This document shows positions 1 through 64,000 of a stretch of DNA of 64,000 nucleotides, one piece after another. The position numbers and the translations under genes are program-made. The stretch comes from an uncultured Bacteroidaceae bacterium (lineage in GTDB: Bacteria; Bacteroidota; Bacteroidia; Bacteroidales; Bacteroidaceae): contig CALUJO010000005.1 in the NCBI GenBank assembly GCA_944320965.1, positions 1 through 64,000 of the forward strand, given 5' to 3'. How positions within the stretch are numbered: the first letter of the stretch is position 1; each line of letters starts with the position of its first letter. The notes beneath the pieces are model-generated. The model was given only the letters and a program-made list of their open reading frames with translations. It searched no databases and had not been told where the DNA came from.

Positions 1-1
1 A

Positions 2-31
2 GCATACTCTATGAAAAAGAAAAGGCAATGA
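2..31 (+). CDS. possible 3' end of an upstream gene (partial)
   Basis: Reading the second frame from the window edge gives nine residues, AYSMKKKRQ, then a TGA at 29-31. A strong hairpin follows 11 bases later, as expected for a gene ending here. Too little is visible to name the product, and another frame could be the real one. This rests only on the position of the terminator. Confidence 0.25.
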   Translation, partial: AYSMKKKRQ

Positions 32-41
32 TTATAATAAC

Positions 42-80
42 GAAAAAGAGGGTGCATCATTTTGACACACCCTCTTTTTC
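42..80. terminator. bidirectional intrinsic terminator
   Basis: A perfect 13-bp inverted repeat (GAAAAAGAGGGTG at 42-54 and its complement at 68-80) flanks a 13-base loop. Both arms carry A/T runs on their outer sides, so it could act in both directions. On the minus strand it lies just after the stop of the 45-residue ORF at 85-222. On the plus strand it would close whatever gene enters from the left edge. Confidence 0.75.
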
Positions 81-84
81 CGTA

Positions 85-222
85 TTACTTTTTAGGTACA
101 AAAGCATAAATCTTACCATTAACCTGTTTAGCCTCTCCGCCCAAAAGCTTTGCTGCATTCATTAATTCACCAAAGCTTGAATAAGTTTGAACATTGCCAT
201 TAGAAAAATTAAGTGTGTACAT
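85..222 (-). CDS. small protein of 45 residues, unknown function
   Basis: An ATG at 222 opens a 45-codon frame that stops at TAA (85-87), directly before the hairpin at 42-80. The product begins MYTLNFSNGNVQTY and ends YAFVPKK. It is mildly amphipathic, with no signal peptide, membrane segment or cysteine. Codon use looks like that of neighbouring genes (AAT, GCA, GGC, GAA), and the frame sits neatly between an upstream RNA-like element and a terminator, which argues for a real gene. I do not recognise the family. It may be co-transcribed with the 6S-like RNA region or have its own start. Confidence 0.5.
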   Translation of the reverse strand: MYTLNFSNGNVQTYSSFGELMNAAKLLGGEAKQVNGKIYAFVPKK

Positions 223-238
223 AATATTAAGGATTTTA

Positions 239-264
239 TTTGTTTCTCCGGCTCCGAAAGAAAC
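239..264 (-). other. short hairpin between the RNA gene and the small ORF
   Basis: On the minus strand GTTTCT pairs with AGAAAC around an inner CGG-AG-CCG stem. It lies downstream of the T-rich tail of the 6S-like RNA and about 17 bases before the 45-residue ORF. It could be a second termination stem or a leader structure of the small ORF. The sequence does not decide between these. Confidence 0.35.
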
Positions 265-278
265 ATTAAAAATAAAAA

Positions 279-444
279 GAAAGCGTGGAGCTGCATGCTA
301 TATCTTAGTTGAAGGTCCTAGGAAAACCCAATGAGTAGATACGGTAATAACAGCCCACGCATATACGTGAGAATCACTACGCTAATCTTGACTCATTTGA
401 AAATTTCCTAGGTTTTCAACCACAAGACGAGCATAACGCTTCCT
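279..444 (-). ncRNA. ssrS: 6S-like RNA (Bacteroidales-1 type candidate)
   Basis: About 165 bases fold into one long rod. A closing stem pairs AAGCGT at 281-286 with 436-441. A long arm pairs GTTGAA (308-313) with 415-420 and CCTAGGAAA (317-325) with 404-412. An inner stem pairs AATGAGT (330-336) with 391-397, and a CACG/CGTG apical hairpin lies at 356-369, with internal bubbles between the stems. Such a bulged rod is the hallmark of 6S RNA, which binds the RNA polymerase holoenzyme; a conserved Bacteroidales RNA motif of this kind is known. Minus-strand orientation is favoured because a T-rich stretch follows the closing stem on that strand (262-278) and a TATTGTTT -7-like box precedes it (around 449-456). 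The plus strand has neither. The family assignment is recognition by shape, not a covariance-model hit. Confidence 0.55.
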
Positions 445-455
445 TATAAACAATA

Positions 456-490
456 TGTCACAGAACCGATATAAAGTCGATTCTGTGACA
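456..490. repeat. perfect 10-bp inverted repeat next to the 6S-like RNA promoter
   Basis: TGTCACAGAA at 456-465 is repeated as its exact complement at 481-490, with a 15-base spacer. No T run follows on either strand, so it is a poor intrinsic terminator. In the minus-strand reading it covers roughly -12 to -46 of the predicted RNA gene, which suits an operator. It could also be a leftover terminator of the nitroreductase gene, which ends 130 bases upstream on that strand. Confidence 0.4.
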
Positions 491-619
491 AATGTAATAA
501 AATGTTTTTATAAATATAAATTGCCGTATGGAAAATTTCTTATTTCCTTTTTATTGCAACAATTTAAATAACAGTATTTTTATTTATTACTAAGTTTTTT
601 CATTATGGCTTAGTTTTTT

Positions 620-1150
620 TCAATATTTGTTCCAGCTGCTTATTTCTTCAAGACTTTTCCTTGACTTTTGTCTGTGCTCTCCTGCTGCATATCCCAATGT
701 AATCAGAAGTGGTACACGGCGGTTGCCTATTCCAAGAAGTTTCTTTACCTTCTTTTCATCAAACCATCCAAGGATGCATGTGCCAAGTCCGAGTTCCGTA
801 GCCTGAAGGCAGAAATGCTCTACTGCAATGCCCACATCAAGCAGCGAATATTCCTTGTCTTTTATCACACTGCCGATGCTTGCCGTGAAGTTCATCTTTT
901 CAAGTACAACCGCAACAATAACCGGAGCCTGTGCGGCAAACTTGTTCATTCCCATTCCGGCTGCAGCCGATGCCATTTCTTTCAGCAGTTCAGGTTCGTC
1001 AACTATAACAAATTTCCATGGCTGTGAGTTGCATGCCGATGGTGCAAGGCGTGCAGCTTCAAGACATTTTATCACCATATCACGGTCAACCCGGCGGCTG
1101 TCATATTTTCGGTCGCTCTGGCGTTTCTGTATAAGTTCGTATAAGTTCAT
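620..1150 (-). CDS. nitroreductase family protein
   Basis: This 176-residue protein is a small FMN-dependent nitroreductase-fold oxidoreductase. The N-terminal RQSDRKYDSRRV segment matches the RRSxRxF motif that binds the FMN phosphate. It is followed by APSACNSQPWKFVIV, the typical substrate/FMN-site segment, and near the C-terminus by LGLGTCILGWF and a PLLITLGYAAG strand. Family members reduce nitro compounds, quinones or flavins with NAD(P)H, and the true substrate cannot be read from sequence. There is no signal peptide, so it acts in the cytoplasm. It stands alone, transcribed away from the helicase gene, with a clear promoter at 1174-1205. The start at 1150 fits the conserved beginning MNLYELIQKRQS. 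Confidence 0.93.
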   Translation of the reverse strand: MNLYELIQKRQSDRKYDSRRVDRDMVIKCLEAARLAPSACNSQPWKFVIVDEPELLKEMASAAAGMGMNKFAAQAPVIVAVVLEKMNFTASIGSVIKDKEYSLLDVGIAVEHFCLQATELGLGTCILGWFDEKKVKKLLGIGNRRVPLLITLGYAAGEHRQKSRKSLEEISSWNKY

Positions 1151-1173
1151 ATCTGTTCTGTTTTATGTATTGT

Positions 1174-1205
1174 CAAAAATAGTGTTTTAGGCTGACACCG
1201 GCAAA
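1174..1205 (-). promoter_or_regulatory. Bacteroidetes-type promoter of the nitroreductase gene
   Basis: On the minus strand TTTG (1202-1205), a 20-base spacer and TATTTTTG (1174-1181) match the TTTG-N19-TAnnTTTG consensus of the phylum's main sigma factor. The start codon follows 23 bases after the -7 box. Confidence 0.6.
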
Positions 1206-1249
1206 TGATAAAAACACAATCTTTGTATGGGAGTAATTATATAAAGCAT

Positions 1250-1257
1250 TACATTTG
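1250..1257 (+). promoter_or_regulatory. -7 box for the helicase gene
   Basis: TACATTTG matches TAnnTTTG and lies 20 bases before the chosen ATG at 1278. The nearest upstream TTTG (1222-1225) is 24 bases away, longer than usual. The placement argues against a GTG start at 1260, which would leave almost no leader. Confidence 0.45.
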
Positions 1258-1277
1258 TAGTGCAAATAAGGATTTAT

Positions 1278-3275
1278 ATGGAAACTCTGAACACCGAACA
1301 AAAGTATGCGGCATGCTATGAAGGCAGGCATTTGCTTGTTCTTGCTGGAGCAGGAACAGGCAAGACACGAACCATAATAGCGCGTGCTTCCTATCTGCTG
1401 AACAAAGGTGTAAACCCAAGAAGGATAATGATTCTTTCGTTTACAAGGAAGTCGGCGAGGGAAATAGTGGAGCGTATCAGAGTTTCGTGCAAAGGTCTTG
1501 CCGGACAGGAACTAAGAGGGCAGACATTCCATTCGTGGTGTATGGAGATTATAAAGACAAATCCTGATGTGTTCCCTCAACATTCGCGTACATTGCTTGA
1601 TGAAGATGACCGTGAATCTGCCTTCAAGCTTCTTTGTGGAAAGAATTTCCGCGACAAGGACAATCATCGTGTTGCGCCTTCAACTATTATAGAAGTGTAT
1701 TCGTATGCAATAAATGCCTGTTGCAGTCTGAGTGAAGCTATAAGAAAGAAGGTATATGACAATGAGAACCTTACTCCGGAACTCAAAAAAACAATAGACG
1801 CTAACCGTCCGGTCTATGAGAATATCATAAGAAAATACATGGATTACAAGAACGAGCACCGGTATATGGACTATGACGATATTCTGCAGATTGTGGCAAA
1901 GGGGCTTGCAAAAAACGAAGCGGCACGCAATTTCATATCTTCAAGATATGACCATATACTTGTTGACGAGATGCAGGATTCCAATCCTCTGCAATATCTT
2001 TTGCTGAAATCCTTTACTGAAAGGTGCAGCTTGTTCTGTGTGGGTGATGATGCCCAGTCTATTTACGGTTTCCGTGGTGCGGATTTCAATTCAGTACATC
2101 ATTTCAGTGAACTGGTTCCCGACTCGGAAACGTGCAAGCTGACAGTAAATTACCGTTCAACACAGGAAATACTTGACCTGTCAAACTGGTTGCTCCGTCA
2201 GTCGCCATTTAATTATGACAAAGATCTCACAGCCGACCGTGGACATGGCGACAAACCTTTTTTGCTTCATGTTGACAGTGATTGGAGTGAAGCAAACGAT
2301 ATAACCGACAGAATCATTGAAAGCATCAGTTCACAATCTTGCAAGTACAGTGACAATATGGTTCTTTCGCGCAGCCTTTACGGGCTGAAACGCGTTGAGG
2401 CAAGTTGCCTTGAAAAGAGGATATCGTATATGGTATTTGGCGGAACAAGCCTTATGCAGTCACGGCATGTAAGGGACATTGTCTCGCCTTTGCGTATTGT
2501 TGCCAATTTCCGTGACGAGATAGCATGGATGAGATATCTTATGCTGTGGAAAGGAATAGGCGAGATAACTGCATCGCGCATAATTGCAGTTGTGGTTATG
2601 GCAGAAACTCTTTCGCAAAGTATTTCGGCGCTTGCAAAACAGAATTTGCAGAAAGAGATAACGCAAACTCTTGAAAGTATTGCCGACATGCAATCTTTCC
2701 CGAGCAATGCCCTGAAAAAGACATATGAAATAATGGAGCCGCGAATGAAGGAAATATATAAGGATGAGTGGGACTGGCGCAAGACAGACTTCCCTATTCT
2801 TGAAGAAGTGGCTCTAAATGTTGGAGGTATATCCGAATTTATATCCGAATACGTACTTGACCCTAAGCTTGAAACGACAACAAAGGAGAAGGGAAAGGAC
2901 GATGACTGCTGCATACTTTCTACAATACATTCGGCAAAAGGGCTTGAGGCCACGAACTGCTATATTGTAAATGTCTCACCTGCGGCTTATCCTACACCGC
3001 GTGCCGTACTGAACGGTGAAGAAGCTGTGGAGGAAGAGCGCCGCTGTCTTTACGTTGCCATGACAAGGGCAAAAGACAGACTTTATATTTACCGCAATTT
3101 ATGCAGCATACATACCGATGAATGTAACAGCGCTGACAGCTATTTCCTTGACGGCCTTCCCGAAAATCTGGTTGAATCAGGCGTGAAAGGTACTGCTAAA
3201 ATAGATTTTGACGGCGACTGGTATACCGGAGAAAGGGTAAGTGACAGTATCGGAGATGATTTTGATTTCAGTTAA
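1278..3275 (+). CDS. UvrD/Rep-type superfamily 1 ATP-dependent DNA helicase
   Basis: This 665-residue protein carries the SF1A helicase motifs in order. The Q motif is LNTEQKYAA, Walker A is AGAGTGKT and Walker B is LVDEMQD. Motif III is VGDDAQSIYGFRGAD, motif IV is VNYRS, motif V lies around TIHSAKGLEATNC, and motif VI is EERRCLYVAMTRAKDRLY. It therefore unwinds DNA 3' to 5' with ATP, acting in the cytoplasm in repair or recombination. Length is in the Rep/UvrD range, and I see no nuclease domain after motif VI. The ATG at 1278 is preferred over an in-frame GTG at 1260 because the protein then starts at METLNTEQ, as in the family. It is followed 35 bases later by a small ORF that may be co-transcribed. 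Confidence 0.93.
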   Translation: METLNTEQKYAACYEGRHLLVLAGAGTGKTRTIIARASYLLNKGVNPRRIMILSFTRKSAREIVERIRVSCKGLAGQELRGQTFHSWCMEIIKTNPDVFPQHSRTLLDEDDRESAFKLLCGKNFRDKDNHRVAPSTIIEVYSYAINACCSLSEAIRKKVYDNENLTPELKKTIDANRPVYENIIRKYMDYKNEHRYMDYDDILQIVAKGLAKNEAARNFISSRYDHILVDEMQDSNPLQYLLLKSFTERCSLFCVGDDAQSIYGFRGADFNSVHHFSELVPDSETCKLTVNYRSTQEILDLSNWLLRQSPFNYDKDLTADRGHGDKPFLLHVDSDWSEANDITDRIIESISSQSCKYSDNMVLSRSLYGLKRVEASCLEKRISYMVFGGTSLMQSRHVRDIVSPLRIVANFRDEIAWMRYLMLWKGIGEITASRIIAVVVMAETLSQSISALAKQNLQKEITQTLESIADMQSFPSNALKKTYEIMEPRMKEIYKDEWDWRKTDFPILEEVALNVGGISEFISEYVLDPKLETTTKEKGKDDDCCILSTIHSAKGLEATNCYIVNVSPAAYPTPRAVLNGEEAVEEERRCLYVAMTRAKDRLYIYRNLCSIHTDECNSADSYFLDGLPENLVESGVKGTAKIDFDGDWYTGERVSDSIGDDFDFS

Positions 3276-3310
3276 TTATTATATTGTTTAACTTTTAATT
3301 TATATGTACT

Positions 3311-3487
3311 ATGGCTGACAATTATCTGGAAAGACAGTATGAAAACTATGCTGCCAGGAAGGCTGCATGGGAAAAAGCAAAGAAACTTGGAAAGAAACAT
3401 CCTTCAATGTCAGATGTAAGAAAAATCGAGGAAGAGAAAGAAAAACAATATGAAAGCGATATAGCGGATAACGAAGAAGAACAATGA
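3311..3487 (+). CDS. small charged protein of 58 residues
   Basis: A 58-codon frame starts at ATG 3311, 35 bases after the helicase stop, and ends with TGA at 3485-3487. The last bases overlap the sulfatase start (ATGA at 3484-3487), so the two are probably translationally coupled. The product is very hydrophilic: a YLERQYENYAARKAAWEKAKK stretch in its first half is likely helical and possibly coiled, then a KIEEEKEKQYE helix and an acidic tail. There is no signal or membrane segment. Function is unknown. The codon use and tight spacing argue that it is a real gene. Confidence 0.7.
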   Translation: MADNYLERQYENYAARKAAWEKAKKLGKKHPSMSDVRKIEEEKEKQYESDIADNEEEQ

Positions 3488-5040
3488 AAAGAAACACAGT
3501 AAAATTTGCAATATATCCTCTTTTTGTTTCTGCTGTTCTGGCGGGATGCAGTGGCGCAGGGAAGAATGCCGAGGCTCAGAAACCTAATGTAGTCTTTATA
3601 TATGCCGATGATATAGGTATAGGAGATTTGGGCTGTTATGACGGCTCTGCAATTGAAACCGCAAATGTCAGCAGGCTTGCTGACGAGGGACTAAGGTTTA
3701 CAAACGCCCATAGCGGAGCTGCAACCAGTACACCCGCGCGTTATGCAATGCTTACAGGCGAATATGCCTGGAGAAAAAAGGGAACCGGTATAGCAAACGG
3801 TGATGCAGCAATGATTATAAAGCCCGAAAGGTATACCATTGCGGATATGTTCCGTGAGGCTGGATACAGCACGGGTGTTGTCGGAAAATGGCATCTTGGG
3901 CTTGGGGATGTTTCGGGACAGCAGGACTGGAACGGTATGGTAACACCCAATCCCAATGATTTGGGATTTGACTATTCCTATATAATGGCAGCAACAGCCG
4001 ACCGTGTTCCGTGTATATGGATAGAAAACGGAAGGGCAGTAGGCTTGTCTGCCGATGACCCTGTGCAGGTTAATTACCGGCAGAATTTCCCCGGTGAACC
4101 GACTGGAAAAGACAATCCCGAACTGTTAAGGATGCATCCCTCGCATGGACACGATCAGAGTATTGTGAACGGTATTTCACGTATCGGATATATGAAAGGG
4201 GGCAAATCAGCATTATGGCGAGACCAGGATATACAGGACAGCATAATTGCACATGCGGTCCGCTTTATAGAAGATAAAAACAGCAGCGGCAATCCCTGGT
4301 TCCTTTATCTGGCAACCAATGACATACATGTTCCGCGCGACCCTCATGAGCGGTTTGTAGGCAAGAGCGGTCACGGTCCGCGTGGCGATGCATTGCTTGA
4401 ATTTGACTGGGGAGTCGGAAAGATTATGGAAACACTTGAACGCTTAGGTCTTGATGACAATACAATTGTGGTATTGTCAAGCGACAACGGTCCTGTAGTC
4501 GATGACGGTTATAAGGACAATGCTGTTGAACTTTTGGGAGACCATAAGCCGTCAGGTTCTTACAGAGGCGGTAAATACAGCAATTATGAAGCCGGTACAC
4601 GTGTCCCGGTTATATTCAGATGGAAGAATCATATCACCCCGGGAGTGAGTGGTGCGCTGCTTTCACAGGTTGACTGGTTTGCATCTTTTGCTTCAATGCT
4701 TGGCATTTCACTTCCCGAAGGTGCAGCCCCCGACAGTCAGAATTATTTTGATGCATGGACAGGCAAGTCGTCAAAAGGTCGTGATTACTATGTTTCACAG
4801 AACATTCATAACAATCTGGGTATAACTGTTGGAGACTGGAAGTTTATTCCAGCAGCAAAAGGTCCCGAGTTTGACTATAATACAAGCATAGAATTTGCAA
4901 ACAGCGGAAGTGACCAGTTGTTCAATCTGAAGGAAGATCCGTTTGAAAAGGAAAATATTGCGGAACAGTATCCTGATATTGTCTTGCGACTAAAGGAAAA
5001 GCTTGACAGTGTTGTTGACGGAAGGTATCTTCTGGAATAG
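3484..5040 (+). CDS. arylsulfatase-family lipoprotein (serine type)
   Basis: This 518-residue alkaline-phosphatase-superfamily sulfatase has a lipobox ending at Cys22 (SAVLAGC), so it should be an envelope lipoprotein. The metal-binding YADDIG is at about residues 40-45. The signature STPAR is at residues 82-86, with Ser82 as the residue converted to formylglycine. GKWHLG and LSSDNGP further on belong to the active site. A serine in place of cysteine means activation by a radical-SAM (anSME-type) maturase, not encoded here. Such enzymes remove sulfate from host or plant glycans or small molecules, and the substrate cannot be assigned. It overlaps the upstream 58-residue ORF by 4 bases. No SusC/SusD pair is adjacent, unlike typical sulfatases of glycan loci. 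Confidence 0.92.
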   Translation: MKRNTVKFAIYPLFVSAVLAGCSGAGKNAEAQKPNVVFIYADDIGIGDLGCYDGSAIETANVSRLADEGLRFTNAHSGAATSTPARYAMLTGEYAWRKKGTGIANGDAAMIIKPERYTIADMFREAGYSTGVVGKWHLGLGDVSGQQDWNGMVTPNPNDLGFDYSYIMAATADRVPCIWIENGRAVGLSADDPVQVNYRQNFPGEPTGKDNPELLRMHPSHGHDQSIVNGISRIGYMKGGKSALWRDQDIQDSIIAHAVRFIEDKNSSGNPWFLYLATNDIHVPRDPHERFVGKSGHGPRGDALLEFDWGVGKIMETLERLGLDDNTIVVLSSDNGPVVDDGYKDNAVELLGDHKPSGSYRGGKYSNYEAGTRVPVIFRWKNHITPGVSGALLSQVDWFASFASMLGISLPEGAAPDSQNYFDAWTGKSSKGRDYYVSQNIHNNLGITVGDWKFIPAAKGPEFDYNTSIEFANSGSDQLFNLKEDPFEKENIAEQYPDIVLRLKEKLDSVVDGRYLLE

Positions 5041-5049
5041 AAAATCCAA

Positions 5050-5105
5050 TTAAACTTTTAAAGCCGGTCATATATGTTTTGTATGTACCGGCTTTAAAAG
5101 TTTAA
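5050..5105. terminator. bidirectional terminator between convergent genes
   Basis: A perfect 19-bp inverted repeat has arms at 5050-5068 and 5087-5105, GC-rich in the core (GCCGGT/ACCGGC) and A/T-rich outside, with an 18-base loop. It lies between the sulfatase and the convergent DUF2752 gene, whose stop codon (5094-5096) is inside the right arm. Confidence 0.85.
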
Positions 5106-5459
5106 TACGTTTCTTAATATCCACCATAAAATGACCGCTGCCAATATGCACCATATTACAGTTGTTTTGTGCAGTGTGGAATATAGTTCAGGTTTTTTCT
5201 TCCGTGTTGCTTCTGAATACAGATACAGTATTACAACCGGAATTGACAATACGAGCAGGGCATTGTATTGGAAAGCATGGACAAAATCAAGATGGAGCAG
5301 TGAATGTATCGCCCTTTGCGAACCGCATCCGGGGCATTTAAGTCCGGTGAGCATCAGAAACGGGCATTTAGGAAAAACGGCACTTCCTGACGGGTCTATT
5401 GAAAAATAGACAACAATCAGCAGAAGTGCCGTAATTATTATTGCAGACTTTTTAATCAC
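5094..5459 (-). CDS. DUF2752 family small membrane protein
   Basis: This 121-residue protein has a first hydrophobic segment at residues 4-20, a conserved KCPFLMLTGLKCPGCGSQRA stretch containing CPGCGSQR, and two further membrane segments near residues 62-82 and 98-117. The CPGCGxxR motif and the short three-helix layout are characteristic of DUF2752. The biochemical role of the family is unknown; the cysteines may bind a metal or act in redox. Its start overlaps the stop of the upstream gene by 4 bases (ATGA), so the two are coupled and probably act together in the inner membrane. Confidence 0.85.
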   Translation of the reverse strand: MIKKSAIIITALLLIVVYFSIDPSGSAVFPKCPFLMLTGLKCPGCGSQRAIHSLLHLDFVHAFQYNALLVLSIPVVILYLYSEATRKKKPELYSTLHKTTVIWCILAAVILWWILRNVLNF

Positions 5460-5959
5460 AGACAGTCATAAGCGCCAAGGCCAATCATTGATGCGCCTAC
5501 AAGAGATGCGCCAAGAATAAGATAAAACAGAAAGTAAATCACATAGACTGCAAGCCCTGTAAAGAATCCTATCTTAGTCCATTTTCCTGCATTGCGGCTT
5601 GCTTCTTCAGCTGCTGCAAAGTTTCCGTGGTTGTAGAATGATGAAATCTGTGTAGAGTACACTATACCTACAATTCCGAAAGGAAGGCAGCAGAAAAGAG
5701 TTACAAGGATTGATTCTACAAGCCATGTCTTTGGCATTGTCACCTGATTTGAACCTTGTTCTTTACCGGTATTGAATTCTGGCGGTTCCGGTGGAAGACT
5801 TGCAAGAAGGTCTGCGAGTTCCGGCATGTTTTTTGCCATTGTCCAGTCTGTCATTCCTGTTTTCCAGACCATTGTGTTTGGGGATATTTTCTTTGTATAT
5901 AATTCCTCAAGTGAGAAAGGTCCTTGTTTTCCGCCATTTATTAATATATAATATTCCAT
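5456..5959 (-). CDS. GYF_2 domain plus CD225/dispanin-like membrane protein
   Basis: The N-terminus (residues 1-50: MEYYILINGGKQGPFSLEEL, then W-K-T-G-M-T-D-W) is a GYF_2 domain, a small fold thought to bind peptides. A proline-rich linker follows. The C-terminal half has two hydrophobic segments (about 77-100 and 132-157) separated by a polar loop containing YSTQISSFYNHGNFAAAEEAS and GKWTKIGF, the layout of CD225/dispanin-like proteins. It has 167 residues and no signal peptide. It is followed directly by the DUF2752 gene with a 4-base overlap, a pairing seen widely in Bacteroidales. Function unknown; likely an inner-membrane scaffold. Confidence 0.85.
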   Translation of the reverse strand: MEYYILINGGKQGPFSLEELYTKKISPNTMVWKTGMTDWTMAKNMPELADLLASLPPEPPEFNTGKEQGSNQVTMPKTWLVESILVTLFCCLPFGIVGIVYSTQISSFYNHGNFAAAEEASRNAGKWTKIGFFTGLAVYVIYFLFYLILGASLVGASMIGLGAYDCL

Positions 5960-6058
5960 AATGATGATTGTTTAAGTGAAACAAATCTGTTTATTATTGC
6001 TTGTATTCAATTTTACAAATATATATGTTTTTATATATATACTGTTTTTTTATGTCAT

Positions 6059-7249
6059 TTATTTTTCGGCTTGCGCTGTTGCTGTTCTTTTTCCAGCAAT
6101 CTTGTCCATTACAACTGCAATGGCTCCGTCGCCGGTAATATTGCATGCTGTACCGAAACTGTCAAGTGCAATGTAGATTGCTATTATTATCGCCTGCATA
6201 GTTTCGTCAAATCCCAGCATTCCTTCTATAACGCCCAGTGCGGCCATAACGGCACCTCCCGGTACGCCCGGTGCTGCAACCATGGTTATGCCCAGCATCA
6301 TTATGAATCCGGCATAGTCGGCAAAGTTTATAGGCATGTCAAGCATGAACATTACAGCAAGTGTGCATGCCACAATTTTCATCGTACTTCCGGCAAGATG
6401 TATTGTTGCGCAGAGCGGAATGACAAATCCTGCTATGTTTTCGCTTACTCCGTTCTTCTTTGTCTGGGCGAGGGTTACAGGTATTGTCGCAGCAGATGAC
6501 TGTGTGCCGAGTGCTGTGGCATAGGCTGGCAGCATTGTTATCAGAAGCTTTAGTGGGTTGCGTTTGGCAATTATTCCGGCAACGGTAAACTGGATAAGAA
6601 GAAGCAGAACGTGAAGGATAATTATAACAATTACTACTTTAAGGAACAGTGATATTATGCTCATTGCCTGGCCGCTTACAGTCATATTCAGGAAAATACC
6701 GAAAATATGCAACGGAAGCAGCGGTATGATAACCTTTTCAATGATAATTGTTATAATCTCGCCAAAATCGGAAAAGCATTTTTTCAGAGTGTCACCCTTG
6801 ATAAGCGAAAGACCTATTCCGCACGAGAAAGCAATAAGCAGTGCTGTCATTACTTCTACTGGCGCGGGCATGTCAATGGTGAAGTACGGTTTAAGCGCCT
6901 CGGCTGCGTCCTCGCCTGTGAACTGTTCGGCAATTCCAGGGTCAATGATATGCGGATATGTCAGCATTGCGCTGAAATAGGTAAAGAAGCCTGAGAAGAG
7001 CGTCGAACCATAGGCTATTGCGGCGGTTATAAGCAGCAGTCGTCCCGCTCCTTTTCCCAAATCGGAAATGGCAGGTGTTACAAGCCCTATGATAATTAGT
7101 GGTATTGCAAACGTAAGGAAGTTTGCAAAGACTGAATTGAATGTGACAAAAACTCTTGCTATTGAAGCAGGCATAAACTGCCCGAAGATTATGGCAAGAG
7201 CTATTGCTATGATAACCTTCAGAAGCAGTGATACTTTAATCTTTTTCAT
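6059..7249 (-). CDS. dicarboxylate/amino acid:cation symporter (DAACS family)
   Basis: This 396-residue inner-membrane transporter has the architecture of the GltP/SstT/DctA family: hydrophobic helices throughout, then the reentrant hairpin with the serine-rich TALGTQSSAATIPVTL stretch. Further on are the substrate/Na-binding IPLCATIHLAGSTM and the C-terminal GTACNITGDGA segment. Members import glutamate, aspartate, serine/threonine or C4-dicarboxylates with Na+ or H+. The exact substrate is uncertain; a short protein of this kind with ITGDG fits the amino-acid branch. It lies 40 bases downstream of the TIGR02757 gene on the same strand and may share its transcript. Confidence 0.92.
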   Translation of the reverse strand: MKKIKVSLLLKVIIAIALAIIFGQFMPASIARVFVTFNSVFANFLTFAIPLIIIGLVTPAISDLGKGAGRLLLITAAIAYGSTLFSGFFTYFSAMLTYPHIIDPGIAEQFTGEDAAEALKPYFTIDMPAPVEVMTALLIAFSCGIGLSLIKGDTLKKCFSDFGEIITIIIEKVIIPLLPLHIFGIFLNMTVSGQAMSIISLFLKVVIVIIILHVLLLLIQFTVAGIIAKRNPLKLLITMLPAYATALGTQSSAATIPVTLAQTKKNGVSENIAGFVIPLCATIHLAGSTMKIVACTLAVMFMLDMPINFADYAGFIMMLGITMVAAPGVPGGAVMAALGVIEGMLGFDETMQAIIIAIYIALDSFGTACNITGDGAIAVVMDKIAGKRTATAQAEK

Positions 7250-7289
7250 TGTGTTTTTCGGTATTGTTTGGGTGGTTTATTATTAAGTT

Positions 7290-8003
7290 TTATTCGTTTA
7301 CTCCGTATCCGAACAGGGCAAAGTCGCCTTTGCAAGGGTCGTCGCTCCATATTTGCCTTAGTGCGACGGTTATTTCTTCGGCTGCCTTTCTGTCGGCAGA
7401 ACTCCTCTTTGTCATTCCGAGCTGTTTTGCTATTCTGAATACGTGTGTGTCAAGCGGTATAATCAGGCATGACGGCGATATTTTTTGCCATATGCCGAAG
7501 TCTACGATTCCGTCACGTCTGACCATCCATCTGAGGAACATTGCAAGTCGCTTGCATGCCGACTGTTCTGTGTACGGTATTCCGTTTATTCCGTCAAAAA
7601 GCTGCTGCAAAGCATTTATAGGGTCGGATGAGGTTGATATAACGGCATGTTCCATATCGTCAAATTCGGTATATACCTTTTCAAGACGCTGGCAGAAACT
7701 GTAAAGGTCGGAGTATTTGAAGAAACGGTAGAACGAACCTTCACGGTCTTTGTATATGGAATATTTTCCTTTCATTATGAACTCATAAGGCTCTCCTTCC
7801 ATATCCTTGTGGACTTCCTCAGCCTTTTTCAGAATCTGTTTCCTGTTTCCGTATGCAATCCATGCGGTTATAAAAGCCGAAATCTCAATGTCCTTTTTTT
7901 CGGTAAACCGGTGAGGAAAACTTACCGGGTCGGCAGGAATGAAATCTTTAGTATTGTATTCTTCAGCCCATTCAATGAGTCTGTTTTCCAAAGTCTTTTC
8001 CAT
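7290..8003 (-). CDS. TIGR02757 family (DUF2400) protein
   Basis: This 237-residue protein matches the Bacteroidetes/Spirochaete family TIGR02757. The N-terminus has DPVSFPHRFTEKKDIEISAF, followed by ITAWIAYGNRKQI, FLRWMVRRD and GIWQKISPSCLIIPLDTHVFRIAK. The central part resembles the HhH-type DNA glycosylase fold, with PLDTH in the position of a helix-hairpin region, but no function is established. There is no signal peptide, so it is cytoplasmic. ATG 8003 (MEKTLENRL) is preferred to an in-frame ATG 9 bases earlier (8012); the choice changes only three residues. A TAAAGATA -7-like box lies about 30 bases upstream on the minus strand. Confidence 0.88.
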   Translation of the reverse strand: MEKTLENRLIEWAEEYNTKDFIPADPVSFPHRFTEKKDIEISAFITAWIAYGNRKQILKKAEEVHKDMEGEPYEFIMKGKYSIYKDREGSFYRFFKYSDLYSFCQRLEKVYTEFDDMEHAVISTSSDPINALQQLFDGINGIPYTEQSACKRLAMFLRWMVRRDGIVDFGIWQKISPSCLIIPLDTHVFRIAKQLGMTKRSSADRKAAEEITVALRQIWSDDPCKGDFALFGYGVNE

Positions 8004-8071
8004 AAAAAGCAAAATGTTATTGTTTTATGCTGTAAAGATAGGAAAATAGCGGATGAAATAAAAAATAAACG

Positions 8072-8107
8072 ATTTCAGATTTATTTCAGAATCGTACAGT
8101 AGGTTTG
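8072..8107 (+). promoter_or_regulatory. promoter region of the PepSY-like gene with 11-bp-spaced direct repeat
   Basis: TAGGTTTG (8100-8107) is a good TAnnTTTG box, 31 bases before the ATG. Just upstream, ATTTCAGA occurs twice, at 8072-8079 and 8083-8090, with an 11-bp period (one helical turn), in the place of a -33 element. This could be a regulator site or chance in A/T-rich DNA. Confidence 0.35.
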
Positions 8108-8137
8108 CAATGTAATAATAATTAAAACAAAAATTTT

Positions 8138-8389
8138 ATGTGGAAGAAATTTATACTGATGTTTGTAATAATGCTGTCAACTGCATTTATGTTCCAGAGT
8201 TGTGAAACAGAAGAAGTGGTATCACCTCCGCCTACAGAGATTGTCCAGTATGTTGAGGCTAATTATCCTGATGCTGAAATAGTAATTGTCAAGTATGACA
8301 AGCGCGACAAAGAGTATGATGTTGTTCTTTCAAATGGTTGGGAACTTACTTTCAACAAGGACTTTAAGCTTATAGATGCGGATATCTAA
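8138..8389 (+). CDS. small PepSY-like lipoprotein
   Basis: This 83-residue protein has a signal peptide with a lipobox-like end (AFMFQSC, Cys22), then one short domain: PTEIVQYVEANYPDAEIVIVKYDKRD, followed by EYDVVLSNGWELTFNKDF. The pattern of helix, I-x-x-Y-D-K and V-x-L-x-x-G-x-x-L/I-x-F matches the PepSY-like putative beta-lactamase-inhibitor fold common in secreted Bacteroides proteins, but with only one copy of the motif instead of two. It should be a periplasmic or outer-membrane lipoprotein of unknown role, and it is transcribed alone before a strong terminator. Confidence 0.8.
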   Translation: MWKKFILMFVIMLSTAFMFQSCETEEVVSPPPTEIVQYVEANYPDAEIVIVKYDKRDKEYDVVLSNGWELTFNKDFKLIDADI

Positions 8390-8424
8390 ATAATGAATCC
8401 GTAAAAATGATAAAAATATTCTTT

Positions 8425-8490
8425 CAAAAAACCTCCTGCCTTTTCACTGAAAACCTTGAATGTTTTTGATGAAAAGGCAGGAGGTTTTTG
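8425..8490. terminator. bidirectional terminator between convergent genes
   Basis: Nearly perfect arms of about 21 bp (8425-8446 and 8470-8490; core CCTCCTGCC/GGCAGGAGG) with A runs on the left and a T run on the right end the PepSY-like gene. They also lie beyond the stop of the convergent MFS gene. Confidence 0.85.
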
Positions 8491-8595
8491 TATAAAACAT
8501 TGTACATATTTTGGGGTTTATATGCGCTTGTTTTTTGTTTACAGAAAGTCTTATCTGGTTTTCTTTTAAATTTTTTGTTCCAGATAAAAATGAAT

Positions 8596-9783
8596 TTATC
8601 GTTTCCTGTTTTCATTTGCCGCAAGAGTGATAATCAGTGATGTCATTACAAGAAGTGCGCCAACCATTGCCGTACCTGCCCATTCCATCTTTTCCCAGGC
8701 AAATCCTGCAAGCAGTGTGCCGATTGAACCTCCAATGAAATATGTTGTCATGAATATGGTGTTCATTCTGTTTGAAGCTTGAGGGCATAGTCTGAACATG
8801 AGTGTCTGGTTACTCAGCTGTATGCACTGCATGCCTATGTCAATTATTATAATTCCTGCTATTATTGATGCATAGTGATTTCCGCCGAAGTAGAGCAGTG
8901 ACCACGCAAGCAGCATAAGCATGCATCCGGTTATATTGAACTTCCTTGCTCCGAGCTTGTCAATATACTGTCCGAGGAATGATGCCGATATGGCTCCGGC
9001 AATACCGCAAAGTCCAAGAATACCGACAATATCGCTGCCGGCATTGAATGGTTCCTGTGCCATCTTGAAAGCAAGGCACGACCACATTGCAAGGAATGCT
9101 CCGAAGGCAACTGCCGAACGAACGGCATACAGGCGCAGCAACGGGTAATCTGCCACAAGTTTGAACAGAGAGCGCAAAAGACTTGGATAGTTTCCCTTGA
9201 ATGTTGGTTTTATGTCAGGAATTACTTTTATGCAAACAATTGCCGAAACAAACATCATTATTGCCGCAATCAGATACATTTCGCGCCAGCCAAGCCAATC
9301 ACCTATAAGTCCGCTGATAATTCTAGAACCGAGTATTCCTGTCAGCAGTCCCGAAAGTACAATACCCACGTTCTTGCCTTTTGTTTCGGGAGTGGAGTAT
9401 ATTGCCGCTATCGGTATGAATATCTGCGGAATGACTGAGCATATACCTGTCAGGAACGATGCAGCCAGCAGGATGTTAATGTCCGGTGCAAACGAAATTG
9501 TAAGGAGTGAGATTATAAGAATCGTGAAGTTGGATATGACAATATTCCTGCGCTGGAACAGGTCGCCAAGCGGGATAACAAAAAGCAATCCCATGGCATA
9601 TCCTATCTGCGATACCATTGCAATCATATTACTCAGAAAGTCGGAAACATTAAGCTCCTCCTTAATCATGTTCAGCAGTGGCTGGTTGTAGTAAAGGTTG
9701 GCAACCGAAATACCTGCCACAATACTCATTGTCATAAGCAGTTTCTTTGACAAACCGCCGTTTTCTTTCAGCTCTGTTCTCAT
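8596..9783 (-). CDS. MFS transporter (DHA1/YgaY-like)
   Basis: This 395-residue protein has twelve predicted membrane helices and the major-facilitator loop motif GDLFQRRN between helices 2 and 3. The N-terminal GISVANLYYNQPLLNMI segment is typical of a drug:H+ antiporter-like branch that includes YgaY/YhhS-type proteins. It probably exports a small molecule or drug; the substrate is not readable. It is monocistronic and divergent from rtcB, with a good -7 box at 9814-9821. The start at 9783 gives a short polar N-terminus before helix 1. Confidence 0.9.
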   Translation of the reverse strand: MRTELKENGGLSKKLLMTMSIVAGISVANLYYNQPLLNMIKEELNVSDFLSNMIAMVSQIGYAMGLLFVIPLGDLFQRRNIVISNFTILIISLLTISFAPDINILLAASFLTGICSVIPQIFIPIAAIYSTPETKGKNVGIVLSGLLTGILGSRIISGLIGDWLGWREMYLIAAIMMFVSAIVCIKVIPDIKPTFKGNYPSLLRSLFKLVADYPLLRLYAVRSAVAFGAFLAMWSCLAFKMAQEPFNAGSDIVGILGLCGIAGAISASFLGQYIDKLGARKFNITGCMLMLLAWSLLYFGGNHYASIIAGIIIIDIGMQCIQLSNQTLMFRLCPQASNRMNTIFMTTYFIGGSIGTLLAGFAWEKMEWAGTAMVGALLVMTSLIITLAANENRKR

Positions 9784-9813
9784 CCTTAGTACACGTTTTT
9801 ATCAATTTCGCGG

Positions 9814-9821
9814 CAAAGGTA
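9814..9821 (-). promoter_or_regulatory. -7 box for the MFS gene
   Basis: TACCTTTG on the minus strand matches TAnnTTTG exactly and lies about 30 bases before the start codon. No clear TTTG was seen 19 bases upstream. Confidence 0.45.
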
Positions 9822-9976
9822 TGGATTTTAACTCTGTAAATTCTGAATGTAGGTAACTAAATTTTTGTATAAGCTTTATGTCATATGAATTTATTATAAA
9901 ATGAAAGGTATTGATTTTTTAGATGTATGCCTTATTTTGGCATAGCTAACTGCTAATTTTGCCGGAAACAAACGTA

Positions 9977-10004
9977 TTTGTTTTAGACATGAGTGATATT
10001 TTTG
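9977..10004 (+). promoter_or_regulatory. promoter candidate of rtcB
   Basis: TTTG at 9977-9980 and TATTTTTG at 9997-10004 (16-base spacer) lie 31 bases before the rtcB ATG. A second TAATTTTG box at 9954-9961 could serve an alternative start. Confidence 0.4.
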
Positions 10005-10035
10005 ATAGAATATAGACAATTAAGATATTATCGTT

Positions 10036-11301
10036 ATGAAAGAAATAGAAGGTTATGATGTAAAGATTTTCACGGACAATGTGGAAGAAAGTGCAATAGA
10101 GCAAATAAGAAGACTACTTTCCGTTGATGTTTTCAGCAATTGCAAAATAAGGATAATGCCTGATGTTCATGCAGGTGCCGGGTGTGTTATAGGTTTTACT
10201 GGAAATCTTGGTGATAGAGTTATCCCGAATATTGTAGGTGTTGATATAGGATGCGGTATTGCCGTACAGCCTTTTGTTTGTAAGAAAGAAATTGATTTTC
10301 ACAGCTTTAATGAATATATTGTTAAGAATATACCTTCGGGCAGGGATTACAGGACAATTGATTATAATCCTTTGCCGGGAGCCTATACAGAGAAATATGT
10401 TGAGGCAAAGCAACTTGTAACGGAACTGCGTTGTTACCGCGAATTGAAAGAAATAGGAAGGCTTTATAAGGCAATAGCTTCACTTGGGGGCGGAAATCAT
10501 TTTATTGAAATAGATAAGGACAGCAATGGTCTGTATTATCTTGTAGTGCATACCGGCAGCAGGAATTTGGGAAAGCAGGTTGCTATGATTTATCAGCGAC
10601 TTGCGGTTAAATGCCAGTCGGGATGGGATGAACTTGTAAGGGAAAAGAATCGTCTTATAGAAGAATATAAATCTGCGGGAAGAAGATCTGAACTGAAGGA
10701 TGTTGTCAGGAATTTGCACAATTCCTTTAAAATGAGGCGCCCTTCAATACCGGAAGATTTATGTTATCTTGAAAAAGAATTCCGTGATGATTACCTGCAC
10801 GATATGCATATCTGCCAGAAATGGGCACAGATAAACAGAAGAATGATAATTGATATGCTGTATGATTTTCTTGTAAGAAACGGTTTTGCAGAAAATATTG
10901 AAAAGGTTGGTTACTTTGAAAGTGTGCATAATTATATCAGTGATAACAATATAATACGCAAGGGAGCCATTTCTGCCCGAAAAGGTGAAAAGTGTATTAT
11001 ACCGTTAAATATGAGAGACGGTTCACTGATATGTATCGGTAAAGGTAATGAGGACTGGAATTGTTCAGCACCACATGGAGCCGGCAGAATAATGAGTCGC
11101 AAGCAGGCTTTCAATGACGTTTCAATGGCTGATTTCAAAGAATCAATGGAAGGTATATATAGTGAAACCGTATCAGAGGCAACAAAAGATGAATCTCCAA
11201 TGGTATATAAGCCAAAGGATGAGATTATTCTGAATATTGAAGACACTGTGGAAATAATAAATACAATCAAGCCTGTATTTAATTTCAAGGCGGCCGAGTA
11301 A
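10036..11301 (+). CDS. rtcB: RtcB family RNA-splicing ligase
   Basis: This 421-residue protein has the RtcB active-site set: MPDVHAG near residues 41-47, VGVDIGCG with the metal-binding Cys73, SLGGGNHFIE, VHTGSRNLG, and APHGAGRIMSR in which His347 is the residue guanylylated by GTP. RtcB joins RNA 3'-phosphate or 2',3'-cyclic phosphate to 5'-OH ends with GTP and Mn2+. Bacterial versions repair cleaved tRNA or rRNA. No archease, RtcA or RtcR-type regulator is next to it. It is a single-gene unit with its own promoter and terminator. ATG 10036 fits the short N-terminus. Confidence 0.93.
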   Translation: MKEIEGYDVKIFTDNVEESAIEQIRRLLSVDVFSNCKIRIMPDVHAGAGCVIGFTGNLGDRVIPNIVGVDIGCGIAVQPFVCKKEIDFHSFNEYIVKNIPSGRDYRTIDYNPLPGAYTEKYVEAKQLVTELRCYRELKEIGRLYKAIASLGGGNHFIEIDKDSNGLYYLVVHTGSRNLGKQVAMIYQRLAVKCQSGWDELVREKNRLIEEYKSAGRRSELKDVVRNLHNSFKMRRPSIPEDLCYLEKEFRDDYLHDMHICQKWAQINRRMIIDMLYDFLVRNGFAENIEKVGYFESVHNYISDNNIIRKGAISARKGEKCIIPLNMRDGSLICIGKGNEDWNCSAPHGAGRIMSRKQAFNDVSMADFKESMEGIYSETVSEATKDESPMVYKPKDEIILNIEDTVEIINTIKPVFNFKAAE

Positions 11302-11413
11302 GTTTGTTTGGTTGTATTTAGTCTTATTTCTGATACATATAAAAGATATTGTGGTGAAAGTTGTTATGAAGCTTGTAAATAAAACGAATAACCTGTAAAA
11401 TGCTTTGAAACAA

Positions 11414-11455
11414 AATCGCCTTTACAATGCGATGTAAAGGCGATTAAAGTTTTTG
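11414..11455. terminator. terminator after rtcB
   Basis: A perfect 13-bp stem (AATCGCCTTTACA at 11414-11426, complement at 11433-11445) with a 6-base loop is followed by AAAGTTTTTG. It separates rtcB from the convergent M16 peptidase gene and may serve both. Confidence 0.8.
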
Positions 11456-11474
11456 TATCGGTTATATATACAAA

Positions 11475-14378
11475 TTAGTATCCGAAAATATCCTCACTTG
11501 AAAGAACTGTTACTTTACCGAGAGTCTTGAGATAATTCATGTCAAGGTCCTTGATGTTGCCAAGTATTCCGTAATTGTATTTTCTTCCTTTGACATATTT
11601 CTCCTGTGTAGCCTTGACATCTTTAAGAGTCATGTTCTGAACCTTTTCGAATACAAGTTTATCCTGTGGTTCTGTCAGACCAAGGTCGCGGTCGCTCAGA
11701 TAACTCCAAAGAACATATTCGCGTACAGTACGCTCTGTTCTTATACTGTTAATTAGTGATTCCTTTGCAACTGTGAATGCTGCCTCAGATTCCGGCATAT
11801 TGTTTATGATTTCATCAAAAGCCTGTATAGCCTGTTTCATCTTGTCGTTCTGTGTGGCAATGAATGCAAAATATGAATATGTATCATTACTATATCCTGG
11901 ACTTGTCATAAATGCATCAGATGAGTAGGCTAGTCCGCGTGCTTCGCGCATTTCCTGGAATACAATACTGTTCATTCCTCCACCGAAATATTGATTGTAA
12001 AGAGTAATTTCCGGAGTAAGTGAAGGATTGAATTCATCACCATTGTTTGAATATTGCAGATAGTAAAGCTGCTTTGCATCATACTGTGCCAGATATACAT
12101 TGCTTTCGTCTGTAATCTGTTTAACTGCATGTTTCTTTTCAAGGGGCTGTAGCTTGTCGGATGTTTTGTGATTCTTGTCCAAAGCGGCAATAACTTCATC
12201 CATTTTCATAGGACCGTAATAAAGTATTTCGTGTTCCTTGTCAATAAATGAACGTGTCTTTTGTAGAAGTTCTTCAGAAGTGACTTCTTTTATCTTGTCA
12301 TTAGGCAATGTTGTTCTTCTGATAAATTCTGGTCCATAGAATATATATCTTTGCAGAGCTCCGAAACAACTTCCCTGATTAAGTTTGGCATTGGCTCTGT
12401 TTTGCAACAGGTCAGTCTTCATATTTTCAAGAATATTTTCGTCAGCCTTACTGCTGTAGATAAGGTCTTCTACAATCTGTATTGCCTTAGTCATATTCTC
12501 ACTCAGTCCGGATATGGAAATATATGTTTCGTTGGCATTAGAGCCCATAGAGAAACTGCAAGCTATACCATACAGCTCGGAAGCAATCTCTTCAGGAGTT
12601 TTCTTATCTGTTCCAAGATAACTTAAATAAGTGAAAGCTGTATTGATCATAGGATCGTTTTCTGTTCCGCTGTTAAATACATAATCAAGCTGGAACAAAT
12701 CGTTTGAAGTGTTCTGTTTGTAAAGCAGTTCAAGACCCTTTCCTGTTTTTGCAATTGACATGTCTTTGTTGTAGTCTACAAATACCGGCTCGATTGGCTT
12801 GACTTGAACAGACTGTATTTCCTTTAGTAAGTTGCTCTGTTCATCACGGTTTGTCATGATAGGAGTAATCTTTGGTGCAGCAATTTTCTGTACGGTCTTG
12901 TCTTCTCCCTGACGTTTATAGATTGCGACATATCCGTTTTCTGTAAGATATTTGTTTGCGAAGTCAACAATGTCCTGTTTTGTATAGTTTTCTATTGCCT
13001 TGAAAGACTTGACATCATTTGCCCATTCATTTCCGTTGATGAAAGAATTTACGTAGTACATGGCTCTTGAATCATTATCCTCGAGAGACTGCATGAAATA
13101 CTTTTTGATGTTGTTCTTTGATGCTTCAACAAGATTTTCGTCAAACTCGCCTTTGCGCAGCTTGTCAACTTCTGCAAGCAGGATATCTTTTACTTCATCA
13201 AGAGTCTGTCCTGTCTTTGGTCTTGAAGATACAACAAATGAACCGTAATCAGGTTGAGAGCTTGCATAACCGTATGCGCCGAGAGTTTTTTGCTGTTGGT
13301 TGATGTTCAGGTCAATTAGCCCTGCCTGTCCGTTATAAAGAACAAAACTGATAAGGTCGTATATGCCGGCATCCTTGTCGGTAGCTCCCGGAAGTCTCCA
13401 ACCCAAAGTAATGTTTTCGGCTTCAAGTCCGTAAACTTCCTTGACTATAGGTGAGGTGATAGGCTGTTCCTTTTCATATTTCAGCTCCGGAATATTTGGA
13501 TTTGGAACCATATCACCAAAGTATTTCTCAATTGTTGCAACCATTTCGTCAGGATTGAAATCACCTGAAACGCAAATAGCCATATTGTTTGGTACATAAT
13601 ATGTCTTGTGGTAGTTCTTTACGTTTGTGATGGACGGGTTTTTCAAATGCTCCTGAGTACCAAGTACAGTCTGTGTTCCGTAAGGATGATGCGGAAACAG
13701 AGCAGCATCAAGCGCTTCGTAAACTTTTCTGCTGTCTTGAGTCAGTGACATATTCTTTTCTTCATAAATGGTTTCAAGCTCGGTATGGAAGCCTCTGATA
13801 ACAGGATTCTTGAATCTGTCAGCCTGTATTCTTGCCCAATTGTCTATCTGGTTTGAAGGAATGTCTTCAACATAAACTGTCATATCCTGGGATGTGAAGG
13901 CATTTGTACCGTCTGCTCCTATTATTGCCATCAGCTTGTCGTATTCATTAGGAATGGAATATTTTGAAGCTTCGTAGCTTATTGAATCAATTGTATGGTA
14001 TATTGCTGCTCTTTCTTTTTCATCTTCAGTGTGTCTGTATGTCTCAAACAGGCTTTCTATCTGGTCAAGCAAAGGTTTCTCTGCCTGATAGTCAGATGTT
14101 CCGAATTGTTCTGTTCCCTTGAACATCAGATGTTCAAAGTAATGTGCCAGACCGGTTGTTTCGGCAGGGTCATTCTTGCCGCCGACTTTCACTGCAATGT
14201 AAGTCTGGATTCTTGGTGTTTCCTTGTTGACACTCATGTAAACTTTCAAACCGTTCTTAAGAGTGTACATCTGAGTGTTAAGCGGGTCACCTGCCACAGT
14301 TTCGTATTTGTTCTGTGAACAGGATGCAACCATCATAAATGCAATGGCGATGGATGCAAAAGAAACGAATTTCTTCAT
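11475..14378 (-). CDS. M16 family zinc metallopeptidase (lipoprotein)
   Basis: This 967-residue protein has the two-lobe pitrilysin layout. The lipobox MVASC ends at Cys20, so it is an envelope lipoprotein. The inverted zinc motif HYFEH is at residues 79-83, with the distal glutamate in the ETIYEEKNMS region. The N-terminal catalytic half is followed by a second, inactive M16-like half starting around residue 520 that contains YLSYLGTDKKTPEEIA and GGGMNSIVFQEMREARGLAY. Such enzymes degrade peptides up to a few kDa. It is transcribed alone, with a TATCTTTG box at 14427-14434 on the minus strand. Confidence 0.92.
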   Translation of the reverse strand: MKKFVSFASIAIAFMMVASCSQNKYETVAGDPLNTQMYTLKNGLKVYMSVNKETPRIQTYIAVKVGGKNDPAETTGLAHYFEHLMFKGTEQFGTSDYQAEKPLLDQIESLFETYRHTEDEKERAAIYHTIDSISYEASKYSIPNEYDKLMAIIGADGTNAFTSQDMTVYVEDIPSNQIDNWARIQADRFKNPVIRGFHTELETIYEEKNMSLTQDSRKVYEALDAALFPHHPYGTQTVLGTQEHLKNPSITNVKNYHKTYYVPNNMAICVSGDFNPDEMVATIEKYFGDMVPNPNIPELKYEKEQPITSPIVKEVYGLEAENITLGWRLPGATDKDAGIYDLISFVLYNGQAGLIDLNINQQQKTLGAYGYASSQPDYGSFVVSSRPKTGQTLDEVKDILLAEVDKLRKGEFDENLVEASKNNIKKYFMQSLEDNDSRAMYYVNSFINGNEWANDVKSFKAIENYTKQDIVDFANKYLTENGYVAIYKRQGEDKTVQKIAAPKITPIMTNRDEQSNLLKEIQSVQVKPIEPVFVDYNKDMSIAKTGKGLELLYKQNTSNDLFQLDYVFNSGTENDPMINTAFTYLSYLGTDKKTPEEIASELYGIACSFSMGSNANETYISISGLSENMTKAIQIVEDLIYSSKADENILENMKTDLLQNRANAKLNQGSCFGALQRYIFYGPEFIRRTTLPNDKIKEVTSEELLQKTRSFIDKEHEILYYGPMKMDEVIAALDKNHKTSDKLQPLEKKHAVKQITDESNVYLAQYDAKQLYYLQYSNNGDEFNPSLTPEITLYNQYFGGGMNSIVFQEMREARGLAYSSDAFMTSPGYSNDTYSYFAFIATQNDKMKQAIQAFDEIINNMPESEAAFTVAKESLINSIRTERTVREYVLWSYLSDRDLGLTEPQDKLVFEKVQNMTLKDVKATQEKYVKGRKYNYGILGNIKDLDMNYLKTLGKVTVLSSEDIFGY

Positions 14379-14426
14379 AAGCTGTCAGTATTAGTTATTA
14401 TATATACTTAAGGTATTTGTATTTTT

Positions 14427-14434
14427 CAAAGATA
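14427..14434 (-). promoter_or_regulatory. -7 box of the M16 peptidase gene
   Basis: TATCTTTG on the minus strand matches TAnnTTTG and lies 48 bases upstream of the ATG. No -33 TTTG was seen at the usual distance. Confidence 0.4.
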
Positions 14435-14532
14435 GGTTGATTTTATTGGAATATCCGGATATTATGGTTAAATAAAACTTTCATTCCGTGAAATGTTGTA
14501 AAAATGAATAGTCTGTTACATTCTGTCTGCCA

Positions 14533-15051
14533 TTATTGATTTGTTATCTTTTCATTGAGTTCCTGGGCGGTAAGTCCAAGGTTCTCTATTCCCATATATG
14601 TGACAATCCCGTTTTCGTTTAATATGTAAATTCGGGGAATCATACTGTTTGCAAATAATGAATAAACATTTCTGTCATAGTCGAAGTATGTTGGAAGTGT
14701 CAGGTTATTTTCTTTCCAGTATTTGTTTACGCTTTCTACCGGTTCTTCTCTTGCAATAGCAATGAAGCAGTAATTTGTGTCTTCTTTAAAATTTTGATAT
14801 GATTCTTCTATTATAGGCAATTCGCGGCGGCAGTCTTCACATTCTGTATGAAAGAATAAAAGAAGTGATTTTTTACCTGTTAAAGATGTTGAATTAAAAA
14901 GATTACCGTTCTGGTCAGGAACTGTAAAATACGGGATTTTGTCTCCTGGATTTATATAGTTTACAGTTTCTGTATTTTCATTTTCTGTAATACACGAGCC
15001 AATTGCAATTATGAATAATGCAATTGTGATATATTTTATATATGCCTTCAT
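14533..15051 (-). CDS. TlpA/AhpC-like thioredoxin-fold lipoprotein
   Basis: This 172-residue protein has a signal peptide with a lipobox ending at Cys20 (AIGSC). It then carries a redoxin domain: PYFTVPDQNGNLFNSTSLTGKKSLLLFF, the active-site pair Cys71-x-x-Cys74 (TECEDCRRELP), and the cis-proline segment MIPRIYILN. CEDC is not the common CGPC or CxPC, but it keeps the CxxC geometry, so it likely acts as an envelope thiol-disulfide reductase. Its start overlaps the stop of the upstream MBL gene by 4 bases, so both are translated from one message. Confidence 0.88.
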   Translation of the reverse strand: MKAYIKYITIALFIIAIGSCITENENTETVNYINPGDKIPYFTVPDQNGNLFNSTSLTGKKSLLLFFHTECEDCRRELPIIEESYQNFKEDTNYCFIAIAREEPVESVNKYWKENNLTLPTYFDYDRNVYSLFANSMIPRIYILNENGIVTYMGIENLGLTAQELNEKITNQ

Positions 15052-15884
15052 TGTATTCTTTGATATTCAGGTGTTAAGTTTATTGTTTCAAGATCTTCGG
15101 GAACATAAATGTTGCCGTTAAAGAAATTGGCTGCTTCTGATGTATATTCTTTCTTTCTTGTTTTTATGGTTCTGTCTTCTGTATGATAGAGTATCAGGTT
15201 CTTGATGTTAAGCTGTCCGGCAAGTTTTCCTGCGTCAAGAGCAGTGCTGTGGTGCTTTTCGTAAGGCTTGAATACTTCTCTGTCCTTGTAAAGGCAGAAA
15301 GCTTCGCACATCATCCAATCAGAATTTTCAACGTATTTTCTGTTAGCCTCATTGAAAGGCTCGTCTCCAAGGCATACGAGTGTCTGCTTGTCTGGAAGTA
15401 TAGCCTTAAATCCGTATTGTTTTTCTTTGGTAGACAGAATGTCAAAACAGGTAAATCTTGTATTTATTGCCTCAAACGTATCTCCGTCTGAGACTGTATT
15501 GAAGATTATTTCCGAACCTATTTTGCATGTTATTTTCTTGGGCAAAGTCATTTTGCATATCCAGTCAAGTACTTCAATGGATTTGTCGTGCGCATATATG
15601 TTAAGTATGCCGCTGTATTTCCCCTGTTGCATTTGCTGTGCTATGATTCGTATTACCCATACAACGCCAAGAATATGGTCGGTGTGAGCATGAGTGACAA
15701 ATATGTCGTGTATAGTGCTTGTTTTTATATCAGCTTTCTCAAGTTGGGATAAGATTCCATTGCCGCCTCCTGCATCTACCAACATTGTCTGTTCTTCATT
15801 TATGATTGCGAAACATGTGTTGTAGCATTTGGTGACAACAGCATTTCCTGTTCCAAGCATTGTAATTTTCAGTTTATCTTTCAT
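15048..15884 (-). CDS. MBL-fold metallohydrolase (RNase Z-like)
   Basis: This 278-residue cytoplasmic protein has the metallo-beta-lactamase fold. KITMLGTGNAVVTKCYNT is followed by the metal motif THAHTDHILG (HAHTDH at 65-70), VCLGDEP and a late ILYHTEDR. The layout and the metal motif with the second Asp resemble the RNase Z/ElaC group, but the exosite arm and the tRNA role cannot be confirmed. It may be a phosphodiesterase or a general hydrolase. ATG 15884 (MKDKLKITMLG) is chosen over an in-frame ATG at 15908, because the fold begins at KITMLG. It is coupled to the thioredoxin-like lipoprotein downstream. Confidence 0.85.
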   Translation of the reverse strand: MKDKLKITMLGTGNAVVTKCYNTCFAIINEEQTMLVDAGGGNGILSQLEKADIKTSTIHDIFVTHAHTDHILGVVWVIRIIAQQMQQGKYSGILNIYAHDKSIEVLDWICKMTLPKKITCKIGSEIIFNTVSDGDTFEAINTRFTCFDILSTKEKQYGFKAILPDKQTLVCLGDEPFNEANRKYVENSDWMMCEAFCLYKDREVFKPYEKHHSTALDAGKLAGQLNIKNLILYHTEDRTIKTRKKEYTSEAANFFNGNIYVPEDLETINLTPEYQRIQ

Positions 15885-16014
15885 AAGGCAACTGTTTTTG
15901 TCATACATGCAAAGTTAAGCTTTTTGGCAGACAAAATAGGTGAGTTTTGATTTTATATATTACTTTGTTGGAGGATATAAGCCTTTTATATTGATTAATG
16001 TATTGTTTGTGTTG

Positions 16015-16722
16015 TTATTGGTGCCGGTAAGAATTTACAGCGTTTATGAAATCATCAACATAAGTTCTCCCGATAGGAATCTTTATGTTTCCTTCGTTCA
16101 TCACAACATAATTGTGGTTGTAGCTTTCAATGTTCTTCAATGGAATGATGTATGACTTGTGGACTCTGACAAATTTGTCTTCAGGCAGCATGGACATGAT
16201 TGTTTTCATTGAAGTTCTTGACAATATGTATGGTTCCCTGATACGGTATATCTTGGCATAGTTTTCCATTGCCTCGATATAAAGTATGTCATCGGTTGAT
16301 AACATGATATTGTTGTATTCCTGTTTCACTATGATATGTTCCGGCTTTGACTGTGGAGCTTGTGATTCAAGTCTTCTCAATGCTTTGTCTATAGCCTTTT
16401 CAAATCTCTCATAGGCAAAAGGCTTATGCAGAAAATCAACGGCATCAAGATTAAAACCTTCCAATGCAAACTTGGCGTGGGCGGTTGTAAATATGAAAAC
16501 ACATTCTTTGGGAAGTTTCTTGGCTATTTCAATTCCGCTTATACTGTTCATCTCAATATCCAGAAACACTATATCCGGCTTTTGTTTTTCTATATTCTCT
16601 ATACCGATATGAGGCTCACTGAAAGTGGTCAGATTTATATTTCCCTTGCGTTTGCAGAAACTGCTTATTACCGTAAGCGCCAATGGTTCGTCATCAATAG
16701 CTATGCAGTTTATCTTTTTCAT
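16015..16722 (-). CDS. LytTR-family response regulator
   Basis: This 235-residue protein has an N-terminal receiver domain (acid pair Asp10-Asp11, phosphoacceptor Asp55 in IVFLDIEM, conserved Lys in DFLHKPF). The C-terminal LytTR DNA-binding domain starts around residue 130 (IIVKQEYNNIMLSTDDILYI, then EDKFVRVHKSYIIPL). It should bind direct repeats near its target promoters. Its start overlaps the stop of the kinase gene by 4 bases (ATGA). The RND efflux operon is divergent from the kinase gene, so that pump is the most likely target. Confidence 0.93.
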   Translation of the reverse strand: MKKINCIAIDDEPLALTVISSFCKRKGNINLTTFSEPHIGIENIEKQKPDIVFLDIEMNSISGIEIAKKLPKECVFIFTTAHAKFALEGFNLDAVDFLHKPFAYERFEKAIDKALRRLESQAPQSKPEHIIVKQEYNNIMLSTDDILYIEAMENYAKIYRIREPYILSRTSMKTIMSMLPEDKFVRVHKSYIIPLKNIESYNHNYVVMNEGNIKIPIGRTYVDDFINAVNSYRHQ

Positions 16723-17738
16723 TTGATTCTGATTTTTAGTGAAACAAAATAGATTCCGTTCTGTTCATAATTATTTAGATTGAATCTTTCCGGGTATAGC
16801 AGATTAAGCCTTTTCCTGCAGTTCTTTATTCCTATTGCCGGATGGTTGTCCTTCTTATGTTTCATTATTTTATTTTCCGTATTGAATAGAAGTTCTCCAT
16901 TCTCAACGGTAATTGATATTTTAATGTAGCAGTCTTCATCAGGTGATGTTCCGTATTTGAATGCGTTTTCAATGAAGGTTATAAGAATCATTGACGGGAT
17001 TTCTATTTCATCGTCATCAATCTTTGTTGTGAAGTATATTTTTGTATGGTGGTTAAGACGCAGTTCCTGCAACTCAACATATTGCTGTATATAATCAATC
17101 TCGCTTCGTATATTTATAGTGTCGGATGTAGACTGGCTGTACATATATTGCATTATGTTAGAGAATTTTATGAATGCCGATTCTGTATTGTCCGACTGGC
17201 TTACTACAAGTCCGTATATTGCGTTCAGAGTGTTGAACAGAAAGTGCGGGTCAATCTGTGACTTGTATATGGCAAGTTCTGCTTTGTTCTTTTCCGCTTC
17301 AATTTCCTGCTTTGACAATATTTGTTTGAACAGCTCGAATATCAGTTCGATAGCAAGTGAGAATCCTGTAACAATAAGGAAAAAATACCATACTATCTGC
17401 GTTCTCATATGTCTTTTGGCAGCATTTGCCAACCTGGATATTTCTGTTTCTGCGTTTCCGGAATTGTCGGGCAGAGGGAAATCACTTATCAGTTTTGTTA
17501 TTACAAGTATCACAATTATTATAGCAGCAGCCTTCAAATACTTTTTCTGCATAACCATTGAAGGCAGGTTTATCTTTCGGTATGTAAAGTAAAGCGCATA
17601 TAGATATGTAATCAATGTAAGCATGAACGTGGTGTGATGCACAATCCATTTCTCAACCGGCGCCAGCATAATGACTATAGGCAGTATAGCCATACAAAAG
17701 AGCAAATCTATATAGATTGATATTCTTTTATGTTTCAT
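16719..17738 (-). CDS. LytS/YehU-type sensor histidine kinase
   Basis: This 339-residue inner-membrane kinase has four hydrophobic segments in its first 140 residues and almost no periplasmic sensing domain. Then comes the His_kinase domain QIDPHFLFNTLNAIYGLV, with His165 as the phosphoacceptor. A HATPase domain follows, with ILITFIENAFKYGTSP (N box) and HPAIGIKNCRKRL. It phosphorylates the LytTR regulator encoded by the overlapping downstream gene. The signal may be sensed within the membrane, for instance a lipophilic compound, which would suit control of the adjacent pump. It has the clearest promoter of the window, at 17773-17803. Confidence 0.93.
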   Translation of the reverse strand: MKHKRISIYIDLLFCMAILPIVIMLAPVEKWIVHHTTFMLTLITYLYALYFTYRKINLPSMVMQKKYLKAAAIIIVILVITKLISDFPLPDNSGNAETEISRLANAAKRHMRTQIVWYFFLIVTGFSLAIELIFELFKQILSKQEIEAEKNKAELAIYKSQIDPHFLFNTLNAIYGLVVSQSDNTESAFIKFSNIMQYMYSQSTSDTINIRSEIDYIQQYVELQELRLNHHTKIYFTTKIDDDEIEIPSMILITFIENAFKYGTSPDEDCYIKISITVENGELLFNTENKIMKHKKDNHPAIGIKNCRKRLNLLYPERFNLNNYEQNGIYFVSLKIRIK

Positions 17739-17772
17739 AAGGGATATTAGGGACCATTTAAAAACGTATATA

Positions 17773-17803
17773 CAAAAGTAACTTTTAAAATCTGTTTTTC
17801 AAA
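17773..17803 (-). promoter_or_regulatory. consensus promoter of the kinase-regulator operon
   Basis: TTTG (17800-17803), exactly 19 bases, and TACTTTTG (17773-17780) on the minus strand match the Bacteroidetes consensus fully. It sits in the 164-base region shared with the divergent RND operon, whose own promoter is less clear. Confidence 0.7.
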
Positions 17804-17902
17804 CATGCTTTTTAATCATTCATCATCACATTTCATTTGTTTGTCATCAGTTGTTTTGAATGCATGTTATTTATATATTTTTTTGTTGAAAAATAAAACA
17901 AT

Positions 17903-18985
17903 ATGAAACGTATTATAGTATATTTAGGTTTGTCATGTATGTTGGTTGCATGTAACAAAAGTTCTTCGGATATGCCGGCAGCAGCATATAAGACTTTTGT
18001 TATAAACAGTTCTGATTGTGTCCTTAATTCAAGTTATTCCGCATCATTGGCAGGAAAGCAGTTTGTGGAAATACGTCCTCAAATCAGTGGTACGATTACA
18101 GACATCTGTATAAACGAGGGTAGTACTGTCAGGAAAGGTCAGATTCTTTTTATCATAGACCAGGTTCCATATAAAGCTGCACTTGAAACAGCTGTGGCAA
18201 ATGTAAAGACCGCACAGGCAAAACTTGAAACCGCAAAGCTTACACTTGACAGCAAACAGGAGCTTTTCAAGCAGAATGTTGTTTCAGAGTTTGATTTGAA
18301 AACTGCACAGAACGCTTATTCCGAAGCTGAGGCTGCACTTGCATTGGCAAAGGCACAGGAAACGAATGCACGGAATGACTTGTCATATACAGAGGTTAAA
18401 AGTCCGGTTGACGGAATGGCAAGCATGATTCCTTACCGTGTAGGCGCATTGGTAAACAGCAGTATTTCCGAACCTCTTGTAACCGTATCCGATGACAGCT
18501 CTGTATATGCTTATTTTTCCTTGACAGAAAATCAGGTCCTTGATATAATGGAACGCTACGGTTCACTGCAGAATGCCATTGACAATATGTCGGAAGTCGA
18601 ACTTAAAATGAGTAACGGCAAGATGTATAAGCATAAGGGCCGTATTGATGCAATAAGCGGAACGATAGAGCAGGGAACAGGAACTGTAAGTGTACGTGCC
18701 GTTTTCCCTAATGAGGAAGGAATATTGCGCAACGGCGGTAGCGGAAATGTCATTTTGCCTACGGTATTGAATAATTGTATAACAATTCCTCAGGCTGCCA
18801 CTTACGAGATTCAGAACAAGACTTTTGTCTATAAGGTTGTTAACGGTTATACAAAATCCACAGCGGTTGATGTATTCCGTCTTAACAATGGGACAGAATA
18901 TGTCGTGAATTCGGGAGTACAGGTAGGGGATACTATAATAGCCGAAGGAGCAGGATTGCTAAGGGATGGTATAAGAATAGAATGA
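17903..18985 (+). CDS. RND efflux periplasmic adaptor (membrane fusion protein)
   Basis: This 360-residue AcrA/MexA-type protein has a lipobox ending at Cys17 (MLVACNKSS). The split lipoyl domain is visible (KQFVEIRPQISGTITDICINEGSTVRKG, later SYTEVKSPVDGMASMIPYRVG). Between the two halves is the alpha-hairpin (residues about 95-150), and then a beta-barrel (VTVSDDSSVYAYFSLTENQVL). It links the inner-membrane pump to the outer-membrane channel. The pump gene follows 18 bases downstream. It is divergent from the LytS/LytTR operon. Confidence 0.93.
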   Translation: MKRIIVYLGLSCMLVACNKSSSDMPAAAYKTFVINSSDCVLNSSYSASLAGKQFVEIRPQISGTITDICINEGSTVRKGQILFIIDQVPYKAALETAVANVKTAQAKLETAKLTLDSKQELFKQNVVSEFDLKTAQNAYSEAEAALALAKAQETNARNDLSYTEVKSPVDGMASMIPYRVGALVNSSISEPLVTVSDDSSVYAYFSLTENQVLDIMERYGSLQNAIDNMSEVELKMSNGKMYKHKGRIDAISGTIEQGTGTVSVRAVFPNEEGILRNGGSGNVILPTVLNNCITIPQAATYEIQNKTFVYKVVNGYTKSTAVDVFRLNNGTEYVVNSGVQVGDTIIAEGAGLLRDGIRIE

Positions 18986-19003
18986 TTTTAAAGAAAGAAA
19001 AAG

Positions 19004-22000
19004 ATGAAGATAAAAACATTTATAGACCGTCCCATATTGTCAGGTGTTATTTCCGTACTGATACTTATATTGGGATTTATAGGATTGTCACAGTTGCCGG
19101 TTGAACAGTTTCCGGAAATTGCTCCGCCGACAGTCAGTGTTTCAGCTTCCTATACAGGAGCCAACGCCGAAACAGTGCTGAACAGTGTTGTTGTTCCTTT
19201 GGAAGAAGCATTGAATGGTGTTGAAAATATGATGTATATGACATCAACTGCATCAAACAACGGTTCTGCCCGTATAACTGTTTATTTCCGTCAGGGAACA
19301 GACCCGGACATGGCTACGGTGAATGTCCAGAACCGTATAGCGACAGCCGAAGGGTTGCTGCCGGCAGAAGTGACCAAAAGCGGTATCACTGTCAGAAAAC
19401 GTCAGACAAGTAACATAAAACAGCTTGCAGTCTATAGTCCGGATGATTCGTTTGACGAGGCATTTCTTACAAACTATATGAAGATAAATATAGAGCCTCG
19501 TCTGTCACGTATCGCTGGTGTCGGCGAAGTAAACGTATTCGGTTATGACTATTCTATGCGAATATGGCTTGACCCGACCAAGATGCACAAGTATAATCTA
19601 GTTCCTTCTGATATAAGTGCTGTATTGGACGAGCAGAATATTGAAGCTGCTACCGGAACACTTGGTGCGGAATCTGATAATACATTCCAGTATGTCCTGA
19701 AATATCGCGGACGTTATGAAGAGGAAACCGATTATGAAAATATGGTAATCAAGTCGCTTCCTGACGGTGAAGTTCTCCGTCTGAAGGATGTTGCAACCAT
19801 TGAACTCGGCACAAGGGCATATGATTATATCGGTGAAGTGAGCGGCCATCCCGGATGTAATATAATGATTTCACAGACTTCCGGTACGAATGCCAATGAG
19901 ATTATCAAAGAGATTGACCGTACCGTTGCCGAAATATCCGAGACATTGCCCGAGGGTATTAAGATTGTGGACCTTATGAGTACCAAGGATTTCCTTGATG
20001 CATCAATAAAGAGTGTCGTAAAAACATTGATAGAGGCTATTCTTCTTGTAGTACTTGTTGTATATGTGTTTTTGCAGAGCCTACGTTCTACTTTCATTCC
20101 TACAATCTCAATCATAGTATCACTGATTGGAACATTTGCATTTCTGGCTGTTGTCGGATTCAGCCTTAACATGCTTACGCTGTTTGCCCTTGTGCTTGTA
20201 ATCGGTACCGTTGTGGATGATGCCATAGTTGTGGTAGAGGCTGTCCAGGCAAAGTTTGATGAAGGGTATAAATCCTCGTACAAAGCTACCATTGATGCCA
20301 TGGACGGCATAACATCAGCCCTTGTTACCACAACATTTGTCTTTATGGCTGTGTTCATTCCGGTAAGTTTCATTGGCGGAACAACAGGTACATTCTATAC
20401 TCAGTTCGGACTTACAATGGCGGCAGCCGTTGCCATATCATTGCTTAACGCACTAACATTGAGCCCTGCACTATGTGCGTTGATAATGACACCTCACCAG
20501 ACTAACTCTGAAACAGGAAAACTAAGTTTCTCATCCCGTTTCCATATCGCTTTTGATACCGCGTTTTCCCGTCTTGTCAATAAGTATAAAGTTGGTGTCA
20601 TCTTTATGATTAAACGGAAATGGCTGGCTGCCGCTTTATTGATTATTGCCTGTGGGGGATTTGTTTACCTTATGAAGACTACAAAAACAGGACTTGTACC
20701 TAATGAGGATATGGGAACAGTCTTTGTTGATGTCCGTACTTCTCCTGGTAACAGTGTTCATGAAACACGCAAGGTAATGGAATTGGTTGACAGTTGCCTC
20801 CGTACCATTCCGCAAATAGAGCTTTATTCAAATATTACCGGTAATTCAATGCTTAGCGGTCAGGGAGCCTGCAACGGTATGTTTACCGTCCGTCTGAAAG
20901 ACTGGGATGAACGTACAGAGAAAGAGGATGCTATCGGAGCTATTATGGACGAAATACAGCGTAAAACCGCATTCATTGCAAGTGCTGATATTATGACCTT
21001 TACCCGTCCTATGATTCCAGGGTATGGTATGAACAGTGGTTTTGAAGTGTATGTCCAGGACCAGAAGGGAGGTCCGGTCGAGGACTTACTGAAATATACA
21101 CGTCTGTTTATTGACGAACTTTCAAAGCGTCCCGAAATCGGTCGTGCAACTACATCGTTTGATACAAAGTTTCCGCAATATCTTGTTGAGGTTGATGCTG
21201 CAGTGTGCAAGCGCAACGGAGTTTCACCGTCGGATGTGCTAAGTACCCTTTCAGGATATATCGGAGGAAACTATGCATCAAACATGAACAGGTTCTCAAA
21301 GATATACCGTGTAATGGTTCAGGCATCACCGGAATTCCGTCTTGATACCGAATCTCTTAACAATATGTATGTACGCAACAGTGACGGCAATATGACACCT
21401 GTAAGTCAGTATATAAAGCTTACACGTGTTTACGGTTCGGAAATCCTGACACGCTTTAATCTGTTCTCGGCAATTCAGGTAAACGGTTCTGCTGCTAACG
21501 GCTACAGTTCCGGACAGGCAATCAAGGCTGTTCAGGAAGTTGCTGCAAGTGTTTTGCCTACTGGATACGGATTTGAGTTCGGAGGTATGTCACGTGAAGA
21601 GTCAAGTACAGGCAATACAACAACAGTCGTTTTCATAATTTGTGTTGTATTCATATACCTTATTCTTTGTGCGCTTTATGAAAGTATTTTCATTCCGTTG
21701 GCAGTAATTCTTTCTGTGCCGTTCGGTCTTGCCGGAAGCTTCCTTTTCGCAAAGATGTTTGGTCTTGAAAACAATATATATCTTCAGACAGGACTTATCA
21801 TGCTTATCGGTCTTTTGTCAAAGACAGCCATTCTGCTTACAGAATATGCTTCCGAGCGTCGCCGTCATGGCATGAGCATTGCCGAGGCTGCCGTGTCTGC
21901 TGCCAAGGTCCGTCTGCGTCCTATTCTGATGACATCCCTTACCATGATATTCGGTCTGCTGCCAATGACATTCGCAACTGGTGTAGGCGCTAACGGAAAC

Positions 22001-22150
22001 ATTTCTCTTGGTGTGGGAGCTGTCGGAGGTATGTTTGTCGGAACTATTGCTCTTCTTTTCATAGTTCCTGTACTGTTTATATTTTTCCAGACAATTCAGG
22101 AGAGGGTGATGCCTGCACGTCTGACAGAAACAGATGATAAAAAGGATTGA
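19004..22150 (+). CDS. RND multidrug efflux transporter (AcrB/MexB type)
   Basis: This 1048-residue inner-membrane pump has the full RND layout with two large periplasmic loops. The proton-relay residues are present: Asp405-Asp406 in GTVVDDAIVVVE and Lys940 in GLLSKTAILL. The start, MKIKTFIDRPILSGVISVLI, is typical of the hydrophobe/amphiphile (HAE1) branch, and length equals that of AcrB (1049). It exports hydrophobic or amphiphilic drugs, bile acids or dyes using the proton gradient. It forms a tripartite pump with the adaptor upstream and the channel downstream. Confidence 0.95.
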   Translation: MKIKTFIDRPILSGVISVLILILGFIGLSQLPVEQFPEIAPPTVSVSASYTGANAETVLNSVVVPLEEALNGVENMMYMTSTASNNGSARITVYFRQGTDPDMATVNVQNRIATAEGLLPAEVTKSGITVRKRQTSNIKQLAVYSPDDSFDEAFLTNYMKINIEPRLSRIAGVGEVNVFGYDYSMRIWLDPTKMHKYNLVPSDISAVLDEQNIEAATGTLGAESDNTFQYVLKYRGRYEEETDYENMVIKSLPDGEVLRLKDVATIELGTRAYDYIGEVSGHPGCNIMISQTSGTNANEIIKEIDRTVAEISETLPEGIKIVDLMSTKDFLDASIKSVVKTLIEAILLVVLVVYVFLQSLRSTFIPTISIIVSLIGTFAFLAVVGFSLNMLTLFALVLVIGTVVDDAIVVVEAVQAKFDEGYKSSYKATIDAMDGITSALVTTTFVFMAVFIPVSFIGGTTGTFYTQFGLTMAAAVAISLLNALTLSPALCALIMTPHQTNSETGKLSFSSRFHIAFDTAFSRLVNKYKVGVIFMIKRKWLAAALLIIACGGFVYLMKTTKTGLVPNEDMGTVFVDVRTSPGNSVHETRKVMELVDSCLRTIPQIELYSNITGNSMLSGQGACNGMFTVRLKDWDERTEKEDAIGAIMDEIQRKTAFIASADIMTFTRPMIPGYGMNSGFEVYVQDQKGGPVEDLLKYTRLFIDELSKRPEIGRATTSFDTKFPQYLVEVDAAVCKRNGVSPSDVLSTLSGYIGGNYASNMNRFSKIYRVMVQASPEFRLDTESLNNMYVRNSDGNMTPVSQYIKLTRVYGSEILTRFNLFSAIQVNGSAANGYSSGQAIKAVQEVAASVLPTGYGFEFGGMSREESSTGNTTTVVFIICVVFIYLILCALYESIFIPLAVILSVPFGLAGSFLFAKMFGLENNIYLQTGLIMLIGLLSKTAILLTEYASERRRHGMSIAEAAVSAAKVRLRPILMTSLTMIFGLLPMTFATGVGANGNISLGVGAVGGMFVGTIALLFIVPVLFIFFQTIQERVMPARLTETDDKKD

Positions 22151-22176
22151 TAAAGAATATAATTTGCCATATAGAT

Positions 22177-23544
22177 ATGAAAAATATAGTTATATCAATT
22201 ATAATGCTGTCTTCGCTTGCCGGCTGCCATATATACAGGAATTATGAGCGTCCAGATAATTTGTCGGTAAGTGACAGCCTTTTCAGACATCCGGTTGCTG
22301 AAGAAGATACAATGACAATAGCATCGGTGTCATGGAGAGAACTGTTTACCGACCCTAAATTGCAGGAACTGATTGAATGTGGTCTGGAAAACAATACGGA
22401 TTTGCGTATAGCCTTTTTGAAAGTGAATGAAGCTGAGGCTTCGCTTATGTCGTCAAAGCTTTCTTTTCTTCCGTCTTTGGGCCTGTCGGCTGATGCGTCC
22501 ATAAGCAGTCTTGGAGGTGAAAGTGCCACTGAAACATATTCGGTCGGCGCTTCGGCAAGCTGGGAAATAGACATATTCGGCAAGCTTAGGAATGCCAAGA
22601 AAGGCACAGAAGCATTGTTGTATCAATATGAGGCAAATGCCCGTGCAGTGCAGACATTGCTGATAGCTACGATAGCCGACAGTTATTATACGTTGCTTGC
22701 CCTTGATGAACAGCTGAAGACAAGCCAGGAAACATCAAAGAACTGGAGCAGTTATGTAAAAACACTTGTTGCTCTCAAGGATAACGGAACGGTCAAGGAA
22801 TCGGACATTGCTCAGGCTAAAGCAAACAGTATAAAGGTTGACGCTTCACTGGTGTCACTTGAACAGCAGATAACATCAGTAGAGAACTCACTTTCCGTAC
22901 TTTTGGGAAGAGTTCCCGGTGCGATAGAAAGAAGTACACTGGATGAACAGGTATTCCCTGATTCATTGTCTGTCGGTGTTCCGTTGCAGCTTTTGCGTAA
23001 CCGTCCGGATGTCATGCAGGCAGAATGGAAACTGGCGGAGGCATATTATACGACCAATCAGGCGCGCGCTGCATTCTATCCGTCAATAACATTGGGCGGA
23101 AATGCCGGATGGACCAACAGCGGCGGAGGAACGATAACAGATCCCGCATCATGGTTGCTAAGTGCTGTCGGTTCTCTTGTTCAGCCTTTGTTTGAGAACG
23201 GCAAGAATATTGCGAATCTTAAAATAGCCAAAGCCCAGCAGGAAGAGTCACTTCTGTCTTTCCAGCAGAGTATTCTGAATGCGGGAGCAGAAGTGAATGA
23301 CGCGCTTGTTGCATGGCAGGCTTCACGTAAGCGTATAGATATGGGAAAACAGCAGATTGAAGCGCTGGAATCTGCCGTTAAAAGTACGGAACTTTTAATG
23401 AAATACGGCAATGTAAATTATCTTGAAGTCCTCGTAGCACAGCAGGCATTGCTGGAAGCACAGATGACAAACATTGGTGACAAGTATAATGAAATAAAGG
23501 GAGTCATTGATTTGTATCATGCATTGGGTGGGGGAATAAAATAA
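22177..23544 (+). CDS. outer-membrane efflux channel lipoprotein (NodT/OprM type)
   Basis: This 455-residue TolC-family protein has a lipobox ending at Cys17 (LSSLAGC). Two homologous OEP halves follow, each with long helices such as LIECGLENNTDLRIAFLKVN and LAEAYYTTNQARAAFYPSITLGG; the conserved YNRPDVMQAEW-like element appears as LLRNRPDVMQAEW. It completes the tripartite pump. The ATG at 22177, 26 bases after the pump stop, is chosen; an upstream TTG at 22147 in frame would break the signal peptide. It is the last gene of the operon, followed by a terminator. Confidence 0.93.
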   Translation: MKNIVISIIMLSSLAGCHIYRNYERPDNLSVSDSLFRHPVAEEDTMTIASVSWRELFTDPKLQELIECGLENNTDLRIAFLKVNEAEASLMSSKLSFLPSLGLSADASISSLGGESATETYSVGASASWEIDIFGKLRNAKKGTEALLYQYEANARAVQTLLIATIADSYYTLLALDEQLKTSQETSKNWSSYVKTLVALKDNGTVKESDIAQAKANSIKVDASLVSLEQQITSVENSLSVLLGRVPGAIERSTLDEQVFPDSLSVGVPLQLLRNRPDVMQAEWKLAEAYYTTNQARAAFYPSITLGGNAGWTNSGGGTITDPASWLLSAVGSLVQPLFENGKNIANLKIAKAQQEESLLSFQQSILNAGAEVNDALVAWQASRKRIDMGKQQIEALESAVKSTELLMKYGNVNYLEVLVAQQALLEAQMTNIGDKYNEIKGVIDLYHALGGGIK

Positions 23545-23621
23545 CCGTTGCATGATTTATGAATTATTAATAAGGGGAAAAGTCTTTTAATTTTTTTCAT
23601 AAGTAATATAATTATCCTTGC

Positions 23622-23660
23622 ATAAGGAGCCTTTCAGCAAATGAAAGACTCCTTATTTTA
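23622..23660. terminator. terminator between the RND operon and the HTCS gene
   Basis: ATAAGGAG-CTTTCA and its complement (arms about 23622-23635 and 23641-23656, small mismatch) form a hairpin with a 5-base loop followed by a T-rich stretch on the plus strand. It probably serves both converging units. Confidence 0.75.
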
Positions 23661-23664
23661 TATA

Positions 23665-23787
23665 TTACTGTATTTTTATGGTAGTCAGTTCCCCATTTGG
23701 CAACAGAGTATTTGTGACAAGAATTTTATAAAGTCTGTAACCGGAGCTTTTGTTCTTGAAACCGAAACTTTCGGTTGCAGAAAACAT
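23665..23787 (-). CDS. possible 40-residue ORF after the HTCS gene
   Basis: The HTCS stop TAA is followed at once by ATG (TAAATG), which opens 40 codons (MFSATESFGFKNKSSGYRLY to LTTIKIQ) ending at TAA 23665-23667, just before the hairpin. Placement is suggestive, but the length is within chance for this composition. I cannot assign a function, and it could simply be 3' untranslated sequence. Confidence 0.25.
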   Translation of the reverse strand: MFSATESFGFKNKSSGYRLYKILVTNTLLPNGELTTIKIQ

Positions 23788-26541
23788 TTACTGTTTTTCG
23801 GTTTGTTTCTTCTTCAAAGTGTCGGTAGGGTTCTCTCCAAAATAGTCCTTGTAGCATCTTGTAAAGTAGGATGGCGAACTGAATCCTACTTCATATGTTA
23901 TTTCAGCAATGGTCATATCCGTTGTTTTCAAGAACTCTGCAGCCTTGTTCAGCCTTGTTATCCTAAGCAGTTCGTTAGGAGAATAGCCGGTAAGAGCCTT
24001 TGTCTTTCTGTAAAGCTGCACTCTTCCAAGTCCCATACTTGCTCCTATTTCCTCTACATTCAGTTCCGGGTCGGACATCTTTTCGCTGATTGTTTTTTCA
24101 AGTCTTTCAACAAAACTCCTGTCCACCTCACATAGCTGGCTTTTCTGTTCTCCGGCCTTTTCACTGAAGAAGTTCTGGACACGCTTTCTGTTTTTCATCA
24201 GATTGTCTATTCTTGTCAGCATAAGGTGGCTGCTGAACGGTTTGGTTATATAAGAGTCAGCACCGCAGTCATAGCCTTTGATTCTTTGTTCTTCTCCGGC
24301 ATAGGCTGTAAGCATCATAACCGGGATATGTGAGGTCTTGATATCTTCCTTTATCCTTTTGCAGCATTCCATTCCGTCCATTACCGGCATCATGACATCG
24401 CATATAATCGCATCAGGTACGAATGCCTGAGCCTGTTTTACCCCTTCTTCGCCGTTTGCGGCTTCTATTACATTGTATTTGGGGCTGAGCAGCATATGGA
24501 CGTATTCTCTGACGTCGTGATTGTCGTCAATTATAAGAATTGTTTCTTTGTTGCCTTCCTCGTTGCAGTCATTTTCTTTTATTGCGATGTCTTCCTGCTC
24601 AGCGGTAAACAAAGCCCCGTCTCTGAAATGCTCGATATTCTTATCAGTTTCTGCAACAGCCGGCATCTCTACATTCTGTCTCATTGGTATTTCAATGGTG
24701 AATGAAGTTCCCTTGTCGGGTTCGCTTTCAACGCTTACAGTTCCGTTATGCAGACTTACAAACGCCTTAACCATTGCCAGACCTATTCCAGAACCGGCAA
24801 AATTTACATTTACCTGATAGAAATTGTCGAAGATATGTTTTATATGCTCTTGCGAAATGCCTATACCGCTGTCGGAAATTACTATCTTTATCCTGTTTCC
24901 GTTGTTTTGGAACTGTGATAGCCTTATACTGATGTTTCCGTTTTCTGGCGTGAATTTGAAGGCATTGGAAAGCAGGTTGTATGTTATTCTCTCCATCTTT
25001 TCCAAATCGGCAAGCATGATATAGCTGCTGTCTGGCGAACTTTCAATTTCAATATTGAAATCAATGTGTCGTTTTACTGCAAGTTCCCTGAACGATTCAC
25101 CCCATTCCTTAATCTCTTTGCTTATGTCAAATTCGGAAAGTTTCAAATCAAGCTTGCCTGATTCGTATTTTCTGAAATCAAGAATCTGGTTAGTCAGTCG
25201 CAGAAGTATAGTAACATTCTTGTTGATTATGTTAAGCAATGTCCTTTCTTCATCATCGGTACTGTTCTTTTCAAGCAGTCTGTTTACCGGGTCTGCAATA
25301 AGTGTCAGCGGAGTTCTGAAGTCGTGCGAAACGTTTGTAAAGAATGAAAGCTTTGCCTGGGTTGCTTCTTCCAGTTTTTTTGACAAGTCCATCAGCTGGT
25401 TTCTCTGTTCCTCAAGTTTGCTTTTCTGCATTGACAGTTCCTTGTTCAATCTGACTTTTATCCAAAAAGCTTTTACAAGGAAGAAGAGCAGTGTGCATAC
25501 AAGAATAAGGATTATAAGGCATGCCACAAGAAACATTCTCTGTACAGAGTATCTTTGCAGGAAATTATCGAGTCTTCCGTCCAGGACTTTAATCTTGCTG
25601 TCCAGGGTTGCTATGTGTTCGGTCTGCATTTGCATTATCCTTGCATTTGACTTGTTTACAAGATCGGACGAAAGCAGATTCTCTTTTTTATAGTCTTTTC
25701 CCTGAAGTATGTTCATAGCAAGCTCAATGACCTTGTCACCTCCTGTGGGATAAATAAAGGAGGCATTCAGTTCGCCGTTTATTATACTTTCAACACCATA
25801 TCCTTTTCCTGCAAGGGCATCTACTCCTACAAACAGAATTTTATTGTTCAAATTGCGTTTTTTTGCGGCATTGTACGCCCCCAAAGCCATACGGTCGTTG
25901 TGCGCGAAAACGAGATCAATCTTCCTGTTTGTATTAAGTATTGAGTCAAAAGCCTCTTCGGCAGAATTTTGGAACCACTTGGCATCAGCCTGGGCAACAA
26001 GTCTTATTTCCGGATAATTTTCAAGGGCCTTCATCAGTCCGTTATGTCTTTCGGATGCAGGTGTGGAATTTTTCAGACCGGTCAGTTCAACTATATTGCC
26101 TTTTCCTTTAAGTATGTTTGATATGTACTCTCCGGCTTTGATGCCAAGAGTATAGTTGTCTGCTCCAATGTAGGCGGTATATTTGTCCGAATTGATTTTT
26201 CGGTCAACAAGAAGTACTGGTATTCCGCTGTCATAAGCCTTTTCAATTGCAGGTGTAACCTCGTTTGCTTCGTTTGGGGATATTACAAGTATGTCAACTC
26301 CTTTCTCGATGAGTTCGTTTATGTCAGCTGTCTGTTGCTTGCTGTTGTCGTTTGCACATTTGAAATCTATCCTGATGTCTGGATAAAACAGTGCTTCACG
26401 TTTCATTTCATTATTTATCTGTGTGCGCCATTCGTCAGCACTGCATTGTGAAACACCTATGATGAAATCATCAGTTTCCTGTCGTTTGCATGAGACAGAA
26501 AAGATAATAAGTATAAAAATCCAAGCTATAATGTTTCTCAT
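23788..26541 (-). CDS. hybrid two-component system regulator with sugar-binding sensor
   Basis: This 917-residue protein joins a whole signalling pathway in one chain. A signal peptide ends at Cys18, followed by a LacI/ribose-binding-like periplasmic domain (about 25-300; DRKINSDKYTAYIGADN, FAHNDRMALGAY). A membrane helix is at about 336-358, and the kinase phosphoacceptor His406 is in NVSHDFRTPL. Next come a HATPase (NAFKF..DSGIGIS..GSGIGLAMVK), a receiver with Asp715 (AIICDVMMP), and an AraC-type HTH (815-917). The binding-protein sensor, instead of a beta-propeller, is the layout of the fructose-sensing regulator of levan loci (BT1754 type). It should sense fructose in the periplasm and activate the adjoining fructan operon. 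Confidence 0.94.
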   Translation of the reverse strand: MRNIIAWIFILIIFSVSCKRQETDDFIIGVSQCSADEWRTQINNEMKREALFYPDIRIDFKCANDNSKQQTADINELIEKGVDILVISPNEANEVTPAIEKAYDSGIPVLLVDRKINSDKYTAYIGADNYTLGIKAGEYISNILKGKGNIVELTGLKNSTPASERHNGLMKALENYPEIRLVAQADAKWFQNSAEEAFDSILNTNRKIDLVFAHNDRMALGAYNAAKKRNLNNKILFVGVDALAGKGYGVESIINGELNASFIYPTGGDKVIELAMNILQGKDYKKENLLSSDLVNKSNARIMQMQTEHIATLDSKIKVLDGRLDNFLQRYSVQRMFLVACLIILILVCTLLFFLVKAFWIKVRLNKELSMQKSKLEEQRNQLMDLSKKLEEATQAKLSFFTNVSHDFRTPLTLIADPVNRLLEKNSTDDEERTLLNIINKNVTILLRLTNQILDFRKYESGKLDLKLSEFDISKEIKEWGESFRELAVKRHIDFNIEIESSPDSSYIMLADLEKMERITYNLLSNAFKFTPENGNISIRLSQFQNNGNRIKIVISDSGIGISQEHIKHIFDNFYQVNVNFAGSGIGLAMVKAFVSLHNGTVSVESEPDKGTSFTIEIPMRQNVEMPAVAETDKNIEHFRDGALFTAEQEDIAIKENDCNEEGNKETILIIDDNHDVREYVHMLLSPKYNVIEAANGEEGVKQAQAFVPDAIICDVMMPVMDGMECCKRIKEDIKTSHIPVMMLTAYAGEEQRIKGYDCGADSYITKPFSSHLMLTRIDNLMKNRKRVQNFFSEKAGEQKSQLCEVDRSFVERLEKTISEKMSDPELNVEEIGASMGLGRVQLYRKTKALTGYSPNELLRITRLNKAAEFLKTTDMTIAEITYEVGFSSPSYFTRCYKDYFGENPTDTLKKKQTEKQ

Positions 26542-26564
26542 AACGGAAAAGCATAAATATTTAA

Positions 26565-26609
26565 CAAAGATAATTATTTGGATTTTAACGGCAATACCTG
26601 TACGGTATT
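26565..26609 (-). promoter_or_regulatory. promoter of the HTCS gene with a 17-bp palindrome
   Basis: TATCTTTG (26565-26572) and ATTG (26592-26595) on the minus strand are 19 bases apart, matching the consensus. The -33 element lies inside AATACC-N5-GGTATT (26593-26609), a palindrome that could be an operator for the regulator itself or another factor. Confidence 0.5.
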
Positions 26610-26687
26610 TTAAGTGTTTTCGGTTGGGGGATGGCTGTCTGTGCCATATGTTTGCCCATTATTCGGCATATGCCTTTAAAAAACAAA

Positions 26688-26711
26688 ATACGGTGCACGC
26701 CTGCACCGTAT
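26688..26711 (-). terminator. terminator of the fructan operon
   Basis: A perfect 10-bp stem (ATACGGTGCA and its complement) with a 4-base loop is followed on the minus strand by TTTTGTTTTTT. It ends transcription after the fructokinase gene, 35 bases downstream of its stop, and separates it from the HTCS gene. Confidence 0.85.
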
Positions 26712-26745
26712 AAAAGGGAATTTTTGTAAGGGGAAAAAGAATATA

Positions 26746-27633
26746 TTAAACTCTGGATTTGAGTTCTTCTGGCAATACAGGCATTGCACCGTTTTGTGTG
26801 CAAACATAGGCTGATACCTCTACAGCAAGCTTATGTGCTTCTCTGATAGAGTGGCCTTTTATTATTGCTGCAACAAATGTTGCTGTGAAAGAGTCACCGG
26901 CACCTACAGTATCTATTACATCTACAACCGGAGTCTCTACAAATGATATTTCTCCCGGGCGGAACACATAGCTGCCGTTCACGCCGCATGTAAGGATAAG
27001 CATTTTAAGATTGTACTTTGCAAGCAGAATCCAGCACTTGTCCTGCAGGTCAATTCCAGGATATCCGAACATTCTGCTTACTGTAACCAGTTCTTCATCG
27101 TTTATCTTCAGAATATTGCATTTTGATAAAGAATTGCAGAGTATTTCTTTTGTGTAGAAGTCCTGACGCAGATTTACATCGAATATCTTTAAAACATCAT
27201 CGCCTGTCGGCATTGAATCGATAAATCTGTTTATTGTTTCTCTTGATACTGCACTTCTCTGGGCAAGCGAGCCGAAGCAGACAGCCTTTGTTCTTTTGGC
27301 CATTTCTTCAAGTTCGTTTGTAAATGGTATATTGTCCCATGCAACTCCTTCCTTTATTGTATATTTCGGAATACCGTTGCCGTCTAGCTCAACAATTACG
27401 GTACCTGTAGGGTAAGGCACTTTCTGTATATTGTAACTTAACTGCTTGTCATTGAAATTTTCCAGAATTTCATTGCCAAGTTTGTCGTCTCCTATTGCGC
27501 TTACAACGCTGCTATTCAGTCCGAACTGTGAAATATGGTATGCAAAGTTAGCCGGTGCGCCACCGATTTTCTTGCCTTCTGGAAGCATATCCCATAATGC
27601 TTCTCCCATTCCAACTATAAGATTATTCTCCAT
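26746..27633 (-). CDS. fructokinase (PfkB-family carbohydrate kinase)
   Basis: This 295-residue cytoplasmic kinase has the PfkB signatures: GEALWDMLPEGKKIGGAPANFAYH at the N-terminus (substrate side) and DTVGAGDSFTATFVAAI at the C-terminus, with the catalytic Asp in GAGDSF and the anion hole. It phosphorylates fructose to fructose 6-phosphate with ATP. The substrate is inferred from the GH32, permease and fructose-type HTCS around it; the sequence itself says only ribokinase family. It follows the permease gene by 11 bases and is the last gene of the operon. Confidence 0.92.
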   Translation of the reverse strand: MENNLIVGMGEALWDMLPEGKKIGGAPANFAYHISQFGLNSSVVSAIGDDKLGNEILENFNDKQLSYNIQKVPYPTGTVIVELDGNGIPKYTIKEGVAWDNIPFTNELEEMAKRTKAVCFGSLAQRSAVSRETINRFIDSMPTGDDVLKIFDVNLRQDFYTKEILCNSLSKCNILKINDEELVTVSRMFGYPGIDLQDKCWILLAKYNLKMLILTCGVNGSYVFRPGEISFVETPVVDVIDTVGAGDSFTATFVAAIIKGHSIREAHKLAVEVSAYVCTQNGAMPVLPEELKSRV

Positions 27634-27644
27634 AGTATTATTTT

Positions 27645-28808
27645 TTAATGTTTTATTTTAAGTGTATAGAATAACAAATATATAACTCCTACTGTCATTA
27701 CTGCAACGGCTCCGTTCTGTCCTACGGCATCACTTGCAATTCCCATCAGAAGAGGGAATACGGTGCCTCCGAACAATCCCATTATCATAAGACCTGAAAT
27801 TTCGTTTTTCTTTTCAGGCATTGAAAGTAATGCCTGAGAGAAAATGATTGAAAAAATGTTTGAATTGCCGAAACCTATAAGGGCAATTGCTGTATATGTT
27901 ATGATTTTAAGGTCTGAAATGAAGAGTCCGGCCATAGCCGCCAACATACATATTCCGCTGAAAAGGAAAAACTTCTTTGAAGAAATTTTCTGCAGGATAA
28001 TGGCTCCGCTGAAACATCCCAGTGTACGGAATATAAAGTAAAGGCTTGTTGCAAACGATGCTTCGTCAAGTGTCATTTCATGTCTTTCCATAAGGATTTT
28101 TGGAGCGGTAGTGTTTGTACCGACGTCAATTCCTACATGGCACATTATACCGATGAAACATAGTAGAATGAACGGATTGGCAAGCAGCTTGACACAGTTC
28201 AGGAATCCGGATGCTTTGTCCGGTTTTTCTTCTTCAATAGGGGTTGCTCCAAGCCATACAATTGCAATTATAGCAATAACCATATAGATAGGGAACAAAA
28301 TTCTCCACTCAAGACCGAAAGTAGGAATGGATGCTGTTGCCCCCCACATTGCTATATATGGTGCAAGGAAAGATGCAATAGCCTTTACAAACTGACCGAA
28401 AGTCAGAGAACTTGCAAGCTTGTTTCCTGATATTATATTGCTCAGAAGAGGATTGAGTGATGTCTGCATCAGTGCATTTCCTATACCGAGCAATGAGAAT
28501 GAGCAAAGCATTATACCGTAGCTGTCACCAAAAATAGGGAGAATCAAAGAAAATAATGTCACAATAAGGCTGAGAAGTACTGTTCTTTTTCTTCCTATTC
28601 TGTTCATAAGTATACCTGTAGGAACCGAGAATATAAGGAACCAGAAGAATACAAGTGACGGGAATATATTGGCTTCTGAATCGGTAAGTCCCAAATCTGC
28701 CTTGACATAGTTTGATGCTATTCCGACAAGATCAACGAATCCCATTGCAAAGAAGCACAGCATTACCGGGATCAGTTTTCCTATTTTTATTTGTTTGTTG
28801 TCTGTCAT
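27645..28808 (-). CDS. MFS sugar permease, probably fructose
   Basis: This 387-residue protein has twelve membrane helices. Helix 1 is followed by VDLVGIASNYVKADLGLTDSEANIFPSLVF, the MFS motif NRIGRKRT lies in the loop between helices 2 and 3, and GIGNALMQTSLNPLL is in helix 4. The layout fits the FHS (fucose/glucose/galactose) branch. With a fructokinase 11 bases downstream and a GH32 enzyme upstream, fructose is the likely cargo, carried into the cytoplasm with protons. The sequence does not show the substrate directly. Confidence 0.9.
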   Translation of the reverse strand: MTDNKQIKIGKLIPVMLCFFAMGFVDLVGIASNYVKADLGLTDSEANIFPSLVFFWFLIFSVPTGILMNRIGRKRTVLLSLIVTLFSLILPIFGDSYGIMLCSFSLLGIGNALMQTSLNPLLSNIISGNKLASSLTFGQFVKAIASFLAPYIAMWGATASIPTFGLEWRILFPIYMVIAIIAIVWLGATPIEEEKPDKASGFLNCVKLLANPFILLCFIGIMCHVGIDVGTNTTAPKILMERHEMTLDEASFATSLYFIFRTLGCFSGAIILQKISSKKFFLFSGICMLAAMAGLFISDLKIITYTAIALIGFGNSNIFSIIFSQALLSMPEKKNEISGLMIMGLFGGTVFPLLMGIASDAVGQNGAVAVMTVGVIYLLFYTLKIKH

Positions 28809-28868
28809 GATTGTTTTTGATGTTTGGAAATTCCGGTACCCATGCCGGATACCGAAAAGGATGATTAA

Positions 28869-30740
28869 TTATAAACCAAGTTTGTGAATGTTTACATTAG
28901 TAAATTCTGCTTCCCCTCCTTCAGAGTAAAGACGGAGTGAGTTGTAGACTTCTGTAGGGAATACCAGATTTGTCATTGCAATACGTCCGCCGTCAACGAA
29001 GATTTCGACAGAACATTTGTCAACGAATATATCAAGATGGTATGTCTTGCCTTCACACAATGAAAGTGGAGCCCATGTGCCAAGTGCGAAATCATTTATA
29101 TAGTTTACTGATTCTGTTTTACGACGGTCATGATTTTCCTTGAAATGAGGTTCAGCCTTTTCACCGAATTCTGTCAGTCCGCTTTCGGTTCTGTCCATTA
29201 TTATCCTTTTTGATTGCATGTCAAGGTATATCTTCACCTTTTCTCCTTTTGAGTTCATAATGTCAAATCCGGCAGTCTGTGCATTGTTCGGAGTTATATC
29301 CATCTCTATTTCAAATGCGCCTTCGTTGTTTGAAACAATGTCGTTAACTACTTTCTCACCGTTAAGACTGATGTTGTCAAATGATTTTGTTTCCTTGCGT
29401 AGCGCTTCAGTTTCCTTGACTGCGTTTGCTGCCATATATATTTCACCGTCTTTTGTGTAAAGTGAAAGTTCGCGTGGCAGTGCGTTTGCTCCTCTGTGCT
29501 GGCGGATAGGTGTTACATTTGCGTATTGCCAGTTGCTCATCCAAGGTACAGCTATGATGCGGTCACCTGTATTAGAGAAGCAGACTGTAGCATAATGGTC
29601 TTTTCCGAAATCAAGCCATTTGGAAACTTGTTTGTCGTTGTCGCATTTGAATTCCTTACCGTCAAATTCTCCGATAAAATATTCTGTTGCGCTGCCGCCG
29701 AACATGCATCCAGGATTGATGTTCACAATCATCACCCATTTCATATTGTTCTTGTCACCGTCAACAGGCAATTGGATGAAATCCGGACATTCAAACTGGT
29801 TAGGCTGCACTCCATAACCTTCGCCGAACTGACTTAGGTAAGTCCAGTCCTTAAGGTTTTCGGAAGAATAGAAACGCATGTTTTTGTCGGCTGAGACAAT
29901 CATATACCATTTCTGTGATGGTTCATACCAGAACACTTTAGGGTCACGGAAATCTTTAAGTCCGTCAAAAGGAGTCAGGATAGGGTTCTTTTCGTACTTT
30001 GTATAAGTGCGTCCGTTGTCAAGACTGTATGCCATGCACTGGATCTGTCCGTGTTCGTCGCTGGCAGAAGTATAGAATGCGATGATTGCGTCCTTGCCAT
30101 ATCCTGCACTGTTGAATTTGTCAACTACAGTACTTCCTGAGAATATGTGTCCGAGTGTGTCACGTGCGATTGCCGGGGCCAGGTGTTCCCAATGAACAAG
30201 GTCTTTGCTTACTGAATGTCCCCAGTGCATATTTCCCCATTTTGAACCGTAAGGATTGTACTGGAAATAAAGATGATATTCGCCATCCTTGTAAACAAGT
30301 CCGTTGGCATCGTTCATCCATCCGTAGAGTGGAGTATGGTGATACAATGGACGGTAATAGTCTGTGTTCTTTACTTCAAATGTATCAGAAACATTCAAGT
30401 CTTTCCAGCAGAATGCATCAGCAGGAACATTTCTTACTTTTACAATGACTTCGTCAGTTCCTTCAGATATCTTGAACGGAACATAGTAGTCTGTACTGTC
30501 AATTGCAAGACGTACATCCATTGCCATGTCGGCAGGATTTCCTGTGTAAAGCATGACTTTTCCTTCGTTGCATGATTCCTGAACAGGGAGTATAAGATAC
30601 TTTTCAGGATTTGTTATTTTCAGAACAGTCAAAGTGTCTCCGTAGTGTTCTATATTGATATTGCTCTTTTGTTGCTGGCATGCCGCAATTGTTGTGACGG
30701 CCAGTATTCCCAATCCGAATTTTGATAAATTATTTTTCAT
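28869..30740 (-). CDS. GH32 fructan hydrolase lipoprotein (levanase/inulinase type)
   Basis: This 623-residue enzyme has a lipobox ending at Cys21 (TTIAAC), so it is anchored in the envelope, perhaps on the surface. Residues about 30-135 form an N-terminal beta domain (DUF4980-like). The GH32 five-blade catalytic domain follows, with the nucleophile Asp144 in WMNDANG (141-147), the FRDPKVFW transition-state motif near 265, and FECPDF with the acid/base Glu. A beta-sandwich at the C-terminus ends the chain. It cleaves terminal beta-fructofuranosyl residues of levan, inulin or sucrose. Exo- versus endo-action is not decided. It is the third gene of the operon from the permease side. Confidence 0.93.
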   Translation of the reverse strand: MKNNLSKFGLGILAVTTIAACQQQKSNINIEHYGDTLTVLKITNPEKYLILPVQESCNEGKVMLYTGNPADMAMDVRLAIDSTDYYVPFKISEGTDEVIVKVRNVPADAFCWKDLNVSDTFEVKNTDYYRPLYHHTPLYGWMNDANGLVYKDGEYHLYFQYNPYGSKWGNMHWGHSVSKDLVHWEHLAPAIARDTLGHIFSGSTVVDKFNSAGYGKDAIIAFYTSASDEHGQIQCMAYSLDNGRTYTKYEKNPILTPFDGLKDFRDPKVFWYEPSQKWYMIVSADKNMRFYSSENLKDWTYLSQFGEGYGVQPNQFECPDFIQLPVDGDKNNMKWVMIVNINPGCMFGGSATEYFIGEFDGKEFKCDNDKQVSKWLDFGKDHYATVCFSNTGDRIIAVPWMSNWQYANVTPIRQHRGANALPRELSLYTKDGEIYMAANAVKETEALRKETKSFDNISLNGEKVVNDIVSNNEGAFEIEMDITPNNAQTAGFDIMNSKGEKVKIYLDMQSKRIIMDRTESGLTEFGEKAEPHFKENHDRRKTESVNYINDFALGTWAPLSLCEGKTYHLDIFVDKCSVEIFVDGGRIAMTNLVFPTEVYNSLRLYSEGGEAEFTNVNIHKLGL

Positions 30741-30799
30741 AACTGTGATTTTTGATGGTTAAATATACTATATTGATTTTATATTATATTCTTAGGGTT

Positions 30800-33163
30800 T
30801 TAAAATTTGATTTGTGCTGAGAATTCTACAGTAAACGGTCTTATGTAGCTTCCTGCCAGTACACTTCCCGCATATTTCTGTGCTTCTTCCTTGGTAACAA
30901 GTTCAGCTCCGGCAATACTGCCTTTGGCTCCTGTCTGGTTAAGGAAGTTTATTACGGTGCATCCAAGTGACAGATGCTTGTTAACCTGCCAGTTCAGACC
31001 TCCGAATGTCTCCCAACGGCCGTTGAAGTAGTATGCATCATTGATGTTGGCGTATGTCTTGCTGAAATATCTGAAGCTTGCCCATATTTTCAAATCTTTT
31101 GTAATCATATAGCTTGGGTCTATTTCCACGATATACTGCGGTATTTCTGCCACGATATTTCCAGTTGCGTTTATCTTTCCTACGTATCCGTCTTCAAATG
31201 TTACTGATGTTTCGTATTTCTTGTAAGTAGGTTTCTGGTATGTGAACAGGAAGTGCAGGTCAAATCCCTTGAACGGATGTGCAACAACATCGGTTGTCCA
31301 TCCCAAAGTCTTTATATCATAGTTCAGTGGCGCTGCAAGAATCTGGTTGTAGCCAGGGCGTGTCTCTGTTGCGGCTACAGAATGTTGCAGGTTCAATGTT
31401 GAGTTGTTGTTTGTCTTTGAGATGTATGAGAACAGTGATGTCATGCTGATCCATTTGTTGTTATAATAGATTCCGGCTCTTCCAAGCGGTACGGAAATCT
31501 TGTCGGTGTTAGGCAATGTTGCCGGAGCGAAGTTTTCAAATTTCGGATGTTGTGTAATGTATGTAAAGTCTCCGGTAAATCCAAAATCCTTTGTCAGTTT
31601 GTATGTTGCGGCAGCAGTAAGCGCATAATTTATCCAGTCATAGCTGAGTTTTGTAGGTTCAATCTTTGTTCCGTCTGCGCTGGTAGCACCAAGATGATAA
31701 TTAGGGAATCTTCCTACGTATTCACCTTTAGTGTTTTTAACAGCAGCATTTTCTCCTCTTAGAGCCTGGTACTCAATTCTTCCTCCATAGTAGATATTCA
31801 ACTTGTCGGTTATGTCCCAGTCGTGACTTGCATATATTGCCACTTTGTTTTCAAATCCTTTATAGTATTCGGATGCGTTCTTGTTGAAATCGTAGTAATA
31901 TCCGCTTCCGTTATATTTTCTGTTTTCAGAAGTAGCATAATTGGTATTATATAGTCTTACCGGATATGAGCCGTCTTCAGGTACAGACTGGTCGTACATT
32001 GTAGTGCTTGAAGTATAATCTATATTGTAGAACCATTCATTGATACCTATACGCCATGTGCTGTTTTCTCTTTTTTGCGAAATTTCGTTTGTGAAGAAGA
32101 ATGAATCAATGAAACCTCTGTTAAGGCATGACATTCGGCTTTGTACATATTTGCCGGTGTAAGGCTGCATTGTACCGTCTTGGGCAAGGTAATTGTATGG
32201 TATGCCAGCTTCATTCTGGTCAAGTGACATAGGTGTCTGCCAAACACATGAGCCTATAGAGTTGTCATATTTTGCAATTGTGTTAAGTTTAACCCCGTTG
32301 TCCCATTCATACTTGTTCATTATTGTTGCCTGGTGTCCGCGGTTTTCTACGGCATCATAAAGTGTTGTACTCTTTATTTCGCCTGTTCTCATGTCCATAT
32401 ACACCATCTCGTTGTCGGTTGGCAGATATGATGTTGTGCCGAGCTTGAATTTTCCGAATTCACTTACGCTTCCGTCACCATTATAGACGAATGGTGCAGA
32501 CTGTGTTGCATACATGTAAACCGGATGGCTGTTGCTGTAGTTGTAGATAACAGAGAATTCTCCTCTCTTGTCATTATAAAGTTTTGTAAGAGCAAATTTG
32601 TACAATTGAGTTCTATCCTGGAATGGAGTGGATTTGATATTGAATGTTCCCGGGTCGAAATCCTGATAGATACTTCCGCTGTAGTACCAGTCCTTAGCAA
32701 ATTCGCCGTTCAGGTTCAATGAAACTTCCTGTAGTCCGAAATGGTTTGATTTGTAGTTTAAAGTTCCGTTAAAGCCTTTTTGTCCCAGTTGTGAAAAGGA
32801 ATTCACGGCATATCCTATGTTTCCTGTTGTTATGGCAGTTTCGGAAATCTTCAGAAGTCCTACGTGGCTTAGACTTGCATCTGCTCTCCACAATGCATTT
32901 ACCGTATGAGGATTTGTTGCATAAGTAACAGGCACACCGTTTTCAAGAACGTTTACGTCTGCTGAAGGAAGTCCTATCTGTATTTCTCTTGGTCCGTTTG
33001 CACTTGCGGCATTAAGCATGACATTTCTGTTTCCTTCTTCTTTTGAAGAACCGTTGTCACTATTGTCTGCTTTTTCCTGTGCCGAGGCATTTGTTATTGC
33101 TATGCTGAACAATAGAAACATTGTTCCTGCTTTTAATACCTTTTGTTTAGCTGAGCTGTTCAT
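30800..33163 (-). CDS. TonB-dependent-receptor-like outer-membrane protein of the fructan operon
   Basis: This 787-residue protein has a signal peptide cleaved near ASAQ (residue 29), a polar linker, and a plug-like region (about 50-120; VNVLENGVPVTYATNPHTVNALWR). A beta-barrel follows that ends in a terminal phenylalanine (VEFSAQIKF). It lacks the carboxypeptidase-like N-terminal domain of SusC proteins, and no SusD gene is adjacent, so it is not a standard glycan importer. It is the first gene of the operon, just after the operator at 33256-33297. It may admit short fructans or sucrose across the outer membrane. An obvious TonB box was not seen, so passive or TonB-driven transport is open. 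Confidence 0.85.
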   Translation of the reverse strand: MNSSAKQKVLKAGTMFLLFSIAITNASAQEKADNSDNGSSKEEGNRNVMLNAASANGPREIQIGLPSADVNVLENGVPVTYATNPHTVNALWRADASLSHVGLLKISETAITTGNIGYAVNSFSQLGQKGFNGTLNYKSNHFGLQEVSLNLNGEFAKDWYYSGSIYQDFDPGTFNIKSTPFQDRTQLYKFALTKLYNDKRGEFSVIYNYSNSHPVYMYATQSAPFVYNGDGSVSEFGKFKLGTTSYLPTDNEMVYMDMRTGEIKSTTLYDAVENRGHQATIMNKYEWDNGVKLNTIAKYDNSIGSCVWQTPMSLDQNEAGIPYNYLAQDGTMQPYTGKYVQSRMSCLNRGFIDSFFFTNEISQKRENSTWRIGINEWFYNIDYTSSTTMYDQSVPEDGSYPVRLYNTNYATSENRKYNGSGYYYDFNKNASEYYKGFENKVAIYASHDWDITDKLNIYYGGRIEYQALRGENAAVKNTKGEYVGRFPNYHLGATSADGTKIEPTKLSYDWINYALTAAATYKLTKDFGFTGDFTYITQHPKFENFAPATLPNTDKISVPLGRAGIYYNNKWISMTSLFSYISKTNNNSTLNLQHSVAATETRPGYNQILAAPLNYDIKTLGWTTDVVAHPFKGFDLHFLFTYQKPTYKKYETSVTFEDGYVGKINATGNIVAEIPQYIVEIDPSYMITKDLKIWASFRYFSKTYANINDAYYFNGRWETFGGLNWQVNKHLSLGCTVINFLNQTGAKGSIAGAELVTKEEAQKYAGSVLAGSYIRPFTVEFSAQIKF

Positions 33164-33220
33164 GGTAATATTGTTTATTAATAGTTAGTTATAAAATGTT
33201 TTTGGGTTTTGATTTCGATG

Positions 33221-33228
33221 CAAACATA
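33221..33228 (-). promoter_or_regulatory. -7 box of the fructan operon
   Basis: TATGTTTG on the minus strand matches TAnnTTTG and lies 57 bases before the receptor ATG. The usual TTTG 19 bases upstream is missing, as expected for an activator-dependent promoter. Confidence 0.6.
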
Positions 33229-33255
33229 GCTGGCTTTAATTGAAAAGGATAAAAC

Positions 33256-33297
33256 TTTTGTTTCATGAATGTTGTATTTCTGTTTCATGAAACAAAA
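33256..33297 (-). promoter_or_regulatory. operator candidate for the fructan HTCS
   Basis: GTTTCATGAA occurs twice in direct orientation, at 33260-33269 and 33282-33291, exactly 22 bp (two helical turns) apart. Because the core is nearly palindromic, the same stretch also forms a perfect 14-bp inverted repeat (33256-33269 and 33284-33297). It covers about -42 to -83 of the predicted start. Direct repeats on one face of the helix, just upstream of a promoter lacking its -33 element, are what an AraC-type activator such as the HTCS output domain would use. Confidence 0.6.
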
Positions 33298-33509
33298 ATG
33301 ATATATATTGCAACAATATTTAAATCAACAGACTGTAAGAAATATGTGTATATAGGTATTTTATTTGTCTTTAATGTGTTTGATAATACATCTTTTATAT
33401 TAAATAAATATTTTAAAATAGTATATTTTATAAACTACTCTATTTATAGTCTTATATTTTAAAATACCTGTTTCGTAGATTGGATTTAACTGTAAATATT
33501 GGGAAAGAA

Positions 33510-33620
33510 ACGTTTTATGTTTTTGCTGAGAAGGTAGAGGGTTTTTACTTAAAACATTTAATGTTTTTGCCGGATACATTAAATGTTTTTGCCAGAAAAT
33601 CTTTAATGTTTTTACAGAAT
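33510..33620 (+). repeat. array of degenerate 22-bp repeats (array A)
   Basis: The core ATGTTTTT recurs at 33517, 33561, 33583 and 33606, and a weaker copy (GGGTTTTT) sits at 33539. Spacing is therefore 22, 22, 22 and 23 bp. The best units read CATTTAATGTTTTTGCC and CATTAAATGTTTTTGCC. There is no open frame through it. A second array with the same core and period lies at 63028-63136. Confidence 0.7.
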
Positions 33621-33707
33621 GGAGGAGAGTGCGGCAATTAAGACTGAACGTTTGTAAATAGAATCATGTATTGATTTTGAAAAAGGAAGGAATGAACTGT
33701 CATATAT

Positions 33708-33748
33708 AAAAGACAATGCCAGTGAATAAATCACCGGCATTGTCTTTT
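33708..33748. terminator. terminator after the FKBP genes
   Basis: Arms AAAAGACAATGCC-GTGA and their complement (33708-33725 and 33731-33748, one mismatch) with a short loop lie just past the stop of the FKBP gene on the minus strand. A-rich and T-rich flanks allow termination in both directions. Confidence 0.8.
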
Positions 33749-33770
33749 GCAAATGTATTTTTGTGGAATG

Positions 33771-34661
33771 TTATTCTGCTATTTCGATATCGAAAATCAA
33801 AGTAGAGAAAGGTTTGATTTTTCCTGTATTCTGTGCACCGTAGCCAAGTTCAGCTGGAACATAGATTGTACATTTTGTACCAACAGGAACTGTTTTAAGA
33901 ATTTCCTGCCATCCTTTGATTATACCGCTTGATGGAGTACATTCAAATGGAGTGTTCTTCTTTACATTTGACTTGCCTGTTGTCTTGTAGCTGCTGTCAA
34001 ATTCAGTACCGTCGATAAGTTTGCCTGTGTATGAAACTTTAAGTTTTGTTGTATCTGTAGCAATTGTTCCTTTGCCTTCCTTTTCAATCTTGTACTGAAG
34101 TCCTGATTTAAGAGTGACAACTCCTTCGTTCTTTGCGTTTGTTGCAAGGAATTCTTCGTTCTGCTTTTTCCAGTCAGCATACTGCTTAGCCATATTTGCT
34201 TCATACTGTTTCTGCTGGAATGACTGCATGAAAGCACGTGCATCTTCAATTGTCATTACGGCATTCTTGTCTTTATTAAGAGCTGCAATGAATCCTGCAA
34301 TCATATTGCTTTGGCTTAGAGATTTTGTTGAATCACCCTGGAAGAAGTATGAATTCATCTGTTTGATAGACTTTTCAGATGACTGCATACCAACTTGGAA
34401 ACCGATGATTCTTGCAATTTCCTTCTTGTCTGTTGTTTTTGCTCCGTTAAGGAATCCTTCAGCAAAAGCATCATAGCAAGTGCTGTCGATACCGAACTGG
34501 TCTTCAAGTGCAGGAAGCATTCTTGGATCGCAGTTCATAACTCCGATAGCATAAGACAAAGAGTCTGTTTCTGAATTGAAAGTTGCTTTTGGTGTTTGTG
34601 TGCATGAATTAAAGCCTGCAAGCATTCCCACTGCTGCTACGGCATAGATTAACTTTTTCAT
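33771..34661 (-). CDS. FKBP-type peptidyl-prolyl isomerase lipoprotein (FkpA/Mip-like)
   Basis: This 296-residue protein has a lipobox ending at Cys20 (AGFNSC). An FKBP N-terminal dimerisation region (SLSYAIGVMNCDPRMLPALE to about residue 150) is followed by a long helix and a C-terminal FKBP domain (about 190-296). That domain contains LKVSYTGKLIDGTEFDSSYKT, GIIKGWQEILKTVPVGTKCTIYVPAELGYG and PFSTLIFDIEI. It catalyses proline isomerisation and assists folding in the envelope. It lies 45 bases downstream of a second FKBP gene on the same strand, so the pair is probably one operon. Confidence 0.93.
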   Translation of the reverse strand: MKKLIYAVAAVGMLAGFNSCTQTPKATFNSETDSLSYAIGVMNCDPRMLPALEDQFGIDSTCYDAFAEGFLNGAKTTDKKEIARIIGFQVGMQSSEKSIKQMNSYFFQGDSTKSLSQSNMIAGFIAALNKDKNAVMTIEDARAFMQSFQQKQYEANMAKQYADWKKQNEEFLATNAKNEGVVTLKSGLQYKIEKEGKGTIATDTTKLKVSYTGKLIDGTEFDSSYKTTGKSNVKKNTPFECTPSSGIIKGWQEILKTVPVGTKCTIYVPAELGYGAQNTGKIKPFSTLIFDIEIAE

Positions 34662-34706
34662 TTTTTTGTTTATTTATTTGTTTGTTATATAAATTGTTTT
34701 TTTCAA

Positions 34707-35291
34707 TTACAATACCTTGATTAGCTCTACGTCAAAAATCAATGTACTGAACGGAGGAATAAGGTCACCAGCACCGTTTTCACCATATCCTAGGTTATAA
34801 GGGATATACAATCTCCATTTTGAACCTTCTGACATTAATTGCAATGCTTCAACCCATCCCGGGATAACCTGGTTAACACCGAAAACAGCAGGTTCGCCTC
34901 TTTTTATAGAGCTGTCAAATACCTGTCCGTTAACGAGTGAGCCTTCATAGTGGCATTGAACACGGTCTGTCAGAGAAGGTTTCTTGCCGTTGCCTTCTTT
35001 TAGGATTTCATATTGCAATCCGCTTTCAAGAACTTTGATATTCGGATTGGTCTTGTTCCTTTCAAGTACAATTTTACCGTTTTCAATATTTTCTTCATTT
35101 GCCTTTTTCTGAAGTTCCATGAAGAAACTGTTTACTATTTCCTGAGCTTCTTTATGCGAAAAAGCCGGTTCACGTCCTTCAAGGATATCTGAAATAGCTT
35201 TTGAAAAGTCTTCAACATTTAAGTCCTTAGCTCCCATGCTCAGGAGGTTATGTCCGATACCCATACCAAGGGCATAGCTGAATTTATCCAT
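34707..35291 (-). CDS. FKBP-type peptidyl-prolyl isomerase without signal peptide
   Basis: This 194-residue protein has the same two-part layout as its neighbour but no signal peptide. The N-terminal region begins MDKFSYALGMGIGHNLLSMG. The FKBP domain (about 95-194) contains VQCHYEGSLVNGQVFDSSIKRGEPAVFGV, VIPGWVEALQLMSEGSKWRLYIPYNLGYGE and PPFSTLIFDVEL. It is therefore a probable cytoplasmic isomerase, paralogous to the lipoprotein. ATG 35291 is chosen; an extension to a TTG at 35318 adds residues absent from the family and would overlap the promoter box at 35316-35323. Confidence 0.92.
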   Translation of the reverse strand: MDKFSYALGMGIGHNLLSMGAKDLNVEDFSKAISDILEGREPAFSHKEAQEIVNSFFMELQKKANEENIENGKIVLERNKTNPNIKVLESGLQYEILKEGNGKKPSLTDRVQCHYEGSLVNGQVFDSSIKRGEPAVFGVNQVIPGWVEALQLMSEGSKWRLYIPYNLGYGENGAGDLIPPFSTLIFDVELIKVL

Positions 35292-35315
35292 GTGTCTGTA
35301 TTTTTTAATTTCCCG

Positions 35316-35345
35316 CAAAAGTAGTATTTATTTTTATTTTTCAAC
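35316..35345 (-). promoter_or_regulatory. promoter of the FKBP pair
   Basis: TACTTTTG (35316-35323) on the minus strand matches TAnnTTTG, with a GTTG at about the -33 distance (35342-35345). It lies 24 bases before the ATG at 35291 and supports that start. Confidence 0.55.
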
Positions 35346-35551
35346 TAATTATAAGGTTTTAAAATGTTTAATTCTGCTAATTATATGGGCGTTTTACATT
35401 GGTATAATTGTTTTATTTTTGTTGAAAGTGAGTGATAGATGGATATTAATTATTAAATTTGCATTGATATGTCACAATTTCAGGGGGATGGCATCTGTTT
35501 TCTTTAAAGGCAGACAAGGCTTGAAATGTAAATTTATAATTTGATCAGTAT

Positions 35552-37114
35552 ATGAATATAAAGAACTGTTTTATAGTTTTCCTGTTGTTCTTAGCTATAT
35601 TTTCAAATTGTGGTACCGTAAGTGCCCAACAGGATAACAGTACAACATTTTCGCATACAGTTGGCAGAGGTGAGACACTGATGTCCATTGCCAGAATGTA
35701 TAATGTATCTGTCAAGGAGATTCTGGATTTGAACGGAAGAGAAGATGAAAAGATATATGCCGGTGAGACACTGCTTGTTCCGAACAAAAGAAATAAATTC
35801 CATACAATTCAGTCGGGTGAAACATTATACAGATTAAGTACTGTATATGGAGTTAGTGTAGATGAAATATGTGACCTTAATCCCGGTCTTTCTGTTTCTA
35901 CGTTCAAGGCGGGAATGGTTATCAGAATTCCTGTCAAGGATAATTCTGGAAATGAAATTTCTGAAAATGGCTTTGCTGGCGGGAACTTGACAGAAGACAA
36001 TAACAGTGAAGTCGCTCATGGAGAAAATGAAAGAACCGATAACTTTATTAAGGAAGAAAACGGCGTATTTGATGTTGCGCTTATTCTGCCTTTTACAATA
36101 AATGGAAAAGAAAAATCAAGAATTACAGAGTTTTATGAAGGTCTGCTTATCGGGGTTTATGATATGAAACAGAGGGGGCTGTCTGTAAATCTTACTGTTT
36201 ATGACACAAACGTGAGAAGCATACAGTCAATAGTTACTGATAACAGTCTTAAGTCTATGGATCTTATAATAGGACCTTTTTCAGTTGACAATATCGGTCC
36301 TCTGTCTGATTTCTCAAAGAAGAACAAGATTCATCTTGTGATTCCGTTCACTTCAAAGGCTGATGATGTTTTTGATAATCCATATATTTTCCAGATAAAT
36401 ACGCCACAGTCATATCTTTATTCGGAAGTGTATGCCAAATTCATTGAAAAGTTCAGAAACTACAATATCGTATTTATTGATGATGCTTCAAACAATGACA
36501 AGAAATCATTTATAGAAGGGCTTAAACATGAGCTTTCGGCAAACAATGTCTCATATAAGTCAACGCAAGTTTCATCATTGCACGAAAATGCACTGAATCT
36601 TGTTTCTGTAGAACTTCCAACCATATTTGTTCCAAATTCAGGCAAGAGTACACAGTTGTCGGTAATTCTTCCTTCATTGCAGAACATTCGTCAGGCAAAA
36701 CCTGAAGTAGAATTCCATCTTTTCGGATATCCGGAATGGCAGACATATACATACGATTATCTTTCTGCATTCTATGAAGTGGATACATATTTCTATTCAT
36801 CTTTCTATGCAAACAATTTGTCTTCAATATCTTCGGTCTTTTACAACAAGTACAAGAAGTGGTATCATAAGGAGATGATTAATACATATCCTAAATATGG
36901 AATGTTGGGCTACGACCTGTTCTCTTATTTTAGTATGTATTGGAAAGAATATAAAGGGGATTTTGACAAGAAGCTGAATACCCTTGTGTACGATCCTGTT
37001 CAGACCGGATTCAAATTTGAAAGAGTAAACAATTGGGGCGGGTTCATAAACAAGAAGATATTCTTCATACACATGTCAAAGGACTCAAGCTTGAACAAAA
37101 TAGATTTTGATTGA
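35552..37114 (+). CDS. secreted LysM protein fused to a periplasmic-binding-protein fold
   Basis: This 518-residue protein has a signal peptide (residues 1-25, ending GTVSAQQ; Cys20 might make it a lipoprotein instead). Two LysM domains follow (about 32-75, SHTVGRGETLMSIARMYNVS, and 80-128, HTIQSGETLYRLSTVYGVS). A long C-terminal domain (about 170-518) resembles type 1 periplasmic binding proteins (FDVALILPFTING, LIGVYDMKQRG, DLIIGPFSVDNIGPLS). The LysM part should hold peptidoglycan. The ligand of the second part is unknown. A PorT-like barrel gene overlaps its end, so a joint role in the envelope is likely. Confidence 0.88.
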   Translation: MNIKNCFIVFLLFLAIFSNCGTVSAQQDNSTTFSHTVGRGETLMSIARMYNVSVKEILDLNGREDEKIYAGETLLVPNKRNKFHTIQSGETLYRLSTVYGVSVDEICDLNPGLSVSTFKAGMVIRIPVKDNSGNEISENGFAGGNLTEDNNSEVAHGENERTDNFIKEENGVFDVALILPFTINGKEKSRITEFYEGLLIGVYDMKQRGLSVNLTVYDTNVRSIQSIVTDNSLKSMDLIIGPFSVDNIGPLSDFSKKNKIHLVIPFTSKADDVFDNPYIFQINTPQSYLYSEVYAKFIEKFRNYNIVFIDDASNNDKKSFIEGLKHELSANNVSYKSTQVSSLHENALNLVSVELPTIFVPNSGKSTQLSVILPSLQNIRQAKPEVEFHLFGYPEWQTYTYDYLSAFYEVDTYFYSSFYANNLSSISSVFYNKYKKWYHKEMINTYPKYGMLGYDLFSYFSMYWKEYKGDFDKKLNTLVYDPVQTGFKFERVNNWGGFINKKIFFIHMSKDSSLNKIDFD

Positions 37115-37773
37115 TGATTATGGGTAAAAAAGTCATTCTGACATACTTGCTTTTACTGTTTGCGGTGTTTTCCTACGCACAGATTGGCGAATTAAGGAAC
37201 AATCTGTCCATAGGTGTCAACGGAGGTGCTCTGTACAATAAGGTTGATTATACGCCCAGAGTCGGTCAGGACGGATATTACAGTTACCAGTTTGGCGGTA
37301 CGATAAGATACATTTCTGAGAAGTATATGGGACTTTTGTGCGGTGTTCAGATGGAAGCAAACTTTGTTGACAAAGGATGGAGGGAAGAAAAGGACAAGGG
37401 CGGTTTCAGACGTTCGATGTCATATGTTGAGATTCCGTTTTTTGCCAACATAGCTTATGGAAATGACCGTGTGAGGGGAGTGCTGAATCTTGGTCCTCAG
37501 TTCTCTTTTCTTTTGAGCGAGCGTGATTTCAACAAGCCGGCATCGTCAGATGCTTATAATCATAATCATTATGCCGACAAAAAGTTTGATTACGGTATAA
37601 CAGGTGGACTTGGAGTTGAATTAAGAAGCCTTATCGGTAACTTTATTCTGGAAGGAAGGTATTATTTCGGATTGTCGGATATATATAATAATGGTAAGAC
37701 AGATTATTATGCAAGATCTGCCCATAATACAATATCCTTGAAATTAACTTATTTATTTGATTTGATAAAGTAA
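37114..37773 (+). CDS. PorT-like outer-membrane beta-barrel protein
   Basis: This protein of about 219 residues has a signal peptide (KVILTYLLLLFAVFSYAQ) and alternating beta strands typical of an eight-stranded barrel: SIGVNGGALYNKVDYTP, GLLCGVQMEANFVDKGW, YVEIPFFANIAYG, GITGGLGVELRSLIGNFILEGRYYFGLSDI. The family includes the PorT-type outer-membrane proteins of Bacteroidetes. The start is either ATG 37114, which overlaps the previous stop as ATGA, or ATG 37120. It may act with the LysM protein upstream. Confidence 0.87.
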   Translation: MIMGKKVILTYLLLLFAVFSYAQIGELRNNLSIGVNGGALYNKVDYTPRVGQDGYYSYQFGGTIRYISEKYMGLLCGVQMEANFVDKGWREEKDKGGFRRSMSYVEIPFFANIAYGNDRVRGVLNLGPQFSFLLSERDFNKPASSDAYNHNHYADKKFDYGITGGLGVELRSLIGNFILEGRYYFGLSDIYNNGKTDYYARSAHNTISLKLTYLFDLIK

Positions 37774-37778
37774 TATTT

Positions 37779-38327
37779 ATGTTAGGACAGAAGATAGCAT
37801 CTTTTATATATAAAAGAATTTTGGGCTGGAAGTATGATATCAAGACTCCGGATTTTGACAAATATATTATATGTGCAGCACCACATACATCAAACTGGGA
37901 TTTTATCATAGGCAAGCTGTTTTATAAGGCAATAGGGCGAAAAACATATTTTATGATGAAAAGTGACTGGTTTTTCTTTCCTTTCGGTCTTGTTTTCAGA
38001 TGGATGGGAGGAATTCCTGTGAACAGGGGAAAAAGGAATTCGCTTGTTGAACAGATGGTAGAAAAGATTTCTCAGGCAGATAAGATAACTCTTGCAATAA
38101 CACCCGAAGGAACACGCTCTGCCAACCCGAACTGGAAGAAAGGTTTTTATTATATAGCAATGAATGCCGGTATTCCTATAGCTTTGTACGGAATAGACTA
38201 TAAGAGTAAAACTATAGTATCAGACAAGGTTATTTATCCAAGCGGAGATTTGGAAAAGGATATGACGGAAATAAAACAATACTTTACAAGATTTCACGGT
38301 AAACATCCAGAAAACTTTGCAATATGA
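37779..38327 (+). CDS. PlsC-family acyltransferase
   Basis: This 182-residue protein carries the glycerolipid acyltransferase signature HTSNWD (HX4D, His36 and Asp41) and, further on, the TPEGTRS acceptor-binding motif. GGIPVNRGKRNS lies between them. It lacks the long N-terminal membrane part of some PlsC proteins, and the short hydrophobic region near residue 60-75 may contact the inner membrane. It probably acylates lysophospholipid or a related lipid; the acyl donor is not readable. Its end overlaps the start of the nitrilase gene by 4 bases (ATGA at 38324-38327), so the two are coupled. Confidence 0.88.
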   Translation: MLGQKIASFIYKRILGWKYDIKTPDFDKYIICAAPHTSNWDFIIGKLFYKAIGRKTYFMMKSDWFFFPFGLVFRWMGGIPVNRGKRNSLVEQMVEKISQADKITLAITPEGTRSANPNWKKGFYYIAMNAGIPIALYGIDYKSKTIVSDKVIYPSGDLEKDMTEIKQYFTRFHGKHPENFAI

Positions 38328-39079
38328 CAAAGAATGAGCTGAAAGTTGCAGTTTTTGAACATGATATTGTCTGGGCTGACAAGGAAAGCAATATACTGAA
38401 GGTTAAGGAGGTTGTCTCAGAACTTACGGATGTTGACGTTCTTGTCCTTCCAGAAATGTTTGCAACAGGGTTTACTTTTGATGAAAATCTGGCTGAAGAA
38501 GATAACGGACTCATAATAAATTGTATAAAGTCCGTAGCAGTCAAGAGCGGCATTGCCATCTGCGGAACATTCCTTGCCCGTGAAAACGGAAATTTATACA
38601 ACAGGTGCTTTTTTATAACACCCGAAGGGGATTATCATAAATATGACAAGAAACATCTGTTTTGCCTGAGCAAGGAGAAAGACCTGCTTACAGCCGGTGA
38701 TGAAAAGACCGTATTTGATTTCAAAGGCTGGAATATTGCTTTGTTTGTATGCTATGACCTTAGGTTCCCTGTATGGATGAGGAATAGTAACAATATGTAT
38801 GATGTTATCATTCTTCCGGCTAATTGGCCTGATTTAAGAGAGTTTGCATGGAAGCATCTGCTGATAGCCCGTGCAATTGAAAACCAGTCGTATGTTATAG
38901 CTGCCAATAGAACCGGTTATGATGATTTTAAGTTGAAGTATTCAGGAAACGGTATGGTGCTTGATTATACAGGTGTAATGCAGTCGGAGTTTAGAGGTAA
39001 TGTTAAGATTGCAACATTAAATCATGAAAAACTCATGGCTTTCAGAAACAAGTATCAATTTTGGAAAGATGCTGATTAA
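38324..39079 (+). CDS. nitrilase-family amidohydrolase (omega-amidase-like)
   Basis: This 251-residue cytoplasmic enzyme has the Glu-Lys-Cys triad of the C-N hydrolase family: Glu44 in VLPEMFATGF, Lys109 in KYDKKHLF and Cys143 in FVCYDLRFPVW. The closest known pattern is the omega-amidase/YafV group, which hydrolyses alpha-ketoglutaramate or ketosuccinamate and so repairs transamination side products. The assignment to this substrate is by resemblance. It is coupled to the acyltransferase by a 4-base overlap. Confidence 0.9.
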   Translation: MTKNELKVAVFEHDIVWADKESNILKVKEVVSELTDVDVLVLPEMFATGFTFDENLAEEDNGLIINCIKSVAVKSGIAICGTFLARENGNLYNRCFFITPEGDYHKYDKKHLFCLSKEKDLLTAGDEKTVFDFKGWNIALFVCYDLRFPVWMRNSNNMYDVIILPANWPDLREFAWKHLLIARAIENQSYVIAANRTGYDDFKLKYSGNGMVLDYTGVMQSEFRGNVKIATLNHEKLMAFRNKYQFWKDAD

Positions 39080-39115
39080 TATAGGTTAAAATAAAAAAAC
39101 AATCAATTTTATTTT

Positions 39116-39123
39116 TAACTTTG
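39116..39123 (+). promoter_or_regulatory. -7 box of the NagB-like/PIG-L gene
   Basis: TAACTTTG matches TAnnTTTG exactly and lies 21 bases before the ATG at 39145. No TTTG stands at the -33 position. Confidence 0.45.
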
Positions 39124-39144
39124 CATAGAACATATACATATATT

Positions 39145-41136
39145 ATGAGAACAAATCTAACATCACAAATTACTTTAAATAAAGTATCTACCAGATATTA
39201 CAGGCCGGAAGATGACTTTGAAAAGACACTTCTTACAAGGCATGAGAGAATCCAAACCGAAATTGTTGAAACTGTAGAAGAAGGCGTTTCATATGTTGCT
39301 GACGAGATTGAAAGACTTTTGAAGGAAAGTCAGGCAAAAGGAAAGCATTTTGCAATGACATTGCCAGGATACAGCTCGGCAAAATATCTGTATACAGAAC
39401 TTGTAAACAGATATAATGAAGGCCGTATTAGTTTTGAAAATGTCTTGTTCTTCAACCAGTATGAGTATTATCCTCTTGTAAAGGATACCAATGCAAGCAA
39501 TTTCAACTGGATAAAAAGCGCATTCCTTGACCAGGTAAACATAAAGCCGGAGAATATTTATTCAATGGACGGTTATGTTGCAAAGAAAGGTGTTGCAGAG
39601 ACATGCCGCAATTATGAAATGAAGATTGCAGAAATCGGTAATCTTGATTTTGCAGTTGTTGCTATCGGTCGTAACGGAAACATCGGACTTAATGAACCAG
39701 GTTCTGCATTAAACTCAACAACCAGACTGCTTCTTCTTGACGAACCCTCTGTCAATGACGCATCAAAGATATTCGGTAAGCTGTCAAGTGTACCAAGAGG
39801 TGCAATAACAATGGGTATAAAGACATTGCTTTCTGCCAAGAAAATCTTCATGATTGCCTGGGGTGAGGAAAAATGTGAAGTTATCCGTAAGGCTGTTGAA
39901 GAAAAGTTCAGCGATTCAGTTCCTGCTTCTTATCTTCAGAATCATACAGATGCTGTTTGCTGTCTTGATTTGGGCGCAGCTTCTTATCTGACAAGAATAC
40001 AGAGACCTTGGTTGGTTTCAAGCTGTGAATGGAATGACAAGCTTATCAGAAGTGCAATTGTCTGGTTGTGTTCACTTATACATAAACCTATATTGAAACT
40101 GACCAACAAGGATTATAATGAGCATGGCCTTTCAGAACTGCTCGCTTTATACGGATCTGCCTATAATGTAAATATAAAGGTATTCAATGACCTTCAGCAT
40201 ACAATCACTGGATGGCCGGGCGGCAAACCGAATGCTGACGATACATACAGACCTGAAAGAGCATTGCCTTATCCGAAAAGAGTAGTTGTTTTCTCTCCGC
40301 ATCCTGACGATGATGTAATTTCAATGGGCGGAACTGTTCATCGCCTTGCCGTACAGGGACATGATGTTCATGTTGCATATCAGACATCTGGAAATATTGC
40401 TGTAGATGATGAGGAAGTACGTCGCTTTATGATGTTCGTAAGAGGCTATAACCAGATTGCAGAATTGGGACAGAACAAAATTGAAGAAAACTACGAAAAG
40501 ATAACAGAAGGTCTGAATAATAAGAAGGAAGGTGATTTTGATACAAGAGACGTGCTTGCAATCAAGGCACTTATAAGAAGAGGTGAGGCAAGAACAGCAT
40601 GCGCTTATGTCGGTATCAAACCGGATAATGTACACTTTCTGAATCTTCCTTTCTATGAAACAGGAAAGATTGAAAAGAACCCTATAAGCGAGGCTGATAT
40701 AGAAGTTGTTCTTGAACTTCTAAGAAAGGTAAAACCTCATCAGATATTTGTAGCCGGTGACCTTGCAGACCCTCATGGTACTCACAGAGTTTGTACAGAC
40801 GCCGTATTTGCTGCCATTGATGTTGAAAAGAGCAACAATGCTGAATGGCTGAAGGATTGCAGAATCTGGATGTACAGAGGTGCTTGGGCTGAATGGGAAA
40901 TTGAAAATATTGAAATGGCTGTTCCTATGTCACCTGAAGAACTCAGAATAAAGAGAAATGCCATTTTGAAACACCAGTCGCAGATGGAAGGCGCACCGTT
41001 CCTTGGTAATGATGAAAGACTGTTCTGGCAGAGGTCTGAGGATAGAAACCATGCAACAGCACAGTTGTACCATGATTTGGGATTGGCTTCTTACGAAGCG
41101 ATTGAGGCTTTTGTTGAATATATTCCAATCGACTGA
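39145..41136 (+). CDS. fusion of a NagB-like deaminase domain and a PIG-L/LmbE deacetylase domain
   Basis: This 663-residue protein has an N-terminal glucosamine-6-phosphate-deaminase-like domain (about 30-300) and a C-terminal PIG-L zinc deacetylase domain (about 375-640). The deacetylase keeps its metal motif FSPHPDDD (His386, Asp388-390) and PHGTH (543-547). The deaminase domain does not keep the known catalytic residues: where NagB has DGHIAFNE, this protein reads NGNIGLNE (177-184), and the MDEY position is QYEY (105-108). Only the Glu remains. The fusion is common in Bacteroidetes and annotated as a deaminase, but the first domain is more likely a phosphosugar-binding or altered-activity module. 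Role in amino-sugar metabolism is inferred. Confidence 0.88.
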   Translation: MRTNLTSQITLNKVSTRYYRPEDDFEKTLLTRHERIQTEIVETVEEGVSYVADEIERLLKESQAKGKHFAMTLPGYSSAKYLYTELVNRYNEGRISFENVLFFNQYEYYPLVKDTNASNFNWIKSAFLDQVNIKPENIYSMDGYVAKKGVAETCRNYEMKIAEIGNLDFAVVAIGRNGNIGLNEPGSALNSTTRLLLLDEPSVNDASKIFGKLSSVPRGAITMGIKTLLSAKKIFMIAWGEEKCEVIRKAVEEKFSDSVPASYLQNHTDAVCCLDLGAASYLTRIQRPWLVSSCEWNDKLIRSAIVWLCSLIHKPILKLTNKDYNEHGLSELLALYGSAYNVNIKVFNDLQHTITGWPGGKPNADDTYRPERALPYPKRVVVFSPHPDDDVISMGGTVHRLAVQGHDVHVAYQTSGNIAVDDEEVRRFMMFVRGYNQIAELGQNKIEENYEKITEGLNNKKEGDFDTRDVLAIKALIRRGEARTACAYVGIKPDNVHFLNLPFYETGKIEKNPISEADIEVVLELLRKVKPHQIFVAGDLADPHGTHRVCTDAVFAAIDVEKSNNAEWLKDCRIWMYRGAWAEWEIENIEMAVPMSPEELRIKRNAILKHQSQMEGAPFLGNDERLFWQRSEDRNHATAQLYHDLGLASYEAIEAFVEYIPID

Positions 41137-41151
41137 TATATAAAACAATAA

Positions 41152-41180
41152 ATAAATGTTGGCTAAATGCCAACATTTAT
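41152..41180 (+). terminator. stem-loop after the NagB-like/PIG-L gene
   Basis: A perfect 12-bp stem (ATAAATGTTGGC and its complement) with a 5-base loop lies 15 bases after the stop and 17 bases before the next ATG. It lacks a good T run, so it may be a weak terminator or a leader hairpin of the following gene. Confidence 0.5.
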
Positions 41181-41197
41181 AATATAAAAATAAGTAT

Positions 41198-41644
41198 ATG
41201 ATTAGTAAAGATAGTATAGCCGCTTTTGAACGGATTATTGAAGCTTTGTTCAAGACAAAGGTGTTTAAAAATACACCTGATTTGGTTGTTACTGACATAC
41301 ATGTTCAACCTGTCCTCACAGATTCATATATATACTTTTATGATGATGATGACAATCTGCTTCTTTCTGAGAGAGCAAATTGGCTTTGCGATTTGGACAG
41401 AGAATGTCTGTATGAAGAATTTCTTAAACTTGCGCAGGCTTCTGTAAAAAAACTGAAGGAGAAGTCTTTCTTTGACCGTGTAAATATATTACAGCCGTTT
41501 TCTTTTGTACTTGTTGATGAAAACAGAGAGACAGTAAATGAAATAGATATCATTGATAATGATACCATTGTACTGGATGATGAACTGTTGAAGGGCTGGG
41601 AAGAAGAAATGGATTCTTTTATCGATAATCTGTTGAAAGATTAA
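41198..41644 (+). CDS. conserved protein of unknown function (148 residues)
   Basis: A soluble, acidic protein with no signal peptide and no cysteine cluster. It starts MISKDSIAAFERIIEALF and includes an extended IYFYDDDDNLLLSERANW segment and an acidic DIIDNDTIVLDDELLKGWEEE tail. The even spread of strands and helices suggests one small domain. I cannot place it in a named family with confidence. It is separated by one base from the GSCFA gene (TAA-A-ATG), so the two belong to one message, which is the only functional hint. Confidence 0.75.
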   Translation: MISKDSIAAFERIIEALFKTKVFKNTPDLVVTDIHVQPVLTDSYIYFYDDDDNLLLSERANWLCDLDRECLYEEFLKLAQASVKKLKEKSFFDRVNILQPFSFVLVDENRETVNEIDIIDNDTIVLDDELLKGWEEEMDSFIDNLLKD

Positions 41645-41645
41645 A

Positions 41646-42629
41646 ATGTGTTTCAGAACAAAAGTTGATGTCCGCAAGGCATCAGTTTGTATTAGTCATG
41701 ATTCAAGGATAATTCTCTTTGGATCATGTTTTGCTGATAATATAGGGACTTTACTTGCAGAGAACAAATTTGTATGTTTGCAAAATCCCTATGGAACATT
41801 ATACAACCCTTTGTCTATTTCAAAGGCTCTGAATGAAATACTTTCAGGGAGGAGCTATAATGAAGATGACCTGTTTTATCATCAAGGTCTGTATCACAGT
41901 TTCATGCATCATAGTTCTTATTCAGCAGACAATAAGGAACGGTGTATTGAAAAAATAAATTCTTCTATAGAAAAAGCCTATGGTTTTGTCCGGAATGCCG
42001 ATTTCATTGTTATGACTTTTGGCACTTCTTTTGTCTATCGTCTGGAAGGTAATGTTGTGTCCAATTGCCATAAGATGCCTGAAAAGATGTTTGAAAGGCA
42101 TCTGTGCCGACCTGATGAATTTGTAAATGAATATAAGTCTTTGTTGGAAAGACTCTTTCTGATAAATCCTGATTTAAAGATTATCTTTACGATAAGTCCT
42201 ATTAGACATGTCCGTGATACGATGCATGGCAATATGGTCAGTAAGTCTGTTCTTGCTGTATTTGTAAATGAAATACAGGAACTGTTTAAGGATAAGACAA
42301 TATATTTCCCTGCATTTGAAATAATGAATGATGAACTCCGTGATTATCGTTTTTATGATGAGGATATGATTCATCCATCAAATGTTGCAGTTAAATATAT
42401 ATGGGAACAGTTTTCCAAGATGTTCTTTGACAGAAATACAATTAATATTATTGAAAAGTGTTCTGATATAAATAAAATGCTTCAGCACAAACCTTTTAAT
42501 CCGGATTCGGAACAATATACAAGATTTCTAAACAAGATAAATAATGATATTGACAATCTGTTGTCAAAACATCCTTCTCTGAATTTTGGATATGAGAGGG
42601 ATTTGCTACGGTCTCTATTAAAAAAATGA
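41646..42629 (+). CDS. GSCFA family protein
   Basis: This 327-residue protein contains the family name motif FGSCFADNIG near residue 30, then QNPYGTLYNPLSISKALNEI and VMTFGTSFVYRL. The fold is related to SGNH/GDSL hydrolases: the GSC block carries the presumed nucleophile Ser, and the DMIHPSNVAVKYIW block near residue 245 carries the Asp-x-x-His pair. Its substrate in Bacteroidetes is unknown. No signal peptide is seen. It starts one base after the preceding gene and ends 4 bases before DUF3078, making a tight operon. Confidence 0.88.
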   Translation: MCFRTKVDVRKASVCISHDSRIILFGSCFADNIGTLLAENKFVCLQNPYGTLYNPLSISKALNEILSGRSYNEDDLFYHQGLYHSFMHHSSYSADNKERCIEKINSSIEKAYGFVRNADFIVMTFGTSFVYRLEGNVVSNCHKMPEKMFERHLCRPDEFVNEYKSLLERLFLINPDLKIIFTISPIRHVRDTMHGNMVSKSVLAVFVNEIQELFKDKTIYFPAFEIMNDELRDYRFYDEDMIHPSNVAVKYIWEQFSKMFFDRNTINIIEKCSDINKMLQHKPFNPDSEQYTRFLNKINNDIDNLLSKHPSLNFGYERDLLRSLLKK

Positions 42630-42633
42630 ATGT

Positions 42634-44241
42634 ATGAAAAATTGTCTGTTTTTACTTTTTATACTGTTTGCATATAATAATGTATATGCTTTTTTTTCTG
42701 TGAGAAAGACTGTTATTGAATCTGTTGCAGATTCTGTATCTTTTTCAAAACAGGATTCTTTAAATAAAGTAACTCAAGTTGCTGCAGATACATTGTTGTT
42801 GAAACAAAAGACGGAAGCATCCCAAAAAGCGTTGAAGGATTCTTTAATGGCGAATGCTGATGTATTTGTAATAACTGATGATACTGTTGTTGCAAAGATT
42901 GATACTGTTGCCAAGACAGAAAAGAAAAAAGAGGTAAAACAGAAATCTGAAAATAGCAAGAAAAAGAATGTAAAAACTAAAAAGCCTACAGCGCTTGAAG
43001 TTTTTAAGGATTCTGTAAATTCTATTTATCAGAGGATTTTTGTTGCAGACTCTTTGGCATATGACGATTCTCCTATTATTTATGATATGAATCTGTACAG
43101 GCTGTTTTTTACCCCTGTTTTATATTCGGAACCTGTATCTAAGAAGATGATGTCGGAATGGAAATTTCAGTCTGTTCAACCTAAAGTAAGGAATATGGCA
43201 GACTTGGATAGTACAGCAGTAAATCTGACAGAGGTAAGAGATATAGCAAAGGATTCATTGGTAAACAATCTTCTTTACAATCTGTATCTTACAGACTTTA
43301 GTCAGAATTATGTTACGGAGAAACAGATAAGCAAATATGAGAGTTTTGAGCCTGTTGTGATTAAAGATGAAGAAATAAAGGAAAAGGTCTTCTCTTTGTT
43401 TAAACCAGAGAATGATTACAATAGCTACAAACAAGTGGAAACAAAGATAAGCATAAGCAAACCGAATTTCTGGAAATTACAGGGTAACGGTTCTTTGCAG
43501 TTTTCACAAAACTACATATCTCCTAACTGGTACAAAGGTGGTGAAAGTTCAAATTCTATATTATCGTATTTGATGTTTAATGCCAATTATAATGATAAGC
43601 AAAAAATTGAGTTTGACAATAGAATAGAGGCGAAAGTCGGATTTATGACTGTTCCATCAGATACAATACACAAGTTCAATATAACTTCTGATTTGTTACG
43701 TCTTACATCAAAGCTTGGTATTAAGGCTTTCAATAGATGGTATTATACTTTATACGGTGAATTCAATACACAGTTTTTCAATAACTATAAGGTAAATACG
43801 AATACAAGAATGTCATCTTTTATGTCACCAGCCAATGTGATAATAAATGTCGGTCTTGATTATAAGTTGAGTCTTCCTAAAATAGAACTTTCAACACTTT
43901 ATTCTCCATTGACTTATAATTTCAGATATGTAAGTGACCCGCTTGTTGACGAGACACAGTTTGGATTGGTAGAAGGAGAAAAGGTATTGCATACATTCGG
44001 TTCCACTTTCCAGTTTAACATGAGGTGGGTGATAATACCTCAAATTACATGGGAATCCCGTTTGAACTACTTTACAAATTATCATAAAATAGAAACAGAA
44101 TGGGAAAATACTTTCAATTTTGTATTGAACCGTTATCTTTCTGCCAAATTGTTTGTTCATGCCCGTTTCTTTGATATGGAAGCAGAACACAGGGTTCAGT
44201 GGAATGAATTGTTCAGCTTTGGTATAAATTATGCATGGTAA
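42634..44241 (+). CDS. DUF3078 family envelope protein
   Basis: This 535-residue protein has a signal peptide (residues 1-19, NVYAFF). A low-complexity region rich in Ser, Asp, Lys and Thr (about 25-115, including KKEVKQKSENSKKKN) follows, then a domain from about 285 to the end whose strands match the DUF3078 outer-membrane-type beta domain: FWKLQGNGSLQFSQNY, NWYKGGESSNSIL, GFMTVPSD and the terminal ELFSFGINYAW. The lysine-rich stretch may reach the cell wall. Function unknown; it is probably an outer-membrane barrel. It follows the GSCFA gene by 4 bases. Confidence 0.85.
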   Translation: MKNCLFLLFILFAYNNVYAFFSVRKTVIESVADSVSFSKQDSLNKVTQVAADTLLLKQKTEASQKALKDSLMANADVFVITDDTVVAKIDTVAKTEKKKEVKQKSENSKKKNVKTKKPTALEVFKDSVNSIYQRIFVADSLAYDDSPIIYDMNLYRLFFTPVLYSEPVSKKMMSEWKFQSVQPKVRNMADLDSTAVNLTEVRDIAKDSLVNNLLYNLYLTDFSQNYVTEKQISKYESFEPVVIKDEEIKEKVFSLFKPENDYNSYKQVETKISISKPNFWKLQGNGSLQFSQNYISPNWYKGGESSNSILSYLMFNANYNDKQKIEFDNRIEAKVGFMTVPSDTIHKFNITSDLLRLTSKLGIKAFNRWYYTLYGEFNTQFFNNYKVNTNTRMSSFMSPANVIINVGLDYKLSLPKIELSTLYSPLTYNFRYVSDPLVDETQFGLVEGEKVLHTFGSTFQFNMRWVIIPQITWESRLNYFTNYHKIETEWENTFNFVLNRYLSAKLFVHARFFDMEAEHRVQWNELFSFGINYAW

Positions 44242-44279
44242 TATTCTTGTTTTTTTGATGTTCTATCCAAATTTTATAT

Positions 44280-44287
44280 TAAATTTG
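44280..44287 (+). promoter_or_regulatory. -7 box in front of the rseC-rnf operon
   Basis: TAAATTTG matches TAnnTTTG and lies 29 bases before the rseC-like ATG. A TTTG at 44254-44257 is 22 bases upstream, slightly longer than the usual spacing. Confidence 0.5.
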
Positions 44288-44316
44288 CAACGCATTTGTA
44301 ATGTGTACTTATCAAA

Positions 44317-44730
44317 ATGAGTCAAAATATTGATCATATAGGTATTATAAAAGGTATAAATGGTAATGTTCTGCTGGTTTCAATAAATCAGCAGTCATCA
44401 TGTTCTTCTTGTTCTTCAAAGAGTTCCTGTTTCAGTTCAGGGAAAAATGAAATGGTAGTTGAGGTTGTTTCAGACAAAGCAGCCGATTATAATATAGGTG
44501 ATACTGTCAGACTGTGCGCGTCTGGTAAAATAGGTTTTATAGCTGTCTTTTATGCATATTTCCTTCCATTGCTTTTATTGGTAATTGTGCTGTTCGGCTC
44601 AATTAAAATGTTCAACATGGGAGAAATGCTTTCTATTTTATTGTCGTTTATCTCTTTGGCTGTATATTATCTTATTTTGTATTTCTTTAGAGACAAATTG
44701 AAGAGTAAAATAAATTTCGAACTAAAATAA
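44317..44730 (+). CDS. rseC: RseC/MucC family protein
   Basis: This 137-residue membrane protein has an N-terminal cysteine-rich motif (SCSSCSSKSSC, about 26-36) of the RseC type and two hydrophobic segments (about 75-98 and 103-127). In other bacteria, RseC-like proteins sit next to rnf genes and take part in SoxR reduction or sigma-E control. In Bacteroidetes, which lack both, the role is probably to support assembly or electron supply of the Rnf complex. It precedes rnfB by 5 bases. Confidence 0.85.
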   Translation: MSQNIDHIGIIKGINGNVLLVSINQQSSCSSCSSKSSCFSSGKNEMVVEVVSDKAADYNIGDTVRLCASGKIGFIAVFYAYFLPLLLLVIVLFGSIKMFNMGEMLSILLSFISLAVYYLILYFFRDKLKSKINFELK

Positions 44731-44735
44731 ATATT

Positions 44736-45689
44736 ATGGAAGTATTATTGTTTGCAGTGGTTACTTTGGGAGGAATAGGATTGGTTTCGGCCATTGTTCT
44801 GTTCATTGCTTCAAAGAAATTTGCTGTATATTCAGATCCTCGTATAGCTAAAGTAGCTGAGGTGTTGCCACAAGCCAATTGTGGCGGTTGCGGTTATCCG
44901 GGTTGTAGCGGTTTTGCTGAAGCTTGTGTTAAAGCCGGTTCCCTGGAAGGTAAATTGTGTCCTGTAGGAGGTCAGCCTGTTATGGCAAAGGTTGCAGACA
45001 TTCTTGGTCTTGCAGCTGTTGAGTCAGAACCAAAGGTTGCTGTCGTAAGATGTAACGGTACTTGTGCCAACAGACCTAAATTAAGTCGTTATGACGGAGT
45101 GAAGTCTTGTGCAATTGCTGCGGCTACTTATGGCGGTGAAACAGGTTGTTCTTATGGATGTCTTGGATGTGGTGACTGTGTCAAGGTTTGCCAGTTCGGT
45201 GCCATAACCATCAATCCTGAAACAGGTATTGCAGAAGTTGACGAATCAAAATGTACTGCCTGCGGTGCTTGTGTAAAAGCATGTCCTAAGGGTATTATAG
45301 AACTTAGAAACAAAGGAAAGAATAACAGAAGAGTATATGTTTCATGTGTAAACAAGGATAAAGGTATAATTGCAAAGAAGGCTTGTGCAGCATCATGTAT
45401 CGGTTGCGGTAAGTGTGTCAAGACATGTCCATTCGGTGCAATAACTCTTGAAAACAATCTTGCTTACATTGACTTTAATATTTGTAAGATGTGCCGTAAG
45501 TGTGTTGACGAATGTCCACAGGGTGCAATTCAGGCAATAAACTTTCCTCCAAGAAAACCAAAGGCAGAACCGGCAGCAGATGCAACTGTTAAGCCAGAGG
45601 TAAAGGCAGAACCAGTTGCTGTTAAGGCAGAAACAAAAACTGAAGCAGCTGCAGAAGGTGCCAAAACAGTTGGAGAGCAGACAAAATAA
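44736..45689 (+). CDS. rnfB: Rnf complex subunit B (iron-sulfur)
   Basis: This 317-residue protein has an N-terminal membrane anchor (residues 3-26). The RnfB-specific cluster motif (NCGGCGYPGCSGFAEACVKAG) follows, then four CxxCxxCxxxC ferredoxin-type motifs: CLGCGDCVKVC, CTACGACVKAC, CIGCGKCVKTC and CKMCRKCVDEC. It takes electrons from ferredoxin at the cytoplasmic side of the Rnf complex. A 45-residue tail rich in Ala, Glu, Lys and Pro is unlike short RnfB proteins. The four canonical motifs exceed the two of the proteobacterial protein, though similar extended RnfB proteins are known in anaerobes. Confidence 0.94.
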   Translation: MEVLLFAVVTLGGIGLVSAIVLFIASKKFAVYSDPRIAKVAEVLPQANCGGCGYPGCSGFAEACVKAGSLEGKLCPVGGQPVMAKVADILGLAAVESEPKVAVVRCNGTCANRPKLSRYDGVKSCAIAAATYGGETGCSYGCLGCGDCVKVCQFGAITINPETGIAEVDESKCTACGACVKACPKGIIELRNKGKNNRRVYVSCVNKDKGIIAKKACAASCIGCGKCVKTCPFGAITLENNLAYIDFNICKMCRKCVDECPQGAIQAINFPPRKPKAEPAADATVKPEVKAEPVAVKAETKTEAAAEGAKTVGEQTK

Positions 45690-45715
45690 GTTAATAATTA
45701 AAAAACAATATAACA

Positions 45716-47053
45716 GTGAAAACTTTTAGAATAGGTGGTGTTCATCCATCTGAAAATAAGTTATCAGCAGATAAACCTATCCAGATAATGGAATTGCCTA
45801 AGCAGGTTGTGCTTCCTTTGTCACAGCATATCGGTGCTCCGGCTGTTGCATTGGTAAAGAAAGGCGATGTAGTTAAAGTCGGTACAAAGATTGCCGAAGC
45901 GGGAGGTTTTGTATCTGCTGCAATTCACTCATCTGTTTCCGGAAAAGTTTCTAAAATTGATACCGTAATAGATGCAAGTGGATACAGAAAACCTGCAATA
46001 TTCATTGATGTTGAAGGTGACGAGTGGGAAGAAAGCATTGACCGTACACCGGATTTGGTAAAGGAATGTAACCTTACTCCTGAAGAAATTGTTGCTAAGG
46101 TAAAAGAAGCGGGAATCGTTGGTATGGGCGGTGCATGTTTCCCTGCTCATGTGAAACTTGCTCCTCCTCCGGGTGCAAAAGCTGAATGTGTAATAATCAA
46201 CGGTGTTGAATGTGAACCATACCTGACAGCCGACCATCGTCTTATGCTTGAAAAGACAGAAGAAATTCTTGTCGGTGTAAGCATTCTTATGAAAGCTGTA
46301 AAAGTAAACAAAGCATATATAGGTATAGAAAACAACAAGCCAGACGCAATCCGCAAAATGCAGGAAAAGGCTGTTTTATATCCAGGAATAGAAATCGTTC
46401 CATTAAAGGTTAAGTATCCTCAGGGAGGTGAAAAACAATTGATTGATGCTGTTATCGGACGTCAGGTTCCTGCTCCTCCTGCAATTCCTATTAATGTTGG
46501 TGCAGTTGTGCAGAATGTAGGTACTGCCTATGCAGTATATGAAGCTGTTCAGAAGAACAAACCTTTGTTTGAGAGAGTTGTTACCGTAACAGGTAAGTCA
46601 TTGAAGAATCCTTCAAACTTCCTTACTAGAATGGGTACTCCTATGAGCATGCTTATTGAAGCTGCCGGTGGTCTTCCTGAAGATACAGGAAAAGTAATAG
46701 GTGGTGGTCCTATGATGGGTAAAGCGCTTTCAACAATTGAAGTTCCTATTGCAAAGGGAAGTTCAGGTGTTCTTATAATGAACGAGAAGGAAGCTGCACG
46801 TGGCGAGGCTCAGCCATGTATCCGTTGCGCAAAATGTGTATCAGCATGTCCTATGGGACTTGAACCGTTCCTGCTTGCAACAGCATCTTCACTGTCTGAT
46901 TGGGATAAAGTTGAAAAAGAAGGTATAATGTCATGTATTGAATGTGGCTCATGTCAGTTTACATGCCCGTCACACCGTCCGATGTTGGATTTCATCCGTT
47001 TGGGTAAGGGTAAGGTAGGAGCTATTATTCGTGCACGTAATGCTAAAAAATAA
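45716..47053 (+). CDS. rnfC: Rnf complex subunit C (NADH side)
   Basis: This 445-residue subunit starts at a GTG codon, MKTFRIGGVHPSENKLS, with no ATG before the conserved start. It has an RnfC barrel-sandwich N-domain, a Complex1_51K-like NADH/FMN region (GIVGMGGACFPAHVKL, INGVECEPYLTADH) and an SLBB domain. At the C-terminus are two 4Fe-4S motifs, CIRCAKCVSACPMG and CIECGSCQFTCPSH. It passes electrons between ferredoxin-reduced centres and NAD+. It follows rnfB by 26 bases. Confidence 0.95.
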   Translation: MKTFRIGGVHPSENKLSADKPIQIMELPKQVVLPLSQHIGAPAVALVKKGDVVKVGTKIAEAGGFVSAAIHSSVSGKVSKIDTVIDASGYRKPAIFIDVEGDEWEESIDRTPDLVKECNLTPEEIVAKVKEAGIVGMGGACFPAHVKLAPPPGAKAECVIINGVECEPYLTADHRLMLEKTEEILVGVSILMKAVKVNKAYIGIENNKPDAIRKMQEKAVLYPGIEIVPLKVKYPQGGEKQLIDAVIGRQVPAPPAIPINVGAVVQNVGTAYAVYEAVQKNKPLFERVVTVTGKSLKNPSNFLTRMGTPMSMLIEAAGGLPEDTGKVIGGGPMMGKALSTIEVPIAKGSSGVLIMNEKEAARGEAQPCIRCAKCVSACPMGLEPFLLATASSLSDWDKVEKEGIMSCIECGSCQFTCPSHRPMLDFIRLGKGKVGAIIRARNAKK

Positions 47054-47061
47054 TATCAATT

Positions 47062-48051
47062 ATGTCTAAGAGTTTAATAGTATCATTGTCACCTCATGTT
47101 CATGGTGGCGACAGCGTGCAGAAGAATATGTATGGTGTTATCATTGCACTTGTTCCTGCATTGCTTGTATCATTTTATATGTTTGGTCTGGGGGCGCTTG
47201 TTGTTACCCTGACATCTGTTATAGCATGTGTGTTTTTTGAATGGGCAATTGCCAAATTCATATTAAAGTCAAAACGAACAACTATACTTGACGGTTCTGC
47301 AATCCTTACAGGTTTGCTTCTTGGTTTCAACTTGCCGTCAAATATGCCTTTGTGGATTATAATTATAGGAGCTCTTGTTGCAATAGGTGTTGGTAAGATG
47401 ACTTTTGGCGGATTGGGATGCAATCCTTTCAATCCTGCACTTGTTGGTCGTGTGTTCCTTTTGATTTCATTCCCTGTGCAGATGACATCTTGGCCGGTAA
47501 CAGGTCAGCATTTGTCATATCTTGATGCCGAAACAGCTGCAACTCCGCTTGCATTGATGAAATCTGCAATACACGGTGATGCATCAGCTCTTTCACAGTT
47601 GCCTGATACTTTGGATTTGTTCCTTGGTATGAATCCTGGTTGTGTGGGTGAAATCAGTGCCGTAGCATTGTTGCTTGGTCTTGTTTATATGTTGTGGAAG
47701 AAGATTATTACATGGCATATACCGGTTTCAATCATCGTTACTGTATTCGTATTTGCAGGCATCATGCATCTTGTAAATCCTGAAGTTTATGCTTCTCCTT
47801 TTACACATCTGTTTACCGGTGGTCTGATGCTGGGTGCAATCTTTATGGCAACCGATTATGTAACATCACCTATGACTCACAAAGGAATGATAATCTATGG
47901 TGTTGCAATAGGTTTCCTTACAGTTGTTATACGTCTGTTCGGTGCTTATCCGGAAGGTATGTCATTTGCTATTCTTATAATGAATGCCTTTACTCCGCTA
48001 ATCAACACATATTGTAAACCAAAACGTTTTGGGGAGGTAGTGAAGAAATGA
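47062..48051 (+). CDS. rnfD: Rnf complex subunit D (membrane, FMN)
   Basis: This 329-residue integral membrane protein has about ten hydrophobic helices and NqrB/RnfD-family segments: GDSVQKNMYGV, DGSAILTGLLLGFNLPSNMP, TFGGLGCNPFNPALVGRVF, GAIFMATDYVTSPMTHKG. The last segment carries the threonine region to which FMN is attached in the family. It helps move Na+ or H+ across the membrane. Its stop overlaps the rnfG start by 4 bases. Confidence 0.93.
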   Translation: MSKSLIVSLSPHVHGGDSVQKNMYGVIIALVPALLVSFYMFGLGALVVTLTSVIACVFFEWAIAKFILKSKRTTILDGSAILTGLLLGFNLPSNMPLWIIIIGALVAIGVGKMTFGGLGCNPFNPALVGRVFLLISFPVQMTSWPVTGQHLSYLDAETAATPLALMKSAIHGDASALSQLPDTLDLFLGMNPGCVGEISAVALLLGLVYMLWKKIITWHIPVSIIVTVFVFAGIMHLVNPEVYASPFTHLFTGGLMLGAIFMATDYVTSPMTHKGMIIYGVAIGFLTVVIRLFGAYPEGMSFAILIMNAFTPLINTYCKPKRFGEVVKK

Positions 48052-48881
48052 AAAAGCTAGAATCATCTTTTATGAATATGGTATTGTCACTGACCGGATT
48101 TACGTTGGTGGCAGGAGCATTGCTTGGATGGGTAAACCAGATTACAGCTGAGCCTATTGCTGAAGCAAATGCCAAAACATTGAGTAATGCCATTGCTGTT
48201 GTGGTTCCGGGATTCGACAATGATCCTGTAGCAGAGAAGAAAACAATAGTCGTTAATGGAGTTTCTTATGTTATATATCCAGCAACCAAGAAAAAGGATA
48301 AATTGAAATTTAAAATTGATCCATCAAAGAATGATACAGTAAAAGAAACTGTAGGAGTTTTAAAGATAAAAGAAGATACTGTAGCATTGGAAAAAGATAT
48401 AAATAATAATGAAACAGTGATTCCACATGTAGATGTCGAAGTAAATGAAAATGTGGAATTTATTGGTGCTGCCGTAGAAACATCTGCGAACGGATTCGGC
48501 GGAAATCTTACGGTCCTTGTAGGATTTGACCCTGACGGAAATATCATCGACTATTCGCTTCTGAGCCATGCCGAAACTCCGGGATTGGGCTCAAAGGCTG
48601 CCGACTGGTTCAAGAAAGGCAACAAGGGTGATATAACCGGTAAGAACCCTGGTGAAAAGGCTCTTACAGTTTCAAAAGACGGTGGTGATATTGATGCCAT
48701 AACAGCTTCAACAATTACATCACGTGCTTTTCTTCTTGCTGTAAACAATGCCTATAAGGTATATAAAAATCAGAATGTTGATGCTGCAAACGGAGCAACA
48801 AAGGTTTCAGCACAGGAAGTTGCTGCCGAACCGACGGACTCTGTTTGTGTTGAAGCAGAAACAACAGTAGAAAACAAATAA
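48048..48881 (+). CDS. rnfG: Rnf complex subunit G (FMN-binding)
   Basis: This 277-residue protein has one N-terminal membrane helix (about 9-27). An FMN-binding domain near the C-terminus contains AETPGLGSKAADWFKK and DAITASTITS (216-225), in which Thr222 is the expected covalent FMN site. It is longer than the usual 200-220 residues, mainly because of a polar segment at about 76-125 (KKKDKLKFKIDPS to VIPHVDVE) and a 40-residue tail. It acts on the outer face of the inner membrane and overlaps the preceding gene by 4 bases. Confidence 0.92.
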   Translation: MKKLESSFMNMVLSLTGFTLVAGALLGWVNQITAEPIAEANAKTLSNAIAVVVPGFDNDPVAEKKTIVVNGVSYVIYPATKKKDKLKFKIDPSKNDTVKETVGVLKIKEDTVALEKDINNNETVIPHVDVEVNENVEFIGAAVETSANGFGGNLTVLVGFDPDGNIIDYSLLSHAETPGLGSKAADWFKKGNKGDITGKNPGEKALTVSKDGGDIDAITASTITSRAFLLAVNNAYKVYKNQNVDAANGATKVSAQEVAAEPTDSVCVEAETTVENK

Positions 48882-48895
48882 CAGGAGGATACGAT

Positions 48896-49480
48896 ATGAA
48901 TTATTTTAAAATATTGATGAACGGGATTGTAAAAGAGAATCCTACGTTTGTATTGCTTTTGGGTATGTGTCCTACTCTTGGTACAACTTCTTCAGCCATC
49001 AACGGTATGGGTATGGGACTTGCAACAATGTTTGTGCTTATCTGTTCAAACGTTGTAATTTCCCTTATCAAGAATCTTGTGCCTGATATGGTTCGTATTC
49101 CTATTTTTGTTGTTGTAATAGCATCATTCGTGACATTGCTTCAGATGGTTATGCAGGCTTATGTACCGGATTTGTACGCAACACTTGGATTGTTCATTCC
49201 GTTGATTGTTGTTAACTGTATCCTTCTTGGCCGTGCCGAGGCATTTGCTGCAAAGAACGGACCTGTAGCTTCAATGTTCGACGGTCTTGGTATGGGACTT
49301 GGTTTTACAATCGCACTTACCCTTCTTGGCGGTGTTCGTGAATTCCTTGGAACAGGCAAGATATTTAACATAACAATAATGCCTGAACAGTACGGAATGC
49401 TTGTATTTGTACTTGCTCCTGGTGCTTTCATCGTATTGGGTTATCTTATTGCCATCGTTAACAGATTAAAGAAAGCTTAA
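48896..49480 (+). CDS. rnfE: Rnf complex subunit E (membrane)
   Basis: This 194-residue protein consists of about six membrane helices. Segments typical of RnfE/NqrD are present: NPTFVLLLGMCPTLGTTSSAINGMG, the polar NLVPDMVRIP turn, and LTLLGGVREFLGTGKIF. RnfE and RnfA form the paired core that carries an iron-sulfur centre and the ion path. It lies 14 bases after rnfG and 11 bases before rnfA. Confidence 0.94.
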   Translation: MNYFKILMNGIVKENPTFVLLLGMCPTLGTTSSAINGMGMGLATMFVLICSNVVISLIKNLVPDMVRIPIFVVVIASFVTLLQMVMQAYVPDLYATLGLFIPLIVVNCILLGRAEAFAAKNGPVASMFDGLGMGLGFTIALTLLGGVREFLGTGKIFNITIMPEQYGMLVFVLAPGAFIVLGYLIAIVNRLKKA

Positions 49481-49491
49481 AACAGTAGATT

Positions 49492-50091
49492 ATGGAATAT
49501 ATATTGATATTTATCACAGCTATATTTGTGAACAATGTAATATTGTCACAGTTCTTGGGTATATGTCCGTTCCTCGGTGTTTCAAAGAAGATTGAAACTG
49601 CAACCGGAATGGGAATGGCGGTAGCTTTTGTATTGACCATAGCTACTATTGTTACTTATCTTATTCAGAAATTCATTCTTGACCCTCTGAATATCGGTTA
49701 TCTTCAGACAATTGCATTCATTCTTGTCATTGCCGCATTGGTTCAGATGGTAGAAATCATTCTGAAGAAGGTTTCTCCTTCTCTTTACCAGGCTTTGGGT
49801 GTGTTCTTGCCTTTGATTACAACAAACTGCTGTATTCTTGGTGTTGCAATCCTTGTAATCCAGAAAAACTATGATTTGCTTACAGGTGTTATCTATGCAA
49901 TTTCTACAGCTCTTGGTTTTGCTCTTGCGCTTATCATCTTTGCCGGTATTCGCGAACAGTTGAATATGGTAAACATCCCTAAAGGAATGCGCGGTATGTC
50001 TATTGCACTTGTAACAGCAGGTTTGCTTGCAATGGCATTTATGGGCTTCTCTGGTGTTGACAGAGGTTTGGCTGCAGCTTGGGGACTTTAA
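49492..50091 (+). CDS. rnfA: Rnf complex subunit A (membrane)
   Basis: This 199-residue protein has about six membrane helices and RnfA/NqrE signatures: ILIFITAIFVNNVILSQFLGICPFLGVSKK, PLITTNCCILGVAILV (conserved cysteine pair) and LIIFAGIREQLNMVNIP. It is the partner of RnfE. The gene ends the rseC-rnfBCDGEA operon, followed 57 bases later by a hairpin terminator. Confidence 0.95.
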   Translation: MEYILIFITAIFVNNVILSQFLGICPFLGVSKKIETATGMGMAVAFVLTIATIVTYLIQKFILDPLNIGYLQTIAFILVIAALVQMVEIILKKVSPSLYQALGVFLPLITTNCCILGVAILVIQKNYDLLTGVIYAISTALGFALALIIFAGIREQLNMVNIPKGMRGMSIALVTAGLLAMAFMGFSGVDRGLAAAWGL

Positions 50092-50148
50092 TCCGAAGAC
50101 TACGAATTGAGATTTAAAGATTATACGAAATTACGTTATTTATAAACA

Positions 50149-50188
50149 AATAGGCTGGTTCTTTAAAAAGGAATCAGCCTATTGTTTT
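50149..50188. terminator. terminator of the rnf operon
   Basis: AATAGGCTGGTTC and a nearly perfect complement (50149-50161 and 50171-50183, one mismatch) with a 9-base loop are followed by GTTTTTG. The right arm overlaps the 3' end of the convergent NOSP gene (stop at 50179). Confidence 0.8.
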
Positions 50189-50508
50189 TGCAGTATATTA
50201 TTATTTGGTTCTGTTAATGTTCTTGCAAGATGCTTTATTGCCATTATGGGGTGGTATAGAATCATTCTTGGTCCGGCAAACTTCATTACTTTTCTGATTT
50301 TCTCTCTCATGTCTTTTCTGTAGCAATGTACCGGACACTTCTGGCAGGTTGTTTTGTTGTTTCCGAATTTGCATCGGTCAAGTCTTGCATTGGCATATTC
50401 AATCAGCTCAAGGCAATCATTGCAAAGTTCTTTGTTTTTCTCATATTTAAGACAGTAGAGCCTTATCATAGCCTCCACTGTCTTCTTTTCTTCTTCAATC
50501 CTGTTCAT
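50179..50508 (-). CDS. nitrous oxide-stimulated promoter (NOSP) family protein
   Basis: This 109-residue cytoplasmic protein matches the small NOSP family by its cysteine pattern. CLKYEKNKELCNDCLELIEYA is followed by DRCKFGNNKTTCQKCPVHCY and an RKVMKFAGPRMILYHPIMA end. The cysteines probably hold a metal or cluster; the name comes from expression in denitrifiers and the function is unknown. ATG 50508 (MNRIEEEKK) is chosen over an ATG at 50568, which lies within the preceding small gene. It starts 10 bases after that gene's stop. Confidence 0.82.
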   Translation of the reverse strand: MNRIEEEKKTVEAMIRLYCLKYEKNKELCNDCLELIEYANARLDRCKFGNNKTTCQKCPVHCYRKDMREKIRKVMKFAGPRMILYHPIMAIKHLARTLTEPNNNILQKQ

Positions 50509-50518
50509 TCCAGTCAGC

Positions 50519-50689
50519 TTATCTTCTTCTTCTGAAAATATTGGAGAATGTTTTGATTGCTGCTGCAAGAATGCACACGCCTGCGACGCAAAGCAGGATA
50601 ATCATTAGTGTGGGATCCATTTTTACCATTATTATAACGAGCAGTATTGCCAGTCCCACAATGTTAAGTATAGCAGATGTTTTGTCCAT
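50519..50689 (-). CDS. small membrane protein of 56 residues
   Basis: ATG 50689 opens 56 codons ending at 50519, 10 bases before the NOSP start. It has two hydrophobic segments, AILNIVGLAILLVIIMV and LMIILLCVAGVCILAAAI, joined by a short KMDPT turn, and a basic tail (FRRRR). It is therefore a two-helix inner-membrane hairpin with positive residues at the end. No function is known. The close spacing suggests a two-gene operon with NOSP. Confidence 0.7.
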   Translation of the reverse strand: MDKTSAILNIVGLAILLVIIMVKMDPTLMIILLCVAGVCILAAAIKTFSNIFRRRR

Positions 50690-50736
50690 GATTATTGTTT
50701 TTTGTGTAAATATATGTCTTTTGTCATATATGTAAC

Positions 50737-50765
50737 AAAAAAATCCCGGGAAAACCGGGATTTTT
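50737..50765. terminator. terminator after the S9 peptidase gene
   Basis: AAAAATCCCGG and its complement with an AAAA-containing loop, flanked by T/A runs on both sides, lie between the S9 peptidase stop (50791) and the small membrane gene on the minus strand. Confidence 0.85.
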
Positions 50766-50790
50766 GTTTGAGATATGGTTTGTGACTGTA

Positions 50791-52899
50791 TTATTTCTTG
50801 AGCCACTTGTCAAGCCATGCAAAGAAAGTTCTTTGCCACAGAATACCGTTTTGTGGTTTCAGTACCCAATGGTTTTCGTCAGGGAAGATAAGCAGCTGTG
50901 CAGGTATTCCCTTAATCTTGGCTGCATTGAATGCTGCCATTCCCTGTGATGCAAGGATTCTGTAGTCCTTTTCACCGTGGATGCACAGTATTGGGGTATC
51001 CCATTTGTCAACAAACAGGTGAGGTGAGTTAGCAAAACTTCTGGCAACGGCAGGATTGTTCTTTTCCCAGTACGGGCCGCCAAGGTCCCAGTTTGCAAAC
51101 CACAATTCTTCTGTTTCAAGATACTGCTGTTCCATATTGAAGAAACCGTCGTGCGCAATGAATGCCTTGAATCTCTTGTTGTGGTGTCCGGCAAGCCAGT
51201 AAACCGAGTAACCTCCGAAACTTGCTCCCACACAGCCCAAACGGTCCTTGTCAACGTATGGTTCTGTACAGATATCGTCAATTGCTGTCAGATAGTCGTC
51301 CATGCAGCGTCCGCCATAGTTTGTGCTTATTTCTTCAAGCCATTCCATACCGAATCCCGGCAGACCGCGACGGTTAGGCGCGATTACGATATAGTCGTTG
51401 GCTGCCATAATCTGGAAGTTCCAGCGGTAGCTCCAGAACTGACTGACAGGAGTCTGCGGACCTCCTTCGCAGAACAGGATGGTAGGGTACTTTTTGTTAG
51501 GATCAAAGTCCACAGGATATATAACCCAAGAGAGCATATCCTTTCCGTCAACAGTCTTTGTCCATCTCGGCTCAACCTTTCCAAGTTTAAGCTGACTGAA
51601 GATATGGTCGTTTTCGCCTGTTATTCTAGTTACTTTGTTGTCGCTCAGTGACAGGGTGTAAAGTTCATCGGCTTCGCTTATTGAGTGGCGCTTTGTCAGA
51701 AGCTGTCCGTCGTTCATAAGCTCAACAGATGCATAGTCGTACATTCCGTCTGTAAGTTTCTTGACTTCTCCTTCAAGGTTTGTACTGTAAATCATGCTTA
51801 CACCGTGCCATACTCCTGTGAAATACAGTGAATGACTGTCGTTTGCCCAGCAGTAAGTGTCAACACCCGATTCGAATGATTCTGTGACATACTTCTTTTC
51901 TCCGTTGCCAAGGTCCATAACGCAAAGTCTGTTGCGGTCGCTTTCATAACCGTCACGTTCCATGCTTTGCCAGGCAATGTATTTTCCGTCAGGCGAGAAG
52001 CTCGGGTTTTGGTCATATCCCATATTCCTGTCTGTTTCCGATTCCTTGCAGAGGTTTCTTGTCTGCTTTGAATCTATGTCATACAGATATATGTCCGAGT
52101 CGGTTGAAACAGAGTATTCAAGTCCTGTTTTCTTGCGGCATGTGTATGCTATCTGTTTTGAGTCGTTGCTCCATGCAAGCTGTTCTATACCTCCGAATGG
52201 CTTCATTGGTGATTCGTATGGTTCACCTTTCAGGATATCGGTAGCTGTTCCTACCTTGTTACCGTCAAACGGTGCATAGAAAGGGTGGGGAACAGTTTCA
52301 ACCCATTCATCCCAGTGTTTGTACATTAGTTCGTCAACTACGATACCTGTTGACTTGTCAAGGTCAGGATGCTTGTCAACTGTTCTCTCTCCATATTTTA
52401 CCTGTGAGATGAAAAGCACCTTGCTTTCGTCAGGCGAGAACTTGAATCCGTCTATTCCTCCTTCATAGTCGGAAAGCTGTTTTCTTCCGCTTCCGTCAGG
52501 ATTCATTTCCCAAATCTGGCTGCTGCCCGATTCGGATGAAAGGAATGCAATTTTGCTTCCGTTCTTTATCCATGCCGGTTCGCCTTCACTCTTTGATGAT
52601 GTTGTCAGCATACGGTTGTTCTTTCCGTCGGCATCCATAACATAGATTACAAGATGGCTCTTGTTTTCTTTTACGCTGTAGTAGGAGACTGTATATACAA
52701 TCTGTTTTCCGTCCGGCGAAACGGCAGAACTTCCTATACGGCCCATAGCCCATAATGCTTCTGGAGTCATGCGTCCGTTTTCGATTTTGATTTCCTGTTT
52801 GTCGATAAAAGGCGCGTTGTCTTCCTTGTTACCGGTAGTGCAGGCAGTGTTCATCAGAATCATTGCTCCTGCAGCCATACCAATTAAACTTTTGTTCAT
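50791..52899 (-). CDS. S9 family prolyl-oligopeptidase-like lipoprotein (DPP type)
   Basis: This 702-residue protein has a lipobox ending at Cys20 (LMNTAC). An N-terminal beta-propeller follows, built from TolB/PD40-like repeats (SPDGKQIVYTVS, SPDESKVLFISQ, SPDGKYIAWQSM). The C-terminal alpha/beta-hydrolase domain carries Ser560 (GASFGGY), Asp645 (HGEKDYR) and His677 (ENHW). It removes dipeptides or cleaves short peptides in the envelope. The dipeptidyl-peptidase preference (DPP4 or DPP5 type) is not fixed by the sequence seen. Its promoter is not clear; NudC is transcribed just before it, 72 bases upstream. Confidence 0.92.
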   Translation of the reverse strand: MNKSLIGMAAGAMILMNTACTTGNKEDNAPFIDKQEIKIENGRMTPEALWAMGRIGSSAVSPDGKQIVYTVSYYSVKENKSHLVIYVMDADGKNNRMLTTSSKSEGEPAWIKNGSKIAFLSSESGSSQIWEMNPDGSGRKQLSDYEGGIDGFKFSPDESKVLFISQVKYGERTVDKHPDLDKSTGIVVDELMYKHWDEWVETVPHPFYAPFDGNKVGTATDILKGEPYESPMKPFGGIEQLAWSNDSKQIAYTCRKKTGLEYSVSTDSDIYLYDIDSKQTRNLCKESETDRNMGYDQNPSFSPDGKYIAWQSMERDGYESDRNRLCVMDLGNGEKKYVTESFESGVDTYCWANDSHSLYFTGVWHGVSMIYSTNLEGEVKKLTDGMYDYASVELMNDGQLLTKRHSISEADELYTLSLSDNKVTRITGENDHIFSQLKLGKVEPRWTKTVDGKDMLSWVIYPVDFDPNKKYPTILFCEGGPQTPVSQFWSYRWNFQIMAANDYIVIAPNRRGLPGFGMEWLEEISTNYGGRCMDDYLTAIDDICTEPYVDKDRLGCVGASFGGYSVYWLAGHHNKRFKAFIAHDGFFNMEQQYLETEELWFANWDLGGPYWEKNNPAVARSFANSPHLFVDKWDTPILCIHGEKDYRILASQGMAAFNAAKIKGIPAQLLIFPDENHWVLKPQNGILWQRTFFAWLDKWLKK

Positions 52900-52971
52900 A
52901 GTCAGAAAAATATAATATAATTAATCTTTGTTTGCTATATATCTGAATCGGGACAACATATCAGACATTTA

Positions 52972-53775
52972 TTATTTTGCCTTGCATTGCTCATGGCTTT
53001 TCATGTTCTTTTGTTTTTCAATCCACCAGTCAAGCAGTTTTCGTGCAAGACTCAGTTTCTTTGGCAGCTCCGGCAGATTGTCAATAGTGAAGAATTGCCC
53101 GAAGTCAAGTTCCTCGTCCTGCAGCTTTATTTCTCCGCTTTCGTATTCGGCAGTAAAACCAATCATCAGTACGCTTGGATATGGCCATGGCTGGCTTGCA
53201 AAGTATTTTACATTCTTCACTATCACTCCTGTTTCTTCCATGATTTCGCGTGCAATGCAGTCTTCAAGCGATTCGCCCGGCTCCACAAATCCGGCTACAA
53301 GTCCCCTGAAGGTACCGCGGAAATTGCGTGCGTGTACCATCATCACCGAGTTGCCTTTCTGTATAAGGACTATTATTGCAGGTGATATTGACGGGAAAAT
53401 CTCATTTCCGCATTCAGGACATTTCTTTCCTATTTTGCTGAAATGTATGGTCTTTGCCGAGCATACCGGACAATATCTGCTGTGAATGTCCCAGTGAACC
53501 AGTTCATAGCATCTGCCTGCCATGCGGTATAATTCTTCCGGCAGAATATTGTATGAAGCACGCAAGTCGGTACTGTTGTTTTCGTTTACATAGTCTTTCC
53601 CAGCAGGGTAGGTCTTGCACGTTATTCCGTTTATTGTCCCCGCTTCCTGTACTAGTGCACCCTCATCGGCAGGGACAGGCATTTCCTCGGAAAGCGGAAC
53701 CGAATGTCCGTTTTCCGATTCGGTTGTAAGCAACTGTTGCTTGCAAAAGACAAACCAGTAAAATTTCTCTTTCAT
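52972..53775 (-). CDS. nudC: NADH pyrophosphatase (Nudix, NudC type)
   Basis: This 267-residue cytoplasmic protein has an N-terminal domain, a four-cysteine zinc ribbon (Cys102, Cys105, Cys119, Cys122), and a Nudix domain. The GX5EX7REUXEEXGU box runs GFVEPGESLEDCIAREIMEE (162-181) and is completed by TGV (182-184). It is followed by ASQPWPYPS, the NudC-specific SQPWPFPxS array. NudC hydrolyses NADH and removes NAD caps from RNA. Start codon and preceding stop overlap by one base (TAATG), so it is coupled to the DUF2027-Smr gene. Confidence 0.92.
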   Translation of the reverse strand: MKEKFYWFVFCKQQLLTTESENGHSVPLSEEMPVPADEGALVQEAGTINGITCKTYPAGKDYVNENNSTDLRASYNILPEELYRMAGRCYELVHWDIHSRYCPVCSAKTIHFSKIGKKCPECGNEIFPSISPAIIVLIQKGNSVMMVHARNFRGTFRGLVAGFVEPGESLEDCIAREIMEETGVIVKNVKYFASQPWPYPSVLMIGFTAEYESGEIKLQDEELDFGQFFTIDNLPELPKKLSLARKLLDWWIEKQKNMKSHEQCKAK

Positions 53776-54821
53776 TATTTTATAGTAACCATTGTTGCTC
53801 CGAATCCGTATTCTCTGAATGATGCGTCCTGGCTAAGACATCCTTTGTATTTTCTTTTCAGTTCGTCAAGGATTGCTTTTCTCAATACTCCGTCGCCTTT
53901 GCCGTGTATGAAGACAATCTTCTGTCCTTTGTGCTTCAGGTTTTCGTCCATCACTTTCCTGAAAGTGTCAAGCTGGTAGTTCAGCATTGCGGCATTGTTC
54001 ATTCCTGCCGTAGTGTCAAGAAGTTCATCAATATGAAGGTCTATTTCCAGAATTTCCGGTTTGATTTTTCTTTTGACAATTGGTTCAGCAACAGGACGGT
54101 TCATATTTTTCTTTTCGTTCATCGCGTTCTGCAGCTCAATTGCCGAAATGTTCATCTGCTTAACAGGAACATCATTTCTAACTATTTCATAAAGAAGTAC
54201 AGGTTCTTCAAAGAATTCAGTATCCTTGAAAGTATGTATCTTGTAGAACTTTACCGTGTCAATGCGCAGGTCAACGCTTACAGCCGGTTTGCCTGTGAAA
54301 GGTTTTGTCTTGAATGCAATAAGCTGCACATTAACTCTCTGCATATCGTTGAGTGAACTCTTTTCAAACTCTTCAAGGAAAAGTTTCATGTTTGGTTCAA
54401 TGACTCCGTGTGAGCGTACAATCCAATTGGTATTTTCGCCGGCAGAATAGGTATAGTACAGATAATAGTTGCTGTCGTTTACCAGATATGCCTCAAACGG
54501 TGTTGTATTTATTGCCTTTATGTCAACCGGCAGATAGGCAAGATATACATTAAGCTTTTCGCCTTCGCGTGTTTCACTTGCAACACGATTTATTTCAGGC
54601 TTTACAACAACTTCCTCTTCCTGCTTCTTCTCTTCCTTTGTTTCGCGTTTCTTTATATTGTAGCTGTCTGTTTCCACAACAACACATTCATGGGCAGGCA
54701 TAGGAATGTCAAATCCTGATTCGTCTTCAACCAATACAATGTCCTTTCCCTGGAATCCTGTTACGGTACCTCCTCCCACTTCGCTGAGGAAACGTACCTT
54801 ATCTCCTATTTTTATAGCCAT
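53775..54821 (-). CDS. DUF2027 plus Smr-domain protein
   Basis: This 348-residue protein begins with a small SH3-like or beta segment ([22 protein letters not shown]). A charged linker (about 55-75) and a DUF2027 beta domain (about 80-245) follow. It ends with an Smr domain (about 265-348; [36 protein letters not shown]). Smr domains nick DNA or RNA or act on ribosome-bound mRNA; they are the C-terminal part of MutS2. DUF2027-Smr is a Bacteroidetes arrangement of unknown role. It is the first gene of an operon with nudC, with a leader that can form a hairpin (54849-54878). Confidence 0.88.
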
Positions 54822-55142
54822 AATTCTTTTAATATTTATTAGTTTGTCAGGAATAAATATTTTAGGGTATTTATTCCTTCTGTATTATCAAAGCGAAGGT
54901 ACTTATTTTTTTTCATAATATAAATATATGTGTATCTCTAATAAATATTAAGGTATAGCATTGTTGAATATATATTTAATTGCATGCTTTGGTAGTGAAA
55001 TAGTAGATTCTTATTTTTATAGTTAAACATAGAAATCGATTTTATTGTCTTTTACCATCAAGTAAATTTTCTGATTGAATAGATTTACAGAATTTTACTA
55101 AAAATAACTATCTTTGAAAATGTTAATTAAAAAAACTGTATT
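54822..55142. other. divergent intergenic region
   Basis: This 321-base A/T-rich stretch holds a leader hairpin of the minus-strand gene at 54849-54878 (AGGAATAAATA and its complement, 8-base loop) and a TATCTTTG -7 box at 55109-55116 for the plus-strand gene at 55143. I see no further gene or array in it. Confidence 0.55.
55109..55116 (+). promoter_or_regulatory. -7 box of the secreted-protein pair
   Basis: TATCTTTG matches TAnnTTTG and lies 26 bases before the ATG at 55143. A TTTA occurs near the -33 distance. Confidence 0.45.
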
Positions 55143-55556
55143 ATGAAGAAACTATTTTTATTTATGGTGTTTACGTTATTTGCTATTTTAATGAATGCAC
55201 AAAATGAGAGAAAAGTCTATTGCGAACTTGTTGGAGTTCAGAAAGGAATGTTTTCAACAAAGGTTACAGTTAATGTCGATTTCGGACAAGATGTTAAGTT
55301 CAGACACCAAGGCAATCAAAGACTTGTTGATGAAAATGGTGAAATTATTGTATTCAATTCAATGGTCGATGCGATGAACTACATGGGAACTATCGGTTGG
55401 GAATTTGAACAGGCTTATGTTGTGACTACAGGACAGCAGAATGTCTACCACTGGTTGCTTTCTAAAAAAATTACATCAGAAGAACAGCTGAAGGAAGGCA
55501 TTAAAACTGAATTGGAAGCAAAGAAAGAAAAACAAAGAGATATTGATGAAGATTAG
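55143..55556 (+). CDS. secreted protein of unknown function, one repeated-domain copy
   Basis: This 137-residue protein has a signal peptide (MKKLFLFMVFTLFAILMNAQ, cleaved before or after Gln20). One domain follows: KVYCELVGVQKGMFSTKVTV, then IVFNSMVDAMNYMGTIGWEF and YHWLLSKKI. The end is a charged helix (KEGIKTELEAKKEKQRD). The domain pattern, with an aromatic KVYC start and a GWEF core followed by a W-L strand, is also present twice in the next gene product. I do not recognise a named family. The two genes are 21 bases apart on one strand. Confidence 0.8.
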   Translation: MKKLFLFMVFTLFAILMNAQNERKVYCELVGVQKGMFSTKVTVNVDFGQDVKFRHQGNQRLVDENGEIIVFNSMVDAMNYMGTIGWEFEQAYVVTTGQQNVYHWLLSKKITSEEQLKEGIKTELEAKKEKQRDIDED

Positions 55557-55577
55557 TGATTTTAAAATTTATATATT

Positions 55578-56288
55578 ATGAAGAAACTTATTTTACTGAT
55601 GTTCATTGCCTCGCTTCTTCCCGTCGCGGCAATTGGGCAGAAAAAGACAGCGGACTGGAAAATATATTGCGGTTCCTTTTATCCGGAAAAGTCGTGCTTT
55701 CAGATATGGGCTGACGACGAGAGCGCTTTTGCCAAAGGCATCGAAGCGGAAGTTTTCCCCGAGTCCGATTACAGAAAGGAGGAATTCTACATGAAGAGCA
55801 GAGTGAAATCCGGAATTGTTCCCTATAACCAGTACTCGCTCAAGGGTGCCCAAGGTATCGACCAGATAAACATCTTGACCATGCAGGGATGGGAACTGAA
55901 GGACTTCAAGCCGGATGTAAATGGTTGTGGATTCGACGCGCGCATTTTCCGCGATTTCAACGCCGGCATCGGCCAAAAGGGCAACAGACCAAGGATGTAC
56001 ATAGCCGTGAAGATGGCGGTAGACAAGGAAGTCGACTGGTCAAAAATCTATACCGGCAGATGCAATGAAGCGCACAAATACATCCCGTCGTTTTTCGATG
56101 AAGGATGGAGAAGTGAAGAAAAATTCTATTACATAAAAACAAGCCAGATCGATGTTGTAAAAAACCTGATGATGTACGGAGGATGGAAGTTTTACTCAGT
56201 CCTTGGATTAGATTTGGGAATCGGAACCGATACTCAAACCTGGCTCTTTTACCGTAATCTTGAGGCGCCTGCCATACTTGGCAAGTGA
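55578..56288 (+). CDS. secreted protein of unknown function, two repeated-domain copies
   Basis: This 236-residue protein has a signal peptide (residues 1-20, LLPVAAIGQ) and two related domains. The first begins WKIYCGSFYPEK and reaches INILTMQGWELKDF and DARIFRDF. The second begins WSKIYTGRC and reaches KNLMMYGGWKFYSV and QTWLFYRNL. The GW[EK] core and the flanking strands match the single domain of the preceding protein. The gene is visibly richer in G+C than its neighbour, which may point to a different origin. Function unknown. Confidence 0.8.
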   Translation: MKKLILLMFIASLLPVAAIGQKKTADWKIYCGSFYPEKSCFQIWADDESAFAKGIEAEVFPESDYRKEEFYMKSRVKSGIVPYNQYSLKGAQGIDQINILTMQGWELKDFKPDVNGCGFDARIFRDFNAGIGQKGNRPRMYIAVKMAVDKEVDWSKIYTGRCNEAHKYIPSFFDEGWRSEEKFYYIKTSQIDVVKNLMMYGGWKFYSVLGLDLGIGTDTQTWLFYRNLEAPAILGK

Positions 56289-56306
56289 CCGGCAAATGAC
56301 CGCATA

Positions 56307-56342
56307 AAAAGCGCCTGTACGGGATATCCGTGCGGGCGCTTT
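56307..56342 (+). terminator. terminator after the secreted-protein pair
   Basis: AAAGCGCC and GGCGCTTT flank an inner ACGG/CCGT stem, followed by CTGTATTTTTT. It closes the two-gene unit. Confidence 0.75.
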
Positions 56343-56499
56343 CTGTATTTTTTCCATCCATCTGTAACATATAATATTGTGTTCATAAAAACGGTTCATT
56401 AAAGTTTATAGATTGTATTCTTTTATGGAGAAATACGAGCCACAAGTGGTTATCGTTCATTTATAGTGTTTAAAACTATAATGTGAATGGAAATTTCAC

Positions 56500-56507
56500 T
56501 AATTTTG
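56500..56507 (+). promoter_or_regulatory. -7 box of queA
   Basis: TAATTTTG matches TAnnTTTG. It lies 19 bases before ATG 56527 but only 7 before an in-frame ATG at 56515, which favours the later start. Confidence 0.45.
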
Positions 56508-56526
56508 CAGATATATGAAAGAAATA

Positions 56527-57744
56527 ATGGAAGAAACAAAACATATAAGGATAAGTGATTATGATTATCCGCTGCCTGACGAGCGGATTGCCAAGTTCCC
56601 TTTGCCGGAACGTGATTCATCAAAACTGCTTGTTTACAGACATGGTGAAGTTAGTGAAGACCGTTTTACGTCTTTGCCTCAGTATTTGAAGCCGGGTATG
56701 CTGATGGTGTTCAACAATACCAAGGTTATACAGGCAAGACTTCATTTCCGTAAGGAGACAGGAGCTTTGATTGAAGTGTTCTGCCTTGAGCCGTATTCTC
56801 CGGCAGACTATGCACAGAATTTCCAGCAGACCGAGACTTGCAGCTGGCTGTGTATGATAGGTAATCTGAAAAAATGGAAGGAAGGAGTACTCAGGAAGGA
56901 GATGACCGTCAATGGCCGCGACCTTATTCTTTGTGCCGAAAGGGGAGAAGCTGTAGGAACAAGCCATGCCGTACGTTTCAGCTGGAACGATTCTACCGTG
57001 ACATTCTCGGATATTCTTGAATGCATGGGAGAGTTGCCTATTCCTCCATACCTGAACCGTGAAACTCAGGAGAGCGACAAAAAGACTTACCAGACTGTAT
57101 ATTCAAAAATAAAAGGTTCTGTTGCAGCACCTACTGCCGGACTGCATTTTACAGAACGTGTACTGTCTGCGCTTGACAATGCTGGCATTGAGCGTGAGGA
57201 ACTGACCCTTCACGTTGGAGCCGGAACATTCAAGCCTGTGAAAAGCGAGGAAATAGAGGGACACGACATGCATACCGAATATATCTCTGTCCGCCGTTCA
57301 ACAATCGAGAAACTGATTGCGCACAATGGTGAGGCTGTTGCCGTAGGAACAACTTCTGTCCGTACGCTTGAGAGCCTGTATTATATAGGTCTGAAGCTGG
57401 AGAAAAATATGGAGCTGTCGGAAGAAGGACTTCATGTCAATCAGTGGGAACCTTATGAAGAGGCTTCAGGATTGTCAACAGTCCGTGCCCTTCAGAATAT
57501 TGTTGACTGGCTTGACCGTCATGGCATTGAAACGCTTCACACAAGTACGCAGATAATTATAGCTCCAGGCTACAAGTATCATATCGTCAAGGCAATGGTA
57601 ACAAACTTCCATCAGCCTAAGAGTACGCTGCTGTTGCTCGTATCCGCTTTTGTAAACGGCGACTGGCACCGCATTTATGATTATGCACTTTCTCATGACT
57701 TCAGGTTCTTGAGTTATGGAGACAGTTCATTGTTAATACCATAA
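56527..57744 (+). CDS. queA: S-adenosylmethionine:tRNA ribosyltransferase-isomerase
   Basis: This 405-residue protein matches QueA: FPLPERDSSKLLVY, MVFNNTKVIQARLHF (the N-T-x-V-x-x-A-R-L motif), GSVAAPTAGLHFT, THVGAGTFKPV-like HVGAGTFKPV, VGTTSVRTLES and NFHQPKSTLLLLV. It transfers and isomerises the ribosyl part of AdoMet onto preQ1-tRNA, giving epoxyqueuosine in the queuosine pathway. Length is slightly above the usual 340-360 residues because of extra segments around residues 85-130. The start at 56527 (MEETKHI) is preferred on promoter grounds. It precedes rpe by 16 bases. Confidence 0.93.
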   Translation: MEETKHIRISDYDYPLPDERIAKFPLPERDSSKLLVYRHGEVSEDRFTSLPQYLKPGMLMVFNNTKVIQARLHFRKETGALIEVFCLEPYSPADYAQNFQQTETCSWLCMIGNLKKWKEGVLRKEMTVNGRDLILCAERGEAVGTSHAVRFSWNDSTVTFSDILECMGELPIPPYLNRETQESDKKTYQTVYSKIKGSVAAPTAGLHFTERVLSALDNAGIEREELTLHVGAGTFKPVKSEEIEGHDMHTEYISVRRSTIEKLIAHNGEAVAVGTTSVRTLESLYYIGLKLEKNMELSEEGLHVNQWEPYEEASGLSTVRALQNIVDWLDRHGIETLHTSTQIIIAPGYKYHIVKAMVTNFHQPKSTLLLLVSAFVNGDWHRIYDYALSHDFRFLSYGDSSLLIP

Positions 57745-57760
57745 AACAATATAAAATATA

Positions 57761-58411
57761 ATGAGTACAATAGTATCCCCATCATTGTTGTCTGCCGATT
57801 TCGGACATCTGGCAGATGATTTGGAAATGATAAACCGCAGTGAGGCTGAATGGCTTCATATAGATGTTATGGACGGAGTGTTTGTCCCGAACATATCTTT
57901 CGGTTTCCCTGTATTGAAATATGTGGCAAAGCTGTGCAACAAGCCGCTTGATGTTCACCTTATGATAGTTGACCCTGACAGATACATTAACGAAGTAAAG
58001 GAACTGGGTACAAAGATAATGAATGTTCATTATGAGGCTTGCCGTCATATACACCGTGTAATCCAGCAGATCAGGGCAGCTGGAATGTCGCCTGCAGTAA
58101 CACTTAACCCTGGAACACCTGTGTGTGTGCTTCGTGATATAATATGCGACGTTGATATGGTTCTGCTTATGAGCGTAAACCCTGGATTCGGAGGACAGAA
58201 GTTCATTGAGCATACAGTAGAGAAAGTAAGGGAACTGAAGAAGATGATTCAGGAAACAGGCTCAAAGGCACTTATCGAAGTTGACGGAGGAGTGAATGCC
58301 GAAACAGGAGCAAGACTTGTTGAGGCCGGAGCCGATGCACTTGTTGCCGGAAACTATGTGTTCTCTGCCGAGAATCCGGAGGAAGTAATAAAAGGACTGA
58401 AAGCATTGTAA
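57761..58411 (+). CDS. rpe: ribulose-phosphate 3-epimerase
   Basis: This 216-residue TIM-barrel enzyme shows the family signatures: PSLLSADFGHLADDLEMI, EWLHIDVMDGVFVPNISFG, CNKPLDVHLMI, LLMSVNPGFGGQKFIE and LIEVDGGVNAETG. His, Asp and Glu ligands of the catalytic metal are in HIDVMDG, DVHLM and EVDGG. It interconverts ribulose 5-phosphate and xylulose 5-phosphate in the pentose phosphate pathway. It lies between queA and comEC on one strand with almost no gaps. Confidence 0.94.
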   Translation: MSTIVSPSLLSADFGHLADDLEMINRSEAEWLHIDVMDGVFVPNISFGFPVLKYVAKLCNKPLDVHLMIVDPDRYINEVKELGTKIMNVHYEACRHIHRVIQQIRAAGMSPAVTLNPGTPVCVLRDIICDVDMVLLMSVNPGFGGQKFIEHTVEKVRELKKMIQETGSKALIEVDGGVNAETGARLVEAGADALVAGNYVFSAENPEEVIKGLKAL

Positions 58412-58412
58412 T

Positions 58413-60395
58413 TTGTCAAGGTACGGTCCTGTTGCGAGAGCCCCATTGTGGCGTCCCGTAGCGGCATACGCGGCAGGGATTGTCATAGCCGCCAATGTAG
58501 ATATTATGTTGGCAGCGGTATTTGCGGCGGTAGCGACAGTTGCGTGCATTGTCCTGCAAAGAAAAAACATATATACCGAAACAGTCAGGGCGGCAATGAT
58601 TACCGTTCTGTTTGTTTCAGCGGGAATGGGGGCGGCATATCTTTATGAAAAGGATATGCCGTCCCTTTTGCCTGAAGACGAAGCGGTTTACAAATGCCGT
58701 GTGACCGACGAACCTTATTTTAAGGGAAAGACATGGCGGTGCCGTGTTGATGTGATGCAACGGATGGACAGCGTGCCTGTTGACCGTGGCACAAAGGCAA
58801 TTCTTTATCTTGCCGATACGACAGACTATTCCGTTTTCATGGAAGGCGACTGCTTTTATGCCAATGTATCTTTTTCGCTTCCCCTTTATGACAGCGGTTA
58901 CTGCCGCTATCTTCTTCATAATAATATTTGCGGAACGGCTTATGTAGCTCCGGGCAATCTGCATTATATCGGGAGGGAAGAGAGCGGAGGACTGATGGCA
59001 TTTGCCCGTGGGTGCAGGCTTCGTGTACTTGAGTGGTACAGGCTGCTTGGTTTTAGCGGGGACACACTTGCCGTACTTTCCGCCCTTACTCTTGGAGTGA
59101 AAGACGAAATAAGCGACGAACTGCGCGAAGATTATTCTGTTTCCGGTGCAAGTCATGTGCTTGCGCTTTCAGGTTTGCACGTGGGGCTTATATTCCTTGT
59201 GCTTGGCATATTGCTTTCTCCGTTGAAACTGTTGCCTGGCGGCAAATACATTTCATGGGGATTGCTGACCGTTATGCTCTTTGGCTTTGCCGTATTTACC
59301 GGACTTTCTCCATCGGTTGTAAGGGCATGTTTCATGATGTCGGCTTTCGGGTTTACATCAATTATAATGCGTGGCGGTACGTCATTGAATACATTGTTCC
59401 TGATAGCGCTCTGTCTTCTGGTTTACAATCCGATGTATATTTACAACGTCAGTTTCCTGCTCTCGTTTGTTGCAGTTCTTTTTATACTTCTGTTCTATCC
59501 TGTAATATCCGCAAGACTACGTTTCCGCAATAAGGCGGTGAAGTATGTGGCTGACCTTTTTGCCATATCCGTGTTGGCACAGATTGGAGTTACTCCCATT
59601 GTGGCATATTATTTCGGAAGTTTCTCAGTGTTTGGGGTTCTGTCTTCAATAATAATCGTTCCTTTGCTCACACTGCTTATGTATGTCATAGTGGCAATGC
59701 TGCTTTTCAGCTGGTGGCATACTGCCGCTGCATTTATTGCCGGTATTGCAGGGTATGGCATAGAACTGATGAACGCTATAGTGTCTTTTTTCAGTTCGTT
59801 GCCCTCCGCGTCGGTTGCCGGAATGGAACCATGGTTTTCCGAAATGGCTGTTTTCTATATTCTTTGCATTGCACTGATATATTTGTTTGGAAAATTCACT
59901 CCTTTTCGTCTACGTATGGCACTTGCAGGAATTGTGTTTTTGCTGTTTGTGGCAAATGTCCGAATGTGGAACGAAAAGAACCGTAATGAGATTGTATTCA
60001 CATCCGGCTTTGATGGGGCTGAATGTTCTTATTACAGCCCTTACGGAAAAACAGTTTTTGACCGCAACCTTCCTGATACTGTGGTTGTGTCTTCATCCTC
60101 GGCATGGCAGGCGGGCAATGTAGCCTGCTTTGGAAGTAAACGGATAGTGATGCTTGATTCTCCTTTATATGAAATGCCGGTATCCGAAACACCTATTGAA
60201 ACGGACTACTTGTGGATTTCGCGTGGCGCAAAAGGCAGTTTGGATAATATTGAAGGCCTGTATGATTTCAGGCATATAATACTTGATACTTCCTTGACTC
60301 CCTATTACAACAGATATTACTCCGCCATTGCCGACTCGCTTGGTATCCCTTACACTGATATGAAAAAGAACGAAAAAGCGGTATTCGGCCTTTGA
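58413..60395 (+). CDS. comEC: ComEC/Rec2-family DNA uptake channel
   Basis: This 660-residue inner-membrane protein has an N-terminal segment with two helices and a soluble DUF4131-like beta domain (about 75-200). The Competence domain (about 215-500) has many helices and ends at about 510: GASHVLALSGLHVGLIFLVLG, GLSPSVVRACFMMS, NPMYIYNVSFLLSF. A soluble tail of 150 residues follows with no metallo-beta-lactamase motif (no HxHxDH), as in other Bacteroidetes ComEC proteins. It starts at TTG (58413), one base after the rpe stop; the next in-frame ATG would remove helix 1. It imports single-stranded DNA during transformation. Confidence 0.88.
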   Translation: MSRYGPVARAPLWRPVAAYAAGIVIAANVDIMLAAVFAAVATVACIVLQRKNIYTETVRAAMITVLFVSAGMGAAYLYEKDMPSLLPEDEAVYKCRVTDEPYFKGKTWRCRVDVMQRMDSVPVDRGTKAILYLADTTDYSVFMEGDCFYANVSFSLPLYDSGYCRYLLHNNICGTAYVAPGNLHYIGREESGGLMAFARGCRLRVLEWYRLLGFSGDTLAVLSALTLGVKDEISDELREDYSVSGASHVLALSGLHVGLIFLVLGILLSPLKLLPGGKYISWGLLTVMLFGFAVFTGLSPSVVRACFMMSAFGFTSIIMRGGTSLNTLFLIALCLLVYNPMYIYNVSFLLSFVAVLFILLFYPVISARLRFRNKAVKYVADLFAISVLAQIGVTPIVAYYFGSFSVFGVLSSIIIVPLLTLLMYVIVAMLLFSWWHTAAAFIAGIAGYGIELMNAIVSFFSSLPSASVAGMEPWFSEMAVFYILCIALIYLFGKFTPFRLRMALAGIVFLLFVANVRMWNEKNRNEIVFTSGFDGAECSYYSPYGKTVFDRNLPDTVVVSSSSAWQAGNVACFGSKRIVMLDSPLYEMPVSETPIETDYLWISRGAKGSLDNIEGLYDFRHIILDTSLTPYYNRYYSAIADSLGIPYTDMKKNEKAVFGL

Positions 60396-60559
60396 AACTG
60401 TCTGTCCAATTAAAATCTGAAATTACAAATTACATAGAATATAGACTAATAAGTTAATTAATTCTGCCATTTTGTTATGCTTCCTATTAAAATACGTTAT
60501 ATCGTCATTGATAATTCTTTTCATTTTTCTACCTTTACAGAGATATAAAACCAAATGAT

Positions 60560-61792
60560 ATGAGAAAGAAAGTAACAGAAAGATTCTTAAAATATGTATC
60601 GTTTGATACACAGTCGGACGAAAATACAAATGTAACGCCAAGTACCGAAAAGCAGAGAGTGTTTGCAACATATCTGAAGTCGGAACTTGAAAGCATGGGA
60701 CTTGAGGATATATATCTTGACGACAAGTCATATCTTTATGCAACCATTCCTGCAAACACTGACAAGGAACTTCCGGTTATCGGGTTCATTGCACATCTTG
60801 ATACAAGTCCTGACATGACAGGCGCGCACGTATTTCCAAGAATAGTCGCTGATTATGATGGAAATGATATTGTCCTTTGCGAAGAGGACAATATAGTTCT
60901 TTCTCCAAGACAGTTCCCGGAACTGCTGAACCATAAGGGAGAAGACCTTATCGTAACAAACGGAAAGACTCTGCTTGGCGCTGACGACAAGGCAGGTATT
61001 GCCGAGATTATTACTGCAATTGACTACCTTATGCAGCATCCTGAGATAAAGCACGGCAAGATTCGTATAGCATTCAATCCTGACGAAGAGATTGGTCTTG
61101 GCGCACACAATTTTGATGTTGAGCGTTTTGGTTGCGACTGGGCTTACACAATGGACGGGGGAGAGGTCGGAGAGCTTGAATTTGAAAACTTCAATGCCGC
61201 TTCTGCCAAGGTACATATCAAGGGACGTAACGTGCATCCGGGCTATGCAAAGGACAAGATGATAAATTCAATGCTTGTAGCAAACCGATTCATGTCACTG
61301 ATACCTGAACAGGAAGTGCCTGAACATACTTCTGGTTATGAAGGATTCTATCATCTTGTAGGTATAAGCGGAACTGTTGAAGAGTCTCTTCTTTCATATA
61401 TTATCCGTGACCATGACCGTGAGATTTTCGAGTCACGCAAGAAGTTTATGCAGACATGCGCGGAGAAGGTTAATTCGGAATACGGAGAAAATCTTGTAGA
61501 AGTGGAACTTCACGACCAGTACTATAATATGCGCGAGAAAGTTGAACCGGTTATGCACGTAATTGACATTGCCAAGAAGGCTATGGAAAATGCCGGAGTT
61601 GTGCCGACTATCAAGGCTATACGCGGTGGTACGGACGGGGCTCAGCTGTCTTTCAAGGGACTTCCTTGCCCGAATATCTTTGCCGGCGGACTGAATTTCC
61701 ACGGACGTTTCGAGTTTGTGCCTGTACAGTCGCTTGAAAAGGCTACAAACGTAGTTATAGAAATCGTAAAACTTGTAGGAGAAAACAAATAA
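60560..61792 (+). CDS. pepT: peptidase T (tripeptidase)
   Basis: This 410-residue M20-family metallopeptidase has the PepT arrangement: [14 protein letters not shown] with metal ligands His79 and Asp81, [32 protein letters not shown] with the catalytic Glu pair, and [22 protein letters not shown] near the end. It removes the N-terminal residue from tripeptides in the cytoplasm, using zinc. No signal peptide is seen. A TACCTTTA box about 25 bases before the ATG is a near match to the phylum's -7 element. It may be co-transcribed with gcvT, 33 bases downstream. Confidence 0.94.
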
Positions 61793-61825
61793 ACAAAAAC
61801 CAATAATATAAAAATCAAAGTAAAA

Positions 61826-62911
61826 ATGAAAAGCACACCGTTTACGCAAAAACACATTGAACTTGGTGCAAAGATGCACGAGTTTGCAGGTTATAATATG
61901 CCAATCGAATATTCAGGCATTATTGACGAACACATGACAGTCTGCAATGCCGTGGGAGTATTTGATGTGTCACACATGGGAGAATTCTGGGTTAAAGGTC
62001 CTAAGGCTCTTGAATTTGTGCAGAATGTTACATCAAACAATGCCGCTGCGCTTGAAGTAGGAAAGATACAGTATTCAAGTTTCATAAACGATAACGGAGG
62101 TATTATTGACGACCTTCTGGTTTACAGATACGAAGACGAAAAATTCCTGCTTGTTGTCAATGCCGCAAATATTGAAAAGGACTGGAACTGGTGTGTTGCC
62201 CACAAGATAGAAGGAGCAGAACTTGAAAACTCTTCCGACAATATCGCTCAGCTTGCTGTTCAGGGTCCTAAGGCTCTTGATACACTTCAGAAGCTGACTT
62301 CACTTGACCTGAAGGATATTCCTTATTATACATTCAAGGTTGGTGATATGGCAGGCGTGAATAATGTCATTATTTCAAACACCGGTTATACCGGAGCTGG
62401 AGGTTTTGAACTTTATTTCTATCCTCAGTATTCAGAACAGATCTGGAATGCCATTTTTGAAGCCGGTAAGGAATTCGGCATAAAGCCTGCAGGTCTTGGT
62501 TGCCGCGACACTTTACGTCTTGAAATGGGCTTCTGCCTTTACGGAAATGACCTTGATGATACAACAACTCCAATAGAGGCAGGTCTGGGCTGGATTACAA
62601 AGTTTGTTGACGGAAAGAACTTCACTGCACGCGCAATCCTTGAAGCACAGAAGCAGAATGGTGTACAGCGCAAGCTTGTAGGTTTTGAACTTGTTGACAG
62701 AGGTATTCCTCGTCATGGCTATGACCTTGTAAATGCCGAAGGCGAAAAGATTGGTACTGTCACTTCAGGAACAATGTCTCCTACACGCAAGATTGGTATC
62801 GGTATGGGATATGTTAAGACTGAATATTCAAAACTTGGTACTGAAATCTACATTGACGTAAGAGGCCGCAAGCTGAAAGCTGTTGTTGTACGTCCTCCTT
62901 TCAGAAAGTGA
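61826..62911 (+). CDS. gcvT: aminomethyltransferase of the glycine cleavage system
   Basis: This 361-residue T-protein matches GcvT throughout: [42 protein letters not shown] with the catalytic-site Asp-His region, [46 protein letters not shown] and [17 protein letters not shown]. It moves the methylene group of glycine to tetrahydrofolate and releases ammonia. Other glycine-cleavage genes (gcvP, gcvH) are not in the window. A terminator follows at 62937-62977. Confidence 0.95.
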
Positions 62912-62936
62912 TTCGGTAGAACTTGAAAACAAATAA

Positions 62937-62977
62937 AAACGGATGAACTGTCTGCTTTTAGCAGTGTTCATCCGTTT
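62937..62977. terminator. terminator after gcvT
   Basis: AAAACGGATGAAC and its complement (62937-62949 and 62965-62977), with an inner CTGC/GCAG stem, form a strong hairpin flanked by A and T runs, followed by GTTTTATG. Confidence 0.85.
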
Positions 62978-63027
62978 TGTTTTATGTCTGCAGCTGTAAA
63001 AAGTTGCCGACTGATACACTTATAAAA

Positions 63028-63136
63028 GACATTAAACGTTTTTGACTGAAACATTCTATGTTTTGACCAAAAACGTTTAATGTTTTTAGTGAAATCCTTT
63101 AATGTTTTCGGGCAAATACCTACGGTTGTTTTTGCC
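63028..63136 (+). repeat. array of degenerate 22-bp repeats (array B)
   Basis: The core ATGTTTTT or a close variant starts at 63036, 63058, 63080 and 63102, exactly 22 bp apart, and a fifth weak copy (TTGTTTTTG) follows at 63126. The best unit is CGTTTAATGTTTTTAG. It lies between gcvT and the convergent ferritin gene and resembles array A at 33510-33620 in core, period and orientation. Confidence 0.7.
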
Positions 63137-63145
63137 GGTCAATAA

Positions 63146-63664
63146 TTATTTGCCTGCAAGGGGAGCTGGAGTTACGAAAGTCCTTGCTCCAAGTTCCTTG
63201 TCAATCATATATATTCCGTAGCCGTTGTCCTTGATCATTCTAAGGTTGTCAATAATGTCCTGTGCATTCTTTTCTTCTTCAACCTGTTCGTCAATGAACC
63301 ATTTCAGCATACTCTGTGTTGCAAAATCCTTTTCTTCAAGAGTTACTGTATAAAGGTCATTTATCATGGCTGTAACATTGTTTTCGTGCAACAGTGTTTC
63401 TTCAAAGCAGTTCAATGGAGATTCCCATTCAGTCTTTACTTCTGCGATAGGTTTCAAAAGAACTCTTCCGCCTCTTGAAAGTACATAGTTTACCATGATC
63501 TGTGCATGAGCCTGTTCTTCCTGGAACTGTATGCTGTACCAGTTTGCAAAACCAGGGTATCCGGCATGTGCAAGATATGATGACATTGACAAATAAAGAT
63601 ATGCAGACCAGAATTCTGCATTGATCTGTGCATTCAGTGCATCTTCAACTCTTTTGTTTAGCAT
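63146..63664 (-). CDS. ftnA: ferritin (non-heme iron storage)
   Basis: This 172-residue four-helix-bundle protein keeps the ferroxidase ligands: Glu17 in NAEFWSAY, and Glu50 and His53 in QEEQAHAQIM, with Glu in the WFIDEQVEEEKN segment. It oxidises Fe2+ and stores iron in a 24-mer shell. ATG 63664 (MLNKRVEDAL) is chosen over an upstream in-frame ATG at 63706, which lies before the family start. The panB gene lies 22 bases upstream on the same strand. Confidence 0.93.
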   Translation of the reverse strand: MLNKRVEDALNAQINAEFWSAYLYLSMSSYLAHAGYPGFANWYSIQFQEEQAHAQIMVNYVLSRGGRVLLKPIAEVKTEWESPLNCFEETLLHENNVTAMINDLYTVTLEEKDFATQSMLKWFIDEQVEEEKNAQDIIDNLRMIKDNGYGIYMIDKELGARTFVTPAPLAGK

Positions 63665-63686
63665 AATATTCGTTTTTAAAATATTG

Positions 63687-64000
63687 TTAGTACTGTTCCT
63701 TTTCATTAGGGAAGTCCATAGTCTTCACATCATTGATGTACTGCTGAAGTGCGTTGGTAATGATTGTGTGAAGGTCGGCATAGCGGCGAAGGAATCTTGG
63801 GCTGAATCCGTTGTTCATTCCCAGCATGTCCTGTGCAACAAGAACCTGTCCGTCAACATGTCCTCCTGCTCCGATACCGATAACCGGTATTGAAAGTTCC
63901 TTTGCTACTCTTTCGGCAAGTGAAGCCGGTATCTTTTCAAGCACAAGGGCAAAGCATCCTGCTTCTTCAAGCAGATGTGCGTCTCTGACAAGCTTTTCGG
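63687..64000 (-). CDS. panB: 3-methyl-2-oxobutanoate hydroxymethyltransferase, 3' part
   Basis: The visible 104 residues are the C-terminal part of PanB: a long helix segment with [27 protein letters not shown], then [14 protein letters not shown] and the closing helices. The full enzyme of about 270 residues, which makes ketopantoate in the pantothenate pathway, continues beyond the window on the minus strand. The stop is at 63687-63689. It lies 22 bases before the ferritin start, so the two could share a transcript. Confidence 0.93.

Follow-up and report, generated by a model that had tools for sequence, protein, structure and literature searches.

A dispersed intergenic element of four palindromes at a 22-bp period in an uncultured Bacteroidaceae genome, and its layout in other Bacteroidales

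Results

Array A and two further arrays in the window

The window analyzed here is a 64,000-nt stretch of a contig (CALUJO010000005.1) from an uncultured Bacteroidaceae bacterium, and its gene content includes pairs of FKBP genes and a GH32 gene with DUF4980. The relevant features are as follows.

8428–8510, no strand assigned: third array, four units, exact 22-bp steps
28869–30740: GH32 gene, downstream neighbor of the gene for a 787-aa protein
30800–33163, minus strand: gene for the 787-aa protein, upstream of the GH32 gene, 5' end toward array A and 344 bp away
33507–33612, no strand assigned: array A, five 17-bp near-palindromic units at 33507, 33529, 33551, 33573, and 33596 (steps 22, 22, 22, and 23 bp)
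33551–33589, no strand assigned: best two units of array A, AAAACATTTAATGTTTT (perfect dyad) and GATACATTAAATGTTTT
33708–33748, minus strand: hairpin AAAGACAATGCC...GGCATTGTCTTT, outside array A, in the gap that separates it from the FKBP stop codon
33771–34661, minus strand: FKBP-type peptidyl-prolyl isomerase gene, 3' end toward array A and 158 bp away
63026–63108, no strand assigned: array B, four units, exact 22-bp steps (22, 22, 22), between convergent gcvT and ferritin genes

The repeat array that a sequence-only reading of this DNA had claimed at 33510–33620 is real, with five units located and an end at 33612. The core proposed in that reading, TTTAATGTTTTTG, is well matched in four of the five units and weakly in the second (33529), and the period described as exactly 22 bp holds for three steps, the fourth being 23 bp. 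Symmetry about the central base is perfect in the third unit, AAAACATTTAATGTTTT. On the FKBP side, the hairpin at 33708–33748 next to the stop codon looks, from its sequence, like the FKBP terminator. A ACAATGCCGG-like stem, as present in this hairpin, also occurs beside arrays of another genome of the genus (G004; L117:4760–4790 and L118), and is perhaps a shared terminator sequence that accompanies the arrays. On the other side, the predicted 787-aa protein matched no Pfam family, and its start resembles a signal peptide. Array A was scored as lying between convergent genes by the gene-calling script solely because of a doubtful 65-aa ORF. No known RNA family from Rfam was matched in the window, and searches bearing on a mobile origin returned only weak, short phage matches and no plasmid match.

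A second array had been claimed 30 kb away and exists as array B, while the third array, at 8428–8510, was absent from that account. The statement that arrays A and B share a strand carries little meaning, since the units are near-palindromic. Units 1 and 3 of the third array are fully complementary, which yields a long predicted hairpin whose z is −8.2 on one strand and −8.8 on the other.

Genome-wide abundance

In the 2.57-Mb draft genome from which the window derives (G000), the two-unit pattern AAAACN7GTTTTN5AAAACN7GTTTT, allowing up to three mismatches, was found at 232 places as compared to 2 for the reversed control. Distances between units in a 464-kb sample peaked at 22 (53 occurrences), 44 (34), and 66 bp (20), and almost every distance apart from the peaks and those directly adjoining them was counted 0 to 3 times. 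No array was detected in Markov-shuffled or reversed sequence from a 464-kb part of the genome. Chance in A/T-rich DNA is ruled out by the excess over control, the spacing peaks, and the empty shuffles. A trained chain model identified 45 arrays in 1.21 Mb, corresponding to about 95 per genome. The genome-wide search proposed in the sequence-only reading places the array, as supposed there, in a dispersed family of roughly a hundred copies, and a core at chance frequency without preference for 22-bp spacing is decisively contradicted.

Architecture of the unit and the element

Each 22-bp repeat consists of an imperfect palindrome of 17 bp, AAAAC-N7-GTTTT, and a spacer of 5 bp, and the 17-bp dyad replaces the directional 13-bp core previously proposed as the conserved object. 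The unit step corresponds to about two helical turns; the earlier description of degenerate units in non-coding DNA, recurring on one helix face at a period near 22 bp, agrees with these observations. The unit profile is also symmetric about the spacer (TRNYA), such that an array can be viewed as a series of alternately oriented 11-bp half-sites; as the profile was symmetrized on purpose, the symmetry of its average is no independent test.

Steps of 22, 22, and 22 bp were found in 25 of 45 arrays, and an identical core plus one further unit at a 23-bp step in another 16. When 41 elements were oriented by sequence, the extra fifth unit lay at one and the same end in 15 of the 16 cases, an agreement that is not fully independent of the alignment, which took in 10 bp of flank per side and may hold part of the T-run of the fifth unit. 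A directional element of fixed size is therefore likely, with an 83-bp core from AAAA to TTTT and an optional fifth unit at one end. By inspection, a half unit is often present at this end. As regards the terminal inverted repeats expected of a miniature inverted-repeat transposable element (MITE), the element edges read AAAA...TTTT, which is the unit's own dyad. In some elements, units 2 and 4 of the oriented frame are complementary and have a GC-rich central part (for example CTTCCTGCC/GGCAGGAAG); their pairing would give a long hairpin that carries the third unit at its tip.

Dispersal of whole elements

Several arrays resemble one another across their full length. The arrays at C9:19825 and C9:43776 share 94% identity over 85 bp within unrelated flanks; for C9:43776 and C14:2190 the figure is 90.7% over 107 bp, and for C2:67195 and C10:4132 it is 85% over 132 bp. 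A partner at 78% identity or more over 75 bp was found for 19 of 45 arrays. Across all array pairs, alignment ends are concentrated at the limits of the core, with starts at 0 to +2 and ends at −5 to −3 (the spacer accounting for 5), or lie one unit beyond. Because similarity between arrays stops at the array edges, the arrays are dispersed copies that spread as whole elements rather than site clusters that evolved independently or convergently, in keeping with the earlier judgment that array A is not a recent local tandem duplication. Most copies are old and divergent. For 21 flank genes, no array position was conserved between G000 and two other genomes of the genus (G002 and G003), a weak test, since several orthologues were poor and G000 and G002 have too little flanking DNA in common.

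No signal of target-site duplication was detected, the words shared between flanks being of a length at or below that expected from mismatched flanks. Likewise, no match to the RAYT transposase domain (Y1_Tnp, PF01797) was found in G000–G004, G006, or G014, whose drafts are incomplete. Two arrays of G000 flank genes for a WG-repeat and a Sel1-repeat protein (C2:123373–126944; L074:3373–6944), and at this gene pair, the one checked, no array-flanked transposase was found.

Arrays with other letters in other genomes

Comparison of sequences indicates that the letters of the motif are lineage-specific and that the 22-bp palindromic layout is common to other genomes of the same family and of one other. 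In G002 and G003, units are AAAACATNNNATGTTTT-TGGCA-like and mostly number 4 to 8 per array. Arrays in G004, also of this genus, are built from the units AAGATGTACGCCATCTT and AAGATCGGCTCGGTCTT; all seven arrays from 54 kb have exactly four units, and the two-unit pattern of this genome occurs at 147 places there, as opposed to no more than 3 in G000–G003. Different letters again were found in other genera of the family (G006, G014, G028, G045, G009, G012, G035, and G021), the unit of G035 being GGTGAA...TTCACC, and a genome of another family in the same order (G071) has AAACCTTACTAGGTTTT-like units at 21–22 bp. Curvature of DNA by phased A-tracts was rejected as the common property, the units of G035 and G004 having no A-tracts.

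Periods of 12 to 40 were also scanned in non-coding DNA without reference to a motif. Lag 22 was found eight times, and every other lag zero times, in four genomes with few if any matches to the window's motif (G004, G009, G012, and G035). No lag of 22 was found in samples of two genomes from outside the family (G062 and G067); the samples scanned were 54–80 kb, which makes absence weak evidence. A motif learned from 80 kb of G009 gave 67 matches, as compared to 0 for the control, across its complete 3.29-Mb chromosome. These fall at 18 loci spaced like random points, and no link to replication was found, contrary to the suggestion of a replication element.

Neighboring units are directly similar rather than inverted in G002 and G003, and near-identical in G006. 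Two loci of G002 and G003 have arrays in common, one of which can be aligned: a five-unit orthologous array upstream of a GDSL lipase gene (L146:6716–6825; L194:3979–4088) aligns in register. At the DUF4831 gene of the same two genomes (L143:4700–5175; L197:3740–4140), a stretch of about 110 bp that precedes the start codon shows strong conservation, and in both an array lies just upstream of this stretch, the array regions aligning poorly.

Matches to the A/T-tract pattern in G070 were put down to composition, since controls rose equally or more. In the whole genome of G033, the reversed A/T-tract pattern was five times commoner than the forward one (117 versus 22), an excess that may reflect composition or arrays in which the 5-bp and 9-bp gaps have changed places.

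Genomic context and predicted folding

In G000, arrays are found behind genes, and the gaps between divergent promoters are almost devoid of them: 24 arrays were assigned to convergent, 18 to co-directional, and 1 to divergent gaps (approximate, from hexamer-based gene calls), as compared to 65, 218, and 98 for the whole set of intergenic gaps 110 bp or longer. In contrast, arrays of G002 and G003 show no 3' bias and often lie 110–160 bp upstream of start codons. Neighbors of the latter arrays are unrelated in function (thymidine kinase, S16, Nramp, sigma-54, MiaB-like, GH2, and others), and a single regulon was accordingly rejected.

Predicted folding was strong, with z below −3 on at least one strand in 80% of arrays versus 17% of control intergenic DNA and hairpin z values of about −4 to −9 for array B and the array at 8428. 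Units two steps apart were perfectly complementary in 9 of 103 cases in G000, as compared to 0.7 expected. A strong hairpin is nonetheless limited to about a third of arrays, and element orientation relative to gene direction is random (9 opposite, 6 same); a simple intrinsic terminator was rejected on these two grounds, although hairpins are plentiful and the arrays may act at transcript ends in this species. The earlier preference for a protein-binding over an RNA function is only partly safe: the random orientation speaks for it, whereas the good folding of arrays, including a subset with long hairpins, speaks against it.

Discussion

Array A is one of the dispersed, non-coding copies described above, and these may constitute a BIME/REPIN-like element copied by a protein that reads the tetrad of palindromes; we assign this reading about an even chance, and its protein step is inferred. 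Each palindrome would dock one dimer of the putative DNA-binding protein, with four such dimers lined up next to each other along a single helix face. Such a protein would copy the element to new places, as a functional counterpart of the RAYT transposase without being a RAYT, and may also organize DNA. If its sequence taste changes fast and the spacing of its subunits does not, letters would vary between species as the 22-bp tetrad stays; copies landing in promoters or genes would be lost, leaving those behind gene ends.

The same tetrad could instead serve chromosome organization, with a nucleoid or topology protein wrapping or gripping the 83 bp (for example an Lrp/AsnC-type octamer of four dimers, or gyrase as at the BIMEs of Escherichia coli), absorbing supercoils or folding DNA behind gene ends, and with spread by duplication being secondary. 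This explanation is credible enough to retain, though we think it improbable. The position of G000 arrays behind genes and between convergent genes is as it predicts, and Lrp proteins suit it in geometry, as their dimers bind clustered, degenerate inverted repeats of 13–17 bp placed two or three turns apart, with the DNA wrapped (PMC2995911); the 17-bp dyads at 22 bp agree with this description, and Lrp genes were found in 14 of 14 genomes tested. However, arrays in G002 and G003 are not behind gene ends, those of G009 are scattered as random points, and Lrp is equally present in G062 and G067, genomes without arrays in the sample. In addition, the sole Lrp detected in G000 has a helix-turn-helix, NARIPFKDVAAECGVSRAAIHQRVQRL, identical to one in G014 despite completely different motifs, and that Lrp therefore cannot make the letters species-specific and is ruled out as their species-specific reader. 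Copying by a tetrad-reading protein is preferred over chromosome organization because similarity stops at element edges, orientation and position look random, and the neighbors have nothing in common.

Bidirectional terminators or 3'-end hairpins, in which complementary units would form long RNA hairpins ending in U-runs, are an unlikely explanation. The excess of complementary units, the folding statistics, and the enrichment between convergent genes all point toward it, yet palindromic units fold well for any reason, strong hairpins occur in a minority of arrays without consistent orientation to genes, adjacent units in G002 and G003 are direct rather than inverted, and arrays A and B lie beyond separate gene-adjacent hairpins. 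We give still less credence to neutral minisatellites expanded by replication slippage with no binder: directly similar units in G002 and G003 and near-identical ones in G006 would be expected of slippage, but not a period fixed at 22 in many genera with no other in the motif-free scan, a copy number held near four, dyad symmetry, or dispersal of whole arrays. Operator arrays of one regulon under a cooperative repressor or activator are very improbable and largely refuted; tandem palindromes on one helix face, often a short distance upstream of starts in G002 and G003, recall such operators, but array neighbors are of unrelated function and the arrays of G000 avoid divergent promoters.

The best-known dispersed palindromic repeats are those of Proteobacteria, which RAYT transposases copy. 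The Bacteroidales arrays constitute a separate family of elements at the scale of an order, with a strict four-site architecture and no RAYT found. Somewhat more tentatively than the copying of array A itself, and at less than even probability, we suggest that four dyads 22 bp apart across genera, with letters replaced in each lineage, reflect a DNA-recognition system of Bacteroidales undescribed in the open-licence literature. If so, a fast-evolving multimeric protein would copy or organize tens to hundreds of elements per genome, and the replacement of letters by species under a fixed geometry would be a natural experiment in protein–site co-evolution. Array DNA as bait offers a direct route to the putative protein, and the family accounts for one kind of intergenic DNA that lacks annotation in these genomes.

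REP, BIME, and REPIN sequences are high-copy, intergenic palindromic units of fixed alternating layout and species-specific letters, which favor convergent and co-directional intergenic gaps (PMC3733652, PMC8049555). The element described here is similar in being high-copy, intergenic, and palindromic, with units in fixed alternating layout, species-specific letters, and a location in convergent and co-directional gaps; it differs in its exact 22-bp period and four units, in having no GTAG/CGTC tag in the unit or element consensus, and in the absence of Y1_Tnp. Membership of the RAYT-type REP class was rejected on the latter two grounds, the domain search covering seven array-bearing or same-genus genomes including G000. 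The arrays also resemble Lrp/AsnC targets, which are degenerate inverted repeats of 13–17 bp in clusters with two-turn spacing, bound in the case of Lrp by an octamer of four dimers (PMC2995911), but unlike these they lie at many unrelated loci, and species differ in the letters of their arrays but not in the Lrp helix.

Within the order of the array genomes, PINSR of Prevotella intermedia and Prevotella nigrescens is a short repeat without terminal inverted repeats, with about 180 intergenic copies, about three quarters of which are conserved between two strains (PMC4755523). Compared by description alone, PINSR differs in having 188 bp, one consensus, and no described architecture of phased palindromes (PMC4755523). 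In Porphyromonas gingivalis, the BrickBuilt MITE repeats a 23-nt unit up to about 23 times between a leader and a tail, and 22-nt repeats of strain W83 are mentioned without sequence or location (PMC4596501). Both are reminiscent of the arrays as intergenic tandem units of 22–23 nt in a Bacteroidales genome (PMC4596501), BrickBuilt departing from the four-unit arrays in its 23-nt unit, its high repeat number, and its leader and tail. PINSR and the W83 22-nt repeats may be the same kind of element as the arrays, seen one species at a time.
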